Under the pieces are notes generated by a model. That model saw only the letters and a program-made list of their open reading frames with translations, was not told where the DNA came from and made no database searches. Positions 1 through 64,000 of a stretch of DNA of 64,000 nucleotides are shown here, piece by piece. How positions within the stretch are numbered: position 1 is the first letter of the stretch; the number at the start of each line of letters is the position of its first letter. Location: positions 5,270,001 through 5,334,000 of the forward strand of contig NZ_CP134399.1 in the NCBI RefSeq assembly GCF_002968295.1, given 5' to 3'. Origin of the DNA: Mycobacterium sp. ITM-2016-00317 (lineage in GTDB: Bacteria; Actinomycetota; Actinomycetes; Mycobacteriales; Mycobacteriaceae). The position numbers were made by a program, and so were the translations under genes.

Positions 1-124
1 CTGGGCGGCCACCCGATGGGATCTGGCCGCGGTGTTCCCGTGGTTCGCCGGCGCGGTGGCGGCGGCCTGCCTGGGCGCCGCGCTGGCCGGACTGCGCAGC
101 ATCAGGGCCACCCGCACCGCTTAG
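1..124 (+). CDS. C-terminal end of a membrane protein (5' end outside window)
   Basis: Reading from base 2, an open frame of 40 codons ends at TAG (122-124). It encodes a hydrophobic alanine/glycine/leucine-rich segment that looks like one membrane-spanning helix, followed by a short basic tail rich in Arg, Ser and Thr. That is what the end of a polytopic membrane protein with a cytoplasmic C-terminus would look like. Too little is present to assign a family. Its stop codon lies inside the probable promoter of the next gene, so the two genes are very close. Confidence 0.55.
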   Translation, partial: WAATRWDLAAVFPWFAGAVAAACLGAALAGLRSIRATRTA

Positions 125-127
125 GGT
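122..127 (+). promoter_or_regulatory. Probable -10 element, leaderless start of the downstream hydrolase gene
   Basis: TAGGGT fits the mycobacterial -10 pattern TAnnnT and ends 6 bases before the ATG at 134. No Shine-Dalgarno sequence lies between. This spacing is what a leaderless transcript would have. Inference from spacing only. Confidence 0.4.
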
Positions 128-133
128 GTCGTC

Positions 134-1042
134 ATGCGCCTGAAGGCCGGGCGGCCTGACCTGCAGGCCTACGCCGGGTATTTCGACCTGCCGACCCCGC
201 CACCGTCGTCACCGCTGACGGTGACCTGGGCCGGGGTGGCCACGCTGTTGATCGACGACGGCCGGTCCGCGGTCATGACCGACGGATTCTTCACGCGGCC
301 AAACCTTCTCACGGTCGCCGCGCGGCCGCTGAAACCGTCACCGTCCCGGATCCGGGACGGGCTGACCCGACTGGGCGTGACGCACCTGGACGCCGTCACC
401 CCGGTGCACACCCACTACGACCACGCGATGGACTCGGCGCTGGTCGCCGACCTGACCGGCGCCCGGTTGATCGGCGGCACCTCCGCGGCCCACCTCGGCC
501 ACGGCCTGGACCGCGTCGAGGTCGTCACCCCGGGTGCACCGAGCACGGCGGGCAACTTCGACCTCACGCTCGTCGAGGGCGACCACTGCCCGCCGGACCG
601 CTTCCCGGGCACCATCACCGCACCGATCACCCCGCCGGCCCGGGTCTCGGCTTACCGCTGCGGGGAGGCCTGGTCGACGCTCGTGCACCACCGGCCGTCC
701 GGCATCGGCATCCTCATCGTCGGCAGCGCCGGATTCCGGCCGGGCGCGCTGAGCGGCCACCGCGCCGACGTGGCGTACCTCGGCGTCGGGCAGCTCGGGC
801 TGCAGCCGGAGAGTTACCTCGTCGAGTACTGGACGCAGACCGTCCGCACCGTCGGCGCCCGCCAGGTGGTGCTGATCCACTGGGACGACTTCTTCCGGCC
901 GCTGCACAAGCCGCTGCGGGCCCTGCCGTTCGCCGCCGACGACCTCGACCGGTCGATGCGCGTGCTGTCCCGGCTGGCCGCCGAGGACGGTGTCGGACTG
1001 CACCTGCCCACGCTGTGGCGGCCGGCCGCCCCATGGAACTGA
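134..1042 (+). CDS. Metallo-beta-lactamase-fold hydrolase (Rv3577-like)
   Basis: A 302-residue cytosolic protein with the metallo-beta-lactamase fold. The metal-binding signature HTHYDH lies near residue 93, and a later Gly-Asp-His and a C-terminal His (VLIHWDD) probably supply further ligands. The substrate is not known; members of this broad family hydrolyse lactones, phosphodiesters or thioesters. It is encoded directly before, and overlaps by 10 bases, an ArsB-like transporter gene, the same pairing as Rv3577-Rv3578 in M. tuberculosis as I recall it. The ATG at 134 has no ribosome binding site but sits just after a -10-like hexamer. Family assignment is firm; function is open. Confidence 0.85.
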   Translation: MRLKAGRPDLQAYAGYFDLPTPPPSSPLTVTWAGVATLLIDDGRSAVMTDGFFTRPNLLTVAARPLKPSPSRIRDGLTRLGVTHLDAVTPVHTHYDHAMDSALVADLTGARLIGGTSAAHLGHGLDRVEVVTPGAPSTAGNFDLTLVEGDHCPPDRFPGTITAPITPPARVSAYRCGEAWSTLVHHRPSGIGILIVGSAGFRPGALSGHRADVAYLGVGQLGLQPESYLVEYWTQTVRTVGARQVVLIHWDDFFRPLHKPLRALPFAADDLDRSMRVLSRLAAEDGVGLHLPTLWRPAAPWN

Positions 1043-2274
1043 CAGTCTCCGTCGTCGCGCTGGCCGCGGTGCTCGGTTTCGCGCTGCTGCGCCCGCACCG
1101 GTGGCCCGAGGCCGTCGTCGCGGTGCCTGCCGCGGGCGCCGTCATCGCCGTCGGCGCCCTGTCCTGGGATGAGGCCGTCGCCGAGGTCGGCCGGCTCGCC
1201 CCGGTGGTGGGGTTCCTGGCCGCGGTGCTCGTGCTGGCCCGGATGTGTGACGACCTAGGGTTGTTCCACGCCGCCGGCGTGCTGATGGCCCGGGCCACCT
1301 CCGGCGGCCAGAACCGGTTGCTGGCCTCGGTTTTCGGGATCGCCGCCGGCGTCACCGCGGTGCTGAGCCTGGACGCCACCGTCGTATTGCTGACCCCTGT
1401 CGTGCTGGCCACCGCACGCACGCTCGCAGTCCCGGCGCGGCCACACGCGTACGCCACCGCACACCTGGCCAACACCGCCTCGCTGCTGCTGCCGGTGTCG
1501 AACCTGACCAACCTGCTGGCCTTCAGCGCTGCCGGGCTGTCGTTCCTGCATTTCGCCGCGGCCATGTCGCTGCCCTGGATAGCGGCAATACTGGTCGAAT
1601 TCCTGTTGCTGCGTTGGGTTTTCGCGAAGGATCTGGCGATCCCGCCGCAACGCGAGGTGTCCACCGAACCGATCGAGGTACCTGCCTTCGCGCTGGTGGT
1701 GGTGGGCCTGACGCTGGCCGGGTTCGCCGTCACCTCCCTGCTGGGCCTGTCGCCGGCATGGGCGGCACTGGCCGGAGCGCTGGTGCTGGGCGCGCGGGCG
1801 CTGGGTACCGGCCGCACCACGGTCACCGCGATCGCCAAGGCGGTCGACGTGCCGTTCCTGGCCTTCGTGCTGTGCCTCGGCGTCGTGGTCGACGCGGCGA
1901 TGCGCAGCGGACTGGAACCTGCCATGCACCGGCTGATCCCCGACGGTCAGGGCCTGTGGGCACTGCTGGCGATCGCCGCGGTCGCGGCCGTGCTGTCCAA
2001 CCTGGTCAACAACCTGCCCGCGGTGCTGGTGCTGCTGCCGCTGGTGAGCGCAGCCGGCCCCGCCCCGGTGCTGGCGGTGCTGATCGGGGTGAACATCGGG
2101 CCCAACCTGACGTACGTCGGGTCCCTGGCGAACCTGTTGTGGCGCAGCGTCGTCCGGCGGGACATGAAAGCCGGGTTCGGGGAGTTCAGCCGGGTGGGCC
2201 TGTGCACCACCCCGCTCGTGCTGGTCGCGGCGGTGCTGGGGCTGTGGACCTGGATCCAGCTGGTGGGGCTCTAG
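1033..2274 (+). CDS. ArsB/NhaD-type ion permease (ArsB2-like)
   Basis: A 413-residue integral membrane protein with about ten hydrophobic segments, of the ion transporter superfamily that holds arsenite pump ArsB and the SLC13 permeases. Two internally related halves are visible, each with a short polar re-entrant motif (NLTN in the first half, NLVNNLP in the second), typical of this superfamily. Homologues are called ArsB2, but there is no arsR, arsC or other arsenic gene nearby, so the transported ion cannot be deduced. I chose ATG 1033; GTG 1015, six codons earlier, is possible. The stop shares the palindrome CTAG (2271-2274) with the stop of convergent rlmB. Confidence 0.85.
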
Positions 2275-3215
2275 TTCAGGCGGCGCTGCCGGGCGATCTC
2301 GGCGAGCACGACCCCGGCTGCCACCGAGGCGTTCAGCGACTCGGTGGGGCCCGCCATCGGGATGGACACGATGCGATCGCAGTTCTCCCGCACCAGGCGC
2401 GACAGGCCCTTGCCCTCCGAACCGACCACGACGATCGTCGGACTCAACCCGTCGATCTCGTCGATCGTGGTGTCACCGTCGGCGTCGAGTCCGACGACCT
2501 GCAGTCCCGCGTCGGCGTACTGCTTCAGCGTGCGGTTGAGGTTGGTCGCCCGCGCCACCGGCGTCCTGGCTGCCGCACCCGCGCTGGTCCGCCATGCGAC
2601 CGCGGTGACAGATGCCGACCTGCGCTGTGGCAGCACGACGCCATGGCCGCCGAATGCGGAGACCGAACGGACGATCGCACCGAGGTTGCGCGGATCGGAG
2701 ATGTTGTCGAGTGCGACCAGAAGTGCCGGCGCCGCATCGGATTTCGCGTCGCGAAGCAGATCGTCGGGGTGCGCGTAGCTGTAGGGCGGCACCTGCAGTG
2801 CGATGCCCTGATGCAGGCCGTTGGCCGCGATCCGGTCCAGATCGTGGCGGGGCACCTCCAGGATCGAGATGCCTCTGTCGGCGGCCATCTGCACCGACTC
2901 GGTGAGACGCTCGTCGGAGTCGGTGCCCAGCGCCACGTACAGCGCCGTGGCGGGGACCCCGGCGCGCAGGCATTCCACCACCGGGTTACGCCCGAGGACG
3001 ATCTCGGTGTCGTCCGTCTTCTTGTGCCTGCCCTGCGCCTGGCGCGCCGCCTTGGCGGCGCGCTTGCCCGCGGGGTGATGCGGCCGCTCATGCGCAGGCG
3101 GCGTCGCGCCGCGGCCTTCCAGACCGCGCCGCCGGACCCCGCCGGACCCGACCGTCGGCCCCTTCTTGGTTCCGGCCTTGCGCACCGCACCGCGACGCTG
3201 TGAATTACCCGCCAT
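2271..3215 (-). CDS. rlmB: 23S rRNA 2'-O-ribose guanosine methyltransferase, TrmH/RlmB family
   Basis: A SpoU/TrmH-family (SPOUT) RNA methyltransferase of 314 residues. A very basic N-terminal extension of about 75 residues precedes the substrate-binding domain (starting VLGRNPVVE) and the knotted catalytic domain. All three SPOUT motifs are present: N-x3-[16 protein letters not shown] and ESLNASVAA, the last forming the S-adenosylmethionine knot. The family usually methylates a 23S rRNA guanosine (G2251 in E. coli); the exact target here is inferred. The ATG at 3215 overlaps the TAA of cysS by one base (TAATG), so the two are translationally coupled. The stop overlaps the convergent transporter stop. 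Confidence 0.92.
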
Positions 3216-4630
3216 TACTTGTCCGTCCCGTCCAGAAGTGACCATTGGGGACCGTCGGCGGTGTCGGTCACCTCGATACCCGCCGCCTTGAGGCGGTCGC
3301 GGATGGCATCGGCCTCGGCCCAGTCCCGGCAGGCCCTGGCCTCCTCGCGGCGGCGCACCTCGGCCCGCACGAGCACGTCGACCGCCGCGAGCGCCGCCGA
3401 AGTCTCGTCGCGCGACTCCCAGCGCTCGTCGAGCGGATCGGCACCCAGGATGCCCATCATCGCCCGGATCGACATCGCGTGCGCCAGCGCGGTGTCGTGG
3501 TCACCCGCGTCCAGTGCCCGGTTGCCCTCGGCCCGCACGGCGTGCACCTCGGCCAGCGCCATCGGCACGGCGAGGTCGTCGTCGAGTGCGGCGCCGAACT
3601 TCGGAGTCCACTGACCGGGCACCACCGCACCCACCCGGTTGCGTACCCGGTGCAGGAAGTCCTCGATGCCGGTGTAGGCCTTCGCCGCGTCCTGCAGTGC
3701 CGTCTCGGAGAACTCCAGCATGGACCGGTAATGCGCACTACCCAGGTAGTAGCGCAGCTCTGCAGCCCGAACCCGTTGCAGCACAGCAGGTATCGCGAGC
3801 ACGTTGCCCAGCGACTTGCTCATCTTCTCGCCGCCCATGGTGACCCAGCCGTTGTGCATCCAGAACCGGGCGAACCCGTCACCGGCCGCCTCGGCCTGGG
3901 CCATCTCGTTCTCGTGGTGCGGGAAGACCAGATCCATGCCGCCGGCATGGATGTCGAACTCGGGGCCGAGGTAGGTCTCGCACATCGCGACACACTCGGT
4001 GTGCCATCCCGGGCGTCCCCGTCCCCACGGCGTCGGCCACGACGGTTCTCCCGGCTTGGCGCCCTTCCACAGCGTGAAGTCGCGCTGGTCCCGCTTGCCG
4101 GTGGCCACACCCTCGCCCTGATGGACGTCGTCGATCCTGTGGCCGGACAGCTTGCCGTACTCGGACAGCGTCGAGACGTCGAAGTAGACGTCCCCACCCC
4201 CGGCGTAGGCATGCCCACGCTCGATGAGCCGCTCGATCAGCTCGACCATCTGCGTGATGTGCCCGGTCGCACGCGGCTCTGCCGACGGCGGCAGCACGCC
4301 CAGCGCGTCGTAGGCCGCGGTGAACGCCCGCTCATAGGTGGCCGCCCACTCCCACCACGGACGTCCCGCGTCGGCGGCCTTGTTCAGGATCTTGTCGTCG
4401 ATGTCGGTGACGTTGCGGATGAACGCCACGTCGAAGCCCTTGGCGGTCAGCCAGCGCCGCAGCACGTCGAACGCGACGCCGCTGCGGACGTGCCCGATGT
4501 GGGGCAGACCCTGCACCGTCGCGCCGCACAGGTAGATGGACACGTGGCCGGGCCGCAGTGGCGCGAAATCGCGCACACCGCCAGACAAAGTGTCATAGAG
4601 CCGCATGACAGCTGCGGGGCTTTCGGTCAC
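3215..4630 (-). CDS. cysS: Cysteinyl-tRNA synthetase
   Basis: Class I aminoacyl-tRNA synthetase of 471 residues that charges tRNA-Cys. The HIGH signature (HIGHVRSG) and the KMSKS loop ([11 protein letters not shown]) are both intact. The zinc ligands expected in CysRS are visible: Cys in LCGAT, Cys in HTECVA, and the HHENE segment. The length is normal for a true CysRS and the C-terminal anticodon-binding region is present, which separates it from the shorter mycothiol enzyme MshC. I chose GTG 4630; ATG 4606 would remove eight residues. It sits between ispF and rlmB in one minus-strand operon starting at carD. Confidence 0.93.
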
Positions 4631-4653
4631 GACGGGCCAGCTTACCGGCCCGA

Positions 4654-5166
4654 TCAGCCAGAACCCTCATCGCCGTTCACGGAGCGCTCGTCGGTAAGCA
4701 CCAGGGCCGTCGCGATCGCGGCCAGTCCCTCGCCGCGCCCGGTCAGACCGAGACCGTCGGTCGTGGTCGCTGATACCGACACCGGGGCGCCGAGCAACTC
4801 GGACAGCACGGCCTGCGCCTCCGCGCGTCGTGGGCCGACCTTGGGCCGGTTCCCGATCACCTGCACGGCGGCATTACCCACCCGCAGACCGTTCGAGAGC
4901 AGCAGGGAATTCACGTGGCGCAGCATTTCGGCACCGCTGACGCCCCGCCATTGCGGCAGGCCGGTGCCGAACACCTCGCCGATGTCGCCCATGCCCGCTG
5001 CCGACAACAACGCGTCGCAGAGGGCATGGGCGGCCACGTCGCCGTCCGAGTGGCCGGCGCAGCCGTCTGCGTCATCGAACTGCAGACACAGCAACCAGCA
5101 CGGACGACCGGCTTCGATGGGATGTACGTCGGTACCGAGCCCGACGCGGAAACCCGGCAGTGTCAC
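4654..5166 (-). CDS. ispF: 2-C-methyl-D-erythritol 2,4-cyclodiphosphate synthase
   Basis: Converts CDP-methylerythritol 2-phosphate to the cyclic diphosphate in the non-mevalonate isoprenoid pathway. The 170-residue protein shows the zinc-binding signature TDVHP and the [10 protein letters not shown] loop, plus the conserved TTTDGLG(L)TGRGEG C-terminal segment that contacts cytidine. The GTG start at 5166 lies 21 bases after the carD stop and is in frame with it. In other mycobacteria as I recall them, ispD lies between carD and ispF; here it is absent and only a four-codon start-stop string remains. Confidence 0.93.
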
Positions 5167-5187
5167 AGCCGCATCGAGAAGTTGCGG

Positions 5188-5936
<749 letters not shown>

Positions 5937-6521
5937 GTGAACCCCTTCAATCGGCGCTCTTCTGTCCTCGCCGCGCTGGCGACTTGCGGCGTCGCCGCGT
6001 CCGTCGTGCTCAGCGGCTGCAGCGCCGGGCAGGTGTCCCAGACGGCGACCCAGGAGCCGGCGGTCAACGGCACCAGCGGCAACATCGGGAACATCGCGCT
6101 GCGCAACGTCCACCTGCGTGCCGAGCAAACAACCGACTACGTGCAGCCCGGCACCGAGGTCGAGTTGCTGTTCGTCGCGGCGAACAACTCCCCCGACGTC
6201 GCCGACAAGCTGGTGTCGATCACCTCCGACATCGGCGAGGTGACGCTGACCGGTGGCGGCGACCTCCCGGTGAACGGCTCCCTGTTGGTCGGCGCCCCTG
6301 ACGGCCAGATCTCGGCGCTGGAGAGCGTCGAACCGACCGACGCCGCCGAGGCGAGCGTCGACCTCAGCAAGCCGATCACCAACGGGCTGACCTACGACTT
6401 CACGTTCACCTTCGAGAAAGCCGGTCAGACCACGGTCCCGGTGCCGATCTCGGCCGGCGAGACCCCGCGCCGCGAAGAGGCGGGCAGCTCGGCCGGCCAC
6501 GGTGGCGGCGGCGGGCACTAG
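5937..6521 (+). CDS. lpqE: Conserved lipoprotein LpqE
   Basis: A secreted lipoprotein of 194 residues. The signal peptide has a basic start (NPFNRRSS), a hydrophobic core and the lipobox LSGC, so Cys near residue 26 should be lipidated and anchor it to the outer face of the plasma membrane. The rest is a predicted all-beta domain related to copper-chaperone-like folds, with a His/Gly-rich C-terminus (GHGGGGGH) that could bind metal; that last point is inference. GTG 5937 was chosen over the upstream ATG at 5892 because a perfect AGGAGG lies at 5925-5930, six bases before it. Confidence 0.88.
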
Positions 6522-6571
6522 CCCGTCACGACACGTTCGCGCGCCGTCGGCGTTCTGTCGGTGCAGGCGGT

Positions 6572-6577
6572 TACGGT
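6572..6577 (+). promoter_or_regulatory. Probable -10 element, leaderless radA transcript
   Basis: TACGGT fits TAnnnT and ends 6 bases before the GTG start of radA at 6584. There is no Shine-Dalgarno sequence in the gap, so translation from a leaderless mRNA is likely. Confidence 0.42.
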
Positions 6578-6583
6578 CAGCGC

Positions 6584-7972
6584 GTGGCCCGGACAAATTC
6601 GAAAGTACGTTCGCAATACCGTTGTTCCGAGTGCCATCACGTCACCCCCAAATGGGTGGGCCGATGCCCGGAATGCGGCACCTGGGGCACGGTCAACGAG
6701 GTGGCGCTCAGCGCGGTCGGCGGTTCTGCGTCCCGGCGTGCGGTAGCTCCGGCCTCCCCGGCCGTGCCGATCAGCTCGATCGACCCGGGCGCCACCCGGC
6801 ATTTCCACACCGGAATCAGCGAACTCGACCGGGTGCTGGGCGGCGGCGTGGTCCCCGGCTCGGTGACCCTGCTCGCCGGCGACCCCGGGGTCGGCAAGTC
6901 GACCCTGCTGCTGGAGGTCGCCCATCGCTGGGCCTCGACCGGCCGCCGGGCGCTGTATCTGTCGGGTGAGGAGTCCGCCGGGCAGATCAGGTTGCGCGCC
7001 GAGCGCACCGGCTGCACCCACGACGAGGTCTACCTGGCCGCCGAGTCCGACCTGCAGACCGCGCTCGGCCACATCGACGTCGTGCAGCCCAGCCTCGTGG
7101 TCGTCGACTCCGTGCAGACGATGTCGACCACCGAGGCCGACGGCGTGACCGGCGGGGTCACCCAGGTCCGCGCCGTCACCACCGCGCTGACCATGACGGC
7201 CAAGACCACCGGGGTGGCCATGCTGCTCGTCGGGCACGTCACCAAGGACGGCGCAATCGCCGGTCCGCGCTCACTGGAACACCTGGTCGACGTCGTCCTG
7301 CACTTCGAGGGCGACCGCTCATCGGCGCTGCGGATGGTGCGTGGCGTCAAGAACCGGTTCGGCGCCGCCGACGAGGTTGGCTGTTTCCTGTTGCACGACA
7401 ACGGGATCGAGTGCGTGTCCGACCCGTCCGGATTGTTCCTCGACCAGCGGCCCAAGCCGGTCTCGGGTACCGCGGTCACCGTCACCCTCGACGGCAAGCG
7501 CCCGATGATCGGCGAGGTGCAGGCGCTCATCGGCGCGCCGGCCAGCGGCAGCCCCCGCCGCGCCGTTAGCGGCATCGACTCCTCCCGCGCGGCGATGATC
7601 ACCGCGGTGCTGGAGAAGCGCGCGCGGCTGCCGGTCGGCACGAACGACATCTACCTGTCCACCGTCGGCGGCATGCGGCTGACGGATTCGTCCTCGGACC
7701 TGGCCGTGGCCCTGTCCATCGCGTCGGCCTACACCGATCTGGCGCTGCCCACCACCGCGATCGCGATCGGCGAGGTCGGTCTGGCCGGGGATCTGCGCCG
7801 GGTCACCGGCATGGAACGCAGGCTGGCCGAGGCGGCCCGGCTCGGTTTCACCTGCGCAGTCGTCCCGTCCGGGGTGGCGTCGGCACCGCCCGGGCTGCAG
7901 GTGTTGTCGGCCGACAACATCACCTCGGCGTTGCAGGTGTTACGGCGGATCAGCCAGAATGGCGCGAACTGA
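6584..7972 (+). CDS. radA: DNA repair protein RadA/Sms
   Basis: A 462-residue RecA-related ATPase that promotes branch migration of recombination intermediates. The domains appear in the usual order: an N-terminal four-cysteine zinc finger (CSEC...CPEC), a RecA-like ATPase with Walker [10 protein letters not shown] near residue 105, the RadA-specific KNRFG motif, and a C-terminal Lon-protease-like domain that lacks a catalytic Ser/Lys pair. The frame is intact. It is followed 41 bases later by disA on the same strand; the radA-disA pair is conserved in Gram-positive bacteria and links recombination intermediates with c-di-AMP signalling. Confidence 0.95.
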
Positions 7973-8013
7973 CAGCTCAGCGCGGACGTGGAGACCGCAG
8001 ACGTGGAGAAGGT

Positions 8014-9135
8014 GTGGCCGTGAAGTCGACGACAGCCAGGGCTGCGCGCACGGTCGTGCCGCTGGCGCGCCCGACGCTGCGCGAGACGCTCGCCCGGCTG
8101 GCTCCCGGGACGCCGCTGCGCGACGGCCTTGAGCGCATCCTGCGCGGCCGCACCGGCGCACTGATCGTCATCGGCTACGACGACAGCGTCGAGGCGATCT
8201 GCGACGGCGGGTTCTCGCTGGACGTCCGCTACGCGCCGACGCGGCTGCGCGAGCTGTCGAAGATGGACGGCGCAGTGGTGCTGTCCAGCGACGGCAGCCG
8301 CATCCTGCGGGCGAACGTGCAGCTGGTGCCTGACCCGTCGATCCCCACCGAGGAGTCCGGCACCAGGCACCGGTCGGCCGAGCGGACCGCGATCCAGACC
8401 GGCTACCCGGTGATCTCGGTGAGCCACTCGATGAGCATCGTGACCGTGTATGTCGCCGGCGAGCGCCACGTGGTGCCCGAGTCGGCGACGATCCTGTCCC
8501 GGGCCAACCAGACCATCGACACCCTGGAGCGCTACAAGACCAGGCTCGACGAGGTCAGCAGGCAGCTGTCGACGGCCGAGATCGAGGACTTCGTGACGCT
8601 GCGCGACGTGATGACCGTGGTGCAGCGGCTGGAGATGGTCCGCCGCATCAGCCTGGAGATCGACTCCGACGTCGTCGAGCTCGGCACCGACGGACGCCAA
8701 CTCAAGCTGCAGCTCGACGAACTCGTCGGCGACAACGACACCGACCGCGAGCTGATCGTGCGCGACTACCACGCCAACCCCGACCCGCCCACCGCCGCAC
8801 AGGTGACCGCGACGCTGGAAGAGCTCGACGGGCTGTCGGACGGCGAGCTGCTGGACTTCACCACGCTGGCCCGGGTGTTCGGCTATCCGTCGACCGCCGA
8901 AGCGCAGGACTCGGCGATGAGCTCACGCGGCTACCGGGCGATGGCCGGTATCCCCCGGCTGCAGTTCGCCCACGTCGACCTGCTGGTGCGCAACTTCGGG
9001 TCCCTGCAGGGCCTGCTGGCCGCGAGCGCCAGCGACCTGCAGTCGGTCGACGGCATCGGCTCGATGTGGGCGCGCCACATCAGGGAGGGCTTGTCCCAGC
9101 TGGCCGAGTCGACGATCGCCGACCGGCTGGCCTGA
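8014..9135 (+). CDS. disA: DNA integrity scanning protein DisA, diadenylate cyclase
   Basis: Makes c-di-AMP from two ATP and pauses when bound to branched DNA. The N-terminal DAC domain holds both signature motifs: DGA (in KMDGAVVLS) and RHR (in GTRHRSAER). A helical spine follows, then a C-terminal helix-hairpin-helix DNA-binding domain ending near [11 protein letters not shown]. The length of 373 residues is typical. GTG 8014 is used here; GTG 8020, two codons later, has the better-spaced ribosome binding site (GGAGAAGG at 8005-8012). Its TGA is one base away from the stop of the convergent gene. Confidence 0.95.
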
Positions 9136-9136
9136 C

Positions 9137-9985
9137 TCAGCCGATGGGTCCGGGCGGCTGCCCGGGTCCCTGCGGCGGAAGGCCGCCTGGGTTGGCCGCG
9201 GGCTGGGCAAGGATGAACGGCACCGTCGCCGATCTCAGATTCCCCAGCTGTACCACCAGGTTGTAGGTTCCCGGCCCGATCGGCTGGCGCGGCAGCGGGC
9301 AGTTCGGTGCCGATCCCATGCCGGTCCAGGTCACCTCGGTGGTCACCTGCTCGCCCGGCTGGAAGGTCTTGATCAGCGTCTCGTTGGAGGGCGCGCAGTC
9401 CAGGTTCGACCACAGTCGCTGGTTGTCCAGGGAGTACACGTAGGCCGCGAGCACCGCGGCGCCCACGTCGCGCTGGCACGCGACCAGGCCGATGTTGGTG
9501 ACCACCATGGTGAACTTCGGCTGATCGCCGACCACGTACTGGGGCTGGTTGGTGATGCCCTTGACTGCGAGCGTGGAATCCGGGCAGTCGTCGCCCTCTT
9601 TGAGGATCGGCGGCGGCACCACCGCGGCCGTCGGCGTGGGAGTCGGAGGCGGCGCATCCTGCGCAGGCGGCTGGATCGGCGACTTGACGGCGGGATCCTC
9701 GCCGGGCAGCGGCTGCGGGGCGGCATCGGCCGACTCCGATGTCGACTCGTTGGCGGTCGGCTGTTCGGTGCTCGTGCTGTTCAACACGACGACGGAGACC
9801 ACGGCCGCGACAATGCCGATGACCAGCGCGGCAATGCCGAGCGCGAGCGCCCTGCGACGCCAGTAAATCTGCCTGGGCAGCGGCCCATGTGGTTCTAGAT
9901 CCAGCACGAGATCACGGTAAGGCCAGGTCACGCCGCGTTGTCCGACGCTGCCCGGCGTGTCGCCCTCAGGCTTCGCCGATGTCAC
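9137..9985 (-). CDS. Membrane-anchored hypothetical protein (Rv3587c-like)
   Basis: A 282-residue protein with a short cytoplasmic N-terminus, one membrane helix at about residues 48-70 (after IYWRRRALAL), a Pro/Thr/Ser-rich linker of about 65 residues, and a C-terminal extracellular beta-rich domain with four cysteines that may form disulfides. This single-anchor design suggests an envelope protein, but no catalytic motif is visible and I do not recognise a function. GTG 9985 lies inside the canB tail; GTG 9931, just before TWPYRDL, is an equally good start. It probably shares a transcript with canB. Confidence 0.75.
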   Translation of the reverse strand: MTSAKPEGDTPGSVGQRGVTWPYRDLVLDLEPHGPLPRQIYWRRRALALGIAALVIGIVAAVVSVVVLNSTSTEQPTANESTSESADAAPQPLPGEDPAVKSPIQPPAQDAPPPTPTPTAAVVPPPILKEGDDCPDSTLAVKGITNQPQYVVGDQPKFTMVVTNIGLVACQRDVGAAVLAAYVYSLDNQRLWSNLDCAPSNETLIKTFQPGEQVTTEVTWTGMGSAPNCPLPRQPIGPGTYNLVVQLGNLRSATVPFILAQPAANPGGLPPQGPGQPPGPIG

Positions 9986-10586
9986 CGATATGGTCGCGCA
10001 ATACCACCTGGCCGTCGGCCAGGTGGTAGGTCACGCCGGCAATCGCCAGCGCCCCGCTGTCCACCGCGTCGTGGATCGCCTTCGACCGGCTCAGCAACTG
10101 CTTACCGGTCTCGGTCACGTGCCGTGCCTCGAACTCGTCGATCCGGTGCAGACCGTCGCGGCGGGCCGCCAGGATCGACGGCATGACCCGCTCGACCACG
10201 TCCCGCACATAGCCGCCCGGGACGTCGCCGTCGTCGAGCGCTCCCAGCGCCGCCTTGACCGCCCCGCAGCTGTCGTGCCCGAGCACCACGATCAGCGGCA
10301 CATTCAGTACCGTGACGGCGTACTCGATCGAGCCCAGTACCGCCGAGTCGATCACGTGGCCGGCGGTGCGCACCACGAACATGTCGCCCAGGCCCTGATC
10401 GAACAGGATCTCGGCGGCGACCCGGCTGTCACCGCAACCGAAGACCACCGCGGTCGGTTTCTGCGCCGACGTGAGGCTGGCACGGTGTTCGATGCTCTGG
10501 CTGGGATGTTGCGCCTTCCCGGCCACGAAGCGCTCGTTACCCTCTTTGAGTGCTTTCCATGCGGTCAATGGGCTCGAGTTAGGCAT
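9966..10586 (-). CDS. canB: Beta-class carbonic anhydrase
   Basis: Interconverts carbon dioxide and bicarbonate. The 206-residue protein has the beta-class zinc ligands: Cys in GCGDSR (with the Asp-Arg catalytic dyad) and the His and Cys in HDSCGA. The ATG at 10586 was selected because residues after it (PNSSPLTAWKALKEGN) match the normal start of this family, and the upstream extension is not protein-like. The ATG shares the palindrome CATG (10584-10587) with the start of divergent mutY. The 3' end overlaps the start of the next minus-strand gene. Confidence 0.93.
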   Translation of the reverse strand: MPNSSPLTAWKALKEGNERFVAGKAQHPSQSIEHRASLTSAQKPTAVVFGCGDSRVAAEILFDQGLGDMFVVRTAGHVIDSAVLGSIEYAVTVLNVPLIVVLGHDSCGAVKAALGALDDGDVPGGYVRDVVERVMPSILAARRDGLHRIDEFEARHVTETGKQLLSRSKAIHDAVDSGALAIAGVTYHLADGQVVLRDHIGDIGEA

Positions 10587-11496
10587 GGCTGCCATTCTGC
10601 CCGAGGTGGGCCCGACGATCGATCCCGAGGCGCTTGTCCGGTGGTATGAGCATGCGCAGCGGGACCTGCCGTGGCGTCGGCCCGGGGTGTCCGCGTGGCA
10701 GATTCTGGTCAGCGAGTTCATGCTGCAGCAGACCCCGGTGGCCCGCGTCGAGCCGATCTGGCTGGCCTGGATCGAACGCTGGCCGACACCCTCGGCGACC
10801 GCGGCGGCCGGCGCCGCCGAGGTGCTGAGAGCATGGGGCAAGCTGGGCTACCCGCGGCGGGCCAAGCGGCTGCACGAGTGCGCCACCGTGATCGCGGCCG
10901 AACACGGCGACGTCGTGCCCGACGACGTCGAGACGCTGCTGTCGCTGCCGGGCATCGGCGCCTACACCGCCCGTGCGGTGGCGTGTTTCGCCTACGGCCA
11001 GCGGGTTCCGGTGGTGGACACCAACGTTCGCCGGGTGGTGGCCCGCGCCGTGCACGGACTGGCCGACGCCGGATCCCCGTCGTCGCGCGACCTCGCCGAG
11101 GTCGAGGCGCTGCTGCCCGAGGACCCCGGTGCGCCGCGATTCTCGGTGGCGCTCATGGAGTTCGGCGCCACCGTGTGCACCGCACGCGCCCCGCGGTGCG
11201 GCATCTGCCCACTGCCGCGGTGCGCGTGGCGGGCACGGGGGTTCCCGGCCGGCACCGGCCCGGCCAAACGGGTGCAGAAGTACGCAGGCACCGACCGGCA
11301 GGTGCGAGGAAGGTTGCTCGATGTGTTGCGCGCCAGCACTTCCCCGGTCGCCCGCACCGAACTCGACGTCGCCTGGACCACCGACACCGCCCAACGCGAC
11401 CGCGCGCTGGACTCGCTTCTGGTCGACGGCCTGGTGGAGCAGACCGCCGACGGCCGGTTCGCCCTGTGCGGTGAGGGCGGCGGCGAAGGCGACTAG
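10585..11496 (+). CDS. mutY: Adenine DNA glycosylase MutY
   Basis: Removes adenine mispaired with 8-oxoguanine. The 303-residue protein shows the catalytic Glu in LVSEFMLQQT, the helix-hairpin-helix LPGIGAYTA with the catalytic Asp in VVDTNV, and four cysteines for a [4Fe-4S] cluster with spacing C-x6-C-x2-C-x4-C, one residue shorter in the last gap than E. coli MutY. The C-terminal NUDIX-like domain typical of E. coli MutY is lacking, as is usual in mycobacteria. ATG 10585 overlaps the canB start on the opposite strand. The TAG stop overlaps the convergent regulator gene in CTAG. Confidence 0.92.
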   Translation: MAAILPEVGPTIDPEALVRWYEHAQRDLPWRRPGVSAWQILVSEFMLQQTPVARVEPIWLAWIERWPTPSATAAAGAAEVLRAWGKLGYPRRAKRLHECATVIAAEHGDVVPDDVETLLSLPGIGAYTARAVACFAYGQRVPVVDTNVRRVVARAVHGLADAGSPSSRDLAEVEALLPEDPGAPRFSVALMEFGATVCTARAPRCGICPLPRCAWRARGFPAGTGPAKRVQKYAGTDRQVRGRLLDVLRASTSPVARTELDVAWTTDTAQRDRALDSLLVDGLVEQTADGRFALCGEGGGEGD

Positions 11497-12473
11497 GCCA
11501 GAGCGGCGATGGGCGTGACCGATTCCGAGGAGTTGAACCGCCTGCGGTAGTCCGACGGGGTGACGCCGATGATGCGCCGGAAGTGGTGGCGCAGCAGGGT
11601 GGCGGTGCCGAATCCGGATCGTTCGGCGATGTCGTCGATGTCCAGCGTCGACTCCTCCAGCAGCCGCCGGGCGTAGAGCACCCGCTGATCGGTCACCCAC
11701 TGCATCGGCGTACGGCCGGTCTCCTCGACGAAGCGGCGGGCGAAGGTGCGGCCCGACATGTGAGCCCGGCGCGCCAGCGTGGTGACGGTGTGCGGTTTGT
11801 CCAGATTGGCCAGGATCCAGTCCAGGTGCGGCGCGAACCGCTCCGAACACTTCACCGGGATCGGCTGCTCGATGTACTGGCGCTGCCCGCCGTCGCGCTG
11901 CGGCGGCACCACCATCCGGCGGGCGATCGTGTTGGTCACCTCGCTGCCGAGCTCGCGGCGCACCAGGTGCAGGCACGCGTCGATGCCCGCCGCGGTGCCC
12001 GCACTGGTGATCAGGTTGCCGTCGTCGACGAAGAGCACGTTGCGGTCGACCTTCGCGGTCGGGTACATCCGCGCCAGCTCGTCGGCGTGCATCCAGTGCG
12101 TGGTGCACGGACGCCCGTCGAGTAGACCTGCGGCGCCGGCGACGAACGCCCCCGAGCACACCGTCAGGATGATCGAGCCCGATTCGGCTGCCCGGCGCAC
12201 CGCCTCGAGCGCCTCCGGCAGGTAGTCGCCGCCGCCGATCGCCGGGATCGCCACCAGATCGGCGCCGACGAGGTCGTCGAGACCGTGGTCCGGGGTGATG
12301 GTGGCGCCGACCGAGGTCCGCAGCGGCTTACCCGCCTCGGGGCCGCACACCTTGAAGTCGAAGTTGGGCACGCCGTCGCCGGAGCGGTCGATGCCGAACA
12401 CCTCGCAGATGACGCCGAACTCGAACACCGCGAGTTTGTCGAGCACCAGCGCCGAGACACTTTTCAACGTCAT
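11493..12473 (-). CDS. GlxA-family transcriptional regulator (DJ-1/PfpI plus AraC helix-turn-helix)
   Basis: A 326-residue regulator with two domains. Residues 1-180 form a DJ-1/PfpI class I glutamine amidotransferase-like fold with the nucleophile-elbow Cys in LTVCSGAF. Residues 220-320 are an AraC-type double helix-turn-helix (ARRAHMSGRTFARRF and the IAERSGFGTATLLRHHF segment). Such proteins sense small metabolites and activate catabolic genes. The target is unknown; the divergent small membrane gene is the only close candidate. A -10-like TAAGAT lies 6 bases before the ATG, suggesting a leaderless transcript. Confidence 0.88.
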   Translation of the reverse strand: MTLKSVSALVLDKLAVFEFGVICEVFGIDRSGDGVPNFDFKVCGPEAGKPLRTSVGATITPDHGLDDLVGADLVAIPAIGGGDYLPEALEAVRRAAESGSIILTVCSGAFVAGAAGLLDGRPCTTHWMHADELARMYPTAKVDRNVLFVDDGNLITSAGTAAGIDACLHLVRRELGSEVTNTIARRMVVPPQRDGGQRQYIEQPIPVKCSERFAPHLDWILANLDKPHTVTTLARRAHMSGRTFARRFVEETGRTPMQWVTDQRVLYARRLLEESTLDIDDIAERSGFGTATLLRHHFRRIIGVTPSDYRRRFNSSESVTPIAALA

Positions 12474-12479
12474 GGCAGC

Positions 12480-12485
12480 ATCTTA
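12480..12485 (-). promoter_or_regulatory. Probable -10 element of the GlxA-type regulator gene
   Basis: Read on the minus strand, TAAGAT is followed by 6 bases and then the ATG at 12473. The pattern matches the other likely leaderless starts in this window. Confidence 0.42.
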
Positions 12486-12545
12486 TCGAGACCTGTCGCT
12501 CCTGCCACTGTTGGCCGGATGTTATCTGGGCGGACGATTACTGCC

Positions 12546-12797
12546 ATGAGTACCGCACTGGCATATCTGATCCTTCTCTCTCCGTTCGCGCTGGCCGTCG
12601 CGGTGAGCCGGGCGGCCCACCGGTCCGGCCACCTCCGCCTGCACCTCGGTCAATTCCGTTGGGCGGCACCGATGTCCGGCCGGCTGTTCGACGACCCCGA
12701 CTGGAATCGGGTGCAGCACGACCTCGACGCGGTGCGCACCCGGTTCGAGCAGAACCCGAGCTGGCCGTCCTCAAGCGCGTCCGGCGAACGTCGTTGA
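12546..12797 (+). CDS. Small membrane protein of unknown function
   Basis: An 83-residue open frame whose N-terminus (from STALAYL) forms one strong membrane helix of about 20 residues. It is followed by a charged, His/Arg-rich cytoplasmic stretch with aromatic and acidic residues (FDDPDWNRVQHDLDAVRTRF) that may form an amphipathic helix. No known family is recognised. It starts 72 bases from the divergent GlxA-type regulator gene, and might be regulated by it. Codon use is normal for the window, which supports a real gene. Confidence 0.6.
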   Translation: MSTALAYLILLSPFALAVAVSRAAHRSGHLRLHLGQFRWAAPMSGRLFDDPDWNRVQHDLDAVRTRFEQNPSWPSSSASGERR

Positions 12798-12843
12798 CAA
12801 CGGCCGGACTAGGAACGCGCAGTCCGAAACTTGTGGTCAAGCA

Positions 12844-13626
12844 TTAGGCACACAGTGTTAAGAACTCCGTGACCGCCCGTTCATATTTCCCGGCGGCGTC
12901 GTCGTGGATGAGGTGTCCGGCGTTGGGCACGTGCACATACCTCGCGCCGCGCACCATCTCGGCCATCTCGCGCATCTGCCCCGGCGGGGCCACCGAGGCC
13001 CCCGCCTCCAGCAGCAGCGCCGGCGCCGAGACCGCCCGCCACTGCTCCCAGTAGTCCCGCCTGCCCCATTCCGCGGCGATCTCGATCCACTTGTCCGGGT
13101 GTCCGTGCAGCCGCCAGCCCGACGCCGTGCGATCGAACGCCTCCAGGAAGTACCTGCCCGCCACCGGCCCGAACTCGGCGTACACCTGCTCGGCGGTGCC
13201 GAACTCGACCGGCAGCGCATGCACCCACGGTTCCCACGGACCCGTCGTGCGGCCCCGGAAGTCCGGCGCCATGTCCTCGACCACCACCGCGGCCACCAGA
13301 TCGGGCCGCTCGGCCGCCAGGCACCAGGAGTGCAGCGCCCCCATCGAATGACCGATCATCACCGCGGGCTCACCGAGCCCGGCGACGGCGGCACCCAGGT
13401 CGGCGACGAACCGCTCGGTGCAGATCGGATGCGCATCGGCGACCTCGCGGCCCCGGTGCCACGGCGCGTCGTAGGTGTACACCCGCCCGAACCGGGCCAG
13501 CCACGGCACCTGCCGGGGCCACGTGGTGCCCCGCCCCATCAGTCCGTGCACCAGCACCAGCGGCAGGCCCGTGCCGCCCTGGAAGGTGAGCAGATCGCCG
13601 CCGGTCACGCCGTGCCCCGAGTCCAT
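12844..13626 (-). CDS. Alpha/beta-fold hydrolase (Rv3591c-like)
   Basis: A 260-residue serine hydrolase of the alpha/beta fold. The oxyanion-hole motif is LVHGLMGRG, the nucleophile elbow is GHSMG, and the catalytic His lies in NAGHLIHDD near the end; the acid is probably Asp/Glu around LLLEAG. No signal peptide or membrane helix is seen, so it should be cytosolic. Substrate cannot be told. ATG 13626 gives a start in line with the family; it is 39 bases from the divergent mhuD start. Confidence 0.85.
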   Translation of the reverse strand: MDSGHGVTGGDLLTFQGGTGLPLVLVHGLMGRGTTWPRQVPWLARFGRVYTYDAPWHRGREVADAHPICTERFVADLGAAVAGLGEPAVMIGHSMGALHSWCLAAERPDLVAAVVVEDMAPDFRGRTTGPWEPWVHALPVEFGTAEQVYAEFGPVAGRYFLEAFDRTASGWRLHGHPDKWIEIAAEWGRRDYWEQWRAVSAPALLLEAGASVAPPGQMREMAEMVRGARYVHVPNAGHLIHDDAAGKYERAVTEFLTLCA

Positions 13627-13652
13627 GCAGACATCATGCCGAGACCGCGCGG

Positions 13653-13658
13653 TAACCT
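13653..13658 (+). promoter_or_regulatory. Probable -10 element of mhuD
   Basis: TAACCT fits TAnnnT and ends 7 bases before the mhuD ATG at 13666, with no ribosome binding site in between. Confidence 0.38.
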
Positions 13659-13665
13659 GAACGGC

Positions 13666-13983
13666 ATGGCTGTGGTGAAGATCAACGCAATCGAGGTACC
13701 CCCGGACGCCGGGCCGGAACTGGAGAAGCGGTTCGCCCACCGCGCCCACGCCGTCGACAACCAACCCGGCTTCTTGGGATTCCAGTTGCTGCGCCCGGTC
13801 AAAGGTGAGACCCGCTACTTCGTGGTCACGCAGTGGGAGTCCGAGGACGCGTTCCAGGCCTGGGCGAACGGGCCCGCGATCGAGGCACATGCAGGTGAGC
13901 GCGCCAACCCGGTGGCCACGGGTGCGTCCCTGCTCGAGTTCGAGGTTGTACTCGACGTTGCAAGGACCGACACCACGTCATAG
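13666..13983 (+). CDS. mhuD: Haem-degrading monooxygenase MhuD
   Basis: A 105-residue ferredoxin-like (ABM/IsdG-type) haem oxygenase that opens haem to mycobilin and frees iron without releasing carbon monoxide. The length is exactly that of the M. tuberculosis enzyme, and the three residues known to matter are in the same positions: Asn7, Trp66 and His75 (proximal haem ligand). The active form is a homodimer in the cytosol. It is followed by lpqF, whose probable start lies inside the mhuD 3' end. Recognition is firm. Confidence 0.93.
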   Translation: MAVVKINAIEVPPDAGPELEKRFAHRAHAVDNQPGFLGFQLLRPVKGETRYFVVTQWESEDAFQAWANGPAIEAHAGERANPVATGASLLEFEVVLDVARTDTTS

Positions 13984-15319
13984 GGCAGGCCGGATCAGGC
14001 GCAGAGCGACCGCGCTGGCGGTCAGCCTTGTCTGCGTCGCGTCCGTGGCCTGCGGATGTGCCGCCACGCGTCCGGCTCCGGCCGACGCCGCGTACGGCGT
14101 GCCCATCCAGATCAACACGCCCCAGGGTCTGCGCGCCAAGCAGACCATGGACATGCTCAACAGCGACTGGCCGATCGGCGAGGTCGGCATTCGCACGCTG
14201 GCCGCTCCCGAGGCTGTCGAGCACGTCGGGGTGACACTCGACCGGATGTGGTGGGACAGGCCCTTCACGGTCACCGACATCGACGTCGGCGCCGGGCACG
14301 CGAAACTGAACGTGCTGACGTCCTACGGGGTGGCCCAGACCATCGAGCTGCGCACCGACGACGCGGGCATGGTGGACCGGTTCCAGGTCGACCTGGTGCC
14401 GCCGGCGGTACGGGAGTGGTCGGACATCGACGAGCTGCTGACCGGGGCCGGGGCGCGCTACTCGTACCAGGTCGCCAAGGTGGACGACGGCCGGTGCGTC
14501 AAGGTGGCCGGCTCCAACACCGACCTGTCGCTGCCGCTGGCGTCGATCTTCAAGCTGTACGTGTTGTTCGCGGTCGCCGAGGCGGTCAAGGCGGACACCC
14601 TGGAGTGGACCGACACGCTGACCATCACCGAGGGCGCCAAAGCCGTCGGCTCGTCGGCGTTCGACGGACTGGACCCGGGCTCCACGGTGTCGGTGCGCGA
14701 TGCCGCGCAGCAGATGATCTCGGCCAGCGACAACATGGCCACCGACCTGCTCATCGAGCGGTTGGGGCCGGGCGCCATCGAGCGGGCCCTGGTGGCCGCC
14801 GGCCATCACGATCCGGCCAGCATGACCCCGTTCCCGACCATGCACGAGTTGTTCTCGGTCGGCTGGGGCACGCCGGATCTGCGCGAGGAGTGGAAGCAGG
14901 CCTCGCGCGAGGGCCGCGCCCAGTTGCTACAGCAGACCAACAGCCGTCCCTACGAGCCGGATCCGAAGCGCACGCACATGCCGGCCTCCGACATCGGCGC
15001 CGAGTGGTACGGCAGCGCCGCCGACATCTGCCGGCTGCACGCCGCCCTGCAGAAAGGCGCGGTCGGCGAGGCCGCGCCGGTCAAGGACATCTTGTCCGCG
15101 GTTCCCGGCATCGACCTCGACCGCGACGAGTGGCCCTACATCGGTGCCAAGGCAGGCAACCTGCCCGGCGACCTGACGTTCAGCTGGTACGCCGTCGACC
15201 GCTCCGGGCAGCCGTGGGTGGTCAGCCTGCAGTCGAACTGGCCGGAGTTCCGCAGCCAGACAGCCGCCGCGTGGCTGATGTCGATCGCCCGGCAGACCTT
15301 CGACCTCATCCCGAACTGA
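13958..15319 (+). CDS. lpqF: Class A beta-lactamase-like lipoprotein LpqF
   Basis: A 453-residue exported serine hydrolase. After a basic start (HRAGRIRRRATA) and a hydrophobic signal core, two cysteines (ACGC) could serve as the lipid-modified residue, though neither makes a perfect lipobox. An NTF2-like segment of about 100 residues precedes a beta-lactamase/transpeptidase fold with SIFK (Ser-x-x-Lys), SDN and KAG in place of the usual KTG box. This points to a penicillin-interacting or esterase role rather than proven lactamase activity. TTG 13958 is my best start, because it gives a signal peptide; it overlaps mhuD by 26 bases. The 3' end overlaps the convergent phosphatase gene by 14 bases. 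Confidence 0.85.
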   Translation: MQGPTPRHRAGRIRRRATALAVSLVCVASVACGCAATRPAPADAAYGVPIQINTPQGLRAKQTMDMLNSDWPIGEVGIRTLAAPEAVEHVGVTLDRMWWDRPFTVTDIDVGAGHAKLNVLTSYGVAQTIELRTDDAGMVDRFQVDLVPPAVREWSDIDELLTGAGARYSYQVAKVDDGRCVKVAGSNTDLSLPLASIFKLYVLFAVAEAVKADTLEWTDTLTITEGAKAVGSSAFDGLDPGSTVSVRDAAQQMISASDNMATDLLIERLGPGAIERALVAAGHHDPASMTPFPTMHELFSVGWGTPDLREEWKQASREGRAQLLQQTNSRPYEPDPKRTHMPASDIGAEWYGSAADICRLHAALQKGAVGEAAPVKDILSAVPGIDLDRDEWPYIGAKAGNLPGDLTFSWYAVDRSGQPWVVSLQSNWPEFRSQTAAAWLMSIARQTFDLIPN

Positions 15320-15884
15320 TCGGGGCCCCCCGCAGGGTCCACGCGTGCCCGCGGAAATGCATGGTCGTGCGACTGACCGGTGCGATGTCGATGCGCCAGA
15401 ACGACTTCGGCGGGGCCTCAAGCGCCACCAGGATCGCCGCCCGGATCACCGCCGGATGGGTGACGGCGACGACGCGGCTGCGCTCGGCGGTCACCGAATC
15501 CAGCCACCGGCCCACCCGGGCGACCAGTTCGACCACCGATTCGCCGCCGTGCGGCACCCGCGCGGGATCCGTCAACCAGACGGCCATCTCGGCCGGTGGC
15601 ACGCCGCCGAGTTCGCTGCCCCGCCACCGGCCGCAATCGAGATCCGCGAGCCCGGGCTCGACGGCCGCGTGCAGACCCAGCAGCTCGGCGGTCTGCCGGG
15701 CACGCAACTCCGGCCCGCAGAAGACCCGCTCGGCCTGACCGAGGTCGGCTCGGCCGACCTTGGCGATCTGGTCTCGGCCGAGCGGGTTCACGGGCTCGTC
15801 GACGGGGAACCGTCCGGCCGCCATCCCATCGGTCATCGCATGCGACACCAGGGTCAGCCGGACGACCTCGCTGACCGGACTCAC
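15306..15884 (-). CDS. Histidine phosphatase superfamily protein, linked to cobalt uptake
   Basis: A 192-residue protein of the phosphoglycerate-mutase-like superfamily. The usual N-terminal RHG is replaced by SHA (LVSHAMTDG): the catalytic His remains but the phosphate-binding Arg is Ser. A second Arg (ELRARQTAELLG) and the second His (VAVTHPAVIRA) are present. It overlaps cbtA by GTGA and belongs to the cobalamin-riboswitch operon, so a role in cobalamin nucleotide-loop assembly, like the alpha-ribazole phosphatase CobC, is plausible but not shown. Confidence 0.82.
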   Translation of the reverse strand: MSPVSEVVRLTLVSHAMTDGMAAGRFPVDEPVNPLGRDQIAKVGRADLGQAERVFCGPELRARQTAELLGLHAAVEPGLADLDCGRWRGSELGGVPPAEMAVWLTDPARVPHGGESVVELVARVGRWLDSVTAERSRVVAVTHPAVIRAAILVALEAPPKSFWRIDIAPVSRTTMHFRGHAWTLRGAPISSG

Positions 15885-16678
15885 CTGCTGACGGGTTGCT
15901 TACGTTCCCCGAACAGCCGCGACACCAAAGCCGCGAACACCAGCCCGATCGTGGCGTAGATGACGACCTGGGTACCGAGCGAGTACAGCCGGAACTCATA
16001 GAGCAGATCGGCCGGGAAGCCCTCATAGACGATGACGCCCGCGTCGTCGACCAGCGGACCGGGGGTCTCGTTGATCGACGGCAGGATCAGCATCGCGACC
16101 GCGACCGCGACCACGTACGCGCCACCGGCCGCCAGCGTGGCGTTCCAGGCGCCCAGCTTGGTCGTCCACCGCCTGCCCAGATACACCGCGCCGACCAGCA
16201 GCACGGCCGACAGCACCACGACGGCGACGTAGAGCAGCGTGCGCTGCCGGATCGTCTCGTCCAGGCTCAGCGCAGGCGGACTCGCGGGGTACTTCAGCGA
16301 CGGCACGACGTACAGGCTCAACAGCATGCCGCCGGCGATGTAGACCGACAGCAGCCGGGCCGACACGTCACCGACCCGCCCGTAGGCGACCGCGAACACG
16401 ACGGCGAACAACGCGCCGATCGCGAGGCTGAACAGCAGCACGCCCAGACCCATGCCGACGTTCATCTGCACGGCCCGGGTGAAGCCTCCCCCGTCGCCGT
16501 GGCTGTGGCCCGCGGCCCCCGCGGCGTGCTCGATCGCCTCGTGCGCGGCGCCGACGCCGTCCTCGTAGCCGATCGCCAACTCGATCTGCGGCTCGACGAA
16601 GATCCGGGCGAACAAGAACCCCAGCACGCCGGCCGCGGCGCCGGCCAACAGGCCGCGCCAGATGATCTGCTTCTCCAT
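15881..16678 (-). CDS. cbtA: Cobalt transporter subunit CbtA
   Basis: A 265-residue membrane protein with about six hydrophobic segments, matching the CbtA family predicted to take up cobalt for cobalamin synthesis. A His-rich loop (AAGAAGHSHGDGGG) between the first and second helices could bind the metal. It follows cbtB by 28 bases and overlaps the phosphatase gene by four bases (GTGA). The operon is preceded by a cobalamin riboswitch, which fixes the biological context. ATG 16678 begins the natural N-terminus MEKQIIWRG. Confidence 0.9.
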   Translation of the reverse strand: MEKQIIWRGLLAGAAAGVLGFLFARIFVEPQIELAIGYEDGVGAAHEAIEHAAGAAGHSHGDGGGFTRAVQMNVGMGLGVLLFSLAIGALFAVVFAVAYGRVGDVSARLLSVYIAGGMLLSLYVVPSLKYPASPPALSLDETIRQRTLLYVAVVVLSAVLLVGAVYLGRRWTTKLGAWNATLAAGGAYVVAVAVAMLILPSINETPGPLVDDAGVIVYEGFPADLLYEFRLYSLGTQVVIYATIGLVFAALVSRLFGERKQPVSR

Positions 16679-16706
16679 TTTCGGTTGTCCCTGCCTGCCG
16701 CTGAAA

Positions 16707-16922
16707 TCAGTGGCAGGGGAAACCGAGGAGGTGCCGTGCGTCGTGCACGAACTCGTGGATGTAGGTGTTGCTGCCGAAGACCGACGTCGCACCCTGGTCC
16801 ATGCCGATGAAATACAGCACCACCAGCGCGAAGAATGCGGTGAGAGACAACCAGACCGCGGCTTTGGTGCCGGAGAGGTCGATCGCGCCCGCCCGTGTCC
16901 TGCTCGCGTGAGGAGAAGTCAT
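16707..16922 (-). CDS. cbtB: Cobalt transporter subunit CbtB
   Basis: A 71-residue protein with one membrane helix (residues 22-41) and a His-rich extracytoplasmic tail (YIHEFVHDARHLLGFPCH), which is the CbtB signature and is thought to capture cobalt. A ribosome binding site AAAGGAA lies 8 bases before ATG 16922. It is the first gene of the riboswitch-controlled operon and would work with CbtA. Confidence 0.92.
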   Translation of the reverse strand: MTSPHASRTRAGAIDLSGTKAAVWLSLTAFFALVVLYFIGMDQGATSVFGSNTYIHEFVHDARHLLGFPCH

Positions 16923-16940
16923 GCCCAGTTCCTTTCAGGG

Positions 16941-17052
16941 ATACCGCGTCCCAGTGATGAGGGCGACGGGTCCGGGTCTGACTTTCACAGTGGCGCGACC
17001 GTTCTGGAATTTCACCAGGTTCCGGGGCCCGTCGATTACTCCTGCATCGTAA
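16941..17052 (-). promoter_or_regulatory. Cobalamin (B12) riboswitch
   Basis: On the minus strand the leader contains the conserved core of the cobalamin aptamer: GGAACCTGGTGAAATTCC, then CGGTCGCGCCACTGT (B12 box, plus-strand 16985-16999) and AGTCAGACCCGG. The elements occur in the right order and spacing, and the segment ends about 20 bases before the cbtB start. High cobalamin should shut off cbtB-cbtA-phosphatase. The 5' and 3' limits are approximate. Confidence 0.9.
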
Positions 17053-17094
17053 GCCCAATCACACCGCCGACGTAAGCCACCCGGGAAGCCCGAC

Positions 17095-17120
17095 GGGCGG
17101 CCACCCGAGGGTGACCGCCC
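17095..17120 (-). terminator. Hairpin terminator after clpC1
   Basis: Arms 17095-17106 and 17109-17120 pair over 12 bases with a single G-U type pair and almost no loop. It lies 18 bases downstream of the clpC1 stop. There is no run of U after it, as is common for mycobacterial terminators. Confidence 0.55.
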
Positions 17121-17137
17121 GCCTGAGGTTGATCGCG

Positions 17138-19676
17138 TTATTCGGCTGCGGACGCAGCGCCGCCGGCACCGGCCTGTGCCAGGTCCGGCTCGACAGCCGC
17201 AACCGGCTTGCGGGCACCGGAGAACGTGAACACCGCGTCCTCGCCTTGGCCCTCGCCGTCCCAGTTCTCGACGTCGACGGTGACGAGCTGACCGGGGCCG
17301 ACCTCCTCGAAGAGGATCTTCTCCGACAACGCGTCCTCGATCTCGCGCTGGATGGTCCGGCGCAGCGGGCGCGCGCCCAGCACCGGGTCGAACCCGCGCT
17401 TGGCCAGCAGCGACTTGGCCTTGTCGGTCAGCTCCATCGTCATGTCCTTGGCAGCGAGCTGCTTGGAGACCCGGCCGATCATCAGGTCGACCATCTTGAT
17501 GATCTCGTCCTGCGTCAGCTGGTGGAACACGATGATGTCGTCGATGCGGTTGAGGAACTCCGGACGGAAGTGCTTCTTCAGTTCGTCGTGAACCTTCTGC
17601 TTCATCCGCTCGTAGTTGTTCTCTCCGCCACCCTGGGTGAAGCCCAGACCGACCGCCTTGCTGATGTCGCTCGTACCGAGGTTCGAGGTGAAGATCAGCA
17701 CGGTGTTCTTGAAGTCGACCGTGCGGCCCTGGCCGTCGGTCAGGCGACCGTCCTCGAGGACCTGCAGGAGGCTGTTGTAGATCTCCTGGTGGGCCTTCTC
17801 GATCTCGTCGAACAGCACCACGGAGAACGGCTTGCGGCGCACCTTCTCGGTGAGCTGACCGCCCTCTTCGTAGCCGACGTACCCGGGAGGGGCGCCGAAC
17901 AGCCGCGACGCGGTGAACCGGTCGTGGAACTCGCCCATGTCGATCTGGATGAGCGCGTCGTCGTCGCCGAACAGGAAGTTCGCCAGCGCCTTGGACAGCT
18001 CGGTCTTACCGACACCGGACGGCGAAGATGAACGAACCGGACGGACGCTTGGGATCCTTCAGGCCGGCACGGGTGCGGCGGATCGCCTTGGAGACGGCCT
18101 TGACGGCATCCTCCTGGCCGATGATCCGCTTGTGCAGCTCGTCCTCCATGCGGAGCAGACGCGTGGTCTCCTCCTCGGTCAGCTTGAACACCGGGATGCC
18201 GGTCCAGTTGCCCAGCACCTCGGCGATCTGCTCGTCGTCGACCTCGGCGACCACGTCGAGATCACCGGAGCGCCACTGCTTCTCACGCTCGGCACGCTGC
18301 GCGACGAGGGTTTTCTCCTTGTCGCGCAGGCTGGCGGCCTTCTCGAAGTCCTGCGCGTCGATCGCGGACTCCTTCTCCCGGCGCGCGTCGGCGATCTTCT
18401 CGTCGAACTCGCGCAGGTCCGGCGGCGCGGTCATCCGGCGGATGCGCATCCGGGCACCGGCCTCGTCGATCAGGTCGATCGCCTTGTCCGGCAGGAACCG
18501 GTCGTTGATGTAGCGGTCGGCCAGCGTCGCCGCGGCTGCGATGGCACCGTCGGTGATGGACACCCGGTGGTGCGCCTCGTACCGGTCGCGCAGACCCTTG
18601 AGGATCTCGATGGTGTGCTCGACCGTCGGCTCGCCGACCTGGACGGGCTGGAAGCGGCGCTCCAGCGCGGCATCCTTCTCGATGTACTTGCGGTACTCGT
18701 CGAGGGTGGTCGCGCCGATGGTCTGCAGCTCGCCGCGGGCCAGCTTCGGCTTCAGGATGGACGCCGCGTCGATGGCGCCCTCGGCCGCACCCGCACCGAC
18801 GAGCGTGTGCAGCTCGTCGATGAACAGGATGATGTCGCCGCGGGTGTTGATCTCCTTGAGCACCTTCTTCAGGCGTTCCTCGAAGTCACCGCGGTAGCGG
18901 CTGCCGGCCACCAGAGAACCCAGGTCCAGCGTGTAGAGCTGCTTGTCCTTCAGCGTCTCGGGCACGTCGCCGTGCACGATCGCCTGGGCCAGGCCCTCGA
19001 CGACGGCGGTCTTGCCGACGCCGGGCTCGCCGATCAGCACCGGGTTGTTCTTGGTGCGGCGGCTCAGCACCTGCATGACCCGCTCGATTTCCTTCTCGCG
19101 GCCGATGACGGGGTCGAGCTTGCCCTCCATCGCGGCGGCGGTCAGGTTGCGGCCGAACTGGTCGAGGACCAGCGAGGTGGACGGGTTGCCCGCCTCGCCA
19201 CCGCGGCCTCCGGTACCGGCCTCGGCCGTCTCCTTGCCCTGGTAGCCGCTCAGCAACTGGATGACCTGCTGGCGCACCCGGGTCAGCTCGGCGCCGAGCT
19301 TGACGAGAACCTGAGCGGCCACGCCTTCACCCTCACGGATGAGGCCGAGCAGGATGTGCTCGGTGCCGATGTAGTTGTGGCCGAGCTGCAGCGCCTCGCG
19401 CAGGCTCAGCTCCAGCACCTTCTTGGCTCGGGGGGTGAAGGGGATGTGCCCGGACGGCGCCTGCTGTCCCTGGCCGATGATCTCCTCGACCTGGCTGCGC
19501 ACGCCTTCCAGCGAGATGCCCAGCGATTCGAGGGACTTGGCGGCCACGCCCTCACCCTCGTGGATCAAGCCCAGCAGGATGTGCTCGGTGCCGATGTAGT
19601 TGTGGTTGAGCATCCGGGCCTCTTCTTGAGCCAGGACGACAACCCGACGCGCACGGTCGGTGAATCTTTCGAACAT
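17138..19676 (-). CDS. clpC1: ATP-dependent Clp protease ATPase subunit ClpC1, interrupted by a frameshift
   Basis: AAA+ unfoldase that feeds substrates to ClpP1P2; essential in mycobacteria. The N-terminal repeat domain (two homologous 75-residue halves), AAA-1 with Walker A GEPGVGKT, the UVR-containing middle domain and AAA-2 with its C-terminal tail are all present. The frame breaks near 18020, exactly in the second Walker A, where GPSGVGKT should follow FIFA. Five bases (consistent with CGGCC) are missing; with them restored the gene codes 847 residues. Because the gene is essential, I think this is a sequence error rather than a pseudogene. ATG 19676 starts the usual [11 protein letters not shown]. 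Confidence 0.93.
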
Positions 19677-19967
19677 CCGTGGTTACCTGCTCTCCATTGC
19701 ATATATGGAGGTGCTCGCACTGCGCCGTCTCGCGGGCGGTCTCATCCAGCGCTTCGCACCTACGCCGTCCACTCTAATGGTCGGCGGCTCCGAGTGCCCC
19801 GCCCGCCGGTAACTGATGGAATGACGACAGAACTGGCAGAGGGCGGGAAAACCCGACGCTGATACAAGCAACGCGGGGTAACGGCATTTCGTTTCCGAAT
19901 CCGCGTCATCGTGGGTTCGCCCGCAGCGAACGAAAAACCCGGTGTGCGACGCACCGGCAGCCGGTGG
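19677..19967 (-). promoter_or_regulatory. clpC1 upstream region with inverted repeat
   Basis: This 291-base gap separates lsr2 and clpC1. In the leader, CTCCAT (19692-19697) and ATGGAG (19705-19710) form a small inverted repeat around an AT-rich centre, next to the likely ribosome binding site (GAGCAGG). The clp regulator ClgR is expected to act here in mycobacteria, but I cannot identify its box with confidence. No gene is seen in the gap. Confidence 0.35.
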
Positions 19968-20309
19968 CTACGTTGCCGCGTGGAAGGCGTCGATGACGTC
20001 GGCCGGAATCCGCCCGCGGGTGGAGACGTTGTGGCCGTTGCGCCGGGCCCATTCGCGGATGGCAGCGCTCTGTTCCCGATCGATCGCGGCGCGGCCCCGG
20101 CCGGTGCCCACCGCGCGACCGCGGCGCCGACCGCCGACCCGACGCCCGGCGTCCACCCATTGCTTCAAATCATTTCGAAGCTTTGCGGCGTTCTTGGCAG
20201 AGAGATCGATCTCATAGGCGACACCATCGAGACCGAATTCGACGGTCTCGTCGGCGGCACCTTCACCGTCAAAATCGTCGACCAACGTGACGGTGACTTT
20301 CTTCGCCAT
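19968..20309 (-). CDS. lsr2: Nucleoid-associated xenogeneic silencer Lsr2
   Basis: H-NS-like protein that binds the minor groove of AT-rich DNA and silences foreign and surface-related genes. The 113-residue product has the N-terminal oligomerisation domain ([12 protein letters not shown]...) and the C-terminal DNA-binding domain with the AT-hook-like RGR ([14 protein letters not shown]). Basic Arg/Gly-rich linker residues join them. ATG 20309 is preceded by GAGAAGGG. It lies between lysS and clpC1, its normal mycobacterial position. Confidence 0.96.
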
Positions 20310-20416
20310 TACCGTACTGCCCTTCTCACGTCTCAGATGGGCGGATATGGCCCCATCGCTGGCACCAATGTGCCATAAATATGCGGGCCATTCAACAACG
20401 TGCGATTCGAAGCAGT

Positions 20417-21922
20417 TCAGTTACCGTGTCGGCGAACAATCGGGAACAAAACCGTCTCCCTAATCGACAGTCCGGTCAACGCCATCAGCAGTCTGTCGAT
20501 ACCCATTCCGGTCCCGGTAGTAGGCGGCATGCCGTACTCAAGTGCGGCCAGAAAATCCTCGTCCAGCGCCATTGCCTCGTCGTCTCCCGCCGCGGCGGCA
20601 CGCGCCTGGGCTTCAAAACGTTCACGCTGAACGACGGGATCGATCAACTCCGAGTATCCGGTCGCCAACTCGAAGTTGCGCACGTAAAGATCCCATTTTT
20701 CGGTGACGCCCTCGATGCTGCGGTGCGGCCGCGTCAGCGGCGTGGTCTCCACCGGGAAGTCACGCACGAACGTCGGCGCCCACAGCTTGTCACCTACGGT
20801 GAATTCCCACAGTTCTTCCACCAATTTCCCGTGTCCATAACCGCGGTCGCGGGCAATCTCGACGCCTAAACGGTCGGCGATCTGCCAAAGACGCTGTGCA
20901 GGGGTCTGCGGGGTGATCTCTTCACCCAGCGCCTCGGACAATGACGGATACATTTCCAGCGTCGCCCATTCACCGTCGAGGTCGTAGACGGAGCCGTCTG
21001 CCAATGGGACCTGCCGGGTGCCGATCGCTTCGTCGGCGACCTCCTGAATAAGTTCCCGGGTGACGACCGCGGAATCGTCATACGTTCCGTACGCCTGATA
21101 TGTCTCCAACATCGCGAATTCGGGCGAATGTGTGGAATCCGCTCCTTCGTTTCTGAAGTTTCGATTCAACTCGAAGACCCGGTCGAATCCACCCACCACA
21201 CAGCGCTTCAGAAAAAGTTCCGGCGCGATGCGCAGGTAAAGATCGGCATCCAGCGCATTGGAGTGCGTCACAAAAGGCCGGGCCGCGGCGCCGCCGGCCA
21301 GCGTCTGCAGCATCGGGGTCTCGACTTCGAGGAAACCGCGCCGCTCCAGCGCCGAGCGCACCGCGCGCACCACCGCCACCCGCTGCCTGGCGATCGCGCG
21401 CGCCTCGGGACGCACGATCAGATCGACATAGCGCTGCCGCACCCGGGATTCCTCGCTCAGTTCCTTGTGCGCGACCGGCAGCGGCCTCAGCGCCTTCGCA
21501 GCGATCTGCCAGGAATCGGCGAGCACCGAGAGTTCACCGCGGCGGGAGCTGATCACCTCTCCGTGCACGAACACGATGTCGCCGAGATCGACGTCGGCTT
21601 TCCACGCGTCCAGGGATTCCCGCCCGACCTGGTCCAGGCTGATCATCGCCTGCAGCTGCGTACCGTCGCCCTCCTGCAGCGTCGCGAAGCAGAGCTTGCC
21701 GGAGTTGCGCGCGAAGATCACCCGGCCCGAGACGCCGACCTGCTCACCGGTCTTGGTGTCCGCGGTCAGGTCCGGGAACGCCGCGCGCAGCTCCGCGAGG
21801 GTGTGGGTGCGGTCGACCTTCACCGGGTACGGGTCGCGCCCCTCGGCCAGCAGCCGCTCACGCTTGGCCTGCCGGATGCGGAACTGCTCGGGGATGTCGT
21901 CAACAGAATCGGGGGACGTCAC
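20417..21922 (-). CDS. lysS: Lysyl-tRNA synthetase, class II
   Basis: Charges tRNA-Lys. The 501-residue enzyme has an N-terminal OB-fold anticodon-binding domain (residues about 60-170) and a class II catalytic core with motif 2 ([14 protein letters not shown]) and motif 3 ([11 protein letters not shown]). It lacks the C-terminal or MprF-like membrane extension that marks the lysyl-phosphatidylglycerol synthase LysX, so it is the housekeeping enzyme. GTG 21922 was chosen because translation from there gives the normal N-terminus; the upstream extension is unlike protein. Only 23 bases separate this start from the divergent dehydratase-like gene. Confidence 0.95.
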
Positions 21923-21933
21923 GACGTGCCAGC

Positions 21934-21939
21934 TTAAAT
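21934..21939 (+). promoter_or_regulatory. Shared AT-rich -10 core between lysS and the divergent gene
   Basis: TTAAAT ends 6 bases before the ATG at 21946. The same AT-rich core reads as ATTTAA on the other strand, with TAAGCT 8 bases before the lysS GTG. In a GC-rich 23-base gap this is the only promoter-like sequence. Confidence 0.35.
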
Positions 21940-21945
21940 GAACGA

Positions 21946-23202
21946 ATGAGCCCGTCCGCCCACGCTCTAATCGACGCCGCCGCGGTGCGTGCCCTGGGTC
22001 ACCGCACCCTGGACTGCAGCTACAAAGGCGTCCCGGCGCCGTGGTGGGGACACACCCCGGCGCAGATCGTCGCGCAGCGCCCGGACCTGCCCATGCGGGG
22101 CGCAGGCGGCCCGGTCTGCGTGCTGCGCGGCGACGCCGTGGCACACAACATCGAGACGATGGCCGCCTGGTGCCGCGGCCGGGGCGTGCAGCTGGCCCCG
22201 CACGGCAAGACGCACATGTCTCCGCAGCTGGCGGCCCGCCAGCTCGCCGCGGGCGCCGTCGCGGTCACCGTCGCGACCGTCGGGCAGGCCGCGGTGTACC
22301 GCGCGTTCGGGGTCCGCGATCTGGTGCTGGCCAACGAGCTGGTCGACGACGCCGGACTGCGCTGGGTGGCCGCCGAACTGGACCGTGACCCCGCCCTCGG
22401 GTTCGTGTGCTGGGTGGATTCGGTGCGCGGCGTGGAGCTGATGACCCGGGCGCTGGCCGGCGCGGCGCGGCCGGTCGACGTGTGCGTCGAGATCGGCATG
22501 CCGGGCGGACGCACCGGGTGCCGGTCACCGGAGGCCGCAGACGAGGTGGCCCGCGCCGCGGCCGCCTCCCCGCGGCTGCGGCTGGTGGGTGTGGCCGGGT
22601 ACGAGGCGGCGGTGGCGCAGGCGCTGACCGGCGACGCGGTCGCCGGTGTCGCGACCCACCTGGCGGACCTGCGTGCGGCCGTCATCCGGCTGGCCCCGCT
22701 GTTCGAGACCGACGACATCGTGGTCACCGCGGGCGGCAGCACGTACTTCGACGCGGTCGCCGACGCGCTGACCGGCTGGCCGCAGGGTCTGTCGGTGCGC
22801 CCCGTGCTGCGCAGCGGCTGCTACGTGACCCACGACCACGGCCTCTACGCGCAGACCTCGCCGCTGACCCGGGACGGCGGCGCCGGGCTGCGGCCCGCGC
22901 TGGAGGTGCACGCCCAGGTGGTGTCGCGCCCTGAACCCGACCTGGCGATCCTGGCCATGGGCCGGCGCGACGTGTCGTTCGACCAGGGCATGCCGATCCC
23001 GCTGGACCTCGCCGGTGCCACGGTCGAACGACTCCACGACCAGCACGCCAACCTGCGGCTGGGCCGCGGCGCCGACGCCGAGGTCGGCCAGTGGCTGCGG
23101 TTCGGGATCTCGCACCCGTGCACGACTTTCGACAAGTGGCGGCTGATCCCAGAGGTCGCCCCCGACGGCCGGGTGGCCGACCTGATCCACACGTTCTTCT
23201 AG
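21946..23202 (+). CDS. Fold-type III PLP enzyme, D-serine dehydratase-like
   Basis: A 418-residue protein with an N-terminal alanine-racemase-type TIM barrel and a C-terminal D-serine dehydratase-like domain. The PLP-binding Lys is in PHGKTHMSP, and the paired His and Cys in [10 protein letters not shown] match the zinc site of eukaryotic-type D-serine dehydratases. It probably deaminates or cleaves a D-amino acid or beta-hydroxy-amino acid; the substrate is unknown. The TAG stop overlaps the convergent coaX stop in CTAG. It is not part of the M. tuberculosis order I recall at this site, so it may be an insertion specific to environmental species. Confidence 0.85.
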
Positions 23203-24008
23203 CGCTTGGCCTTGCTGCGCTGGTTGTCGCGGTTGCGTTCGAACACCATCCGCAGCCCGTCGAGCGTCAGGTGCCGGTCGTAGTGCTGCACGGTGTGCAG
23301 ATCGGCCAGCATCAGCGGCGCGCTGTGGCCGGTGGCGATCACGTTGACGTCGTCCCCGGCGAAGCCGTCGACGTCTTCGCGCACCCGGTTCACCAGCCCG
23401 TCCACCAGGCCGGCGAAGCCGAAAACCGCTCCGGCCTGCATGCATTCGACGGTGTTCTTGCCCACCACCGACCGCGGCCTGGTCAACTCCACGCGCCGCA
23501 GTCCCGCCGAGCGGGCCGCCGCCGCGTCGGACGACACCTGCACGCCGGGGGCGATCGCGCCGCCGAGGAATTCACCGCGCGCCGAGACCACGTCGACGCA
23601 GATCGAGGAACCGAAGTCGACCACGATCGCTGCCGTGCCGAATTTCTGGTACGCGGCAAGGCAATTCACGATCCGGTCGGCGCCGACCTCTTTCGGGTTG
23701 TCGACCAGCAGCGGGATCCCGGTGCGCACCCCAGGCTCGATCAGCACATGCGGCACCGACGGCCAGTACTGCTCGAGCATCACCCGCACCTCGTGCAGCA
23801 CCGAGGGCACCGTGGACAGCCCGGCCGCGCCGGTCAGCAGTTCGGCGTCGTCACCGATGAGTCCGTCGATGGTCAACGCGAGTTCGTCCGCGGTCACCTC
23901 CGGCTCGGTCCGGATGCGCCAGTGGTGGGCGACCTTCGCGTGGTCGCCGGAACCCGAGATCAGCCCGACCACGGTGTGGGTGTTGCGCACGTCGATGGCT
24001 AACAGCAC
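23199..24008 (-). CDS. coaX: Type III pantothenate kinase
   Basis: Phosphorylates pantothenate in the first step of CoA synthesis. The 269-residue protein has the ASKHA-fold motifs of CoaX: the phosphate-binding [10 protein letters not shown] at the N-terminus, GADRIVN in the middle and [13 protein letters not shown]. Mycobacterial CoaX is often reported inactive beside the true kinase CoaA, so activity is uncertain. The normal upstream partner panD is missing: only 39 bases, holding an 11-codon micro-frame, separate coaX from panC. The ribosome binding site GAGGTGA precedes GTG 24008. Confidence 0.92.
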
Positions 24009-24012
24009 GACG

Positions 24013-24048
24013 TCACCTCGGAGACAGCGGCGCGGTGGCGTCGGACAT
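24013..24048 (-). other. Eleven-codon micro-frame where panD is expected
   Basis: An ATG overlapping the panC stop (TGATG) opens a frame of 11 codons ([11 protein letters not shown]) that closes at TGA just before coaX. It may be the scar of an in-frame deletion that kept the first and last codons of panD, or a chance frame. It has no recognisable function. Confidence 0.35.
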
Positions 24049-24992
24049 CAGTTCCTCCAAGGCAATTCGTGGCTGTCCCCGGACGGGCTGCGCGGATGGC
24101 CGTCGATGCCCGCACTCGCCCCGATGTCCACGGCGATGTTGTCGAGCAGGCGGGTGTGACCCAACCGAGCGGCGATCAGCATGCGGCCTGCGCCCTCGGC
24201 CGGCGCGGGCCCCAGCAGCGGGTCCCGGACCTCCAGGTAGTCCACCTCCAGCGCGGGCACCTCGTCGAGCACCGCGCGCGCGGCGTCCAGGGCGGCGTTC
24301 ACCCCGGCCGACGCGCCGTACATGCCGGCCAGCAGCGCCGCCGACAACGCGCCGGCCTGCTCACGCTGCACGGGGTCCAGGTAGCGGTTGCGCGACGACA
24401 TCGCCAGGCCGTCGGCCTCGCGCACGATCGGCACGCCCTGGATCTCGATGTCGAGGTCGAGGTCGGTCACCATCTGGCGGATCAGCGCGAGCTGCTGGTA
24501 GTCCTTCTCGCCGAAGTACGCGCGGTCCGGGCGCACCATGTTGAACAGCTTCAGCACGACCGTCAGCACGCCAGCGAAATGCGTTGGCCGCGAAGCTCCT
24601 TCGAGTTCACCGGCGAGCGGTCCGGGATGCACGGTGGTGCGCATACCGTGGGGGTACATGTCGTCGGCGGTCGGGGTGAACGCGATGTCGACACCCTCGT
24701 CGCGCAGCGCCTCTAGGTCGTCGTCGAGAGTGCGCGGGTAGGCGCTCAGATCCTCATTCGCGCCGAACTGCAGCGGATTGACGAAGATCGACACCACGAC
24801 CGCCGCGCCCGGCACCCGCCGGGCGGCGCGGATCAGCGCCAGGTGACCGTCGTGCAACGCCCCCATCGTCGGAACCAGCACGATCCGTCGCCCGGTGGTG
24901 CGCAGCGCCCGTGTCACCCCGGAGACGTCCCGCGGCCGGTGGTACACGTTCAACTGGCCCGGGGTGAACTTCGGGACGTTGCGCCTGGTCAT
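24048..24992 (-). CDS. panC: Pantothenate synthetase
   Basis: Joins pantoate and beta-alanine using ATP to make pantothenate. The 314-residue protein has the nucleotidyltransferase HIGH-type motif [12 protein letters not shown], the FGEKDYQQL loop and the KMSKS-equivalent [11 protein letters not shown] 24992 overlaps the TGA of the upstream DUF2520 gene (ATGA), so the two are co-translated. The C-terminus is somewhat longer than in M. tuberculosis. The beta-alanine-forming gene panD, usually next, is not in this window. Confidence 0.94.
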
Positions 24993-25936
24993 GACTGTCC
25001 TGCTTCTGCCAGCACCTCGAAGACCCCTTCCGGAGCGTGCGCACGTTGGGCCGTGCGCCATGAGTTCGTCCTATACGCCTGCGCCAGATCGGTGTTCACC
25101 TCGGCGAGCGCCTGCAGATGACCGGCGACGGCGGCCGCGTCACCGCGGGCCACCGGACCCGTCAGCGCGGACTGCCCGCGCGCCAGCGCGTTGTCGAGTG
25201 CCGCACGGGCCAGCGGGCCGACGATCCGCTCCGGCAGCCCGCCGGGCGCGTCGCCGACGGTCTCCTGGCCGAGAAGCTCCTGGCCTCGCAATGCGGCGCG
25301 CAACGCGTCCACCGCGTCGAGCACGACCGTCACCACATGGTTGCCTGCGTGGGCGAGCGCCGCGTGGTAGAGCGCCCTGGCATCCTCGCGCACCCGGAAC
25401 GGTTCGCCGCCGACCTCCAGCACCAGCGATGCGGCGATCGCGTACCCGATCTCATCGCCGGCGGTCACCCCGAAGCAGGTGTCCCGGAGCCGGTCGACGT
25501 CCTCGTCGGTACCCGCGAACGTCATCGCCGGGTGGATCGCCAGCGTGATGCAGCCCTGCTCGGCCAGCGGGGCGAGAATGCCGATGCCGTTGGCTCCCGA
25601 GGTGTGCGCCACGATCGTGTTCGCGCGCACCGCCCCGGTGGCGGCCAGGCCGCTCACCAGTGCGGCCAGCTCGGCGTCGGGCACGGCGAGCAGCAGCAGC
25701 TCGGCACGCCGGGCGACCTCGTCGACCGGCAGGATCGGGGTGTCGGGCAGCCAACGCTGTGCGCGGGTGCGGGAGGCGGCGGACACCGCGCTGCACCCTA
25801 CGACGACGTGTTCGGCGCGCTCGAGCGCCGCGCCCATCGCGGCGCCGACCCGGCCGGCGGAGATGATCCCGACGGTCAGGCGGGCCGGGCGGAGTCCGTC
25901 GGGCGGGCTGTCACCGCCGGCGGGGGGCTGCACCAT
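24989..25936 (-). CDS. Rossmann-like and DUF2520 domain protein (Rv3603c-like)
   Basis: A 315-residue NAD(P)-type oxidoreductase-like protein. Residues 18-140 are a Rossmann fold with the dinucleotide motif [13 protein letters not shown]; the C-terminal all-helical DUF2520 domain contains a conserved HxxHxxxNHVV-like segment ([15 protein letters not shown]). The architecture recalls ketopantoate reductase and pyrroline-5-carboxylate reductase. Its 4-base overlap with panC makes a pantothenate role attractive, though unproven. Start ATG 25936. Confidence 0.87.
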
Positions 25937-26014
25937 CGCAGTCGACCTCGCTGATCCTCATGGCTTCGTTCCGGTCCCGCGGTGCGGGTACCGGACGGTC
26001 GCCACGAAGCCTAC

Positions 26015-27198
26015 TCAATCCTCGCGGCGCCTCCGGCGCCCACCACCGGAGGGTGACGCCGCCTGCAGACGGGCCAGCAGCTCGGCGACCGACTGGCCGC
26101 CGGTGTGGGCGCCGCCGTCGGCGTCCTCCTCGACCGGCTCCTCTTCCGGGGCGGGGGGCGCCTCCTCGCCGGGGGCGTAGTGCTTACCGCGGGGCGGTTC
26201 GGAATCCGGTGCCCGGCGCCTGCCGACGTACTCGTCGTCCGGCGCGCCGTCGACAGGCGGGGCGTCGGCGGGCGGGGCGGCCTCCCAGTTGCTGCCCGGC
26301 GCACCGGCCGGAATGAACTGCCCCTGCGCGGGCGCCGGCTGCCAGTGCGTGCCCGCCGGAGCGGTCTGCGGGCGGGGCTGCGGGGGCAACCACGGAAAGT
26401 GCGGCTGCTGCTGCGGCGGGGGCGGCTGGGGCGGGGCCTGCGGGGGTGGTGGCGGGGCGGCTCGGGAGCCGGGCCCGGCGGTGGTGGCGGGGGCGCCCAC
26501 TGCGGGTGCGGGGCGGGGGCATCGTCGGCGCGGTGCCGTCGACCGGCAGCCTGTTCGGCCGAGCGCCGATGTGCGCCACCGGGTTCACCGGCGGGCACCC
26601 ATTCGTGCTCGGGCAGATGCGGCTCGACCGGCACGTCGATGATCGGGCTCTCGTCGGTCTCCGGCGCATCCGGCTCCGGGGTGACGACGAAGTCGTCCTC
26701 GGTGTCGATGCGGCTGCTGCTGACCCGGCCGGCCGTGCGTTCGGTCTCCAGCGCCGGGCGATCCGAGAGGTCGGCGTCGAACAGGTACTCCAGGTTGGCC
26801 CGCAGCGCGGCCAGCTCGGCGCGCAGGGCCGCCACCTCGTCGGCCGACTGCGCCCGCAGCTCCGAGGCCAGCTCGCGGCGCAGCTGGGATTCCACCGCGA
26901 GCTCGTACTCCCGGCGCGCGGAGATCTCGCGGTCCAATTGCAGGTCGTACACCAGCTTCAGGTCACGCACCTTGGCCTGGTCGGCGTCGCTCTGCCTGCG
27001 ATAGATGACCGAGACGAACGCGGCGACCACCGCCGCCCACAGCGCGAGAATGACCGCCAGCTTGAGCAATTCGACACGGTTGGTGAAAACCAGCGCTGAG
27101 CTGGCGCCGATCGCGAGTACCAGCAACACCGTCATCAGGAACCAACCCGGCCTGCGGCCGCTGCGCCGGAGGCGGGTGCCTCGGGTCGGATCGGTCAT
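26015..27198 (-). CDS. DUF6779-type membrane protein (Rv3604c-like), interrupted by a frameshift
   Basis: The N-terminus holds two membrane helices (residues about 20-60) followed by a long predicted coiled coil with RREYELAVESQLRRELA-type heptads. A Pro/Gln/Ala-rich low-complexity region and a conserved C-terminal tail (GGQSVAELLARLQ, then a run of Arg) follow. The frame breaks near 26455 in the Pro-rich part; reinserting GGCC after GCC restores one frame of 395 codons. The tail in the second frame is clearly conserved, so the gene is probably intact in the organism. Function unknown; the coiled coil suggests a scaffold near the membrane. Confidence 0.78.
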
Positions 27199-27273
27199 GG
27201 GCCGACTGTACCTGTCACTGGTCGTGTCGCGTGTCGACCCGGGCGGCGATTCGGCCTGTCGCCGGGGATCACG

Positions 27274-27750
27274 TCAGCTCGGCGCCGCGTCGGCGTTCTG
27301 CGACTGATCCTCCGGTGACTTGCAGCAATGCTGCAGCCACATCGCCGCGACCACCAGTGCGAGCGCACACAACCCGGCCACCACCGCACCGGGGGTGTCC
27401 TCGGCGGCCACCCGCAGCGTGCTGCGCCGCGGCAGCAGAAAGACCACCACGGCCACCCACCAGCCGAACACGACGCTGCCCATCCACGCCGAGGCCTTCG
27501 CGATCACGACCGACCGGGCCACCGCCAGCGGGTGCAGCCGGCCGTGCCCGAGCCCGATCTCGCCGTCGCGGATCCGGGCCCGCACGTAGAACGCCCAGCC
27601 CGCCAACGCCACCGCGACTCCGAGCAGGGACACCCCCGTCCACACGTCGACCGGCGGGAACCACCGGTAGATGAGGTGCACGAGTACATAACTGACGACC
27701 GCGGTCACCGCGGCCGCGGCGGCCAGGTCCCGCTTGCGCGTCGGGCCCAT
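27274..27750 (-). CDS. DUF3180 family membrane protein (Rv3605c-like)
   Basis: A 158-residue protein with four hydrophobic segments: two in the first half (AAAAAVTAVVSYVLVHLIY; GVSLLGVAVALAGWAFYV), two in the second. It matches the DUF3180 family, which in actinobacteria always sits after folK. ATG 27750 overlaps the folK stop by one base (TGATG). Constant linkage to folate genes suggests a supporting role, such as transport or membrane anchoring, but none is shown. Confidence 0.85.
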   Translation of the reverse strand: MGPTRKRDLAAAAAVTAVVSYVLVHLIYRWFPPVDVWTGVSLLGVAVALAGWAFYVRARIRDGEIGLGHGRLHPLAVARSVVIAKASAWMGSVVFGWWVAVVVFLLPRRSTLRVAAEDTPGAVVAGLCALALVVAAMWLQHCCKSPEDQSQNADAAPS

Positions 27751-28280
27751 CAGTTGCGGTCCCCGACCCGCAGGGCGAACCCGGTTCTGCGTACGCCGGT
27801 GCGTTCGGCGGCGTCGACGGCCGCCAGGTGCACCGCGATCGGGTCGGTCCGGCCCGCCACGGTGAGGGTCGCGTCGGGCTGCACCTCCAGCCACGGCACC
27901 AACACGAACGCGCGGACGTGCGCGTACGGGTGGGGCAGGGTCAGATCGGCGTCGCCGAGCACCACCTCGCCATCGGGGCCGACGCACTGCACCAGGTCGA
28001 CGTCGAGCGTCCTGGGTCCCCAGTGCTGCTCGCGGACCCGCCCGGACGCGTCCTCCAGCTGCTGGGCGCGGCGCAGCCACCCGTGCGCGTCGAGATCCGG
28101 ATCTTCGGCCACCACAACGGCATTGAGGAACGGCCCCTGCTCGACCCCGCCCCACGCCGGCGTCTCGTAGACCGGGGACACCGCGACGACGGCGTCGCCG
28201 AGGCCGTCGAGCACCGACTGCAGATGCGCCAGCCGGTCGCCGAGGTTGGACCCGATGGACAGCACGACGCGGCTGCTCAC
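27750..28280 (-). CDS. folK: 6-hydroxymethyl-7,8-dihydropterin pyrophosphokinase
   Basis: Transfers pyrophosphate from ATP to hydroxymethyl-dihydropterin, just before the sulfonamide-target step of folate synthesis. The 176-residue enzyme shows the N-terminal SIGSNLGDR, the conserved GPFLNAVV and the signature RTLDVDLV that binds the two magnesium ions. GTG 28280 overlaps the folB stop (GTGA). Part of the ftsH-folE-folP1-folB-folK-DUF3180 cluster. Confidence 0.94.
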
Positions 28281-28660
28281 GGCGCGGTACCCCGTCCACC
28301 GCGGCGCGAGCGGCGCGCGATCACCGCGACATCGTCGAACTGCAACGGGATCGGGGCCGAGGGCTTGTGCACCACGACCTCCACCGCGTGCACGCGCTCG
28401 TCACGCATCACGTCCTCGGCGATCTCCGCCGCCACCGTCTCGATCAGCTGCCGCGCCGGCCCGGCCACGACGTCGGCGGCCCGCTGGGCCAGCACGCCGT
28501 AGTCGAGGGTGTCGGCGAGGTCGTCGCTGGCGGCCGCGGCGGCCAGGTCGATCCACACCGTGATGTCCACGACGAAGTCCTGACCGTCGCGGCGCTCGTG
28601 GTCGAACACGCCGTGGTTGCCGCGAACCTTCAACCCGCGCAGCTCGATCCGGTCAGTCAT
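28277..28660 (-). CDS. folB: Dihydroneopterin aldolase
   Basis: Splits dihydroneopterin to hydroxymethyl-dihydropterin and glycolaldehyde. The 127-residue protein has the FolB pattern: [17 protein letters not shown] near the N-terminus with the pterin-site residues, [11 protein letters not shown] and the KPSAPIP segment. It forms an octameric tunnel fold. The ATG at 28660 overlaps the end of folP1 by eight bases. Confidence 0.94.
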
Positions 28661-29532
28661 CGGAGTCCGCCCCGAGATCAGCCATGCCACCTGTCCGCCA
28701 TGCCTCCACCACCGCCAGTGCGTCGACCGACGCACGCACATCGTGCACCCGCACCCCCCAGACGTGGTGCCAGCCGGCCAGCGCGGACACCACCGCGGTG
28801 GCCGTCTCTCGGCCAGGCCGGGGCGCGCAGTTCCCCGTCCGGGGCGGCCAGCAGACTGCCCAGGAAACGCTTGCGCGACGCGCCCACCAGCACCGGGATC
28901 CCGGTGCCGACGAACTGCGGAAGCGCCTGCAGCAGAGCCCAATTGTGCGCGGCGGTCTTGGCGAAGCCGAGCCCGGGATCGATGATCAGATTCGCCGGGT
29001 CCACACCCGCCCGCACCGCGGCGTCCACCCCGGCCAGCAGTTCGTCCCTGACCTCGGTGACCACGTCGCGGTAGGAGGGCACGTCGTGCGGGCGGTCGGC
29101 GCCGACGTTGCGCCAGTGCATGAGGATCCACGGCACACCGGCGTCGGCGACCACCCTGACCATGTCGGGATCGGCGTTGCCGCCCGACACGTCGTTGACG
29201 ATCCGCGCGCCGTGTTCGAGCGCGGCCCGCGCCACCTCGGCGTGCATCGTGTCGATGCTGACCGTGATGCCTTGTTGCGCAAGTTCTTTGACAACGGGCA
29301 GCACGCGGGCCGATTCCACCTCGGCACGCACCCGGGTGGCGCCCGGCCGGGTCGACTCACCGCCGACGTCGACGATCGCCGCGCCCTGGCGTACCAGCTC
29401 GACACCGTGTGCCACCGCGCGCTCCCGGTCCAGGAACCGGCCGCCGTCGGAGAACGAGTCGTCGGTGACGTTGACGACTCCCATCACCTGCACGGTCGCC
29501 GGTGCCGCAGGTGGAACGCTGGCGGAGCTCAC
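28653..29532 (-). CDS. folP1: Dihydropteroate synthase, interrupted by a frameshift near its 3' end
   Basis: Condenses dihydropterin pyrophosphate with p-aminobenzoate; the sulfonamide target. The TIM barrel motifs are clear: [36 protein letters not shown] and ASRKRFLG. The frame breaks at about 28811-28825; the correct tail ([14 protein letters not shown] to GADSDD) continues in another frame and ends at TGA 28653-28655. A collapsed tandem CGGCC would explain it. The GTG at 29532 overlaps folE by GTGA. Probably intact in the cell, because it is the main FolP. Confidence 0.9.
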
Positions 29533-30137
29533 TTGCGCAAGATCAGTTCCAGGGCTTCGGCGCGAGAGGCCTTGTCGGTCTTGAACTGTCCGCGCACCGC
29601 CGAGGTGGTGGTCACCGCGCCGGGCTTGCGGATCCCGCGCATGGCCATGCACAGGTGTTCGGCCTCGATCACCACGATCGCCCCGCGCGGCTTCAGCCGG
29701 CGCATCAGCGCGTCGGCGATCTGGGCGGTCAGCCGCTCCTGCACCTGCGGGCGCTTGGCGTACAGGTCCACCACGCGGGCCAGCTTCGAGAGCCCGGTGA
29801 CGCGCCCGTCCTCGCCCGGGATGTAGCCGACGTGGGCCACCCCGTGGAACGACACCAGGTGGTGTTCGCACGTCGAGTACATCGGGATGTCCTTGACCAG
29901 GACGAGTTCGTCGTGCTGCTCGTCGAACATGGTCTTGAGGACCTCGTCCGGGTCGACGTACAACCCGGCGAAGATCTCCTGATAGGCCCGTGCCACCCGG
30001 GCCGGCGTGTCCCGCAGGCCCTCCCGGTCCGGGTCCTCACCGACTGCGATGAGCAGTTCCCGCACGGCAGCTTCCGCACGCGCCTGATCGAAGGCAGGGG
30101 GGGTGATCGTCGCCGTGTGGTTGGGCGACCGCGTCAT
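29529..30137 (-). CDS. folE: GTP cyclohydrolase I
   Basis: Opens GTP to dihydroneopterin triphosphate, the first step of folate synthesis. The 202-residue enzyme has the zinc ligands Cys and His in STCEHH and Cys in EHLCMAMRG, and the core signature [18 protein letters not shown]. The ribosome binding site ACGGAGA precedes ATG 30137. It lies 18 bases after ftsH on the same strand. Confidence 0.95.
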
Positions 30138-30155
30138 CGAGATCTCCGTTCAGTA

Positions 30156-32503
<2,348 letters not shown>

Positions 32504-32617
32504 GAGTCAGTCCGGTTCATCAACGTGTACGGCCGGCGATCGGTTTCGCCGGCCAAATCCTTCCAATACATGCAGCTGGAATAGTCAAGGCTACCGCTAG
32601 ACCAACGTTCGGCAGTT

Positions 32618-32685
32618 CCCGGAGTTCACGGAGGGAACAATCAGGCCGGAGCCCGGAGTTCACGGAGGCCCGCGAACGTGAACTC
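32618..32685. repeat. Direct and inverted repeat cluster upstream of ftsH and the epoxide hydrolase
   Basis: A perfect 17-base direct repeat, CCCGGAGTTCACGGAGG, occurs at 32618-32634 and 32652-32668. The core GAGTTCACG of the second copy (32657-32665) is perfectly inverted at 32677-32685 (CGTGAACTC) with an 11-base loop. Three related half-sites in 68 bases between divergent genes could be an operator or an RNA hairpin. Confidence 0.6.
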
Positions 32686-32744
32686 TCGGTAGTCAGTCTG
32701 CGCTGCCCACGACCGTGGGTGCACGCTCGGGGAAGGGGCACCTG

Positions 32745-33686
32745 ATGCGGACGCGGAGGGTACGGACCAACGGGGTCACGTTGCGGGTGTTCGAGGCCGG
32801 CGAGCCCGGCGCGCCCGTCGTGGTGCTGTGCCACGGCTTCCCCGAACTGGCCTTCAGCTGGCGTCACCAGGTGCGGGCGCTGGCCGACGCCGGCTACCAC
32901 GTGCTGGCCCCCGACCAGCGCGGCTACGGCGGTTCGGACCGGCCCACGGCCGTCGGGGCTTACACCGTCGCCGAGCTCGCCGCCGACGTCGTCGGGTTGC
33001 TCGACTCCGACGTCGGCGGAGGCGCCGAGCAGGCGGTGCTCGTCGGCCACGACTTCGGCGCCGTCGTCGCCTGGGCCGCCCCGCTGCTGCATCCGGACCG
33101 CTTCTCGGCGGTCGCGGGGCTGAGCCTGCCCCCGGTGCCCAGACCGAAGGTGCCGACCACCCAGGCGTTCCGCCGGATCTTCGGTGACCGCTTCTTCTAC
33201 ATCCTGTACTTCCAGGAGCGGGGCCCGGCCGACGCCGAACTGGATCGCGACCCGGCCACCACCTTCCGGCGGCTGTTCACGATGGCGGCAGGCACCGCGT
33301 CGGCCGAACCGGGTGCGGCCGGGTTCCTCGACCGCATCCCGGACCCGGGCGGCCTCCCCGACTGGATCAGTCAGGCGGATTTCGACGTCTACGTCGACGA
33401 GTTCACCCGCGGCGGATTCACCGCACCGCTGAACTGGTACCGCTGCTTCGACCGGAACTGGGAGCTGACGGCCGATCCGCCCGCCGCGACCATCGCGGTC
33501 CCGGCGCTGTTCGTCGGCGGCTCCGAGGACCCGACGCTGGCCTACACCCCCCGACACCGGGTGCGCGAGGTCGTCTCCGGCGACTACCGCGAGGTGATGA
33601 TCGACGGCGCGGGCCACTGGCTCACCGAGGAGCGGCCCGACGACGTGTCGCGCGTCCTGCTGGAGTTCCTCACGTCGCTGCGCTGA
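32745..33686 (+). CDS. ephA: Epoxide hydrolase, alpha/beta fold (EphA-like)
   Basis: A 313-residue alpha/beta hydrolase with epoxide hydrolase features: HGFPE oxyanion motif, nucleophilic Asp in VGHDFGA, acid Asp in GGSEDP and catalytic His in GAGHW. The cap region contains tyrosines that can polarise the epoxide. It should convert epoxides to diols, probably in lipid or xenobiotic detoxification. ATG 32745 follows a GGGGAAGGGG binding site by six bases. It matches Rv3617 in position (beside ftsH) once the esp genes of pathogens are left out. Confidence 0.87.
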   Translation: MRTRRVRTNGVTLRVFEAGEPGAPVVVLCHGFPELAFSWRHQVRALADAGYHVLAPDQRGYGGSDRPTAVGAYTVAELAADVVGLLDSDVGGGAEQAVLVGHDFGAVVAWAAPLLHPDRFSAVAGLSLPPVPRPKVPTTQAFRRIFGDRFFYILYFQERGPADAELDRDPATTFRRLFTMAAGTASAEPGAAGFLDRIPDPGGLPDWISQADFDVYVDEFTRGGFTAPLNWYRCFDRNWELTADPPAATIAVPALFVGGSEDPTLAYTPRHRVREVVSGDYREVMIDGAGHWLTEERPDDVSRVLLEFLTSLR

Positions 33687-33691
33687 CGCTC

Positions 33692-33697
33692 TAGGGT
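33692..33697 (+). promoter_or_regulatory. Probable -10 element of the SIMPL lipoprotein gene
   Basis: TAGGGT fits TAnnnT and ends 7 bases before ATG 33705, with no ribosome binding site in the gap. Confidence 0.38.
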
Positions 33698-33704
33698 GCC
33701 AGGC

Positions 33705-34442
33705 ATGCCTATCCCAGCACGCGCCAACGCAATCCGGAACACGCTCGCCGCCGTCGCCGTAGCGGGGGTGACCGCCGCAGGACTGACGGCGTGCGACGCG
33801 CAGAGCTCGCCGACGCTGCAGCCGGGCGCCGACAGCCGTCAGGTGACCGTGGTCGGCGAGGGCCAGGTGCAGGGCACGCCCGACACACTGACCGTCAACG
33901 CGTCGACGGAGTTCCTCGGGCCCGACGCCACCGCGGCGATGAACCAGACCAACGAACTCCAGCAGACCGTCATCGACGGCCTCGCCGGGCTCGGCATCGA
34001 GCGAAAGGACGTGGCCACCACGGCTGCGGATCTGCAGCCGCAGTACGGCAGCAACACCACCGCGATCGCGGCGTACCGGGCGACCAACTCGATCACCGTC
34101 ACCGTCCGCGATCTCAACCTCGCCTCGGACGCGATCAACCTGATCGTCGACACCGGCGGCAACGCGGCCCGGATCAACTCGATCAGCTACTCGATCGAGG
34201 ACGACTCAGAACTGGTGCGCGACGCCCGGGCGCGCGCGTTCGAGGACGCCAAGGACCGCGCCGCCCAGTACGCCGAGTTGTCGGGCCTGAACCTCGGCAA
34301 GGTCATCTCGATCTCCGAATCGTCCTCGCCGACCCCGCCGATCCCGCTGCAGGCGCCGCGCGCGATGGAGGCCTCGGTGCCGCTGGAGCCAGGTCAGCAG
34401 ACGGTCGGGTTCTCGGTGACGGTGATCTGGGAGCTGACCTGA
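33705..34442 (+). CDS. lpqG: SIMPL-domain lipoprotein (LpqG-like)
   Basis: A 245-residue exported lipoprotein: basic N-terminus, hydrophobic core and lipobox LTAC at about residues 26-29. The mature part is a SIMPL (DUF541) domain, starting VTVVGEGQVQGTPD, the family's usual opening, and ending GFSVTVIWEL. Such proteins form periplasmic or surface oligomers linked with stress and envelope function, with no known enzyme activity. The 3' end overlaps the convergent molybdoenzyme gene by 49 bases. Confidence 0.87.
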   Translation: MPIPARANAIRNTLAAVAVAGVTAAGLTACDAQSSPTLQPGADSRQVTVVGEGQVQGTPDTLTVNASTEFLGPDATAAMNQTNELQQTVIDGLAGLGIERKDVATTAADLQPQYGSNTTAIAAYRATNSITVTVRDLNLASDAINLIVDTGGNAARINSISYSIEDDSELVRDARARAFEDAKDRAAQYAELSGLNLGKVISISESSSPTPPIPLQAPRAMEASVPLEPGQQTVGFSVTVIWELT

Positions 34443-36682
34443 CCTGACCCGGCCGCAGTTCCCGGCCCGACCAGCACCGGGATGCCGTTGAGCACCGCGG
34501 TGCCCGACAGCGGGTCCAGCGTCGAGCCGTCGTTGAGCTGGTTGGCGTTGACTCCGGGATGCTCGGCGGCCAGATGCTGACGGGTGCCGTCGCGGTCGTG
34601 ACCCCAGCCGTGCGGCAGCGACAGCACGCCACGCCGGATCCCGTCGGTGACCTCGACGGGCACCACCACCTCACTGCCGGGCCCCTTCACCACGGCGGTG
34701 TCGGTCACGCCGAGCTCGGCCGCGTCGTCGGGGTGGATCCGCAGTGTGCAGCGGTTGGTGCCGCCGGCCAGCGCGGGCAGGTTGTGCATCCAGCTGTTGT
34801 TGGAGCGCAGGTGCCTGCGGCCGATCAGCACGTACCCGTCACCCGACCGGCTCATCGCGGCGCGCAGCCGCCCGACGTCGACCACCAGCTCCGGCGGGGC
34901 GAGCTCGACCTTGCCCGACGGGGTGCGCAGCACCTCGGTCAGCCGCGGCTGCAGCGGGCCCAGGTCGATGCCGTGCGGGGACTCTCGGAGCCGTTGCAGC
35001 GTCAGGCCGCCCGGCCGGGCCCCGAACGCGTCGCCGTACGCGCCGAGACGCAGCATCATGTCCAGGCGACGCTCGTAGCCGCGGCCGCCGGTCAGCATCG
35101 CGGTGAGCTCGTCGACCTGGCGGCCGGCGACCGGCGACCCGGCGTCGGCGGTCTCCTTGGCCAGCGTCGCGGCGATCACCTGTTCGTCGACCAGCGCCGG
35201 GTCGGCGTCGGGGCCGAGACCGTAGAGCCCGAGCGCGATCCGGGACAGGATCTCGGCCTCGTCCGGCCTGCCGTCGAGCGGCAGCACCGGCGGTGAGTAG
35301 CGGGCGTTGTTGCGCACGGCCAGGCCGTTGAGCGCGAAGTCGAAGTGCGGGCTGCGCGACGGCGGCGGGGGCGGCAGGATCACGTCGGCGTGCCGAGTGG
35401 TCTCGTTGAGGTACGGGTCGACGCTCACCATGAAGCCGACACCGGCCAGCGCACGGTCCAGCCGGTCGCCGTCCGGGGCCGACAGCACCGGGTTGCCCGC
35501 GATGGTGATCATCGCCCGGATCTGCCCGTCGCCGGGTGTCTCGATCTCCTCGGCCAGCGCGGCGGTCGGCATCTCCGAGAGCACCTCCGGGTGGCCCGAG
35601 ACCCGGCTGTGCCAGCGGCCGGTGCGAAATCCGCGGCCCGGCCGGTGCCCGCGCGGGGCGGCCGCCACCGGCGACAGTGGGAACATCACGCCACCGGGCC
35701 GGTCCAGGTTGCCGGTCAGCGTGTTGACGACGTCGACCAGCCAGCTGCCCAGCGTGCCGAACTCGACCGTGGAGGTGCCGATCCGGCCGTACACCGCGGC
35801 ACTGGCTGCGGCGGCGAGCTCGCGGGCCAGGGTCCGGATGTCGCCGGCGTCCACGCCGCAGTACCCGGCCACCACCTCCGGCGCGAAATCCGAAGCGAGC
35901 GTGCGGACTTCGTCAACGCCGACGGCGTGGTCGGCGACCGCGCCCAAATCGACGAGGTCCTCGTCGAACAACACGTGCGCGACCGCCAGCAGCAGCGCCG
36001 AGTCGGTGCCGGGCCGCGGCGCGAGGTGCCGGTCGGCCGACTCGGCGGTGCGGGTGCGGGCCGGGTCGATGACCACCAGCCGGCCACCCCGCTTGCGCAG
36101 CGCGCGCAGCTTGCCGGGGAAGTCGGCGGCGGTGGCCAGGCTGCCGTTGGACACCAGCGGGTTGGCGCCGATGACCACCAGATAGTCGGTGCGGTCCAGG
36201 TCGGGCACGGTGAACGCGACCGGGCTGCCGAACATCAGCCCGAGCGAGACGTGCTTGGGCATCTGGTCCAGCGTGCTCGCCGAGCAGACCTGCCTGGTGC
36301 CCAGTGCGCGGATGATCAGCGGCGGATACAACGCGCCTGCGACGGTGTGGGCGTTTGGATTGCCCAGGTACACGCCGACGGAGGCCCCGCCGTGCTCACG
36401 CACCGCGGCGCCCAGTCCGTCGGCGACCGCGGCGAACGCGTCCTCCCACGTCGCCTCGGTGAGCACGCCGTCGCGACGGATCAGCGGCGCACTCAACCGG
36501 TCGGGGTCGTTGTCGAGTTCAGCGAAGCTCGCGCCCTTGGGGCAGATGAACCCGGCGGAGAACACGTCGTCGCGGTCCCCGCGGGCGGCGCCCACCCGAC
36601 CGTCCTCGATGGTCAGCGTGAGTCCGCAGGTGGCCTCACAGAACGGGCAGATGCGCAGCGCGGTGTCGGCCATGCCCTGCAT
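34394..36682 (-). CDS. Molybdopterin oxidoreductase with N-terminal [4Fe-4S] site
   Basis: A 762-residue molybdenum or tungsten bis-MGD enzyme of the formate dehydrogenase/nitrate reductase superfamily. Four cysteines (Cys12, 15, 19 and 47; CPFCEATC then FICPKG) bind a [4Fe-4S] cluster. The likely metal-ligand region is QVCSASTLDQMPKH, where Cys133 or a Ser may ligate Mo. The C-terminal MGD-binding domain is complete. No twin-arginine signal is visible, so it is cytosolic. No redox partner gene is adjacent, so the substrate is unknown. ATG 36673 (MADTALRI) is an alternative start with a -10-like CAGAAT in front. It follows hpt by 7 bases. Confidence 0.85.
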   Translation of the reverse strand: MQGMADTALRICPFCEATCGLTLTIEDGRVGAARGDRDDVFSAGFICPKGASFAELDNDPDRLSAPLIRRDGVLTEATWEDAFAAVADGLGAAVREHGGASVGVYLGNPNAHTVAGALYPPLIIRALGTRQVCSASTLDQMPKHVSLGLMFGSPVAFTVPDLDRTDYLVVIGANPLVSNGSLATAADFPGKLRALRKRGGRLVVIDPARTRTAESADRHLAPRPGTDSALLLAVAHVLFDEDLVDLGAVADHAVGVDEVRTLASDFAPEVVAGYCGVDAGDIRTLARELAAAASAAVYGRIGTSTVEFGTLGSWLVDVVNTLTGNLDRPGGVMFPLSPVAAAPRGHRPGRGFRTGRWHSRVSGHPEVLSEMPTAALAEEIETPGDGQIRAMITIAGNPVLSAPDGDRLDRALAGVGFMVSVDPYLNETTRHADVILPPPPPSRSPHFDFALNGLAVRNNARYSPPVLPLDGRPDEAEILSRIALGLYGLGPDADPALVDEQVIAATLAKETADAGSPVAGRQVDELTAMLTGGRGYERRLDMMLRLGAYGDAFGARPGGLTLQRLRESPHGIDLGPLQPRLTEVLRTPSGKVELAPPELVVDVGRLRAAMSRSGDGYVLIGRRHLRSNNSWMHNLPALAGGTNRCTLRIHPDDAAELGVTDTAVVKGPGSEVVVPVEVTDGIRRGVLSLPHGWGHDRDGTRQHLAAEHPGVNANQLNDGSTLDPLSGTAVLNGIPVLVGPGTAAGSGQVSSQITVTENPTVC

Positions 36683-36689
36683 TCTGCGC

Positions 36690-37274
36690 TCAGGAGTCGG
36701 TGTACACCTTCGGATCGAGGGTGCCGATGTAGGGCAGGTCGCGGTAGCGCTCGGCGTAGTCGAGGCCGTACCCGACGACGAACTCGTTCGGGATGTCGAA
36801 GCCGATGTACTGGATGTCGACGTCCGCGCGGACCGCGTCGGGCTTGCGCAGCAACGTGCACACCCGCAGCGAGCGGGGCCCGCGGGTCGCGAGATTGCGC
36901 AGCAGCCACGACAGGGTGAGCCCGGAGTCCACGATGTCCTCGACGATCAGCACGTCGCGGTCGTTGATGTCGCGGTCGAGGTCCTTGAGGATGCGCACCA
37001 CTCCTGACGACGACGTCGACGAGCCGTAGGAGCTGACGGCCATGAACTCCAGTTGCGTGGGCACCGGGATGGCCCGGGCCAGATCGGTGACGAACATGAC
37101 CGCGCCTTTGAGCACGGTGATCAGCAGCAGGTCCTGCCCGGACGTCGCGTCGCGGTAGTCCTCGGCGATCTGCGCGGCCATCTCGGCCGTCTTGGATCTG
37201 ATCTGTTCCTCCGACAGCAACACCGATTTGATGTCCCCCGGATACAGGTCCGCAGTCGGCGCAGGCACTCCCAC
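36690..37274 (-). CDS. hpt: Hypoxanthine-guanine phosphoribosyltransferase
   Basis: Salvages hypoxanthine and guanine with PRPP. The 194-residue enzyme has the PRPP-binding signature [13 protein letters not shown], the LKGA loop (TVLKGAVMF) and the flexible-loop [13 protein letters not shown] 37274 lies three bases after the tilS stop, so they are in one operon with dacB upstream. The tilS-hpt-ftsH neighbourhood is ancient in Gram-positive bacteria; here ftsH is about 4 kb away. Confidence 0.95.
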
Positions 37275-37277
37275 AGC

Positions 37278-38251
37278 CTAGCGGTGCCGTTCGGCCACCG
37301 GCTCGCGGTACAGGGTCAGCATTCCGTCACGGCGTCCGGCGAACAGCCGTACACGTGACCGGTCGCCGGGCACCGCGACGCCGCCCTGGCCGCGCCAGTC
37401 GGTGACCAGCGCGTCGACCGCGCGGATCTGCCGATCGGTCAGCTCGCATGCCCCGCCCGACAGCAGCCAGTTCCGGATCACCCGCCGCCGCACCGCGGTG
37501 GGCAGCGGCGCAAGGGCGGCCACCGCGAGGCCGGCCTCCCCGGCGGCGCGACGGCCTGCGCGGCGATGCCGTCGAGCGTGTCGGTGTCCTCGCGCAGCGC
37601 GATGGCGGTGCGGGCCAGCGCCTCGGCCACGCCGCCGCCGAGCACCTCCTCGAGCAGGGGCAGCACCTCTGCGCGCAACCGGACCCGGGTGTAGCGCGGG
37701 TCCGCGTTGTGCGGGTCCTGCCATGGATTGAGGCCCAGCTCGGCGCACGCGCGGTGGGTGACCGTGCGCCGGATCCCCAGCAGCGGCCAGGCCCAGGGCG
37801 GATCGTAGGGCCGCATGCCCGCGAGCGAACGGGCCCCGGAGCCGCGACCGAGCCCGAGCAGCACGGTCTCGGCCTGGTCGTCGAGCGTGTGCGCCAGCAG
37901 CACCGGCGCACCGCGCCGCGCCTGTCCGAGGGCACGGTAGCGGGCTGCGCGGGCGGCCGCCTCCGGACCGCCGTCGGTGCCGACATCCACCGGAATGACC
38001 TGCGCCTCAACGCATCCCAGGCTCAGCGCGTGGACGCGGGCGGCGTCTGCGACGCCCGCGGAGTCCGGCTGCAGCCCGTGGTCGACGATCAACGCGGTGG
38101 TCGGCCGCAGCGCCGCCGCGACCGCCGTCAGCGCCAGTGAATCGGGACCGCCGGACAGCGCGACACACCACGGCCCGGACACGTCGGGGTGGGTACGGAC
38201 GAAGCCGGCCAGCGCAGCGCGCAGCTCGGCTACAGCACCCTTTCGATCCAT
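37278..38251 (-). CDS. tilS: tRNA(Ile)-lysidine synthetase, interrupted by a frameshift
   Basis: Adds lysine to C34 of tRNA-Ile(CAU), so that AUA is read as isoleucine. The N-type ATP pyrophosphatase P-loop is seen as ALSGGPDSLAL, followed by HTLDDQAETVLLGL and the conserved RYTRVRLRAEVLPLL. The frame breaks at about 37544 and the C-terminal domain (PTAVRRRVIRNWLL to the end) continues in another frame; restoring GGCC or one base gives one frame of about 325 codons. The gene is essential, so an error is likely. Its ATG overlaps the upstream metalloprotease-like gene by 22 bases. Confidence 0.9.
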
Positions 38252-39294
38252 CGCTGCGGCTCGTCGATCTCGGCAGGCAGTGGCAGCGTCTCGGCATCGG
38301 TCCAGACGGTGTTGAAGCGCGCCATGCCGACCCGGTCCACCACCTCGTCGACGAACGCCTTGCCCCGGGTGTACTGGCTGAGCTTCGCGTCCACACCCAG
38401 CAGTGCGCGCATCAGGCGTTGCAGCGGCGGCTGTTTGCGCTGCCTGCGCTCGTCGAACCGGCGCCTGATCGTGGCCACCGACGGCACCACGGCGGGTCCG
38501 ACGGCGTCCATCACGTGTTCGGCGTGGCCTTCGAGCAGAGTGCCGAGCACCAGCAGGCGGTCCAGCGCCGCACGCTGCGGCTCCGACTGCACGGCACGCA
38601 CAAGCCCGAGGATGCCCGCCGAATTCGATTCTGGCTCACCCGCTTTGGCACCCGAGCGGCGATCGCGGACGTACTCGGCGACCCGGCCCACGATCTGGCC
38701 CAGGTCCTCCCCGTCCTCGTCGGTCAGCACGGCGAGCGCATCCGACATGTGCCCGGCCAGCCACGGGTTGGCCCGGAACTGCACCCGGTGGGTGACCTCG
38801 TGCAGGCACACCCACATCCGGAAGTCCTTGGGCGACACCCGGAGTTGCCGCTCGACGGCGATCACGTTCGGATACACCAGCAGCAGCTCGCCACCGCCGG
38901 GGGCGAACGGGTCGTACTGGCCGAGGATGCCCGAGGACACGAAGGCCAGCACTGCACCGGTCTGCGCGCCGGCGATCCGGCCGGTCAGCGCGCCCGGTTT
39001 GCCGCCGCCGTCACCGCCGGTCATCACCCGCATCGACTGCGCCGCGGCGCGAATCCACTCGGGGCGGTTGACCACCCGCGCCTCGGGGATCTCCCCGCCC
39101 TCGATGAGCCCGGTGGTCTCCCGCACCGGCAGCTCGGCGTCGCGGGCGGACTCGGCGAGCTGCGCGACGGCCTGCCTGCGGGTGTAGTCGGTGGCCGGCG
39201 GTTCGGGCCGGGCCAGTTTCCCGCCCAGCGACGCGGCCAGATCCCAGTCCACCGCGCGGCCGACGGTGAGACCGGACTTCGGCGACGAGCTCAC
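38230..39294 (-). CDS. Zinc-dependent metalloprotease-like protein, DUF2342 (Rv3626c-like)
   Basis: A 354-residue protein of the actinobacterial DUF2342 family, sometimes called coenzyme F420 biosynthesis-associated. It has an HEXXH zinc motif (LHEVTHRVQF) near residue 165 and a downstream Glu/His-rich helix (LEGHAEHVMD) that could give the third ligand. No signal peptide is visible. Substrates are unknown. The GTG at 39294 overlaps the dacB stop as GTGA; GTG 39303 is a possible longer start. It sits between dacB and tilS. Confidence 0.85.
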   Translation of the reverse strand: MSSSPKSGLTVGRAVDWDLAASLGGKLARPEPPATDYTRRQAVAQLAESARDAELPVRETTGLIEGGEIPEARVVNRPEWIRAAAQSMRVMTGGDGGGKPGALTGRIAGAQTGAVLAFVSSGILGQYDPFAPGGGELLLVYPNVIAVERQLRVSPKDFRMWVCLHEVTHRVQFRANPWLAGHMSDALAVLTDEDGEDLGQIVGRVAEYVRDRRSGAKAGEPESNSAGILGLVRAVQSEPQRAALDRLLVLGTLLEGHAEHVMDAVGPAVVPSVATIRRRFDERRQRKQPPLQRLMRALLGVDAKLSQYTRGKAFVDEVVDRVGMARFNTVWTDAETLPLPAEIDEPQRWIERVL

Positions 39295-40673
39295 GACCGG
39301 CACCCGCAGGTGCGCAGCGTGGCCGCGAACGCGTCGAGCGCCGTCCGCCCGGTCGGGCCGGCGTCGTTGGACAGCAGCGCGAAGGTGAGCACCCGCCCAC
39401 TCTCGCCGGTGACGATCCCGGCCAGCGAGTTGGTGCCCGTCAGCGACCCCGTCTTGGCCCGCAGATACCCCGCCGCGGCGCGGCCGTCCTCGGTGTCGAG
39501 ATAGCGGTTGGACAGGGTGCCGGAGCCGCCCGCGATGGGCAGCAGGTCCACCGCGGGCCGCAGCGCCGGCTCGGAGTCGCCGGCCGCGGCCTGCACCACC
39601 TCGTCGAGGGTCTCGGCTGTCAGTCGGTTGTCCACCGACAGGCCGCTGGAGTCCAGCAGGCGCGCGCCCGAGGTGTCGATGCCGGCCTCGCGCAGCGCGG
39701 CCAGCACCGCCCGCGCGGCGCCGGCGAAGCTCTGTGGCTCCCCGGTGGCGGCGGCGACCTCGCGACCGATCGACTCGGCCATCACGTTGTCGGAGAAGTT
39801 CATCATGTCGCGCAGCCGCTGCATCAGCGGCGGGGACTGCACCGACGCGATCTCGGTGCCCTTGGTTTCCGGAGCCGCCGACGACGTCACCGTCACCTTG
39901 GCCGGATCCAGCCGCAGCGCGACCGCCAGCGCGCGGCCCGCGTCCAGCGCCGGGGTCTTGGACCGGCGGGACTCGACGCTCACCGGCTGCGTGCGGCCGC
40001 CGTCGAGCATGATCGACTCGATCGGCGCGATGTCGCCGCCGTCGATGTCCCGCGGGTCCCAGCCGGGCGCCATCGTCGGCCCGCTGTACGCACCGACGTC
40101 GACCTGCACGGTCTTCACGTCGACGCCGCTGCGCCGGACCTGGTCGGCCAGGTCGACGATCCGTGCGGCGTCGCGGTACCAGGTGTCGACGTTGCGCTGC
40201 GCGGCCGACAGCGTCTGGTCACCGCCACCGACGAGCACCACCACCCCCGGCTTCGTGGACAGCACGCGCGTCGTCAGCCTGGCGTCGCGGTCGAGGGTGA
40301 GCAGCGCCGCGGCGGCGGTCAGCAATTTGTTCGTGGAGGCGGGCTGCATCGGGACACCCGCGCCCTGCGTCCACAGCTGCTCGCCGGTCAGCGCGTCGGT
40401 GATGCGGCCGGTGAACCTGCCCAGATCCGGGTTGGCCAGCACCGCGCGCAGCGCCCGGGTCAGGCCCTGCGGGGTGGGTTTGTCCGCGGACTCCGAGACG
40501 GGCTGGACCTGCGGCGACGCGGTCGCCGGGGCGGGGGCGGGACCGACCGCGATCTGGTCGGAGGTCTGCCGGGTGGCCACCAGCGCGGCCGCGGCGACCA
40601 GCACCACCACCAGCGCCAGAACCGACACCCCCACCACGATGTACGTGGATCGCCGCCACCGAGTGGGCCGCAT
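39291..40673 (-). CDS. dacB: D-alanyl-D-alanine carboxypeptidase/endopeptidase, PBP4 type (S13)
   Basis: Trims or cleaves peptidoglycan stem peptides outside the membrane. The 460-residue protein has an N-terminal membrane anchor (residues 12-34) and the three penicillin-binding motifs: STNK (Ser-x-x-Lys), SDN and KTG. The large insertion between the first two motifs is characteristic of the S13/PBP4 class. A Pro/Ala-rich linker follows the anchor. It is the first gene of dacB-DUF2342-tilS-hpt-molybdoenzyme, divergent from ppa with 120 bases between. Confidence 0.92.
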   Translation of the reverse strand: MRPTRWRRSTYIVVGVSVLALVVVLVAAAALVATRQTSDQIAVGPAPAPATASPQVQPVSESADKPTPQGLTRALRAVLANPDLGRFTGRITDALTGEQLWTQGAGVPMQPASTNKLLTAAAALLTLDRDARLTTRVLSTKPGVVVLVGGGDQTLSAAQRNVDTWYRDAARIVDLADQVRRSGVDVKTVQVDVGAYSGPTMAPGWDPRDIDGGDIAPIESIMLDGGRTQPVSVESRRSKTPALDAGRALAVALRLDPAKVTVTSSAAPETKGTEIASVQSPPLMQRLRDMMNFSDNVMAESIGREVAAATGEPQSFAGAARAVLAALREAGIDTSGARLLDSSGLSVDNRLTAETLDEVVQAAAGDSEPALRPAVDLLPIAGGSGTLSNRYLDTEDGRAAAGYLRAKTGSLTGTNSLAGIVTGESGRVLTFALLSNDAGPTGRTALDAFAATLRTCGCRS

Positions 40674-40793
40674 ATTTCTCCTGATCTCGATCGCCTAGCC
40701 GAGCCACCCCTGTAGAGCAGGGTATCCCTCGTTTAGTGTTGACCCGCGTCGTCAGCCGACGCCCCAGGTCCCCCGCACAGTAGGAGTCACGGC

Positions 40794-41279
40794 GTGCAGT
40801 TCGATGTCCTCATCGAGATCCAGAAGGGTTCCCGCAACAAGTACGAGGTGGACCACGACAGCGGCAAGGTGAAGCTGGACCGGTATCTGTTCACCTCGTT
40901 CGGCTACCCGACGGACTACGGCTACATCGAGGACACCCTCGGCGAGGACGGCGATCCGCTGGACGCGCTGGTGCTGCTGCCCGAGTCGGTGTTCCCCGGC
41001 TGCATCGTCGAGGCACGTCCGGTCGGCATGTTCCGGATGGAAGACGAGAAGGGCGGCGACGACAAGGTGCTGTGCGTGCTGGCCGACCCGCGCTGGGACC
41101 ATATCCAGGACATCGGCGACGTGTCCGAGTTCGAACTGGACGCGATCAAGCACTTCTTCGTGCACTACAAGGACCTGGAGCCGGGCAAGTTCGTCAAGGC
41201 CGCCGACTGGGTGGGCCGCGAAGAGGCCGAGGCCGAGGTGAACCGCTCGATCGAGCGCTTCAAGGCCGAGGGTCACTAG
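40794..41279 (+). CDS. ppa: Inorganic pyrophosphatase, family I
   Basis: Hydrolyses pyrophosphate and so pulls biosynthetic reactions forward. The 161-residue protein has the family I motif [10 protein letters not shown] with its metal-binding aspartates, and the YGYIEDT and KDLEPGK segments. The two His residues typical of mycobacterial enzymes appear in the HHx region as [11 protein letters not shown] 40794 is preceded by TAGGAG at a good distance. A long hairpin follows the stop. Confidence 0.95.
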
Positions 41280-41306
41280 GAATTCCGGGGACCTCCCCCG
41301 CCCACT

Positions 41307-41368
41307 CGCGAGCAGACACGAACTCGCACGCTCCGGCCCGCTTTCGTGCGATTTTGTGTCTGCTCGCG
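41307..41368. repeat. Long imperfect palindrome after ppa (interspersed repeat, possible terminator)
   Basis: Arms 41307-41330 and 41345-41368 pair at 22 of 24 positions around a 14-base loop. The arm sequence begins CGCGAGCAGACAC and ends TCGCACG. I recall similar short sequences scattered between genes in mycobacteria. It could end ppa transcription. A shorter relative lies at 43616-43639. Confidence 0.7.
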
Positions 41369-41440
41369 CCGGTGCGACGAATTTGCACGGTCGTAACACG
41401 GCGTAACGCCTGTGTGGCTTGACGGTCCCATCATTGCGGT

Positions 41441-41962
41441 GTGTTGCTGCATCAGGGGATGGGGCTGGACGCGTTCAACGCCCTGCCGATGCGCCGCGCC
41501 GTCCACGCGGTCTTCGAATGCTGCTTCAGCGTGCCACTGGCCGCAGATCTGGCCCGTGCCCGCCCGTTCGACACCCACGACCGGCTGTTCCGCTTCGCCG
41601 ACACGCTGCTGTTCGGGTTGAGCGAGGAGTCGATCGACTCGATCCTGCAGGCCTATCCGGACGTGGGCAGACGCCCGGGCAGCGAGAAGTCGCAGGCCGA
41701 ACAGTGCGCGATCTCCGACAAACGTCCTGAGGTGATGGCCGAACTGGCGGCCGCGTCGAAGGCCTACCTGGACCATTTCGGGTTCGGCTTCGTGATGTTC
41801 GTCAACGGCGCCGGCGCCGACCTGGTGCTCGCGACGATGCGCAACCGCATGCACCACGACCGCGAGACCGAGCGCAAGGTGGTCCGCAACGAGCTGGCCC
41901 GGATCAACCGCACCCGGCTGGAGCGCATGCTGGGCCCCGAGGGTGGCTACGACAACTGGTGA
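41441..41962 (+). CDS. OHCU decarboxylase-like protein (ureide pathway, UraD type)
   Basis: Resembles 2-oxo-4-hydroxy-4-carboxy-5-ureidoimidazoline decarboxylase, which completes uric acid breakdown to S-allantoin. The family pattern is seen: GLDAFNALPMRRAVHAVFECC near the N-terminus with the catalytic His, RPFDTHDRLFRFAD, and the SEKSQAEQ loop followed by a helical C-terminus (173 residues). No uricase, HIU hydrolase or allantoinase gene is nearby, so it works with distant genes or has another substrate. GTG 41441 and ATG 41459 are both possible starts. Confidence 0.8.
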   Translation: MLLHQGMGLDAFNALPMRRAVHAVFECCFSVPLAADLARARPFDTHDRLFRFADTLLFGLSEESIDSILQAYPDVGRRPGSEKSQAEQCAISDKRPEVMAELAAASKAYLDHFGFGFVMFVNGAGADLVLATMRNRMHHDRETERKVVRNELARINRTRLERMLGPEGGYDNW

Positions 41963-42003
41963 GATAGCAGGCGCGCTCCTCCCGCCGCAGGGACGACACG
42001 GCC

Positions 42004-42009
42004 TAATGT
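42004..42009 (+). promoter_or_regulatory. Probable -10 element of the beta-lactamase-fold esterase gene
   Basis: TAATGT fits TAnnnT and ends 7 bases before ATG 42017, with no ribosome binding site in the gap. Confidence 0.4.
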
Positions 42010-42016
42010 CGGTCCC

Positions 42017-43186
42017 ATGACCGACGTGGCAGGCCACTGGGAGCCCCGCTTCGACGCGCTGGCCGGCGCCCTGGCCGACGAGGTCGCCGCCGGCGCCGAA
42101 CTCGGCGCGTCGATCGCGGTCGACGTCGACGGCGAGCTGGTGGCCGACATCTGGGCCGGCCACGCTGATCGCGCTAAAACCGTTGCCTGGCAACAGGATA
42201 CGATCGTCAACTTCTGGTCCTGCACCAAGACGTTGACCGCGCTGGCGGCGCTGATGCTCGTCGACCGCGCCGAACTGGACCCGTTCGCGCCGGTGGCCCG
42301 CTACTGGCCGGAGTTCGGCGCCAACGGCAAGGCAGGCATCGAGGTGCGCCACCTGCTGTCGCACACGTCCGGGGTGTCGGGCTGGCAGACCCCGTTCGGC
42401 GTGCAGGACATCTACGACTGGCCCACGGCGACCGCGCATCTGGCCGCGCAGGCGCCGTGGTGGCCGCCGGGATCCGCGTCGGGCTACCACGCGATGAACT
42501 ACGGGCACCTGATCGGCGAGCTGGTCCGCCGCATCACCGGCACGTCACTCAAACAGTTCGTCGCCGAACAGATCGCGACTCCGCTGCAGGCCGACGTCCA
42601 GATCGGGGCGCGGCCCGACGACCATCCCCGCATCGCGGAGTTGGTGGCTCCCCCACCGCGCGAGAGCGGCCTGGAGCGGTTGCCGCCGGACCACCCGGCG
42701 GTGCTGACGTTCGCGGCGTTCCCGCCCGGCGCCTACGGCGTGGCCCACGCCGAAACCGACGCGTGGCGCAGTGCAGACATCGGCGGCGCCAACGGTCACG
42801 GCAACGCCCGCGGCCTGGTCCGCGCGCTGTCACCGATCTCGTTGGGCGGCAGCGCCGGCGGGGTGCGGCTGCTCGGTCCGCGCACCATCGAGCTGATCTT
42901 CACCGAGCAGTCCCGCGGCACCGACAAGGTGCTGTTCGTCCCGCTGCGTTTCGGCATCGGGTTCGGGCTGCCCAGCCCCGACAGCGTCCCCGCCGTACCC
43001 GCGGGCAGGGCCGGCAAGGTGTGCTGGTGGGGTGGCTGGGGCGGCTCGCTGGTGGTGATGGACCTCGAGCGGCGCGCGACGTTCGCCTACGTGATGAACA
43101 AGATGGGCGGCGGCACCACCGGCAATGCCCGCACGCTGCGCTACGCGAGGTTGATCGACGCGGCGCTTCAGGACGCGCGCGGCTGA
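42017..43186 (+). CDS. Beta-lactamase-fold serine hydrolase (family VIII esterase type)
   Basis: A 389-residue cytosolic protein with the class C beta-lactamase/DD-peptidase fold. The active-site Ser-x-x-Lys is SCTK in NFWSCTKTLTA; the Tyr motif lies in SGYHAMNYG, and HTSGVSGW is a usual family landmark. The KTG equivalent is CWWGGWGGS, without Lys, as often in esterases. There is no signal peptide, so cell-wall action is unlikely; an esterase on lipid or xenobiotic substrates fits better. The 3' end overlaps the next, convergent gene by 19 bases. Confidence 0.86.
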   Translation: MTDVAGHWEPRFDALAGALADEVAAGAELGASIAVDVDGELVADIWAGHADRAKTVAWQQDTIVNFWSCTKTLTALAALMLVDRAELDPFAPVARYWPEFGANGKAGIEVRHLLSHTSGVSGWQTPFGVQDIYDWPTATAHLAAQAPWWPPGSASGYHAMNYGHLIGELVRRITGTSLKQFVAEQIATPLQADVQIGARPDDHPRIAELVAPPPRESGLERLPPDHPAVLTFAAFPPGAYGVAHAETDAWRSADIGGANGHGNARGLVRALSPISLGGSAGGVRLLGPRTIELIFTEQSRGTDKVLFVPLRFGIGFGLPSPDSVPAVPAGRAGKVCWWGGWGGSLVVMDLERRATFAYVMNKMGGGTTGNARTLRYARLIDAALQDARG

Positions 43187-43566
43187 TCGCGTGCGGCCAG
43201 CCGGCCGAGCACGTCGCGGCCCACCGTGCCGACGTCCTGCCGCGGTGACGCCGGGATCAGCGTGACGCCGTCGGCGACGCCGGCCGACGCGATGTCGGAG
43301 ATCAGGCCTGCCAGACCGTCGACCGTGCCGACGTAGTGCACCGTGGCCTCGTCCGCGGGATCGAGGCCCTGCTGCTGCGCCGACCGGAAGTCTCCGGCGA
43401 CGGCGATCGTGACGTCCAGGATCACCGCGACGTCGTCGGAACCGGCGCGGATGCGGGCCCGGACCCGCCTGGCCTGCTGCAGATCCTTGGCCGCGACGCG
43501 GACGATCTGCTGGTCGCCGTCGGTCAGCTCGCTCACGCCACCGTCTTCTGCCACGAAAAGCCGCAC
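43168..43566 (-). CDS. Stand-alone protein resembling the C-terminal part of luciferase-like monooxygenases
   Basis: A 132-residue protein with no complete known domain. Its second half (YVGTVDGLAGLISDIASAG, then VADGVTLIPASP) looks like the last helices and strand of bacterial luciferase-like FMN monooxygenases, where G-x-x-x-VA-x-L-I and ADGF occur. The flavin-binding barrel start is lacking. It could be a decayed monooxygenase or an adapted small protein. The frame is intact and GTG 43566 gives a reasonable start (MRLFVAEDGG). Moderate support. Confidence 0.6.
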   Translation of the reverse strand: MRLFVAEDGGVSELTDGDQQIVRVAAKDLQQARRVRARIRAGSDDVAVILDVTIAVAGDFRSAQQQGLDPADEATVHYVGTVDGLAGLISDIASAGVADGVTLIPASPRQDVGTVGRDVLGRLAARDQPRAS

Positions 43567-43615
43567 CCGGTCACGCTATCCAGCGCGGCCGGGTGCGGCC
43601 CAGGTTTGTGCTCAG

Positions 43616-43639
43616 CGCGAGTGCAACAATCGCACGCTC
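43616..43639. repeat. Short relative of the ppa-side palindrome at the 3' end of the TerC gene
   Basis: CGCGAG (43616-43621) and TCGCACGCTC (43630-43639) match the ends of the repeat arm at 41307-41333, with a shorter middle. A GTGC/GCAC stem can form. It covers the stop codon of the TerC gene. Confidence 0.45.
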
Positions 43640-44684
43640 AGCGGCTCGGATCCGGGTGCGGATCGACCGTCGTCTCGTCGTCGGCGCTCGGGGAATCCCC
43701 GTTTGACGTGCCGTTATTGCGGACGTCGTGCACGCGGGTCTTGTACAGGCTGGCCGCGGTGGTCAGCAGCAGCGTGACGATGATCACCCCGAGCGAGAGC
43801 AGCGTCGGGATCTCCGGCACCGGCACGTGCTCGCCGCCGTTGATGAACGGCAGCTCGTTCTCGTGCAGTGCGTGCAGCAGCAGCTTCACGCCGATGAAGC
43901 CCAGGATGATCGCCAGGCCCTGCGACAGGTACACCAGCCGCTTGAGCAGATCGCCGAGCAGGAAGTACAGCTGCCGCAGACCCATCAGCGCGAACACGTT
44001 GGCGGTGAACACCAGGTAGGGCTCGCGGGTCAGACCGTAGATCGCCGGGATCGAGTCCAGCGCGAACAGCAGGTCGGTCGTGCCGAGGGCGATGATGACC
44101 AGGAACATCGGGGTCATCAGCCGCTGGCCGTTGTCCTTGATCCAGAGCTTCAGCCCGTCCCACTCGTCGGTGAACTTCATCCGCTTCTGCGCGAAGCGCA
44201 CCACCGCGTTGTCGCCGTCGTCGTCGTGGTCGCTGTCCTTGACCAGCTTGACCGCGGTGTAGAGCAGGAACGCGCCGAAGATGTAGAACACCCAGGAGAA
44301 CTGCTCGATCGCGACCGCGCCGAGCGCGATGAAGATGCCACGGAAGATCAAGGCCAGGATGATGCCGACGAGCAGCGCCTGCTGCTGGTAGATCCTCGGC
44401 ACCTTGAAGCTGGCCATGATGATCAAGAAGATGAACAGGTTGTCCACCGACAGGCTGTACTCGGTGAGCCAGCCGGCGAAGAACTCGATGCCGAACTGGC
44501 TGCCGTGGAAGAACCACGTCCACAGCCCGAACGCGACCGCCAGGCTCACGTAGAGGGTCAGGTACCCGGCGGTCTCACGCCGGGTCGGCTCGTGCGGGCG
44601 ACGCCCGATCACGATCACGTCGAAAAGCAGGATCGCGATCGTCACGGTGAGCGTGATGCCCCACTCGAGACCACTTACGTTCAT
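43638..44684 (-). CDS. TerC-family membrane protein, probable manganese exporter
   Basis: A 348-residue protein with about nine membrane helices and the acidic intramembrane motifs of the TerC family (TEYSLSVDNLFIF near residue 75 and TTDLLFALDSIPAI near residue 215), whose aspartates probably bind metal. A His/Asp-rich loop (SDHDDDGDN) lies between halves. TerC proteins were named for tellurite resistance, but those behind a yybP-ykoY riboswitch export manganese, and such an element precedes this gene. ATG 44684 has GGAGG in front. Confidence 0.9.
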   Translation of the reverse strand: MNVSGLEWGITLTVTIAILLFDVIVIGRRPHEPTRRETAGYLTLYVSLAVAFGLWTWFFHGSQFGIEFFAGWLTEYSLSVDNLFIFLIIMASFKVPRIYQQQALLVGIILALIFRGIFIALGAVAIEQFSWVFYIFGAFLLYTAVKLVKDSDHDDDGDNAVVRFAQKRMKFTDEWDGLKLWIKDNGQRLMTPMFLVIIALGTTDLLFALDSIPAIYGLTREPYLVFTANVFALMGLRQLYFLLGDLLKRLVYLSQGLAIILGFIGVKLLLHALHENELPFINGGEHVPVPEIPTLLSLGVIIVTLLLTTAASLYKTRVHDVRNNGTSNGDSPSADDETTVDPHPDPSR

Positions 44685-44708
44685 CAAACCTCCGGTCGTC
44701 GTCACACG

Positions 44709-44815
44709 CCGGAGGTCTCTTCCACCACCGCGAAGTGCGGTGGCCCACAGCACCGGTCGTCCGAGGTCGGACGGCGTGATGACGACACCGTGGCGAAGGA
44801 ATACTCCCCTCCAAG
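44709..44815 (-). promoter_or_regulatory. yybP-ykoY manganese riboswitch
   Basis: Read on the minus strand, the leader starts with GGAGGGGAGTA, passes through a GTCATCACGCC-type segment and a GGTGG-rich hairpin, and closes with AGAGACCTCC, which pairs with the first GGAGG. The 5' GGGGAGTA and 3' GAGACC(T) are the conserved marks of this riboswitch class, and TerC genes are one of its best-known targets. Limits are approximate. Confidence 0.8.
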
Positions 44816-44891
44816 CGGCTCATTGTGCCAGCCGGTTGTCCGACACGCGAAACGAGCTGCCCGACGGGGCCAGGCGACTCCGGACGCTGAG

Positions 44892-44897
44892 TAGTTT
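44892..44897 (+). promoter_or_regulatory. Probable -10 element of the NRPS-headed operon
   Basis: TAGTTT fits TAnnnT and ends 6 bases before GTG 44904. No ribosome binding site is seen, so the operon mRNA may be leaderless. Confidence 0.45.
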
Positions 44898-44903
44898 GTA
44901 CCC

Positions 44904-47900
44904 GTGACAGCCATGGATCCAACCCCCGAGATCCCCGCTCAATACCTGCTGTCGGAGCTCGCTTCCCCGCCGCGCACGCTGATCGACATCCTGTACGAGA
45001 CGGCCCGCCGTTACCCCGACGCACCGGCGCTCGACGACGGAACGGTGCAGCTCACCTACGCCGAGCTGATCTCCGACGTCGAGGACAGCGTCGCGTGGCT
45101 CGGCGCCCGCGGGATCGGCCGCGGCGACCGGATCGGGATCCGGATGCCCTCGGGCAGCTATGCGCTCTACGTCGCGATCCTGGCCACGCTGGCCACCGGC
45201 GCGGCCTATGTGCCGGTCGATGCCGACGACCCGCCGGAGCGGGCCGAGCTGGTCTTCGCCGAGGCGCAGGTGGTCGCGGTGATCACCGAGCGCGGGCTGG
45301 TCCGCGGGCCCGGCGCGTCCCGCGGCTGGCGTGCGACGGCGCCGCTGAGCCGGGACGACGCATGGATCATCTTCACTTCCGGGTCGACGGGGACCCCGAA
45401 GGGCGTGGCCGTCACGCACCGCAGCGCGGCGGCGTTCGTCGACGCCGAGGCGCAGCTGTTCCTGCAGGACAACCCGCTGGGCCCGGGGGACCGGGTGTTG
45501 GCGGGGCTGTCGGTGGCGTTCGACGCGTCGTGCGAGGAGATGTGGCTGGCGTGGCGGCACGGCGCCTGTCTGGTGCCCGCGCCGCGCTCGCTGGTGCGCA
45601 GCGGCATGGACCTGGGGCCGTGGCTGGTCTCGCGCGACATCACCGTGGTGTCGACGGTGCCGACGCTGGCCTCGCTGTGGCCGGCCGAGGCGCTGGAGTC
45701 GGTGCGCCTGCTGATCTTCGGCGGCGAGGCCTGCCCGCCGGAGCTGGCCGAACGGCTCGCCGCCGGACCGGATTCGGCGGGCCGCGAGGTGTGGAACACC
45801 TACGGGCCGACCGAGGCCACCGTGGTGGCGTGCGCGGCGCGGTTGGACGGCAGGAGTCCGGTGAGCATCGGGCTGCCGCTGCCCGGATGGGACCTGGCGG
45901 TCGTCGACAAGGACGGACTGCCGGTGGCCCTCGGCGAGGTCGGCGAACTGGTCATCGGTGGGGTCGGCCTGGCCCGGTATCTCGACTCGGACAAGGACGC
46001 CGAGAAGTACGCCGCGCTGCCCTATCCGAGCCCGCTCGCGCTGTGGCCCCGCGCCTACCGCAGCGGGGACCTGGTGCGGCTGGAGTCCGACGGCCTGTAC
46101 TTCGTCGGCCGCGCCGACGACCAGGTCAAGGTCGGCGGCCGCCGCATCGAGCTCGGCGAGGTGGACACCGCGCTGATGAACCTGCCCGGGGTGACCGGCG
46201 GCGCGGCGGCGGTGCGCCGCAGCGCGTCCGGGACGCCGCTGCTGGTCGGCTACGTCGCGGTGGCGCCGGAGCTGGCCGGCGGGTTCGACGTCGCTGCGGC
46301 GCGGGCCCGGCTGTCGGAGTCACTGCCCGCGGCGCTGGTGCCCCGCCTGGTGGTGGTCGACGAACTACCCACCCGCACGTCCGGGAAGGTGGACCGCGAC
46401 GCGCTGCCGTGGCCCGTCGGGGGCACCGACACGGCCGACGCCGCCGACCTCGGGGGCACGCTCGGCTGGCTGGCCGGGCTGTGGCGCGAGGTGCTGGCCG
46501 CGCCCGTCGACGGTCCCGAAGCCGACTTCTACGCCCTCGGCGGCGGTTCGCTGTCGGCGGCGCAACTCGTCTCGGCGTTGCGGCAGCGCTACCCGCAGGT
46601 GACCGTCGCCGACGTCTACGACCATCCGCGGCTGGGCTCGCTGGCCGGATATCTCGACGAGCTCGACCCACCCCCGCCGACGGAGACCCGCGAGGTCGCC
46701 CCGGTGCCGCGGCTGACGCAGGCCGCGCAGGTGGCGCTGAGCGTGCCGCTGGCGCTGCTGACCGGCATGCAGTGGGTGGTGTGGCTGGCGATCGCGAACA
46801 ACCTCGCCGCCGCGATGTCGCTGGCCGACTGGGTGTGGCCGCTCAGCTGGTGGTGGATCCTGGCCGGTTTCCTTCTGTTCGTGACCCCGCCCGGGCGGAT
46901 GAGCATCGCGGTGTTCGGCGCGCGGGTGCTGATCGGCAACCTGCAGCCGGGCACCTACCGCCGCGGCGGCCCGACGCACCTGCGGGTCTGGCTGGCCGAG
47001 CGGCTGGCCGACGCCAGCGGCGCCGAGAACATGGCCGGGGCGCCGTGGCTGGTCTATTACGCGCGGGCGCTGGGCAATTCGGTGGGCAACGGCGTCGACC
47101 TGCACTCGGCGCCGCCGGTGACCGGCATGTTGACCCTCGGGCACCGCTGCTCGATCGAGCCCGAGGTCGACCTGAGCGGGCACTGGATCGACGGCGACCT
47201 GTTCCACGTCGGGCCGATCACCGTCGGCAACGACGCCACCGTCGGGGCCAGGACGTCTCTGCTGCCCGGCGCCGTGGTCGGCAAGAACGCCGACGTCGCA
47301 CCCGGGTCCGCGGTGGTCGGCAAGGTCAAGAACGGCCAGTACTGGAAGGGCTCACCCGCGGTGAAGTCCGGTAAGGCCAAGCATCCGTGGCCCGATCACC
47401 GTCCGCCGCGCGCGCCGCTGTGGGTGGCCGTGTACGGCGTCACGTCGATGCTGCTGGGCGCGCTCCCGCTGGTGGCGCTGGCCGCCGGGCTGGCCGTGAT
47501 CGGCTGGGGTGTGCGCGGCACCCCGACGGTGGTGTCGGCGATCGCACCGGCGCTGGCCTGGCTGGTGCCGGCCACCGCGGCGGCGCTGCTGGTGTACGCG
47601 GTGTTGACCGTGCTCGGCGTGCGGCTGCTCTCGATCGGCCTCGACGACGGCTACCACCCGGTGCGCAGCAGGCAGGGCTGGCAGCTGTGGGCGACCGAAC
47701 GTCTGATGGACGGTGCGCGCAACTACCTGTTCCCGATCTACGCGAGCCTGCTGACGCCGTGGTGGCTGCGGCTGCTCGGCGCGAAAGTCGGTAAGGGCAC
47801 CGAGATCTCGACCGCGCTGGTGATCCCGAAGTTCACCCTCATCGAGGACGGCGCGTTCCTGGCCGACGACACGATGGTCGCCTCCTACGAACTCGGTGGC

Positions 47901-48854
47901 GGCTGGATTCACGTCGCGCCGGCCACCGTGGGCAAGCGGGCGTTCCTGGGCAACTCCGGGATCACCCAGCCCGGCCGGCGGGTGCCCGACGACGGGCTGG
48001 TCGCCGTGCTGTCGGCCACCCCGCACAAGGCCAAGGCCGGCTCGTCGTGGCTGGGCAGCCCGCCGGTGCGGTTGCGCCGCAAGCCGACTGCCGCCGACGC
48101 GCTGCGCACCTTCCACCCGTCGGCGCGGCTGAAGGTGCTGCGCGCGGTGGTGGAGACGTTCCGGTTCGTGCCCGTCGCGGTGACCTTCGCGATCGGGGTC
48201 GCGGTTCTGCTTTCGCTGCAGCAGGTGGCGGTGACCTACGGCTGGCTGTGGACCGTGTTGGCGGCCGGGCCGGTGCTGCTGGCCGCGGGCGCGGTCGCCG
48301 GGATCGTCGCGGTGCTCGCGAAATGGCTTGTGGTCGGCCGGATCGGTGCGATCGAGCATCCGCTGTGGTCGGCGTTCGTCTGGCGCAACGAGGTGTCGGA
48401 CACGTTCGTCGAGACCGTCGCCGCGCCTTGGTTCGCCCGCGCGGCATCGGGTACGCCGGTGATCAACCTGTGGTTGCGGGCCCTGGGCGCGAAGATCGGA
48501 CGTGGCGTGTGGTGTGAGACGTACTGGCTTCCCGAGGCCGATCTGGTGACCCTCGGCGACGGCGCCACCGTGAACCGGGGCTGCGTGGTGCAGACCCATC
48601 TGTTCCACGACAGGATCATGCGCATGGACACCGTCGTGCTGGAACAGGGCGCGACACTGGGGCCGCACTGCGTGGCGCTGCCCGCGGCGCGCATCGGGGC
48701 GGGCGCCACCGTCGGGCCCGCGTCACTGGTGATGCGCGGCGACGAGGTGCCGCCGTCGACCCGGTGGCAGGGCAACCCGATCGCGCCGTGGCTGCCGAAG
48801 AAGAAGCGCTCCGAGACCCCGGAGCCGAAGCCCAAGAAGTCCGCGGCCGCGTGA
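44904..48854 (+). CDS. Single-module NRPS-like synthetase with membrane beta-helix domains (Pls-type), predicted to activate lysine
   Basis: A 1316-residue membrane protein. Residues 20-505 are an adenylation domain with cores A3 (FTSGSTGTPKG), A5 (NTYGPTEA), A7 (YRSGDLV) and A10 (SGKVDRDAL). Residues 520-588 are a carrier domain with phosphopantetheine Ser549 (GGGSLSA). Then come three left-handed beta-helix (hexapeptide) segments, around 740-815, 960-1060 and 1190-1290, separated by membrane helices (about 610-665, 838-910, 1085-1140). There is no condensation or thioesterase domain. This architecture is the 'NRPS terminal domain' family that includes poly-epsilon-lysine synthetase-like proteins. 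Pocket residues Asp207, Ala208, Glu211, Ser250, Ile271, Gly273, Thr299, Val307, Val308 resemble the lysine code. First gene of a coupled operon. Confidence 0.85.
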   Translation: MTAMDPTPEIPAQYLLSELASPPRTLIDILYETARRYPDAPALDDGTVQLTYAELISDVEDSVAWLGARGIGRGDRIGIRMPSGSYALYVAILATLATGAAYVPVDADDPPERAELVFAEAQVVAVITERGLVRGPGASRGWRATAPLSRDDAWIIFTSGSTGTPKGVAVTHRSAAAFVDAEAQLFLQDNPLGPGDRVLAGLSVAFDASCEEMWLAWRHGACLVPAPRSLVRSGMDLGPWLVSRDITVVSTVPTLASLWPAEALESVRLLIFGGEACPPELAERLAAGPDSAGREVWNTYGPTEATVVACAARLDGRSPVSIGLPLPGWDLAVVDKDGLPVALGEVGELVIGGVGLARYLDSDKDAEKYAALPYPSPLALWPRAYRSGDLVRLESDGLYFVGRADDQVKVGGRRIELGEVDTALMNLPGVTGGAAAVRRSASGTPLLVGYVAVAPELAGGFDVAAARARLSESLPAALVPRLVVVDELPTRTSGKVDRDALPWPVGGTDTADAADLGGTLGWLAGLWREVLAAPVDGPEADFYALGGGSLSAAQLVSALRQRYPQVTVADVYDHPRLGSLAGYLDELDPPPPTETREVAPVPRLTQAAQVALSVPLALLTGMQWVVWLAIANNLAAAMSLADWVWPLSWWWILAGFLLFVTPPGRMSIAVFGARVLIGNLQPGTYRRGGPTHLRVWLAERLADASGAENMAGAPWLVYYARALGNSVGNGVDLHSAPPVTGMLTLGHRCSIEPEVDLSGHWIDGDLFHVGPITVGNDATVGARTSLLPGAVVGKNADVAPGSAVVGKVKNGQYWKGSPAVKSGKAKHPWPDHRPPRAPLWVAVYGVTSMLLGALPLVALAAGLAVIGWGVRGTPTVVSAIAPALAWLVPATAAALLVYAVLTVLGVRLLSIGLDDGYHPVRSRQGWQLWATERLMDGARNYLFPIYASLLTPWWLRLLGAKVGKGTEISTALVIPKFTLIEDGAFLADDTMVASYELGGGWIHVAPATVGKRAFLGNSGITQPGRRVPDDGLVAVLSATPHKAKAGSSWLGSPPVRLRRKPTAADALRTFHPSARLKVLRAVVETFRFVPVAVTFAIGVAVLLSLQQVAVTYGWLWTVLAAGPVLLAAGAVAGIVAVLAKWLVVGRIGAIEHPLWSAFVWRNEVSDTFVETVAAPWFARAASGTPVINLWLRALGAKIGRGVWCETYWLPEADLVTLGDGATVNRGCVVQTHLFHDRIMRMDTVVLEQGATLGPHCVALPAARIGAGATVGPASLVMRGDEVPPSTRWQGNPIAPWLPKKKRSETPEPKPKKSAAA

Positions 48855-50197
48855 CATTACGCAAGAGCGCCGCCAAGAAGGGTGCTGCGCCCGTGATCGA
48901 CCCGTACCTGCCCGGGTCGGGCAATTTCGGGTACCGGGTCTCGCGCTACGAGCTCGAGCTGGAGTACAAGGTCGCGATCAACCGGCTGGCCGGCGCGGCC
49001 ACCATCACCGCGGTGACGCTCGCGGAGCTGAAGACGTTCACCCTCGACCTGTCCGACGCGCTGGCGGTGGCCAAGGTCACCGTGAACGGCAAGCGGCCCG
49101 CGCAGTACCGCGCCTCGGCGGGCAAGCTGCACGTCACCTTGTCCGATCGGCTGCCCGCCGGCGCGGCGATGACGGTCGCGGTGCGCTACGGCGGCAACCC
49201 CCGGCCCACCCGAAGCCTGTGGGGCGAAGTCGGTTTCGAGGAGCTCACCGAGGGCGTGCTGGTGGCCGGGCAGCCCAACGGCGCGTCGTCCTGGTTCCCG
49301 TGCGACGACCATCCCAGCGCGAAGGCCAGCTTTCGCGTCCAGATCGCCACGGAGAGCCCGTATTTCGCGTTGGCCAACGGAAAGCTGTTGGACCGCCGGG
49401 CCCGGGCGGGGATGACCACCTGGGTTTACGAACAGGCCGAACCGACGTCGACGTATCTGATCACGCTGCAGATCGGCATGTACGGACGGCATCGGATGGC
49501 CAAGAACGGCGTCGAGATGTTCGCGGTGCTGCCCGACCGGCTGCGGGACGACTTCGAGCACGACTTCGCCCGCCAGCCGCAGATGATGAAGCTGTTCACC
49601 AAGCTGTTCGGGCCCTATCCGCTGGCCACCGGATACACCGTGGTGGTGACCGACGACGACCTGGAAATACCCCTTGAGGCGCAAGGCATCTCGATCTTCG
49701 GCGCCAACCACTGCGACGGCCGCCGGGGGTCGGAGCGGTTGATCGCCCACGAGCTGGCGCACCAGTGGTTCGGCAACTCGGTCACGGCGCAGCGCTGGCG
49801 CCACATCTGGCTGCACGAGGGCTTCGCGTGCTACGCGGAGTGGCTGTGGTCCGAGCACTGCGGTGAGCGCACCGCCGACGAGTGGGCCCGCCACTACCAC
49901 CACCGGCTGCGGCATTCGGCGCAGGACCTGGTGCTGGCCGACCCGGGCCCCCGCGACATGTTCGACGACCGCGTCTACAAGCGTGGCGCGCTCACCCTGC
50001 ACGCCCTGCGCGGACGCCTCGGAGATGCCGACTTCTTTGCGCTACTACGGGATTGGACGGACCGCCACCGGCACTCCAGCGTGGTCACCGACGACTTCAT
50101 CGCGCTGGCCGCCCGGTACACCGACGAATCGCTGCGCCGACTGTGGACGGCGTGGCTGTACTCACCGGAGGTCCCTGCGCTGGACGCGGGGCCGTGA
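48851..50197 (+). CDS. Short M1-family zinc aminopeptidase
   Basis: A 448-residue metallopeptidase with the M1 N-terminal beta-saddle (residues 20-210) and thermolysin-like catalytic domain. Zinc site: HELAH with the distal Glu in HEGFACYAEW. The amine-recognising Glu is probably in PLEAQGIS, taking the place of GAMEN, as in other short actinobacterial M1 enzymes. The C-terminal helical domain of full-size M1 enzymes is missing. No signal peptide, so cytosolic. GTG 48851 overlaps the stop of the NRPS-like gene (GTGA). In this operon it could act on the amino-acyl product; inference only. Confidence 0.88.
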   Translation: MTLRKSAAKKGAAPVIDPYLPGSGNFGYRVSRYELELEYKVAINRLAGAATITAVTLAELKTFTLDLSDALAVAKVTVNGKRPAQYRASAGKLHVTLSDRLPAGAAMTVAVRYGGNPRPTRSLWGEVGFEELTEGVLVAGQPNGASSWFPCDDHPSAKASFRVQIATESPYFALANGKLLDRRARAGMTTWVYEQAEPTSTYLITLQIGMYGRHRMAKNGVEMFAVLPDRLRDDFEHDFARQPQMMKLFTKLFGPYPLATGYTVVVTDDDLEIPLEAQGISIFGANHCDGRRGSERLIAHELAHQWFGNSVTAQRWRHIWLHEGFACYAEWLWSEHCGERTADEWARHYHHRLRHSAQDLVLADPGPRDMFDDRVYKRGALTLHALRGRLGDADFFALLRDWTDRHRHSSVVTDDFIALAARYTDESLRRLWTAWLYSPEVPALDAGP

Positions 50198-51483
50198 CCG
50201 ACGCGACGGCCGGACCCTCGGGTGCGGTGACCCGGGGCAGTGTGGTCCGGGTCGGGGTCGCGACGGCGCTGTCGGCCCTGTGCGGATACGCGGTGCTGTA
50301 CCTGGCCGCCCGCGATCTGGAGCCCGCCGGCTTCTCGGTGTTCGGGGTGTTCTGGGGCGCCTTCGGACTGGTCAGCGGCGCCGCGTTCGGACTGCTGCAG
50401 GAGACGACGCGCGAGGTGCGGTCGCCGTCTGCGGCGCCCGGTGACAAGAAGGCGCACCCGATGCGCGTCGCGGCCGGCGTCGGCGTCGGCGCGGCCGCGG
50501 TGATCGCCGTCTCCGCGCCGGCGTGGTCCGGGTACGTGTTCGCCGACGCCCGGGTGCTGAGCGTGATCCTGCTCAGCGCGGGCCTGGCCGGGTTCTGTCT
50601 GCACACCACGCTGCTGGGCGCGCTGGCCGGGATGAACCGGTGGTCGGAGTACGGGGCGCTGATGGTCGCCGACGCAGCACTGCGTGTCGCGGTCGCCGCG
50701 GCGACGTTCGCACTGGGGTGGGGCCTGGGCGGCTACCTGTGGGCCACGGTCGCCGGCGCGTTCGCGTGGCTGCTGATGCTGGTGGTGTCCCCGGCGAGCC
50801 GGATGGCGGCCCGGCTGCTGACCCCCGGCGGGACGGTGACGTTCCTGCGCGGGGCAGGGCACTCGATCGCAGCCGCAGGCGCCAGCGCGGTACTGGTGAT
50901 GGGATTCCCGGTGCTGCTCAAGGCCACCGCCGGGGAGCTCGGCGCCACCGGCGGAGTGGTGATCCTGGCGGTGACGCTGACCAGGGCGCCGCTGCTGGTG
51001 CCGCTGACCGCGATGCAGGGAAACCTGATCGCCCACTTCGTCGACCAGCGCGAACACCGCCTCAAGGCGCTCGTCGTGCCGTCGGCGGTGGTCGCCGGGC
51101 TCGGCGCGGCCGGGGTCGCGCTGGCGGGCGCGTTCGGGCCGTGGCTGCTGCGGGAGGCGTTCGGTGCGCAGTACCAGGCGGACGGCACCCTGCTGGCCTG
51201 GTTGACCGCGGCGGCCGTCGCCGTCGCGCTGCTGACGCTGACCGGCGCCGCGACGGTGGCCGCCGCGCTGCACCGCGCCTACGCGGCAGGCTGGGTGATC
51301 GCGACGCTGGCGGCCACGCTGTTGCTGCTGCTTCCGCTGGAACTGGAAGTGCGCACCGTCATCGCGCTGCTGTGCGGACCGCTGCTCGGGATCGCGGTGC
51401 ATCTGAGCGCACTCGTTACGGTGGCATATCGACGACCCGGTTCCACCGAGCCGCGTCCGACGACGACGAAGGAGACACCGTGA
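50194..51483 (+). CDS. Polysaccharide-type flippase / MOP-superfamily membrane protein (Rv3630-like)
   Basis: A 429-residue polytopic protein with 11-12 hydrophobic segments, starting with GSVVRVGVATALSALCGYAVLYLAARDL, a typical first helix of Wzx/MurJ-like (MOP) flippases, which move lipid-linked saccharides across the membrane. Charged residues are rare and sit in loops. GTG 50194 overlaps the M1 peptidase stop (GTGA), and its own stop overlaps the galE start (GTGA). The neighbouring epimerase supports a saccharide cargo. The exact substrate is unknown. Confidence 0.82.
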   Translation: MTDATAGPSGAVTRGSVVRVGVATALSALCGYAVLYLAARDLEPAGFSVFGVFWGAFGLVSGAAFGLLQETTREVRSPSAAPGDKKAHPMRVAAGVGVGAAAVIAVSAPAWSGYVFADARVLSVILLSAGLAGFCLHTTLLGALAGMNRWSEYGALMVADAALRVAVAAATFALGWGLGGYLWATVAGAFAWLLMLVVSPASRMAARLLTPGGTVTFLRGAGHSIAAAGASAVLVMGFPVLLKATAGELGATGGVVILAVTLTRAPLLVPLTAMQGNLIAHFVDQREHRLKALVVPSAVVAGLGAAGVALAGAFGPWLLREAFGAQYQADGTLLAWLTAAAVAVALLTLTGAATVAAALHRAYAAGWVIATLAATLLLLLPLELEVRTVIALLCGPLLGIAVHLSALVTVAYRRPGSTEPRPTTTKETP

Positions 51484-52472
51484 CCTGGTTGGTGACCGGC
51501 GGCGCCGGCTACATCGGCGCGCACGTGGTGCGGGCACTGCGCGACGCCGGGCTGGGCATCGTCGTGATCGACGACCTGTCCACCGGCCTGGCGCAGTTCG
51601 TGCCCGACGGCGTGCCGCTCGTCACGGCGAACCTGCTCGACGCCGACACCGTGCGCGCGACGCTGGACGAGCACCGCGTCAGCGGAGTCATCCATATCGC
51701 CGGCTACAAGTACGCCGGCGAGTCGGTGCAGCGTCCGCTGCACACCTACCAGCAGAACGTGTCCGCGATGGTGACGCTGCTGGACGCGGCGACCGCCGCC
51801 GGCGTCGACAAGTTCGTGTTCTCCTCCAGCGCGGCGACCTACGGCACCCCGGCGACCGAGGTCGTCGACGAGGGCACATCCACCCGCCCCGAGTCGCCGT
51901 ACGGCGAGAGCAAACTGATCGGCGAATGGCTGCTGCGCGACGTCAGCACCGCCACCGGGCTGCGCCACACCAGCCTGCGCTACTTCAACGTCGTCGGCTC
52001 GGGCTCGGATGACGTGTTCGACGTCAGCCCGTTCAACCTGTTCCCGAGGGTGTTCGACATGCTGCTGCGCAACGAGACCCCCCGGATCAACGGCACCGAC
52101 TACCCGACCCCGGACGGGACGTGCGTGCGCGACTACGTGCACGTCGCCGACATCGCCGCCGCCCACGTCGCGGCCGCCCGCCGGCTCGCCGACGGCAGCC
52201 CGATCGAACCGGTCTACAACCTCGGCAGCGGATCGGGCACCTCGGTGCGCGAGATCATGACCACCATGCGCGAGGTCACCGGCGTCGACTTCGAACCGGA
52301 GGTGGCGCCGCGCCGCCCCGGCGACCCGGCCCGCATCGTCGCCGACGGCACGCTTGCCGCCCGCGACCTGGACTGGAAGATGCGGCACTCGCTGACCGAC
52401 ATGGTGGCCTCGGCGTGGTCGGCCCGCCAGGCCGCCGGTCAGGCCTGCCCGACCGCGGGGACGGTCCCCTGA
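51480..52472 (+). CDS. galE: UDP-glucose 4-epimerase
   Basis: An extended short-chain dehydrogenase of 330 residues that interconverts UDP-glucose and UDP-galactose. The NAD-binding GGAGYIGAH, the catalytic Ser in FSSSAATYG and the YxxxK pair (SPYGESK) are intact, and the RYFNVVGS and CVRDYVHVADIA segments are GalE hallmarks. Ribosome binding site AAGGAG lies before GTG 51480, which overlaps the flippase stop. The TGA stop overlaps the probable CTG start of the next gene. Confidence 0.9.
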   Translation: MTWLVTGGAGYIGAHVVRALRDAGLGIVVIDDLSTGLAQFVPDGVPLVTANLLDADTVRATLDEHRVSGVIHIAGYKYAGESVQRPLHTYQQNVSAMVTLLDAATAAGVDKFVFSSSAATYGTPATEVVDEGTSTRPESPYGESKLIGEWLLRDVSTATGLRHTSLRYFNVVGSGSDDVFDVSPFNLFPRVFDMLLRNETPRINGTDYPTPDGTCVRDYVHVADIAAAHVAAARRLADGSPIEPVYNLGSGSGTSVREIMTTMREVTGVDFEPEVAPRRPGDPARIVADGTLAARDLDWKMRHSLTDMVASAWSARQAAGQACPTAGTVP

Positions 52473-54244
52473 TCGCGACGAGGAACTGGGTCGCCCGCAC
52501 CGCGGTGGCGCTGATCGCGCTGCAGCTGGTGATCCGGGCGGTGCTGGCGTTCGGTGGCTACTTCTACTGGGACGACCTGATCCTGATCGGTCGGGCCGGC
52601 ACCCAACCCCTGCTGTCCCTGGGCTATCTGTTCGACGACCACGACGGGCACGTGATGCCCGGGGCGTTCCTGGTCGCCGGCGTGATCACCCGGCTGGCGC
52701 CGCTGGACTGGATCGGGCCCGCGGTCAGCCTGGTGCTGCTCGCGCTGCTGGCGTCGCTGGCGTTGCTGCGCGCGCTGTACGTGATCCTGGGCTGGCGCCC
52801 GGTGTTGTTGCTGCCGTTGACGTTCGCGCTGTTCACACCACTGGCGGTACCCGGGTTCGCGTGGTGGGCGGCGGCGTTGAACTCGCTGCCGATGCTGGCG
52901 GCACTGGCATGGGTGAGCGCCGAGGCGATCCTGTTGGTGCGCACCGGAAACCGGCGGCACGTCTGGTCCGGGGCGCTGGTGTATCTGGGCGCCCTGCTGT
53001 TCTTCGAGAAGTCGGCGATCATCCCGTTCGTCGCGTTCACCGTCGCGGCGCTGTACGGGTACGTCACCGGGTCCGCGACCGTCGCCCAGGTGTGGCGCCG
53101 CGGACTGCGGCTGTGGAGGGCATCGGCGGCGCTGACGGTGGCGTGGGTCGGGGTCTACCTGCTGGTGGTGGATCAGCAGCGGTGGAGTTTCGACCTCGCG
53201 ATGACCTGGGATCTGTTGCGCCGCTCCTTCACCCACGGCATCGTGCCCGGTCTGGTCGGCGGGCCGTGGGACTGGCAGCGGTGGGCGCCGGCCTCCCCGT
53301 GGGCGACTCCCCCGCTCACGGTGATGGTGCTCGGCTGGCTGGCCCTGGGCGCCGTCGTCGCGGTGACGCTGCTGCGCAAGCGTCGCCTCGGCCCGGTATG
53401 GCTGGCCGCGCTGGGCTACGCGGTGGCCTGCCAGGTGCCGATCTATCTGATGCGCTCGTCGCGGTTCACCGCGCTGGAACTGGCGCAGACGTTGCGGTAC
53501 CTGCCCGATCTGGTGGTGGTGCTGGCGCTGCTGGCCGCCGTCGGCCTGTGCGCGCCGAACCGCGAGCGTTCGCGGTGGCTGGATGCCTCGCCGGGGCGCA
53601 CTGCCGTGACCGTATGCGCCGCAGTGGCTTTCATGGCCAGCAGCCTGTACTCCACGTCGACGTTCCTGACCAGCTGGCGGGACAACCCGGCCCAGCCGTA
53701 TCTGCAGAACGCGCGGGCCGGGCTGGCGCAGGCGCACGCGTCGTCGGACTCGCCGATGCTCGACCAGGAGGTCGATCCGCTGGTGCTGCAGCGGGTGGCG
53801 TGGCCGGAGAACCTGGTCTCACACATGTTCGCGCTGCTGCCGGATCGCCCCGAGTTCGCCGCTGCCGCCACCGATCTGCGCATGCTGGACAGGCAGGGCA
53901 ACCTCGTCGACGCGCTGGTGACGTGGGTGCGCAGCATCCGCCCGGGACCCGATCCGCAGTGCGGCTACCTCGTGCAGCCCGACTTTCCGGTCAGCATGCC
54001 GCTGGACGGCCCGCTGCTGCCCGCGGACTGGACCGTGGAACTCAACTACCTGGGCAACAGCGACGGTTCGATCACCGTGTCGCTGTCGGAGGGCGAGGCG
54101 GTGAAGGTGCCGGTGCGGCCGGGACTGAACCGGGTCTTCGTCCGGCTGCCCGGCGCGGGCGACGCGATCACCGTCAGTGCCGACACCGCGGCGCTGTCGG
54201 TGTGCGTGGCCTCGGGTCCCGTCGGGTTCGTCGCGCCGATCTAG
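52469..54244 (+). CDS. GT-C-like polytopic membrane protein (Rv3635-like), probable CTG start
   Basis: A 591-residue integral membrane protein with 10-12 helices and a C-terminal soluble beta-rich domain (residues about 480-591). After the first helix the loop holds YWDDLILIG, an acidic pair at the place where GT-C glycosyltransferases have their catalytic Asp, so transfer of a sugar from a polyprenyl-phosphate donor on the outer face is plausible. No ATG, GTG or TTG fits the N-terminus; CTG 52469 overlaps the galE stop as CTGA, in line with the GTGA junctions upstream, and gives a natural basic start before helix one. GTG 52415 is the alternative. Confidence 0.8.
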   Translation: MIATRNWVARTAVALIALQLVIRAVLAFGGYFYWDDLILIGRAGTQPLLSLGYLFDDHDGHVMPGAFLVAGVITRLAPLDWIGPAVSLVLLALLASLALLRALYVILGWRPVLLLPLTFALFTPLAVPGFAWWAAALNSLPMLAALAWVSAEAILLVRTGNRRHVWSGALVYLGALLFFEKSAIIPFVAFTVAALYGYVTGSATVAQVWRRGLRLWRASAALTVAWVGVYLLVVDQQRWSFDLAMTWDLLRRSFTHGIVPGLVGGPWDWQRWAPASPWATPPLTVMVLGWLALGAVVAVTLLRKRRLGPVWLAALGYAVACQVPIYLMRSSRFTALELAQTLRYLPDLVVVLALLAAVGLCAPNRERSRWLDASPGRTAVTVCAAVAFMASSLYSTSTFLTSWRDNPAQPYLQNARAGLAQAHASSDSPMLDQEVDPLVLQRVAWPENLVSHMFALLPDRPEFAAAATDLRMLDRQGNLVDALVTWVRSIRPGPDPQCGYLVQPDFPVSMPLDGPLLPADWTVELNYLGNSDGSITVSLSEGEAVKVPVRPGLNRVFVRLPGAGDAITVSADTAALSVCVASGPVGFVAPI

Positions 54245-54256
54245 CAGACTGTCGGC

Positions 54257-54871
54257 ATGGCCGCGGTGCACTCTCTCGCCTTCAGGGAACGCGAGAGGTT
54301 CGCCGAGCTGCTGGCCGGGCTCAGCGCCGAGCAGTGGTCCGCACCGAGCCTGTGCGCCGGCTGGTCGGTGCGCGACGTGGCCGCCCACGCCGTGGCCTAC
54401 CTCGGGCAGAGCGTGCCGGGCCTGACACGCAACATGATTCGCGCCCGCGGCGATGTCGACCGGGTCAACTCCCGGCTGCTGCGGACGTCCACGGCCCTCA
54501 CCCCCGCCGAATTGGTGGGTCTGATGGCCCGCCATACCGCGCCGGCCGGAGCCGCGGCGCTCTACGGCGGGCGGGTCGCGCTCATCGAGTGCGTGATCCA
54601 CCAGCAGGACATCCGCCGCCCGCTCGGGCTCGACCGCGACGTGCCGGAGGACGCGCTGCGGGCGTCGCTGACGTACGCCCGGGTCAGCCCGGTGATCGGC
54701 GGGGCGCGGCGCACCCGCGGCGTGCGCCTGGTCGCCACGGACATTGACTGGGCAGCCGGGCGCGGACCCGAGGTGCGCGGGCCGGGCGAAGCGCTGCTGC
54801 TGGCGATGACCGGACGTATCGACGCGATCGGCGCCGAACTGGCCGGCGAGGGCGTGTCGAAGCTGTCCTGA
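54257..54871 (+). CDS. Maleylpyruvate isomerase-type, mycothiol-dependent enzyme (DinB superfamily)
   Basis: A 204-residue four-helix-bundle protein. The N-terminal domain has the family pattern LCAGWSVRDVAAHAVAYL with the first metal-binding His, and a second His motif in CVIHQQDIRRPLG. Proteins of this type bind zinc and use mycothiol as cofactor in isomerisation or detoxification. The reaction here is unknown. ATG 54257 lies 12 bases after the membrane-protein stop, so it may be the last gene of the operon, but no other link is visible. Confidence 0.82.
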   Translation: MAAVHSLAFRERERFAELLAGLSAEQWSAPSLCAGWSVRDVAAHAVAYLGQSVPGLTRNMIRARGDVDRVNSRLLRTSTALTPAELVGLMARHTAPAGAAALYGGRVALIECVIHQQDIRRPLGLDRDVPEDALRASLTYARVSPVIGGARRTRGVRLVATDIDWAAGRGPEVRGPGEALLLAMTGRIDAIGAELAGEGVSKLS

Positions 54872-54890
54872 GCGGTGGTGAAGAAAGTGG

Positions 54891-54963
54891 AGCCGCCTGG
54901 GGGAATCGAACCCCCGACCTATTCATTACGAGTGAATCGCTCTACCGACTGAGCTAAGGCGGC
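54891..54963 (-). tRNA. tRNA-Thr (anticodon CGU)
   Basis: The minus strand folds into a complete 73-base cloverleaf: acceptor GCCGCCT/AGGCGGC, D arm with AGCTCAGTCGGTAGAGC, anticodon loop CTCGTAA (anticodon CGT, reading ACG), and T arm GGGGGTTCGATTCCCCC. The CCA end is not encoded, as is common in mycobacteria. Confidence 0.96.
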
Positions 54964-55010
54964 GCTGTCGGGCGGCATGAGTCTACGGCAGGGCCTCCCG
55001 GCGACCCAAG

Positions 55011-56246
55011 TCAGCTGCGCAACGCCTGCCCGACCGTGGCGACCATCGCGTCCACCGCGAACTTCGGCTTGACGTTGACGGCGAGCGCTTCGCGGCATTC
55101 GAGCACGGCTTCGATGCAGCGCAGCAGCTTGTCGGGCGACGAGTGCGCGGCCATCGCCGCGACCTTGTCGGCCATGTCGGGGTGGTTGGCGACGACCCCG
55201 GTGGCGCCCGAGGCGACCAGCAACGCGTCCCGGAAGTAGGTCGCGAGGTCGATCAGCGCGCGGTCCAGCGCATCCCGCGACGCGCGGGTCTGGCGGGATT
55301 TCTGGCGCTTCTCCAGTTCTTTGAGCGCCCCGGCGGCTCCCCGCATGGTGCCTGCGGTGCCCTTCCCGGTGCCGCCCGCACCGAGCGCGGTGCGCAGCTC
55401 CTCGGTCTCGGCCTCGTTGCGGTCCCCGGTCAGCGCCTTGGCCTCGGCCTCGGCGGTGGCCACCAGCTCTTCGGCCGCGGCGTACGCGCGCGACGGCGTC
55501 GCCGCGTCCCGTGCCAGCCCCAGCGCCCGTTTGCGCCGCTCCCGCGCCTGCTCGTCGGTGGCCAGCCGACGGGCCCGCCCGACGTGTCCGCCGCTGACCG
55601 ACGCGGCCCACGCCGCGTCGCGTTCGGGCAGCCCGTCGGACTCGATCAGCACCTTGGCGATGGCGTCCACGGGCGGGGTGACGAGTGCGACGTGCCGGCA
55701 CCGCGACCGCAGCGTGATCGCGATGTCCTCGGGATCCACCGACGGCGCGCACAGCAGGAACACCGTGGACGGCGGCGGCTCCTCGACCACTTTGAGCAGC
55801 GCGTTGGCCGCGCCCTCGGTCAGCCGGTCGGCGTCCTCGATGACCACGATCTGCCAGCGCCCGGTCCCCGGCCGGCGCGACGCGATCTGCACGATCGCAC
55901 GCATCGCGTCCACCCCGATGGACAGCCCCTCGGGGATGATGCGCCGCACGTCGGCGTGAGTGCCCGCCATCGTCGTCGAACACGCCCGGCACTGCCCGCA
56001 CCCGGGGGTGCCGTCCGAGGTGCACTGCAGCGCGGCGGCGAAACACAACGCCGCGACCGACCGGCCCGACCCGGGAGGACCGGTGATCAGCCAGGCGTGG
56101 GTCATCGTCCCGACCACGCCGTCGGTCGCCTCCGCCACACCATCGGCGCTGGTGTGAGCGGAATCACCGCGTGCCGCGCGTGCGGCCGCGACCAACTCCT
56201 TCTCCACCGCGTCCTGACCTACCAGTCGCGAGAAAACACCGGCCAT
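55011..56246 (-). CDS. holB: DNA polymerase III delta' subunit (HolB)
   Basis: Clamp-loader subunit that helps open the beta ring on primed DNA. The 411-residue AAA+ protein has a P-loop (GPPGSGRS), a four-cysteine zinc module (CGQCRACSTTMAGTHAD region), the acidic box VIEDADRLTEGAANALLKVVEEPP and the SRC motif (TLRSRCRHV) of clamp loaders. A charged helical insertion near residues 240-310 precedes the collar domain. ATG 56246 starts the usual MAGVFSRLVGQ. It matches Rv3644c in place. Confidence 0.93.
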   Translation of the reverse strand: MAGVFSRLVGQDAVEKELVAAARAARGDSAHTSADGVAEATDGVVGTMTHAWLITGPPGSGRSVAALCFAAALQCTSDGTPGCGQCRACSTTMAGTHADVRRIIPEGLSIGVDAMRAIVQIASRRPGTGRWQIVVIEDADRLTEGAANALLKVVEEPPPSTVFLLCAPSVDPEDIAITLRSRCRHVALVTPPVDAIAKVLIESDGLPERDAAWAASVSGGHVGRARRLATDEQARERRKRALGLARDAATPSRAYAAAEELVATAEAEAKALTGDRNEAETEELRTALGAGGTGKGTAGTMRGAAGALKELEKRQKSRQTRASRDALDRALIDLATYFRDALLVASGATGVVANHPDMADKVAAMAAHSSPDKLLRCIEAVLECREALAVNVKPKFAVDAMVATVGQALRS

Positions 56247-56316
56247 CGCCGATAACAGTAGTGCTGCGAACCGACACGTCCGCCCCAGACGCCCCTTCCG
56301 CGTCAGCGCGGCCCGA

Positions 56317-56322
56317 TACGGT
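56317..56322 (+). promoter_or_regulatory. Probable -10 element of the adenylate cyclase gene
   Basis: TACGGT fits TAnnnT and ends 6 bases before GTG 56329. It is the same hexamer and spacing as at radA. No ribosome binding site is present. Confidence 0.42.
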
Positions 56323-56328
56323 ATCCGG

Positions 56329-57930
56329 GTGGCCGCCGAACCGATCGAAGTGGGGCGAATCAGCGCATTCGTCCGCTGGGTCGCGCGCACCCCGTGGCCG
56401 GTGTTCACGCTGGGCATGGTGCAGGCCGACATCATCGGCGCGTTGCTGGTGCTGGGATTCCTGCGCTTCGGGCTGCCCCCGGAGGACCGCATCCAGCTGC
56501 AGGACCTGCCTGCCTACAACCTCGCGATCTTCCTCGGCTACCTGCTCGTCTCGTTCACGGTGGCCTCATACCTGACTTTGCGGATGCTGATCCCGGTGAT
56601 GCGCTGGCAACGCCGCGACATGCTGCTGGGCGACCGGAACCCGGCCGAGACCGAAGTGGCCCGGATGCGGGCACTGAAGATGCCGTTCTACCGGTCGCTG
56701 ATCAGCGCCACGAACTGGCTGCTCGGCTCGGTGGTGTTCATCGTGGCCAGCTGGCCGGTGGCCAGCAAGTCCGCCCCGGTGGTGGCGGTCGCCACCGGGC
56801 TGGGCGCGACCGCGACCGCGATCATCGGCTACCTGCAGTCCGAGCGCGTGCTGCGCCCGGTGGCGGTGGCGGCGCTGCGCGGCGGCGTCCCGGAGAACTT
56901 CCGCGCGCCCGGGGTCATCCTGCGCCAGGTCCTGACCTGGGTGCTGTCCACCGGGGTGCCCGTGCTGGCCATCGTGCTGGCGCTGGTCGCCAGCAAGTTC
57001 GAGGTACTGACCGCGCCCGCCGACCGGTTGATCACGACGATCCTGCTGCTGGCGATCGTCGCGCTGGTGATCGGGTTGTCCAGCACCGTGCTGGTCGCGA
57101 TGTCCATCGCCGACCCGCTGCGCCAGCTGCGGTGGGCGCTCGGCGAGGTGCAGCGCGGCAACTACAACGCGCACATGCAGATCTACGACGCCAGCGAACT
57201 CGGCCTGCTGCAGGCCGGCTTCAACGACATGGTCCGCGACCTGGCCGAACGGCAACGTCTGCGCGACCTGTTCGGCCGGTACGTCGGTGAGGACGTCGCG
57301 CGCCGGGCTCTGGAGCGGGGCACCGAGCTCGGCGGCCAGGAACGCGACGTCGCCGTGCTGTTCGTCGACCTCGTCGGCTCGACGCATCTGGCCGCGACCA
57401 GACCCGCATCCGAGGTGGTCAACCTGCTCAACGACTTCTTCCGCGTGGTCGTCGACACCGTCAACCGGCACGGCGGTTTCGTCAACAAGTTCCAGGGCGA
57501 CGCGGCGCTGGCCATCTTCGGCGCGCCGATCGAGCATCCCGACGCCTCCGGTGCGGCGCTGGCAGCCTCCCGCGAGCTGCACGACGAACTGATCCGGGTG
57601 CTCGGCGAGACCGAATTCGGCATCGGGGTCTCGGCGGGCCGAGCGATCGCCGGCCACATCGGCGCACAGGCCCGCTTCGAGTACACCGTGATCGGCGATC
57701 CCGTGAACGAGGCGGCCCGACTGACCGAGCTGGCCAAAGCCGAACCCGGCCACGTGCTGGCGTCCTCGATCGCGGTGGCCGACGCGCTGGACGCCGAGGC
57801 GCTGTGCTGGGACGTCGGCGAGATCGTCGAGCTGCGCGGACGCACCGCCCCGACCCAGCTGGCCCGTCCCGTCAACCTGGCGACGTCACGCGCGGCGGCC
57901 CGGCAGGTCGCCGCCGAGCGGAACAGCTGA
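56329..57930 (+). CDS. Membrane-bound class III adenylate cyclase with HAMP domain (Rv3645-like)
   Basis: Makes cAMP from ATP. The 533-residue protein has six membrane helices in its first 265 residues, a HAMP linker (SIADPLRQLRWALGEV to LQAGFNDMVRDL) and a C-terminal cyclase domain. The two metal-binding aspartates (FVDLVGST and FQGDAAL), the adenine-selecting Lys (NKFQGD) and the transition-state Asn/Arg (VNEAARL) are present, so it should be active as a homodimer. In M. tuberculosis the homologue makes most cellular cAMP and affects fatty-acid and drug responses, as I recall. Its stop is 9 bases from the topA stop. Confidence 0.92.
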   Translation: MAAEPIEVGRISAFVRWVARTPWPVFTLGMVQADIIGALLVLGFLRFGLPPEDRIQLQDLPAYNLAIFLGYLLVSFTVASYLTLRMLIPVMRWQRRDMLLGDRNPAETEVARMRALKMPFYRSLISATNWLLGSVVFIVASWPVASKSAPVVAVATGLGATATAIIGYLQSERVLRPVAVAALRGGVPENFRAPGVILRQVLTWVLSTGVPVLAIVLALVASKFEVLTAPADRLITTILLLAIVALVIGLSSTVLVAMSIADPLRQLRWALGEVQRGNYNAHMQIYDASELGLLQAGFNDMVRDLAERQRLRDLFGRYVGEDVARRALERGTELGGQERDVAVLFVDLVGSTHLAATRPASEVVNLLNDFFRVVVDTVNRHGGFVNKFQGDAALAIFGAPIEHPDASGAALAASRELHDELIRVLGETEFGIGVSAGRAIAGHIGAQARFEYTVIGDPVNEAARLTELAKAEPGHVLASSIAVADALDAEALCWDVGEIVELRGRTAPTQLARPVNLATSRAAARQVAAERNS

Positions 57931-57939
57931 CCGGAACGG

Positions 57940-60780
57940 CTAGGCCTTCTTCGCGACCTTCTTCGCCGGCGCCTTCTTGGCGGCCTTCTTGGCCGCCTTC
58001 TTCGGGGCGGCCTTCTTCTTCACCGGCCCACGGGCACGGCGGTCGGCGAGCAGCTCGGACGCGCGCGCGTCGGTGATCGTCATGACGTCGTCGCCCTTGC
58101 GCAGGCTCGCGTTGGTCTCCCCGTCGGTGACGTACGGACCGAAGCGGCCGTCCTTGATCACCATCGGCTTCTCCGACACCGGGTCGACGCCCAACTCGCG
58201 CAGCGGCGGGGTGGCCGCGCCCTGGCGCCCACGGCGCTTCGGCTCGGCGTAGATCTTGAGCGCCTCGTCGAGCGTGATGGAGAAGATCTGGTCCTCGGTG
58301 GCCAGCGACCGCGAGTCGGTGCCCTTCTTCAGGTACGGGCCGTAGCGGCCGTTCTGCGCGGTGATCTCCTCACCGTCGGCCGGGTCGACCCCGACCACGC
58401 GGGGCAGCGACAGCAGCTTGAGCGCATCCTCCAGCGTCACCGTCTCCAGGTCCATCGACCGGAACAGCGAACCGGTGCGCGGCTTCGGACCCGTCGGCTT
58501 CTTGCCCTTCTTGGCGGTCGCGCCGGCTTCACCGTCGTCGGGGGGTTCCGGCAGCACCTCGGTGACGTACGGGCCGTAGCGGCCGTCCTTGGCGACGACC
58601 TCGTGCCCGGTCTCCGGGTCGACACCCAGGGAGCGGCCCTCTTGCGGTGTGGCGAAAAGCTTTTCGGCCAGCTCGAGGGTGAGCTCGTCGGGGGTCAGCT
58701 CGTCCTTGAGGTTGGCGCGCTGGGGTTTCAAAGGGCCGTCCGGAGCTTCAGGATCAATGACCATGCGCTCGAGGTAGGCGCCGTTGCGGCCCACCCGGAC
58801 GTTGATCGCACGACCTTCGGCATCGTCGAAGAGCTTGATGGAGTTGACTTCTCGCGCGTCGATCTCTTCGAGGTTGCCGCCCACCAGCTGCTTGAGCCCA
58901 CCCTCCCGGGCGATGGAACCTTCGACGCCGTGCTCGCCACCGAAGTAGAAGTTGTTGAGCCAGTTCGTCCTTTGCTCATGACCCGAGGCGATCGCGTCGA
59001 GCTCGTCTTCCATCGCGGCGGTGAAGTCGTAATCGACCAGCCGGGCGAAGTGCTGCTCCAGCAACCCGATCACGGCGAACGCCACCCAGGACGGGACCAG
59101 CGCACTGCCCTTCTTGTGCACGTAGCCGCGGTCCTGGATCGTCTTGATGATCGAGCTGTAGGTCGACGGCCGGCCGATCCCCAGATCCTCGAGCGCCTTG
59201 ATCAGCGAGGCCTCGGTGTAGCGCGCCGGCGGCGAGGTGGTGTGGCCGTCGGCAGTCAGGTCCTTGGCGTCGACACGCTGGCCCTGGGTCAGGTTCGGCA
59301 GCCGGCTCTCGGCGTCGTCGGCCTCCCCGCCCGCCTGATCGTCGAGACTCTCCACGTAGGCCTTCAGGAAGCCCGCGAACGTGATGGTCCGGCCGCTGGC
59401 GTTGAAGACCACCTGCTCGCCCGAGCGAGCGGCTCCGGCGATGCGCAGGCTCAGCGTGGTGCCGCGCGCGTCGGCCATCTGCGAGGCGACGGTGCGCTGC
59501 CAGATCAGCTCGTAGAGGCGGAACTCGTCGGTGTCGAGCTGGCTGTGCAGCTGACCGGGGGTCTGGAACACGTCGCCCGCCGGCCGGATGGCCTCGTGGG
59601 CCTCCTGCGCGTTCTTGACCTTGCGGGTGTACTGGCGCGGCGTCGGATGCACGTACTCCTCGCCGTAAAGCTGGCGGGCCTGGTTGCGTGCGGCGTCAAT
59701 GGCCGACTGCGACAGCGTGGTCGAGTCGGTACGCATATAGGTGATGTAGCCGTTCTCGTACAGCCGCTGCGCGATGCTCATCGTGCGCTCCGACGAGAAC
59801 CGCAGCTTGCGGCCCGCCTCCTGCTGCAGCGTCGAGGTCATGAACGGCGCGTAGGGGCGGCGGGTGTAGGGCTTCTGCTCCACCGAGGTGACCGCGAGCT
59901 GTGCGCCGCGCAGGCCGCCGGCCAGACCGTTGGCGGCGGCCTCGTCCAGGACGAGCACCTCGTCGGGCTTCTTGAGCGCGCCGAGGGAGTCGAAATCGCG
60001 GCCGCTGGCCACGCGGCGCCCGTCGACCGTGTTCAGTTTCGCGGTGAACGTCGGCGGGGTGGCCTGCGCGTCGGAGACGCTGGCGTCCAATTCGGCGGTG
60101 ACGTCCCAGTAGCCGGCGCTGCGGAACGCCATCCGCTCGCGTTCGCGCTGGACGATGATGCGGGTCGCGACCGACTGCACCCGGCCGGCCGACAGCTTCG
60201 GGGCGACCTTCTTCCACAGCACGGGGCTGACCTCGTAGCCGTAGAGGCGGTCGAGGATGCGGCGCGTCTCCTGCGCGTCGACCAGGTCGTTGTCCAGGTC
60301 GCGGGGATCTTCGGCGGCCGCGCGGATCGCCGGTTCGGTGATCTCGTGGAACACCATCCGCTTGACCGGGATGCGCGGCTTCAGCGTTTCCAGCAGGTGC
60401 CAGGCGATCGCCTCGCCCTCGCGGTCACCGTCTGTGGCCAGATAGAGCTCGTCGACGTTCTTGAGCTTGTCCTTCAGATCAGCGACGGTGCTCTTCTTGT
60501 CCGGGCTGATGATGTAGAGCGGTTCGAAGTCGGCGTCGACGTTGACACCCAGGCGTGCCCACGGCTCCGACTTGTACTTCGCCGGGACGTCGGCGGCGGC
60601 CCGGGGCAGATCACGGATGTGTCCGCGGGAGGACTCAACGATGTAGTTGGACCCCAGATAACCTGCGATCTTGCGCGCCTTGGTGGGCGACTCGACAATG
60701 ACGAGCCGCCGCACAGGCGATCCGTTGCCCCTGCGCGGCTCGGCGCCACTTTTGCCGCTGCCGCGGTCCTCGTCAGCCAC
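57940..60780 (-). CDS. topA: DNA topoisomerase I
   Basis: Relaxes negative supercoils; the only type I topoisomerase and essential in mycobacteria. The 946-residue enzyme has the TOPRIM domain (VIVESPTKA, ATDGDREGEA) and the active-site Tyr in ITYMRTDST. Instead of zinc fingers, the C-terminus carries four repeated GRYGPY-containing Topo_C domains and ends in a Lys/Ala-rich tail (KKAAKKAAKKAPAKK) that binds DNA or RNA polymerase. The frame is intact. GTG 60780 was chosen as start (MADEDRGSG). Confidence 0.95.
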   Translation of the reverse strand: MADEDRGSGKSGAEPRRGNGSPVRRLVIVESPTKARKIAGYLGSNYIVESSRGHIRDLPRAAADVPAKYKSEPWARLGVNVDADFEPLYIISPDKKSTVADLKDKLKNVDELYLATDGDREGEAIAWHLLETLKPRIPVKRMVFHEITEPAIRAAAEDPRDLDNDLVDAQETRRILDRLYGYEVSPVLWKKVAPKLSAGRVQSVATRIIVQRERERMAFRSAGYWDVTAELDASVSDAQATPPTFTAKLNTVDGRRVASGRDFDSLGALKKPDEVLVLDEAAANGLAGGLRGAQLAVTSVEQKPYTRRPYAPFMTSTLQQEAGRKLRFSSERTMSIAQRLYENGYITYMRTDSTTLSQSAIDAARNQARQLYGEEYVHPTPRQYTRKVKNAQEAHEAIRPAGDVFQTPGQLHSQLDTDEFRLYELIWQRTVASQMADARGTTLSLRIAGAARSGEQVVFNASGRTITFAGFLKAYVESLDDQAGGEADDAESRLPNLTQGQRVDAKDLTADGHTTSPPARYTEASLIKALEDLGIGRPSTYSSIIKTIQDRGYVHKKGSALVPSWVAFAVIGLLEQHFARLVDYDFTAAMEDELDAIASGHEQRTNWLNNFYFGGEHGVEGSIAREGGLKQLVGGNLEEIDAREVNSIKLFDDAEGRAINVRVGRNGAYLERMVIDPEAPDGPLKPQRANLKDELTPDELTLELAEKLFATPQEGRSLGVDPETGHEVVAKDGRYGPYVTEVLPEPPDDGEAGATAKKGKKPTGPKPRTGSLFRSMDLETVTLEDALKLLSLPRVVGVDPADGEEITAQNGRYGPYLKKGTDSRSLATEDQIFSITLDEALKIYAEPKRRGRQGAATPPLRELGVDPVSEKPMVIKDGRFGPYVTDGETNASLRKGDDVMTITDARASELLADRRARGPVKKKAAPKKAAKKAAKKAPAKKVAKKA

Positions 60781-60915
60781 CTGTGTCCAGCTCCCAATTC
60801 TTCAGCTGCCTGCGGAGAGCATTCACTCATTCGACCCGCCCCGGCAAGTGACAATTTGACACCCCCGGCCTGCCGACGCAAACCGTCGCCCCGTCCCCGG
60901 GTCCCCTTCGACCGG

Positions 60916-61506
60916 CTACAGACGCGGCCAATGGTGCAACGCGTCGTGGTGTGCCGGCGGTTCCCCCACGTTCTCTACCAGCCGCGATAGCCGTCGCCGC
61001 CCACTGATCCGCAGCGCGGGACAGGACCCTCTGGTGCCGATGAGAGTAGGTGCGATCCCGACTCTCATCATCGCTGACGCGAGCGCAGAATGCGTGTCGG
61101 GAGCGTGCGGGTCGAGCCCGAGGAGGTAGCGGTCGTCCTCCTGCCTGCCCGCCGCCAACGTCCACGCCCGCAGCTGCCGCGGACCGGGCAGCCACTGCGC
61201 GGGGACGGTCTTGACCGCCCCCGTGCTCCAGTCGGCGGCGATGTCGAGCAACCGGGGGTCCACCGCGGTGCGCACCAGCGGGCTGTCCTCCTCGGTGCGC
61301 GCGATCTCGGCGTCCAGTCCGACGTCGGCGATCATCTCGGCCAGGCCCTCGGCGCGCCACAGCGCGTCGACCACCACGGACAGCCGCGCAGCCTGCTGCC
61401 CCGCGGCGCCGACGACGACCGCCTGTCCGGTCGCAGCCAGAATCCCGGTCAGGTCGGCGACCACCGGGGGCACCGACTCGGCCGAGAAGAAGGACAGCTG
61501 GCTCAC
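60916..61506 (-). CDS. Conserved hypothetical protein (Rv3647c-like)
   Basis: A 196-residue protein without signal peptide or membrane helix. It begins SQLSFFSAES and contains a central segment with a conserved Trp-rich stretch (VPAQWLPGPRQLRAWTLAAG) and a basic C-terminus. It is found between topA and cspA in mycobacteria. I do not recognise a fold or active site. The preceding cspA terminator suggests its own promoter. Confidence 0.82.
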   Translation of the reverse strand: MSQLSFFSAESVPPVVADLTGILAATGQAVVVGAAGQQAARLSVVVDALWRAEGLAEMIADVGLDAEIARTEEDSPLVRTAVDPRLLDIAADWSTGAVKTVPAQWLPGPRQLRAWTLAAGRQEDDRYLLGLDPHAPDTHSALASAMMRVGIAPTLIGTRGSCPALRISGRRRLSRLVENVGEPPAHHDALHHWPRL

Positions 61507-61579
61507 CCCTCAGACACTAAGCCAGCCAGGCCCCGTCGACGCGTCACCGTGCCGCCGGGGTGATCAACCACCTGCATAC

Positions 61580-61624
61580 AAGAACGCCCCCGCGGGTCCG
61601 TGTGGACTGCGCGGGGGCGTCTTG
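61580..61624 (-). terminator. Intrinsic terminator after cspA
   Basis: On the minus strand, arms 61623-61610 and 61594-61580 form a stem (AAGACGCCCCCGCG against CGCGGGGGCGTTCTT, one bulged base) around a 15-base loop, followed by a short T-rich stretch (TTCTTGT). It lies 17 bases after the cspA stop. Confidence 0.8.
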
Positions 61625-61640
61625 AGGTCTTGGTGGCCGC

Positions 61641-61844
61641 TCAGATGGCGCGAACGCCGGTGGCCTGCGGCCCCTTGGGGCTCTGGCCGACCTCGAACTC
61701 GACCTTCTGATTCTCCTCCAGGGTGCGGAAGCCCGAACCCTGGATCTCCGTGTAGTGGACAAAAACGTCAGCGGAGCCGTCCTCGGGGGCGATGAAGCCG
61801 AAGCCCTTTTCCGCGTTGAACCACTTCACAGTTCCCTGTGGCAT
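61641..61844 (-). CDS. cspA: Cold-shock protein CspA
   Basis: A 67-residue single cold-shock domain, an OB-fold RNA and DNA chaperone. RNP1 (KGFGFI) and RNP2 (VFVHY) are both intact. GGAAAG precedes ATG 61844 at a good distance. The leader to the divergent helicase gene is long (278 bases), in keeping with the post-transcriptional control typical of csp mRNAs. A strong terminator follows. Confidence 0.95.
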
Positions 61845-62122
61845 CTTTCGTACTTTCCTTCTCTATATTCACCGGGTGCGGCCCGCCGTTATTCGGCAGA
61901 CCGGGCCCGTTCCGACCGCCATACCTTCGTGGAGTGCTCGGAACTCGACCCGACCTACAACCCTCGCAGGAACCGCGATCGCAACGTCGTTCCTGCGAGT
62001 GCTGATACACGAACACAGAAGCTGCGACCGTCGTAAGTCAACCATGTTCAGGGCCTCCGCGACAGTCTCGCGGCAATCACGTAGTGAACAATTCACGGGA
62101 GACCAGACCGGAAGGGGCCGAC
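61845..62122. promoter_or_regulatory. Divergent cspA/helicase control region
   Basis: A 278-base gap with no coding potential. It must hold the cspA promoter and a long cspA leader. A TTGACT hexamer occurs near 62038 on the minus strand, without a clear -10 at 17 bases. The helicase gene has GGAAGGGG before its GTG. Leader structures of csp type may be present but I cannot define them by eye. Confidence 0.35.
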
Positions 62123-64000
62123 GTGACGGATCCGGGGCCGGATTTCGGCCGCGAACTGCTCGCGTGCGCCGTCGACGGGACCGCCGCCGGCGAGCATCCG
62201 CTGCGTCATGTCGCCGACCTGGCACCGAGACGGGCGCGGCCGCAGGCGTGGCCTGGGCGGACCCAGATGTGGTGCAGGCGTTCCATGATCGCGGTGTCGA
62301 AGCGATGTGGTCACATCAGCTGGCGGCCGCCGAGCTGGCCAGGGACGGCCGCCATGTCGTGCTGAGCACCGGCACCGCCTCAGGCAAGTCGCTGGGTTAC
62401 CAGCTGCCCATATTGACAGCATTGAAGGAGAATCCGCGGTCGCGGGCGCTGTACCTGTCGCCGACCAAGGCGCTCGGCCACGACCAGTTGCGGTCCGCCG
62501 CCGCGCTGACCATGGCCATCCCGGGGCTGGCCGACGTCGCGCCCAGCCCCTACGACGGCGACAGTCCCACCGAGGTGCGCCGCTTCGCCCGGGAGCGGTC
62601 CCGCTGGATCTTCTCCAATCCCGACATGATCCATCTGTCGCTGCTGCGCAACCACGCCCGCTGGGCGGTCTTCCTGCGCCACCTGCAGTACGTGGTCGTC
62701 GACGAATGCCACTACTACCGAGGAATTTTCGGGTCCAACGTGGCGATGGTGCTGCGCCGCCTGCTGCGCCTGTGCGCACGGTATGCCGCGCCGGGCTCGG
62801 CGTTCTCCGGACCGACCGTCATCTTCGCGAGCGCCACCACCGCCGCGCCCGCGGCCACGGCATCGGAGTTGATCGGACAGACCGTCGCCGAGGTGACCGA
62901 GGACGGCTCGCCGCAGGGGGCGCGCACAGTCGCGCTGTGGGAGCCGGCGCTGATGGCCGACCTCGTCGGCGAGAACGGTGCGCCCGTGCGCCGTTCGGCC
63001 GGCGCCGAGGCCTCGCGGGTGATGGCCGACCTGATCGCCGAGGGCGCACGCACGCTCACGTTCGTGCGGTCGCGGCGCGGCGCCGAGCTCACCGCGCTGG
63101 GCGCGCGGGCCAGGCTGACCGACACCGCACCCGAGCTGGCACCGCGGGTGGCGTCCTACCGCGCCGGGTATCTGGCCGAGGATCGCCGCGAATTGGAGCG
63201 CGCGCTGGCCGAGGGCGAGCTGCTGGGCGTGGCCACGACGAACGCGCTGGAACTGGGCGTGGACATCGCCGGCCTCGACGCCGTTGTGCTGGCCGGGTTT
63301 CCGGGCACGGTGGCCTCGTTCTGGCAGCAGGCAGGCCGTGCCGGACGGCGCGGCCAGGGCGCGCTGATCGTGCTCATCGCCCGCGACGACCCGCTGGACA
63401 CCTACCTGGTGCACCATCCGTCGGCGCTGCTGGACAAGCCGATTGAACGGGTGGTGATCGACCCCGGGAACCCGTACGTGCTGGGCCCGCAGTTGCTCTG
63501 CGCGGCAACCGAACTCCCTCTGACTGAAGCCGAGGTCCGGATGTGGGGCGCGGAGACGGTGGCCGAGTCACTGGTCGACGACGGGCTGCTGCGCCGCCGG
63601 CCCAGCGGATACTTCCCGGCCCCCGGCCTGGATCCGCACCCCGCGGTGGACATCCGGGGCGCCATCGGCGGGCAGATCGCGATCCTGGAGGTGGGCACCG
63701 GACGGATGCTGGGCAGCACGGGTGCGGGGCAGGCGCCGGCCTCGGTGCATCCGGGCGCGGTCTATCTGCATCAGGGTGAGAGTTATGTCGTCGATTCCCT
63801 CGATTTCGAGGACGGCGTCGCGTTCGTGCACGCGGAGGACCCCGGCTATACGACGTTCGCGCGGGAGTTGACCGACATCAGCGTCACCGGTCCCGGTGAG
63901 CGCACCGAGCACGGCCCGGTCACCGTGGGCCTGGTGCCGGTGTCGGTCAGCAACACCGTCACCGGCTACCTGCGCCGGCGCCGGGACGGCGAGGTGATCG
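62123..64000 (+). CDS. DEAD/DEAH-box helicase with DUF1998-type architecture (Rv3649-like), frameshifted and cut by the window end
   Basis: The first about 626 codons of a large superfamily 2 helicase (YprA/Hrq1-like). After an N-terminal segment (DFGRELLACAVDG) come Q-like and Walker A motifs (SHQLAAAELA, STGTASGKS), motif II DECH, SAT motif FASATT, TFVRSRR, TNALELGVDI and QQAGRAGRRGQG (motif VI). A frameshift lies at 62253/62254, between PQAWP and AWADPDVV; reinserting GGCC restores the frame. From 62254 onwards the frame in step with ATG 62305 is open to the window end. Start GTG 62123 follows GGAAGGGG. Confidence 0.88.

Follow-up and report, generated by a model that had tools for sequence, protein, structure and literature searches.

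Five genes that overlap end to end in the genome of Mycobacterium sp. ITM-2016-00317 raise the question of what they make and whether they serve a single pathway. The features of the locus within the window (the whole stretch of 64,000 nucleotides that was analysed) are given below with their basis.

44879..44903, + strand: putative leaderless promoter, -10-like TAGTTT at 44892-44897 (sequence)
44904..48854, + strand: gene 1, pls, predicted epsilon-poly-L-lysine synthetase (TIGR02353, PF00501, PF00550, PF00132, 7WEW match, pocket)
~44958-46418, + strand: gene 1 adenylation domain
~46467-46655, + strand: gene 1 carrier domain
~46725-48782, + strand: gene 1 membrane polymerisation domain
48851..50197, + strand: gene 2, two-domain M1 zinc peptidase of the PldII type (PF01433, PF17900, zinc motif, pls overlap)
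50194..51483, + strand: gene 3, membrane protein of the MOP superfamily with a Wzx/MATE fold, candidate flippase for a lipid-linked sugar (AlphaFold2, Foldseek)
51480..52472, + strand: gene 4, galE, UDP-glucose 4-epimerase (TIGR01179, 327.4 bits, cut-off 262.3)
52469..54244, + strand: gene 5, GT-C-like membrane glycosyltransferase with C-terminal beta-strand region (AlphaFold2, Foldseek)

The synthetase and its coupled peptidase

The product of gene 1 matched the Pls/PosA model TIGR02353 over its full length (positions 2-695 of 695) with 738.8 bits against a cut-off of 423.1, which bears out the Pls-type non-ribosomal peptide synthetase of the preliminary description. Pfam assigned the AMP-binding (PF00501), PP-binding (PF00550) and Hexapep (PF00132) families and nothing else; no classical condensation or thioesterase domain was found by Pfam. 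This A-T arrangement plus the TIGR02353 membrane domain is that of synthetases of cationic homo-poly-amino acids. Comparison of the adenylation domain with the solved Pls of S. albulus (7WEW) gave 319 identities among 494 aligned residues (64.6%). Here, the ten PheA pocket positions, located by their motifs, carry DAESIGTVVK, identical to S. albulus Pls at 10 of 10 positions and including the Asp, Glu, Ser, Thr and Lys of the L-lysine pocket of Pls_A, whose roles are described in the available text of PMC11253843. From this we infer a Pls of the lysine-using type with epsilon-poly-L-lysine as the predicted polymer, and an earlier guess of lysine gains support from the pocket.

Gene 2 encodes an M1-type peptidase with the zinc motif HELAH-18-E, present in all 109 rows compared, and without any hydrophobic stretch by Kyte-Doolittle analysis. 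Translational coupling to pls, indicated here by the four-base overlap, is a mark of PldII, and the gene 2 product was likened by description to S. albulus PldII, itself presumably an M1 enzyme. The same overlap was observed in 95 of the 109 loci holding both genes. Across 198 sampled genomes of the genus, Pls (scored at the TIGR02353 cut-off) and M1 (scored at best E < 1e-100) agreed in presence or absence in 194; three of the four discordant genomes have sub-cut-off Pls matches. By their sequence features, genes 1 and 2 are a known kind of pair, pls with a coupled PldII-type peptidase, described in the available parts of PMC9223678 and PMC8117764 as yielding epsilon-poly-L-lysine. The preliminary description, which knew of no described product, is corrected on that point, and the aminoacyl polymer that it had entertained is favoured by this match. 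Given that inactivation of Pld and PldII in Streptomyces left both yield and chain length unchanged (PMC8506220, available text), chain-length control by gene 2 is argued against.

The -10-like TAGTTT ends 6 nt upstream of the GTG start of gene 1, a spacing that is a sign of a leaderless start. TANNNT lies 4-9 nt before an in-frame start in 33 of 75 pls loci, all 33 from the mycobacterial group; three further mycobacterial loci and all 39 from other groups lack it at this spacing. The promoter of gene 1 is thus likely leaderless, as judged from its sequence.

Junctions, distribution and the envelope-glycan genes

None of the five reading frames has an internal stop, and the reported coordinates, common direction and four-base overlaps (in order GTGA, GTGA, GTGA and CTGA) were all confirmed. 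The gene order also recurs outside this genome: it is unbroken in 7 of 80 named loci and in 16 of 20 genomes lacking ppgS, the latter being a hand-picked, non-random sample. In that sample the pls-m1 overlap was kept in 19 of 19, m1-mop in 18 of 19, mop-galE in 9 of 19 and galE-gtc in 10 of 19, with all four together in 5 of 20; among relatives the m1-mop overlap was kept in 28 of 32 loci. The first two junctions are therefore conserved and the last two vary, and such recurrence in relatives exceeds chance. The overlaps suggest co-translation of the five genes, and a single transcript for genes 1-5 is likely.

Genes 3 and 5 had no Pfam or NCBIfam match, and their names draw on predicted folds. 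The AlphaFold2 model of gene 3 (pLDDT 88.9) matched WzxE (9g9p, TM 0.69/0.72) and MATE (3wbn, TM 0.62/0.60) structures by Foldseek. For gene 5 (pLDDT 78.4) the best match was ArnT (5f15, TM 0.38/0.41), and the 12 matches at E 0.001, with TM 0.3-0.4 to this pLDDT 78 model, were ArnT, arabinosyltransferase or oligosaccharyltransferase-holding entries, which we take to have the GT-C fold. An acidic first outer loop is expected of GT-C enzymes, and four acidic residues of the gene 5 product (D35, D36, D57 and D59) are invariant. The start of gene 5 is ambiguous between CTG at 52469 and an in-frame GTG at codon 8. Of the names first proposed, GalE stands above its NCBIfam cut-off and the flippase has the MOP fold at TM ~0.6-0.7; the GT-C-like name is tentatively retained at TM ~0.4.

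The MOP and GT-C genes presumably correspond to Rv3630 and Rv3635 of M. tuberculosis. In the mycobacterial relative L012 they flank the ppgS set, which in M. tuberculosis is the locus for galactosamination of arabinogalactan (ppgS, Rv3632 and Rv3634c, with a C. glutamicum counterpart, according to the available text of PMC9671496 and PMC5389812). An equivalog match to PpgS lies after MOP in L012 and just past MOP in Speluncibacter (L061). The present locus differs: no PpgS ortholog was found in the ITM-2016-00317 genome (best match to L012 PpgS 28% identical, E 6.7e-10), and a canonical galE occupies the ppgS gap. Many mycobacterial loci carry a distant galE, encoded on the opposite strand, between MOP and GT-C. 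With a best E of 1e-50 or lower taken to show a PpgS ortholog (so that G015, matched in part at 3.7e-55, has one and G079, at 4.0e-21, lacks it), the ortholog is missing in 48 of 148 Pls-bearing genomes and present in 47 of 50 without Pls over cut-off, a negative association (Fisher p 1.3e-4, uncorrected for kinship). Both are missing in only three of 198 genomes, two of them incomplete. Given the 48 Pls carriers without a PpgS ortholog, galactosamine as an obligatory self-protection of polylysine makers was rejected.

Pls exceeded its cut-off in 149 of the 198 genomes. A quick tree of 71 rows (the window and 70 of 80 loci, with SH-aLRT support only; five fragments and five loci with a stop in the translated match, possibly past the gene end, were left out) follows taxonomy. 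The mycobacterial rows form one clade with support 100, inside which the asiaticum-type rows are nested, and a recent foreign acquisition of pls is thus not supported. The labels of two loci, Bifidobacterium for L040 and a Cyanobacteriota lineage for L049, seem to stem from mis-binned or mislabelled records.

Two modules and the alternatives

The reading preferred here, at a probability of about 0.8, is that of two modules on one likely transcript: a polylysine synthetase and peptidase (genes 1-2) and an envelope-glycan set (genes 3-5). It builds on observed families, pocket identity, overlaps, distribution and co-occurrence. Given that MOP and GT-C were each matched in 195 of 198 genomes, with or without Pls, and that Pls and M1 vary together, the two sets separate. 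No Pls or M1 remnants were found beside MOP at E 1e-3 in the 13 stretches examined (10 genomes without Pls over cut-off, two with pls elsewhere and one, G045, with sub-cut-off Pls and M1 elsewhere). A counterpoint is that the m1-mop overlap, kept widely and also in L061, is more linkage than unrelated modules need.

In the proposed scheme, Pls would adenylate L-lysine and load it onto its own carrier domain. Its C-terminal membrane domain, which contains hexapeptide-type repeats, would join lysines by isopeptide links into epsilon-poly-L-lysine, which would then leave the cell. The M1 enzyme would cleave this product, with protection of the producer or turnover as its most probable purpose. 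GalE would supply a UDP-sugar to the second module, where a canonical galE fills the gap of the absent ppgS; the MOP protein would flip the lipid-linked sugar and the GT-C protein transfer it on the outer side. Product, export, promoter use, and the sugar and acceptor of this module are the predicted elements of the scheme, which can do without any direct chemical connection of one module to the other.

A functional partnership, in which wall decoration shields the producer from its own polycation or anchors it, is an unlikely reading that nevertheless draws on the conserved Pls-M1-MOP coupling and the position of PpgS in L012 and L061. The decoration would be galactosamine in ppgS-bearing relatives and perhaps a galactose-derived sugar here; amine decoration weakens cation binding. 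PpgS, however, is neither required for nor limited to Pls carriers. Inherited synteny may also account for the shared location, since 11 of the 40 non-mycobacterial loci likewise have dac and ppa upstream of pls.

Rather improbable is the proposal that the mycobacterial enzyme takes a diamino acid other than lysine, or that its products are short oligomers kept on the cell, in place of known epsilon-poly-L-lysine. Homologs with different pockets use ornithine or other substrates (PMC10522769, available text), and the detailed comparison with lysine-using Pls concerned the adenylation rather than the polymerisation domain. The lysine-type pocket, however, is complete in 107 of 111 rows and unvaried among them, the other four being fragments with no mismatch in the part covered.

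The single pathway to an amino-acid-decorated glycolipid first proposed for all five enzymes draws on the overlaps, the common direction and the recurring gene order, but is very improbable and was dropped: genes 3 and 5 persist irrespective of genes 1-2, MOP lies within the fetched flank of only two of 40 non-mycobacterial Pls loci (L056 and L061; some flanks were short), the intervening galE is often the distant, opposite-strand one, and nothing was found pointing to such a product.

Under the two-module reading the operon gains a named, testable product, and epsilon-polylysine may be made by many mycobacteria. Whether mycobacteria make an antimicrobial polycation, and why a quarter of them lack pls, are questions thereby raised. 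A speculative extension, to which we give little credence, is that epsilon-polylysine is a regular polycation of most Mycobacterium species, secreted or kept at the surface, whose synthesis keeps pace with wall glycosylation through one coupled operon; arabinogalactan galactosamine would take over in lineages that lost the pair. The rarity of genomes lacking both would fit this substitution. The near-universal MOP protein also raises the question of whether it is the flippase for arabinogalactan galactosamination, still unidentified according to the available text of PMC9671496.

Comparison with known systems

Searches of open-licence literature gave no report of a mycobacterial Pls among the matches listed, and none by Rv number; a Nocardia Pls was predicted earlier (PMC4035055). 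PosA, the delta-poly-L-ornithine synthetase (PMC10522769, available text), shares the TIGR02353 family by its NCBI name. It is a single-gene operon, and its adenylation domain is far more distant (187 bits, against 621 for Pls 7WEW).

The Pls of C. variabile, 51% identical to Streptomyces Pls, likewise lies in an operon with a peptidase; the available Results of PMC8117764 mention no MOP, galE or GT-C partner. According to that text, its expression in S. coelicolor yielded epsilon-poly-L-lysine, and no polymer was detectable from C. variabile itself or from its gene induced in C. glutamicum, so the mycobacterial gene may be silent too.

Closest is pls-pldII of S. albulus, in which the aminopeptidase is translationally coupled to Pls (PMC9223678, available text). 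The likeness extends to domain order, lysine pocket and adjoining coupled aminopeptidase; by contrast, the mycobacterial pair, a putative producer of the polymer, has a leaderless-type start and lies upstream of envelope glycan genes. The Pls-peptidase pair, with which other actinobacteria synthesise and degrade epsilon-polylysine, is here joined, in an environmental mycobacterium, to ordinary envelope sugar genes.

Layout of the probable operon and its synthetase gene

Five forward-strand frames joined by four-base overlaps (GTGA, GTGA, GTGA and CTGA), proposed in the preliminary description for window positions 44904 to 54244, were borne out with zero internal stops. The source genome is a single contig of 6.06 Mb. 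The CTGA is the galE/GT-C overlap, and CTGA is also found at this junction in 9 of the 19 fetched relatives that have galE and GT-C in line. Database entry P0121 likewise begins the GT-C protein at CTG. We read the locus as two putative modules, pls and the M1 peptidase gene (polylysine) followed by MOP, galE and GT-C (envelope glycan).

A profile search matched gene 1 over its full length to TIGR02353 (738.8 bits; cut-off 423.1); AMP-binding, carrier and hexapeptide domains were recognised as well. Among solved structures, its adenylation domain was closest to 7WEW, the epsilon-poly-L-lysine synthase of S. albulus (621 bits; 319 of 494 aligned residues identical), and PosA, the delta-poly-L-ornithine synthetase, scored 187 bits. 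The pocket positions, placed by PheA motifs, were the same as those of 7WEW at 10/10 sites. The code DAESIGTVVK was whole in 107 of 111 rows, the other four being fragments of partial coverage with zero mismatches. Pocket roles of D213, E217, S256, T301 and K495 are described in the available text of PMC11253843.

A TANNNT element was observed 4–9 nt ahead of an in-frame start close to the expected site in 33 of 75 loci, every one from the mycobacterial group (to which L026, L029 and L040 were assigned via the tree rather than by name). It was absent from three mycobacterial loci (L024, L032 and L036) and from 39/39 others. This evidence, a motif count rather than a transcript, would fit a leaderless promoter at pls, with pls heading the operon.

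Distribution of pls and the M1 gene

The survey comprised 198 genomes taken evenly from the genus and 14 controls. Because a looser threshold of E 0.001 was positive in nearly all genomes and controls (197/198 and 13/14), the TIGR02353 cut-off alone was used; it was exceeded in 149 of 198 genomes by tally (148 in the row list) and in 1 of 14 controls. With M1 presence defined as a best E < 1e-100, by which G089 (4.4e-24) and G115 (2.0e-32) were scored as M1-less, Pls and M1 calls were concordant in 194/198 genomes. The discordant genomes were G183 (Pls without M1) and G045, G126 and G176 (M1, with Pls under the cut-off). The 3.3 Mb genome G115 gave several weak M1 and MOP matches, a faint Pls match and strong PpgS and GT-C matches, and has the look of gene decay in a reduced genome.

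By search and quick tree, the closest Pls relatives were those of Mycolicibacterium sp. CR10, M. vanbaalenii BC8_1 and M. pyrenivorans. Since mycobacterial Pls rows form a single clade in that tree, inheritance of pls was mainly vertical. The genes dac and ppa are also found upstream of pls in 11 of 40 non-mycobacterial loci.

The pls-MOP distance was counted in 111 of 148 Pls genomes, those with MOP coordinates listed. MOP lay one M1-sized step downstream of pls in 85, 14–16 kb upstream in six, immediately after pls in one (G183), more than 170 kb away in nine and on a separate contig in ten. Distances of about 170–230 kb were seen in G161, G031, G108, G006, G023, G064, G110 and G026. No pls or M1 remnants were detected at E 1e-3 in 13 MOP stretches lacking an adjoining pls. 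Fetched loci L025, L031, L032 and L035 (asiaticum, angelicum and one further species) hold pls-M1 with MOP, galE and GT-C all absent within the fetched flank; a GntR-like gene, judged by eye, lies upstream of pls in L025, L032 and L035.

MOP, galE and GT-C

Two genes of this segment are described as follows.
Window 50194–51483, forward strand: MOP, a candidate flippase gene; in L012:15240–17243, MOP stands immediately 5' of ppgS.
Window 52469–54244, forward strand: GT-C-like protein with a C-terminal beta-strand region; the CTG at 52469 may be its start.

Each was matched in 195/198 genomes. The predicted MOP fold matched MATE and WzxE, and that of GT-C weakly matched entries for ArnT, oligosaccharyltransferase and arabinosyltransferase. 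The GT-C-like protein, which had no family match in Pfam or NCBIfam, is a near-universal, uncharacterised mycobacterial protein.

The five-gene order was unbroken in 16 of 20 genomes hand-picked from the 51 without a PpgS ortholog, and in seven of 80 named loci (L010, L011, L016, L019, L020, L037 and L079; L089 has the order plus an insert). The exceptions among the 20 were G183 (without M1), G028 and G039 (MOP and galE 2.5 kb apart) and G077 (distant galE on the opposite strand). Conservation of the M1-MOP overlap is a hint that the modules are more closely linked than the two-module reading claims.

The available text of PMC9671496 presents PpgS as the enzyme that loads GalNAc onto a lipid carrier to supply arabinogalactan with galactosamine, and describes the factor responsible for flipping in that pathway as unidentified. 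PpgS is the gene product directly 3' of MOP in L012 (NCBIfam equivalog, 420 bits; cut-off 370); in Speluncibacter L061 it lies past one opposite-strand gene (410 bits; simple gene caller). The near-universal MOP is a candidate flippase for polyprenyl-phosphate-GalNAc, although ppgS-less genomes retain it too. A PpgS ortholog was missing from 51/198 genomes (E 1e-50) and none was found in the source genome; M. smegmatis likewise lacks ppgS in the account available from PMC3485146. In the 38 of 51 ppgS-less genomes with both coordinates, the MOP-GT-C gap was about 1 kb in 30 and 3.4–4.0 kb in eight. Pls and PpgS were seldom absent together (3/198, kinship uncorrected: G005 and G052, incomplete, and G072, complete).

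Comparison with known pls systems

Gene 2 encodes a two-domain M1 peptidase by domain search, with zinc metalloprotease 6a8z (474 residues) as the closest PDB entry and the HExxH-18-E zinc motif in 109/109 rows. The pls/M1 overlap measured four bases at 95 of the 109 loci; the others comprised one with a one-base overlap, four with other spacings, five at 0.6–2.1 kb (Tsukamurella, Williamsia) and four in which the pls match apparently extends beyond its own stop. Because inactivation of Pld and PldII in Streptomyces altered neither yield nor chain length in the available text of PMC8506220, length control was set aside as a role for gene 2 and is not claimed.

The available text of PMC8117764 reports that no polymer was detected in C. 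variabile's own culture or when the C. variabile gene was placed in C. glutamicum, negatives that count against the polylysine reading. The pls-pldII pair is already described, and a Nocardia Pls was predicted in 2014, in the text available from PMC4035055; no mycobacterial Pls was found among the matches listed from open-licence literature. What is new is the breadth of pls in the genus, its coupling to a near-universal candidate flippase gene and the absence pattern. Translational coupling of the aminopeptidase gene pldII to pls has been described (PMC9223678, available text), as has an operon of Corynebacterium in which a peptidase gene accompanies pls, for which a polymer product was obtained in S. 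coelicolor (PMC8117764). The anatomy of genes 1 and 2 is that of both arrangements.
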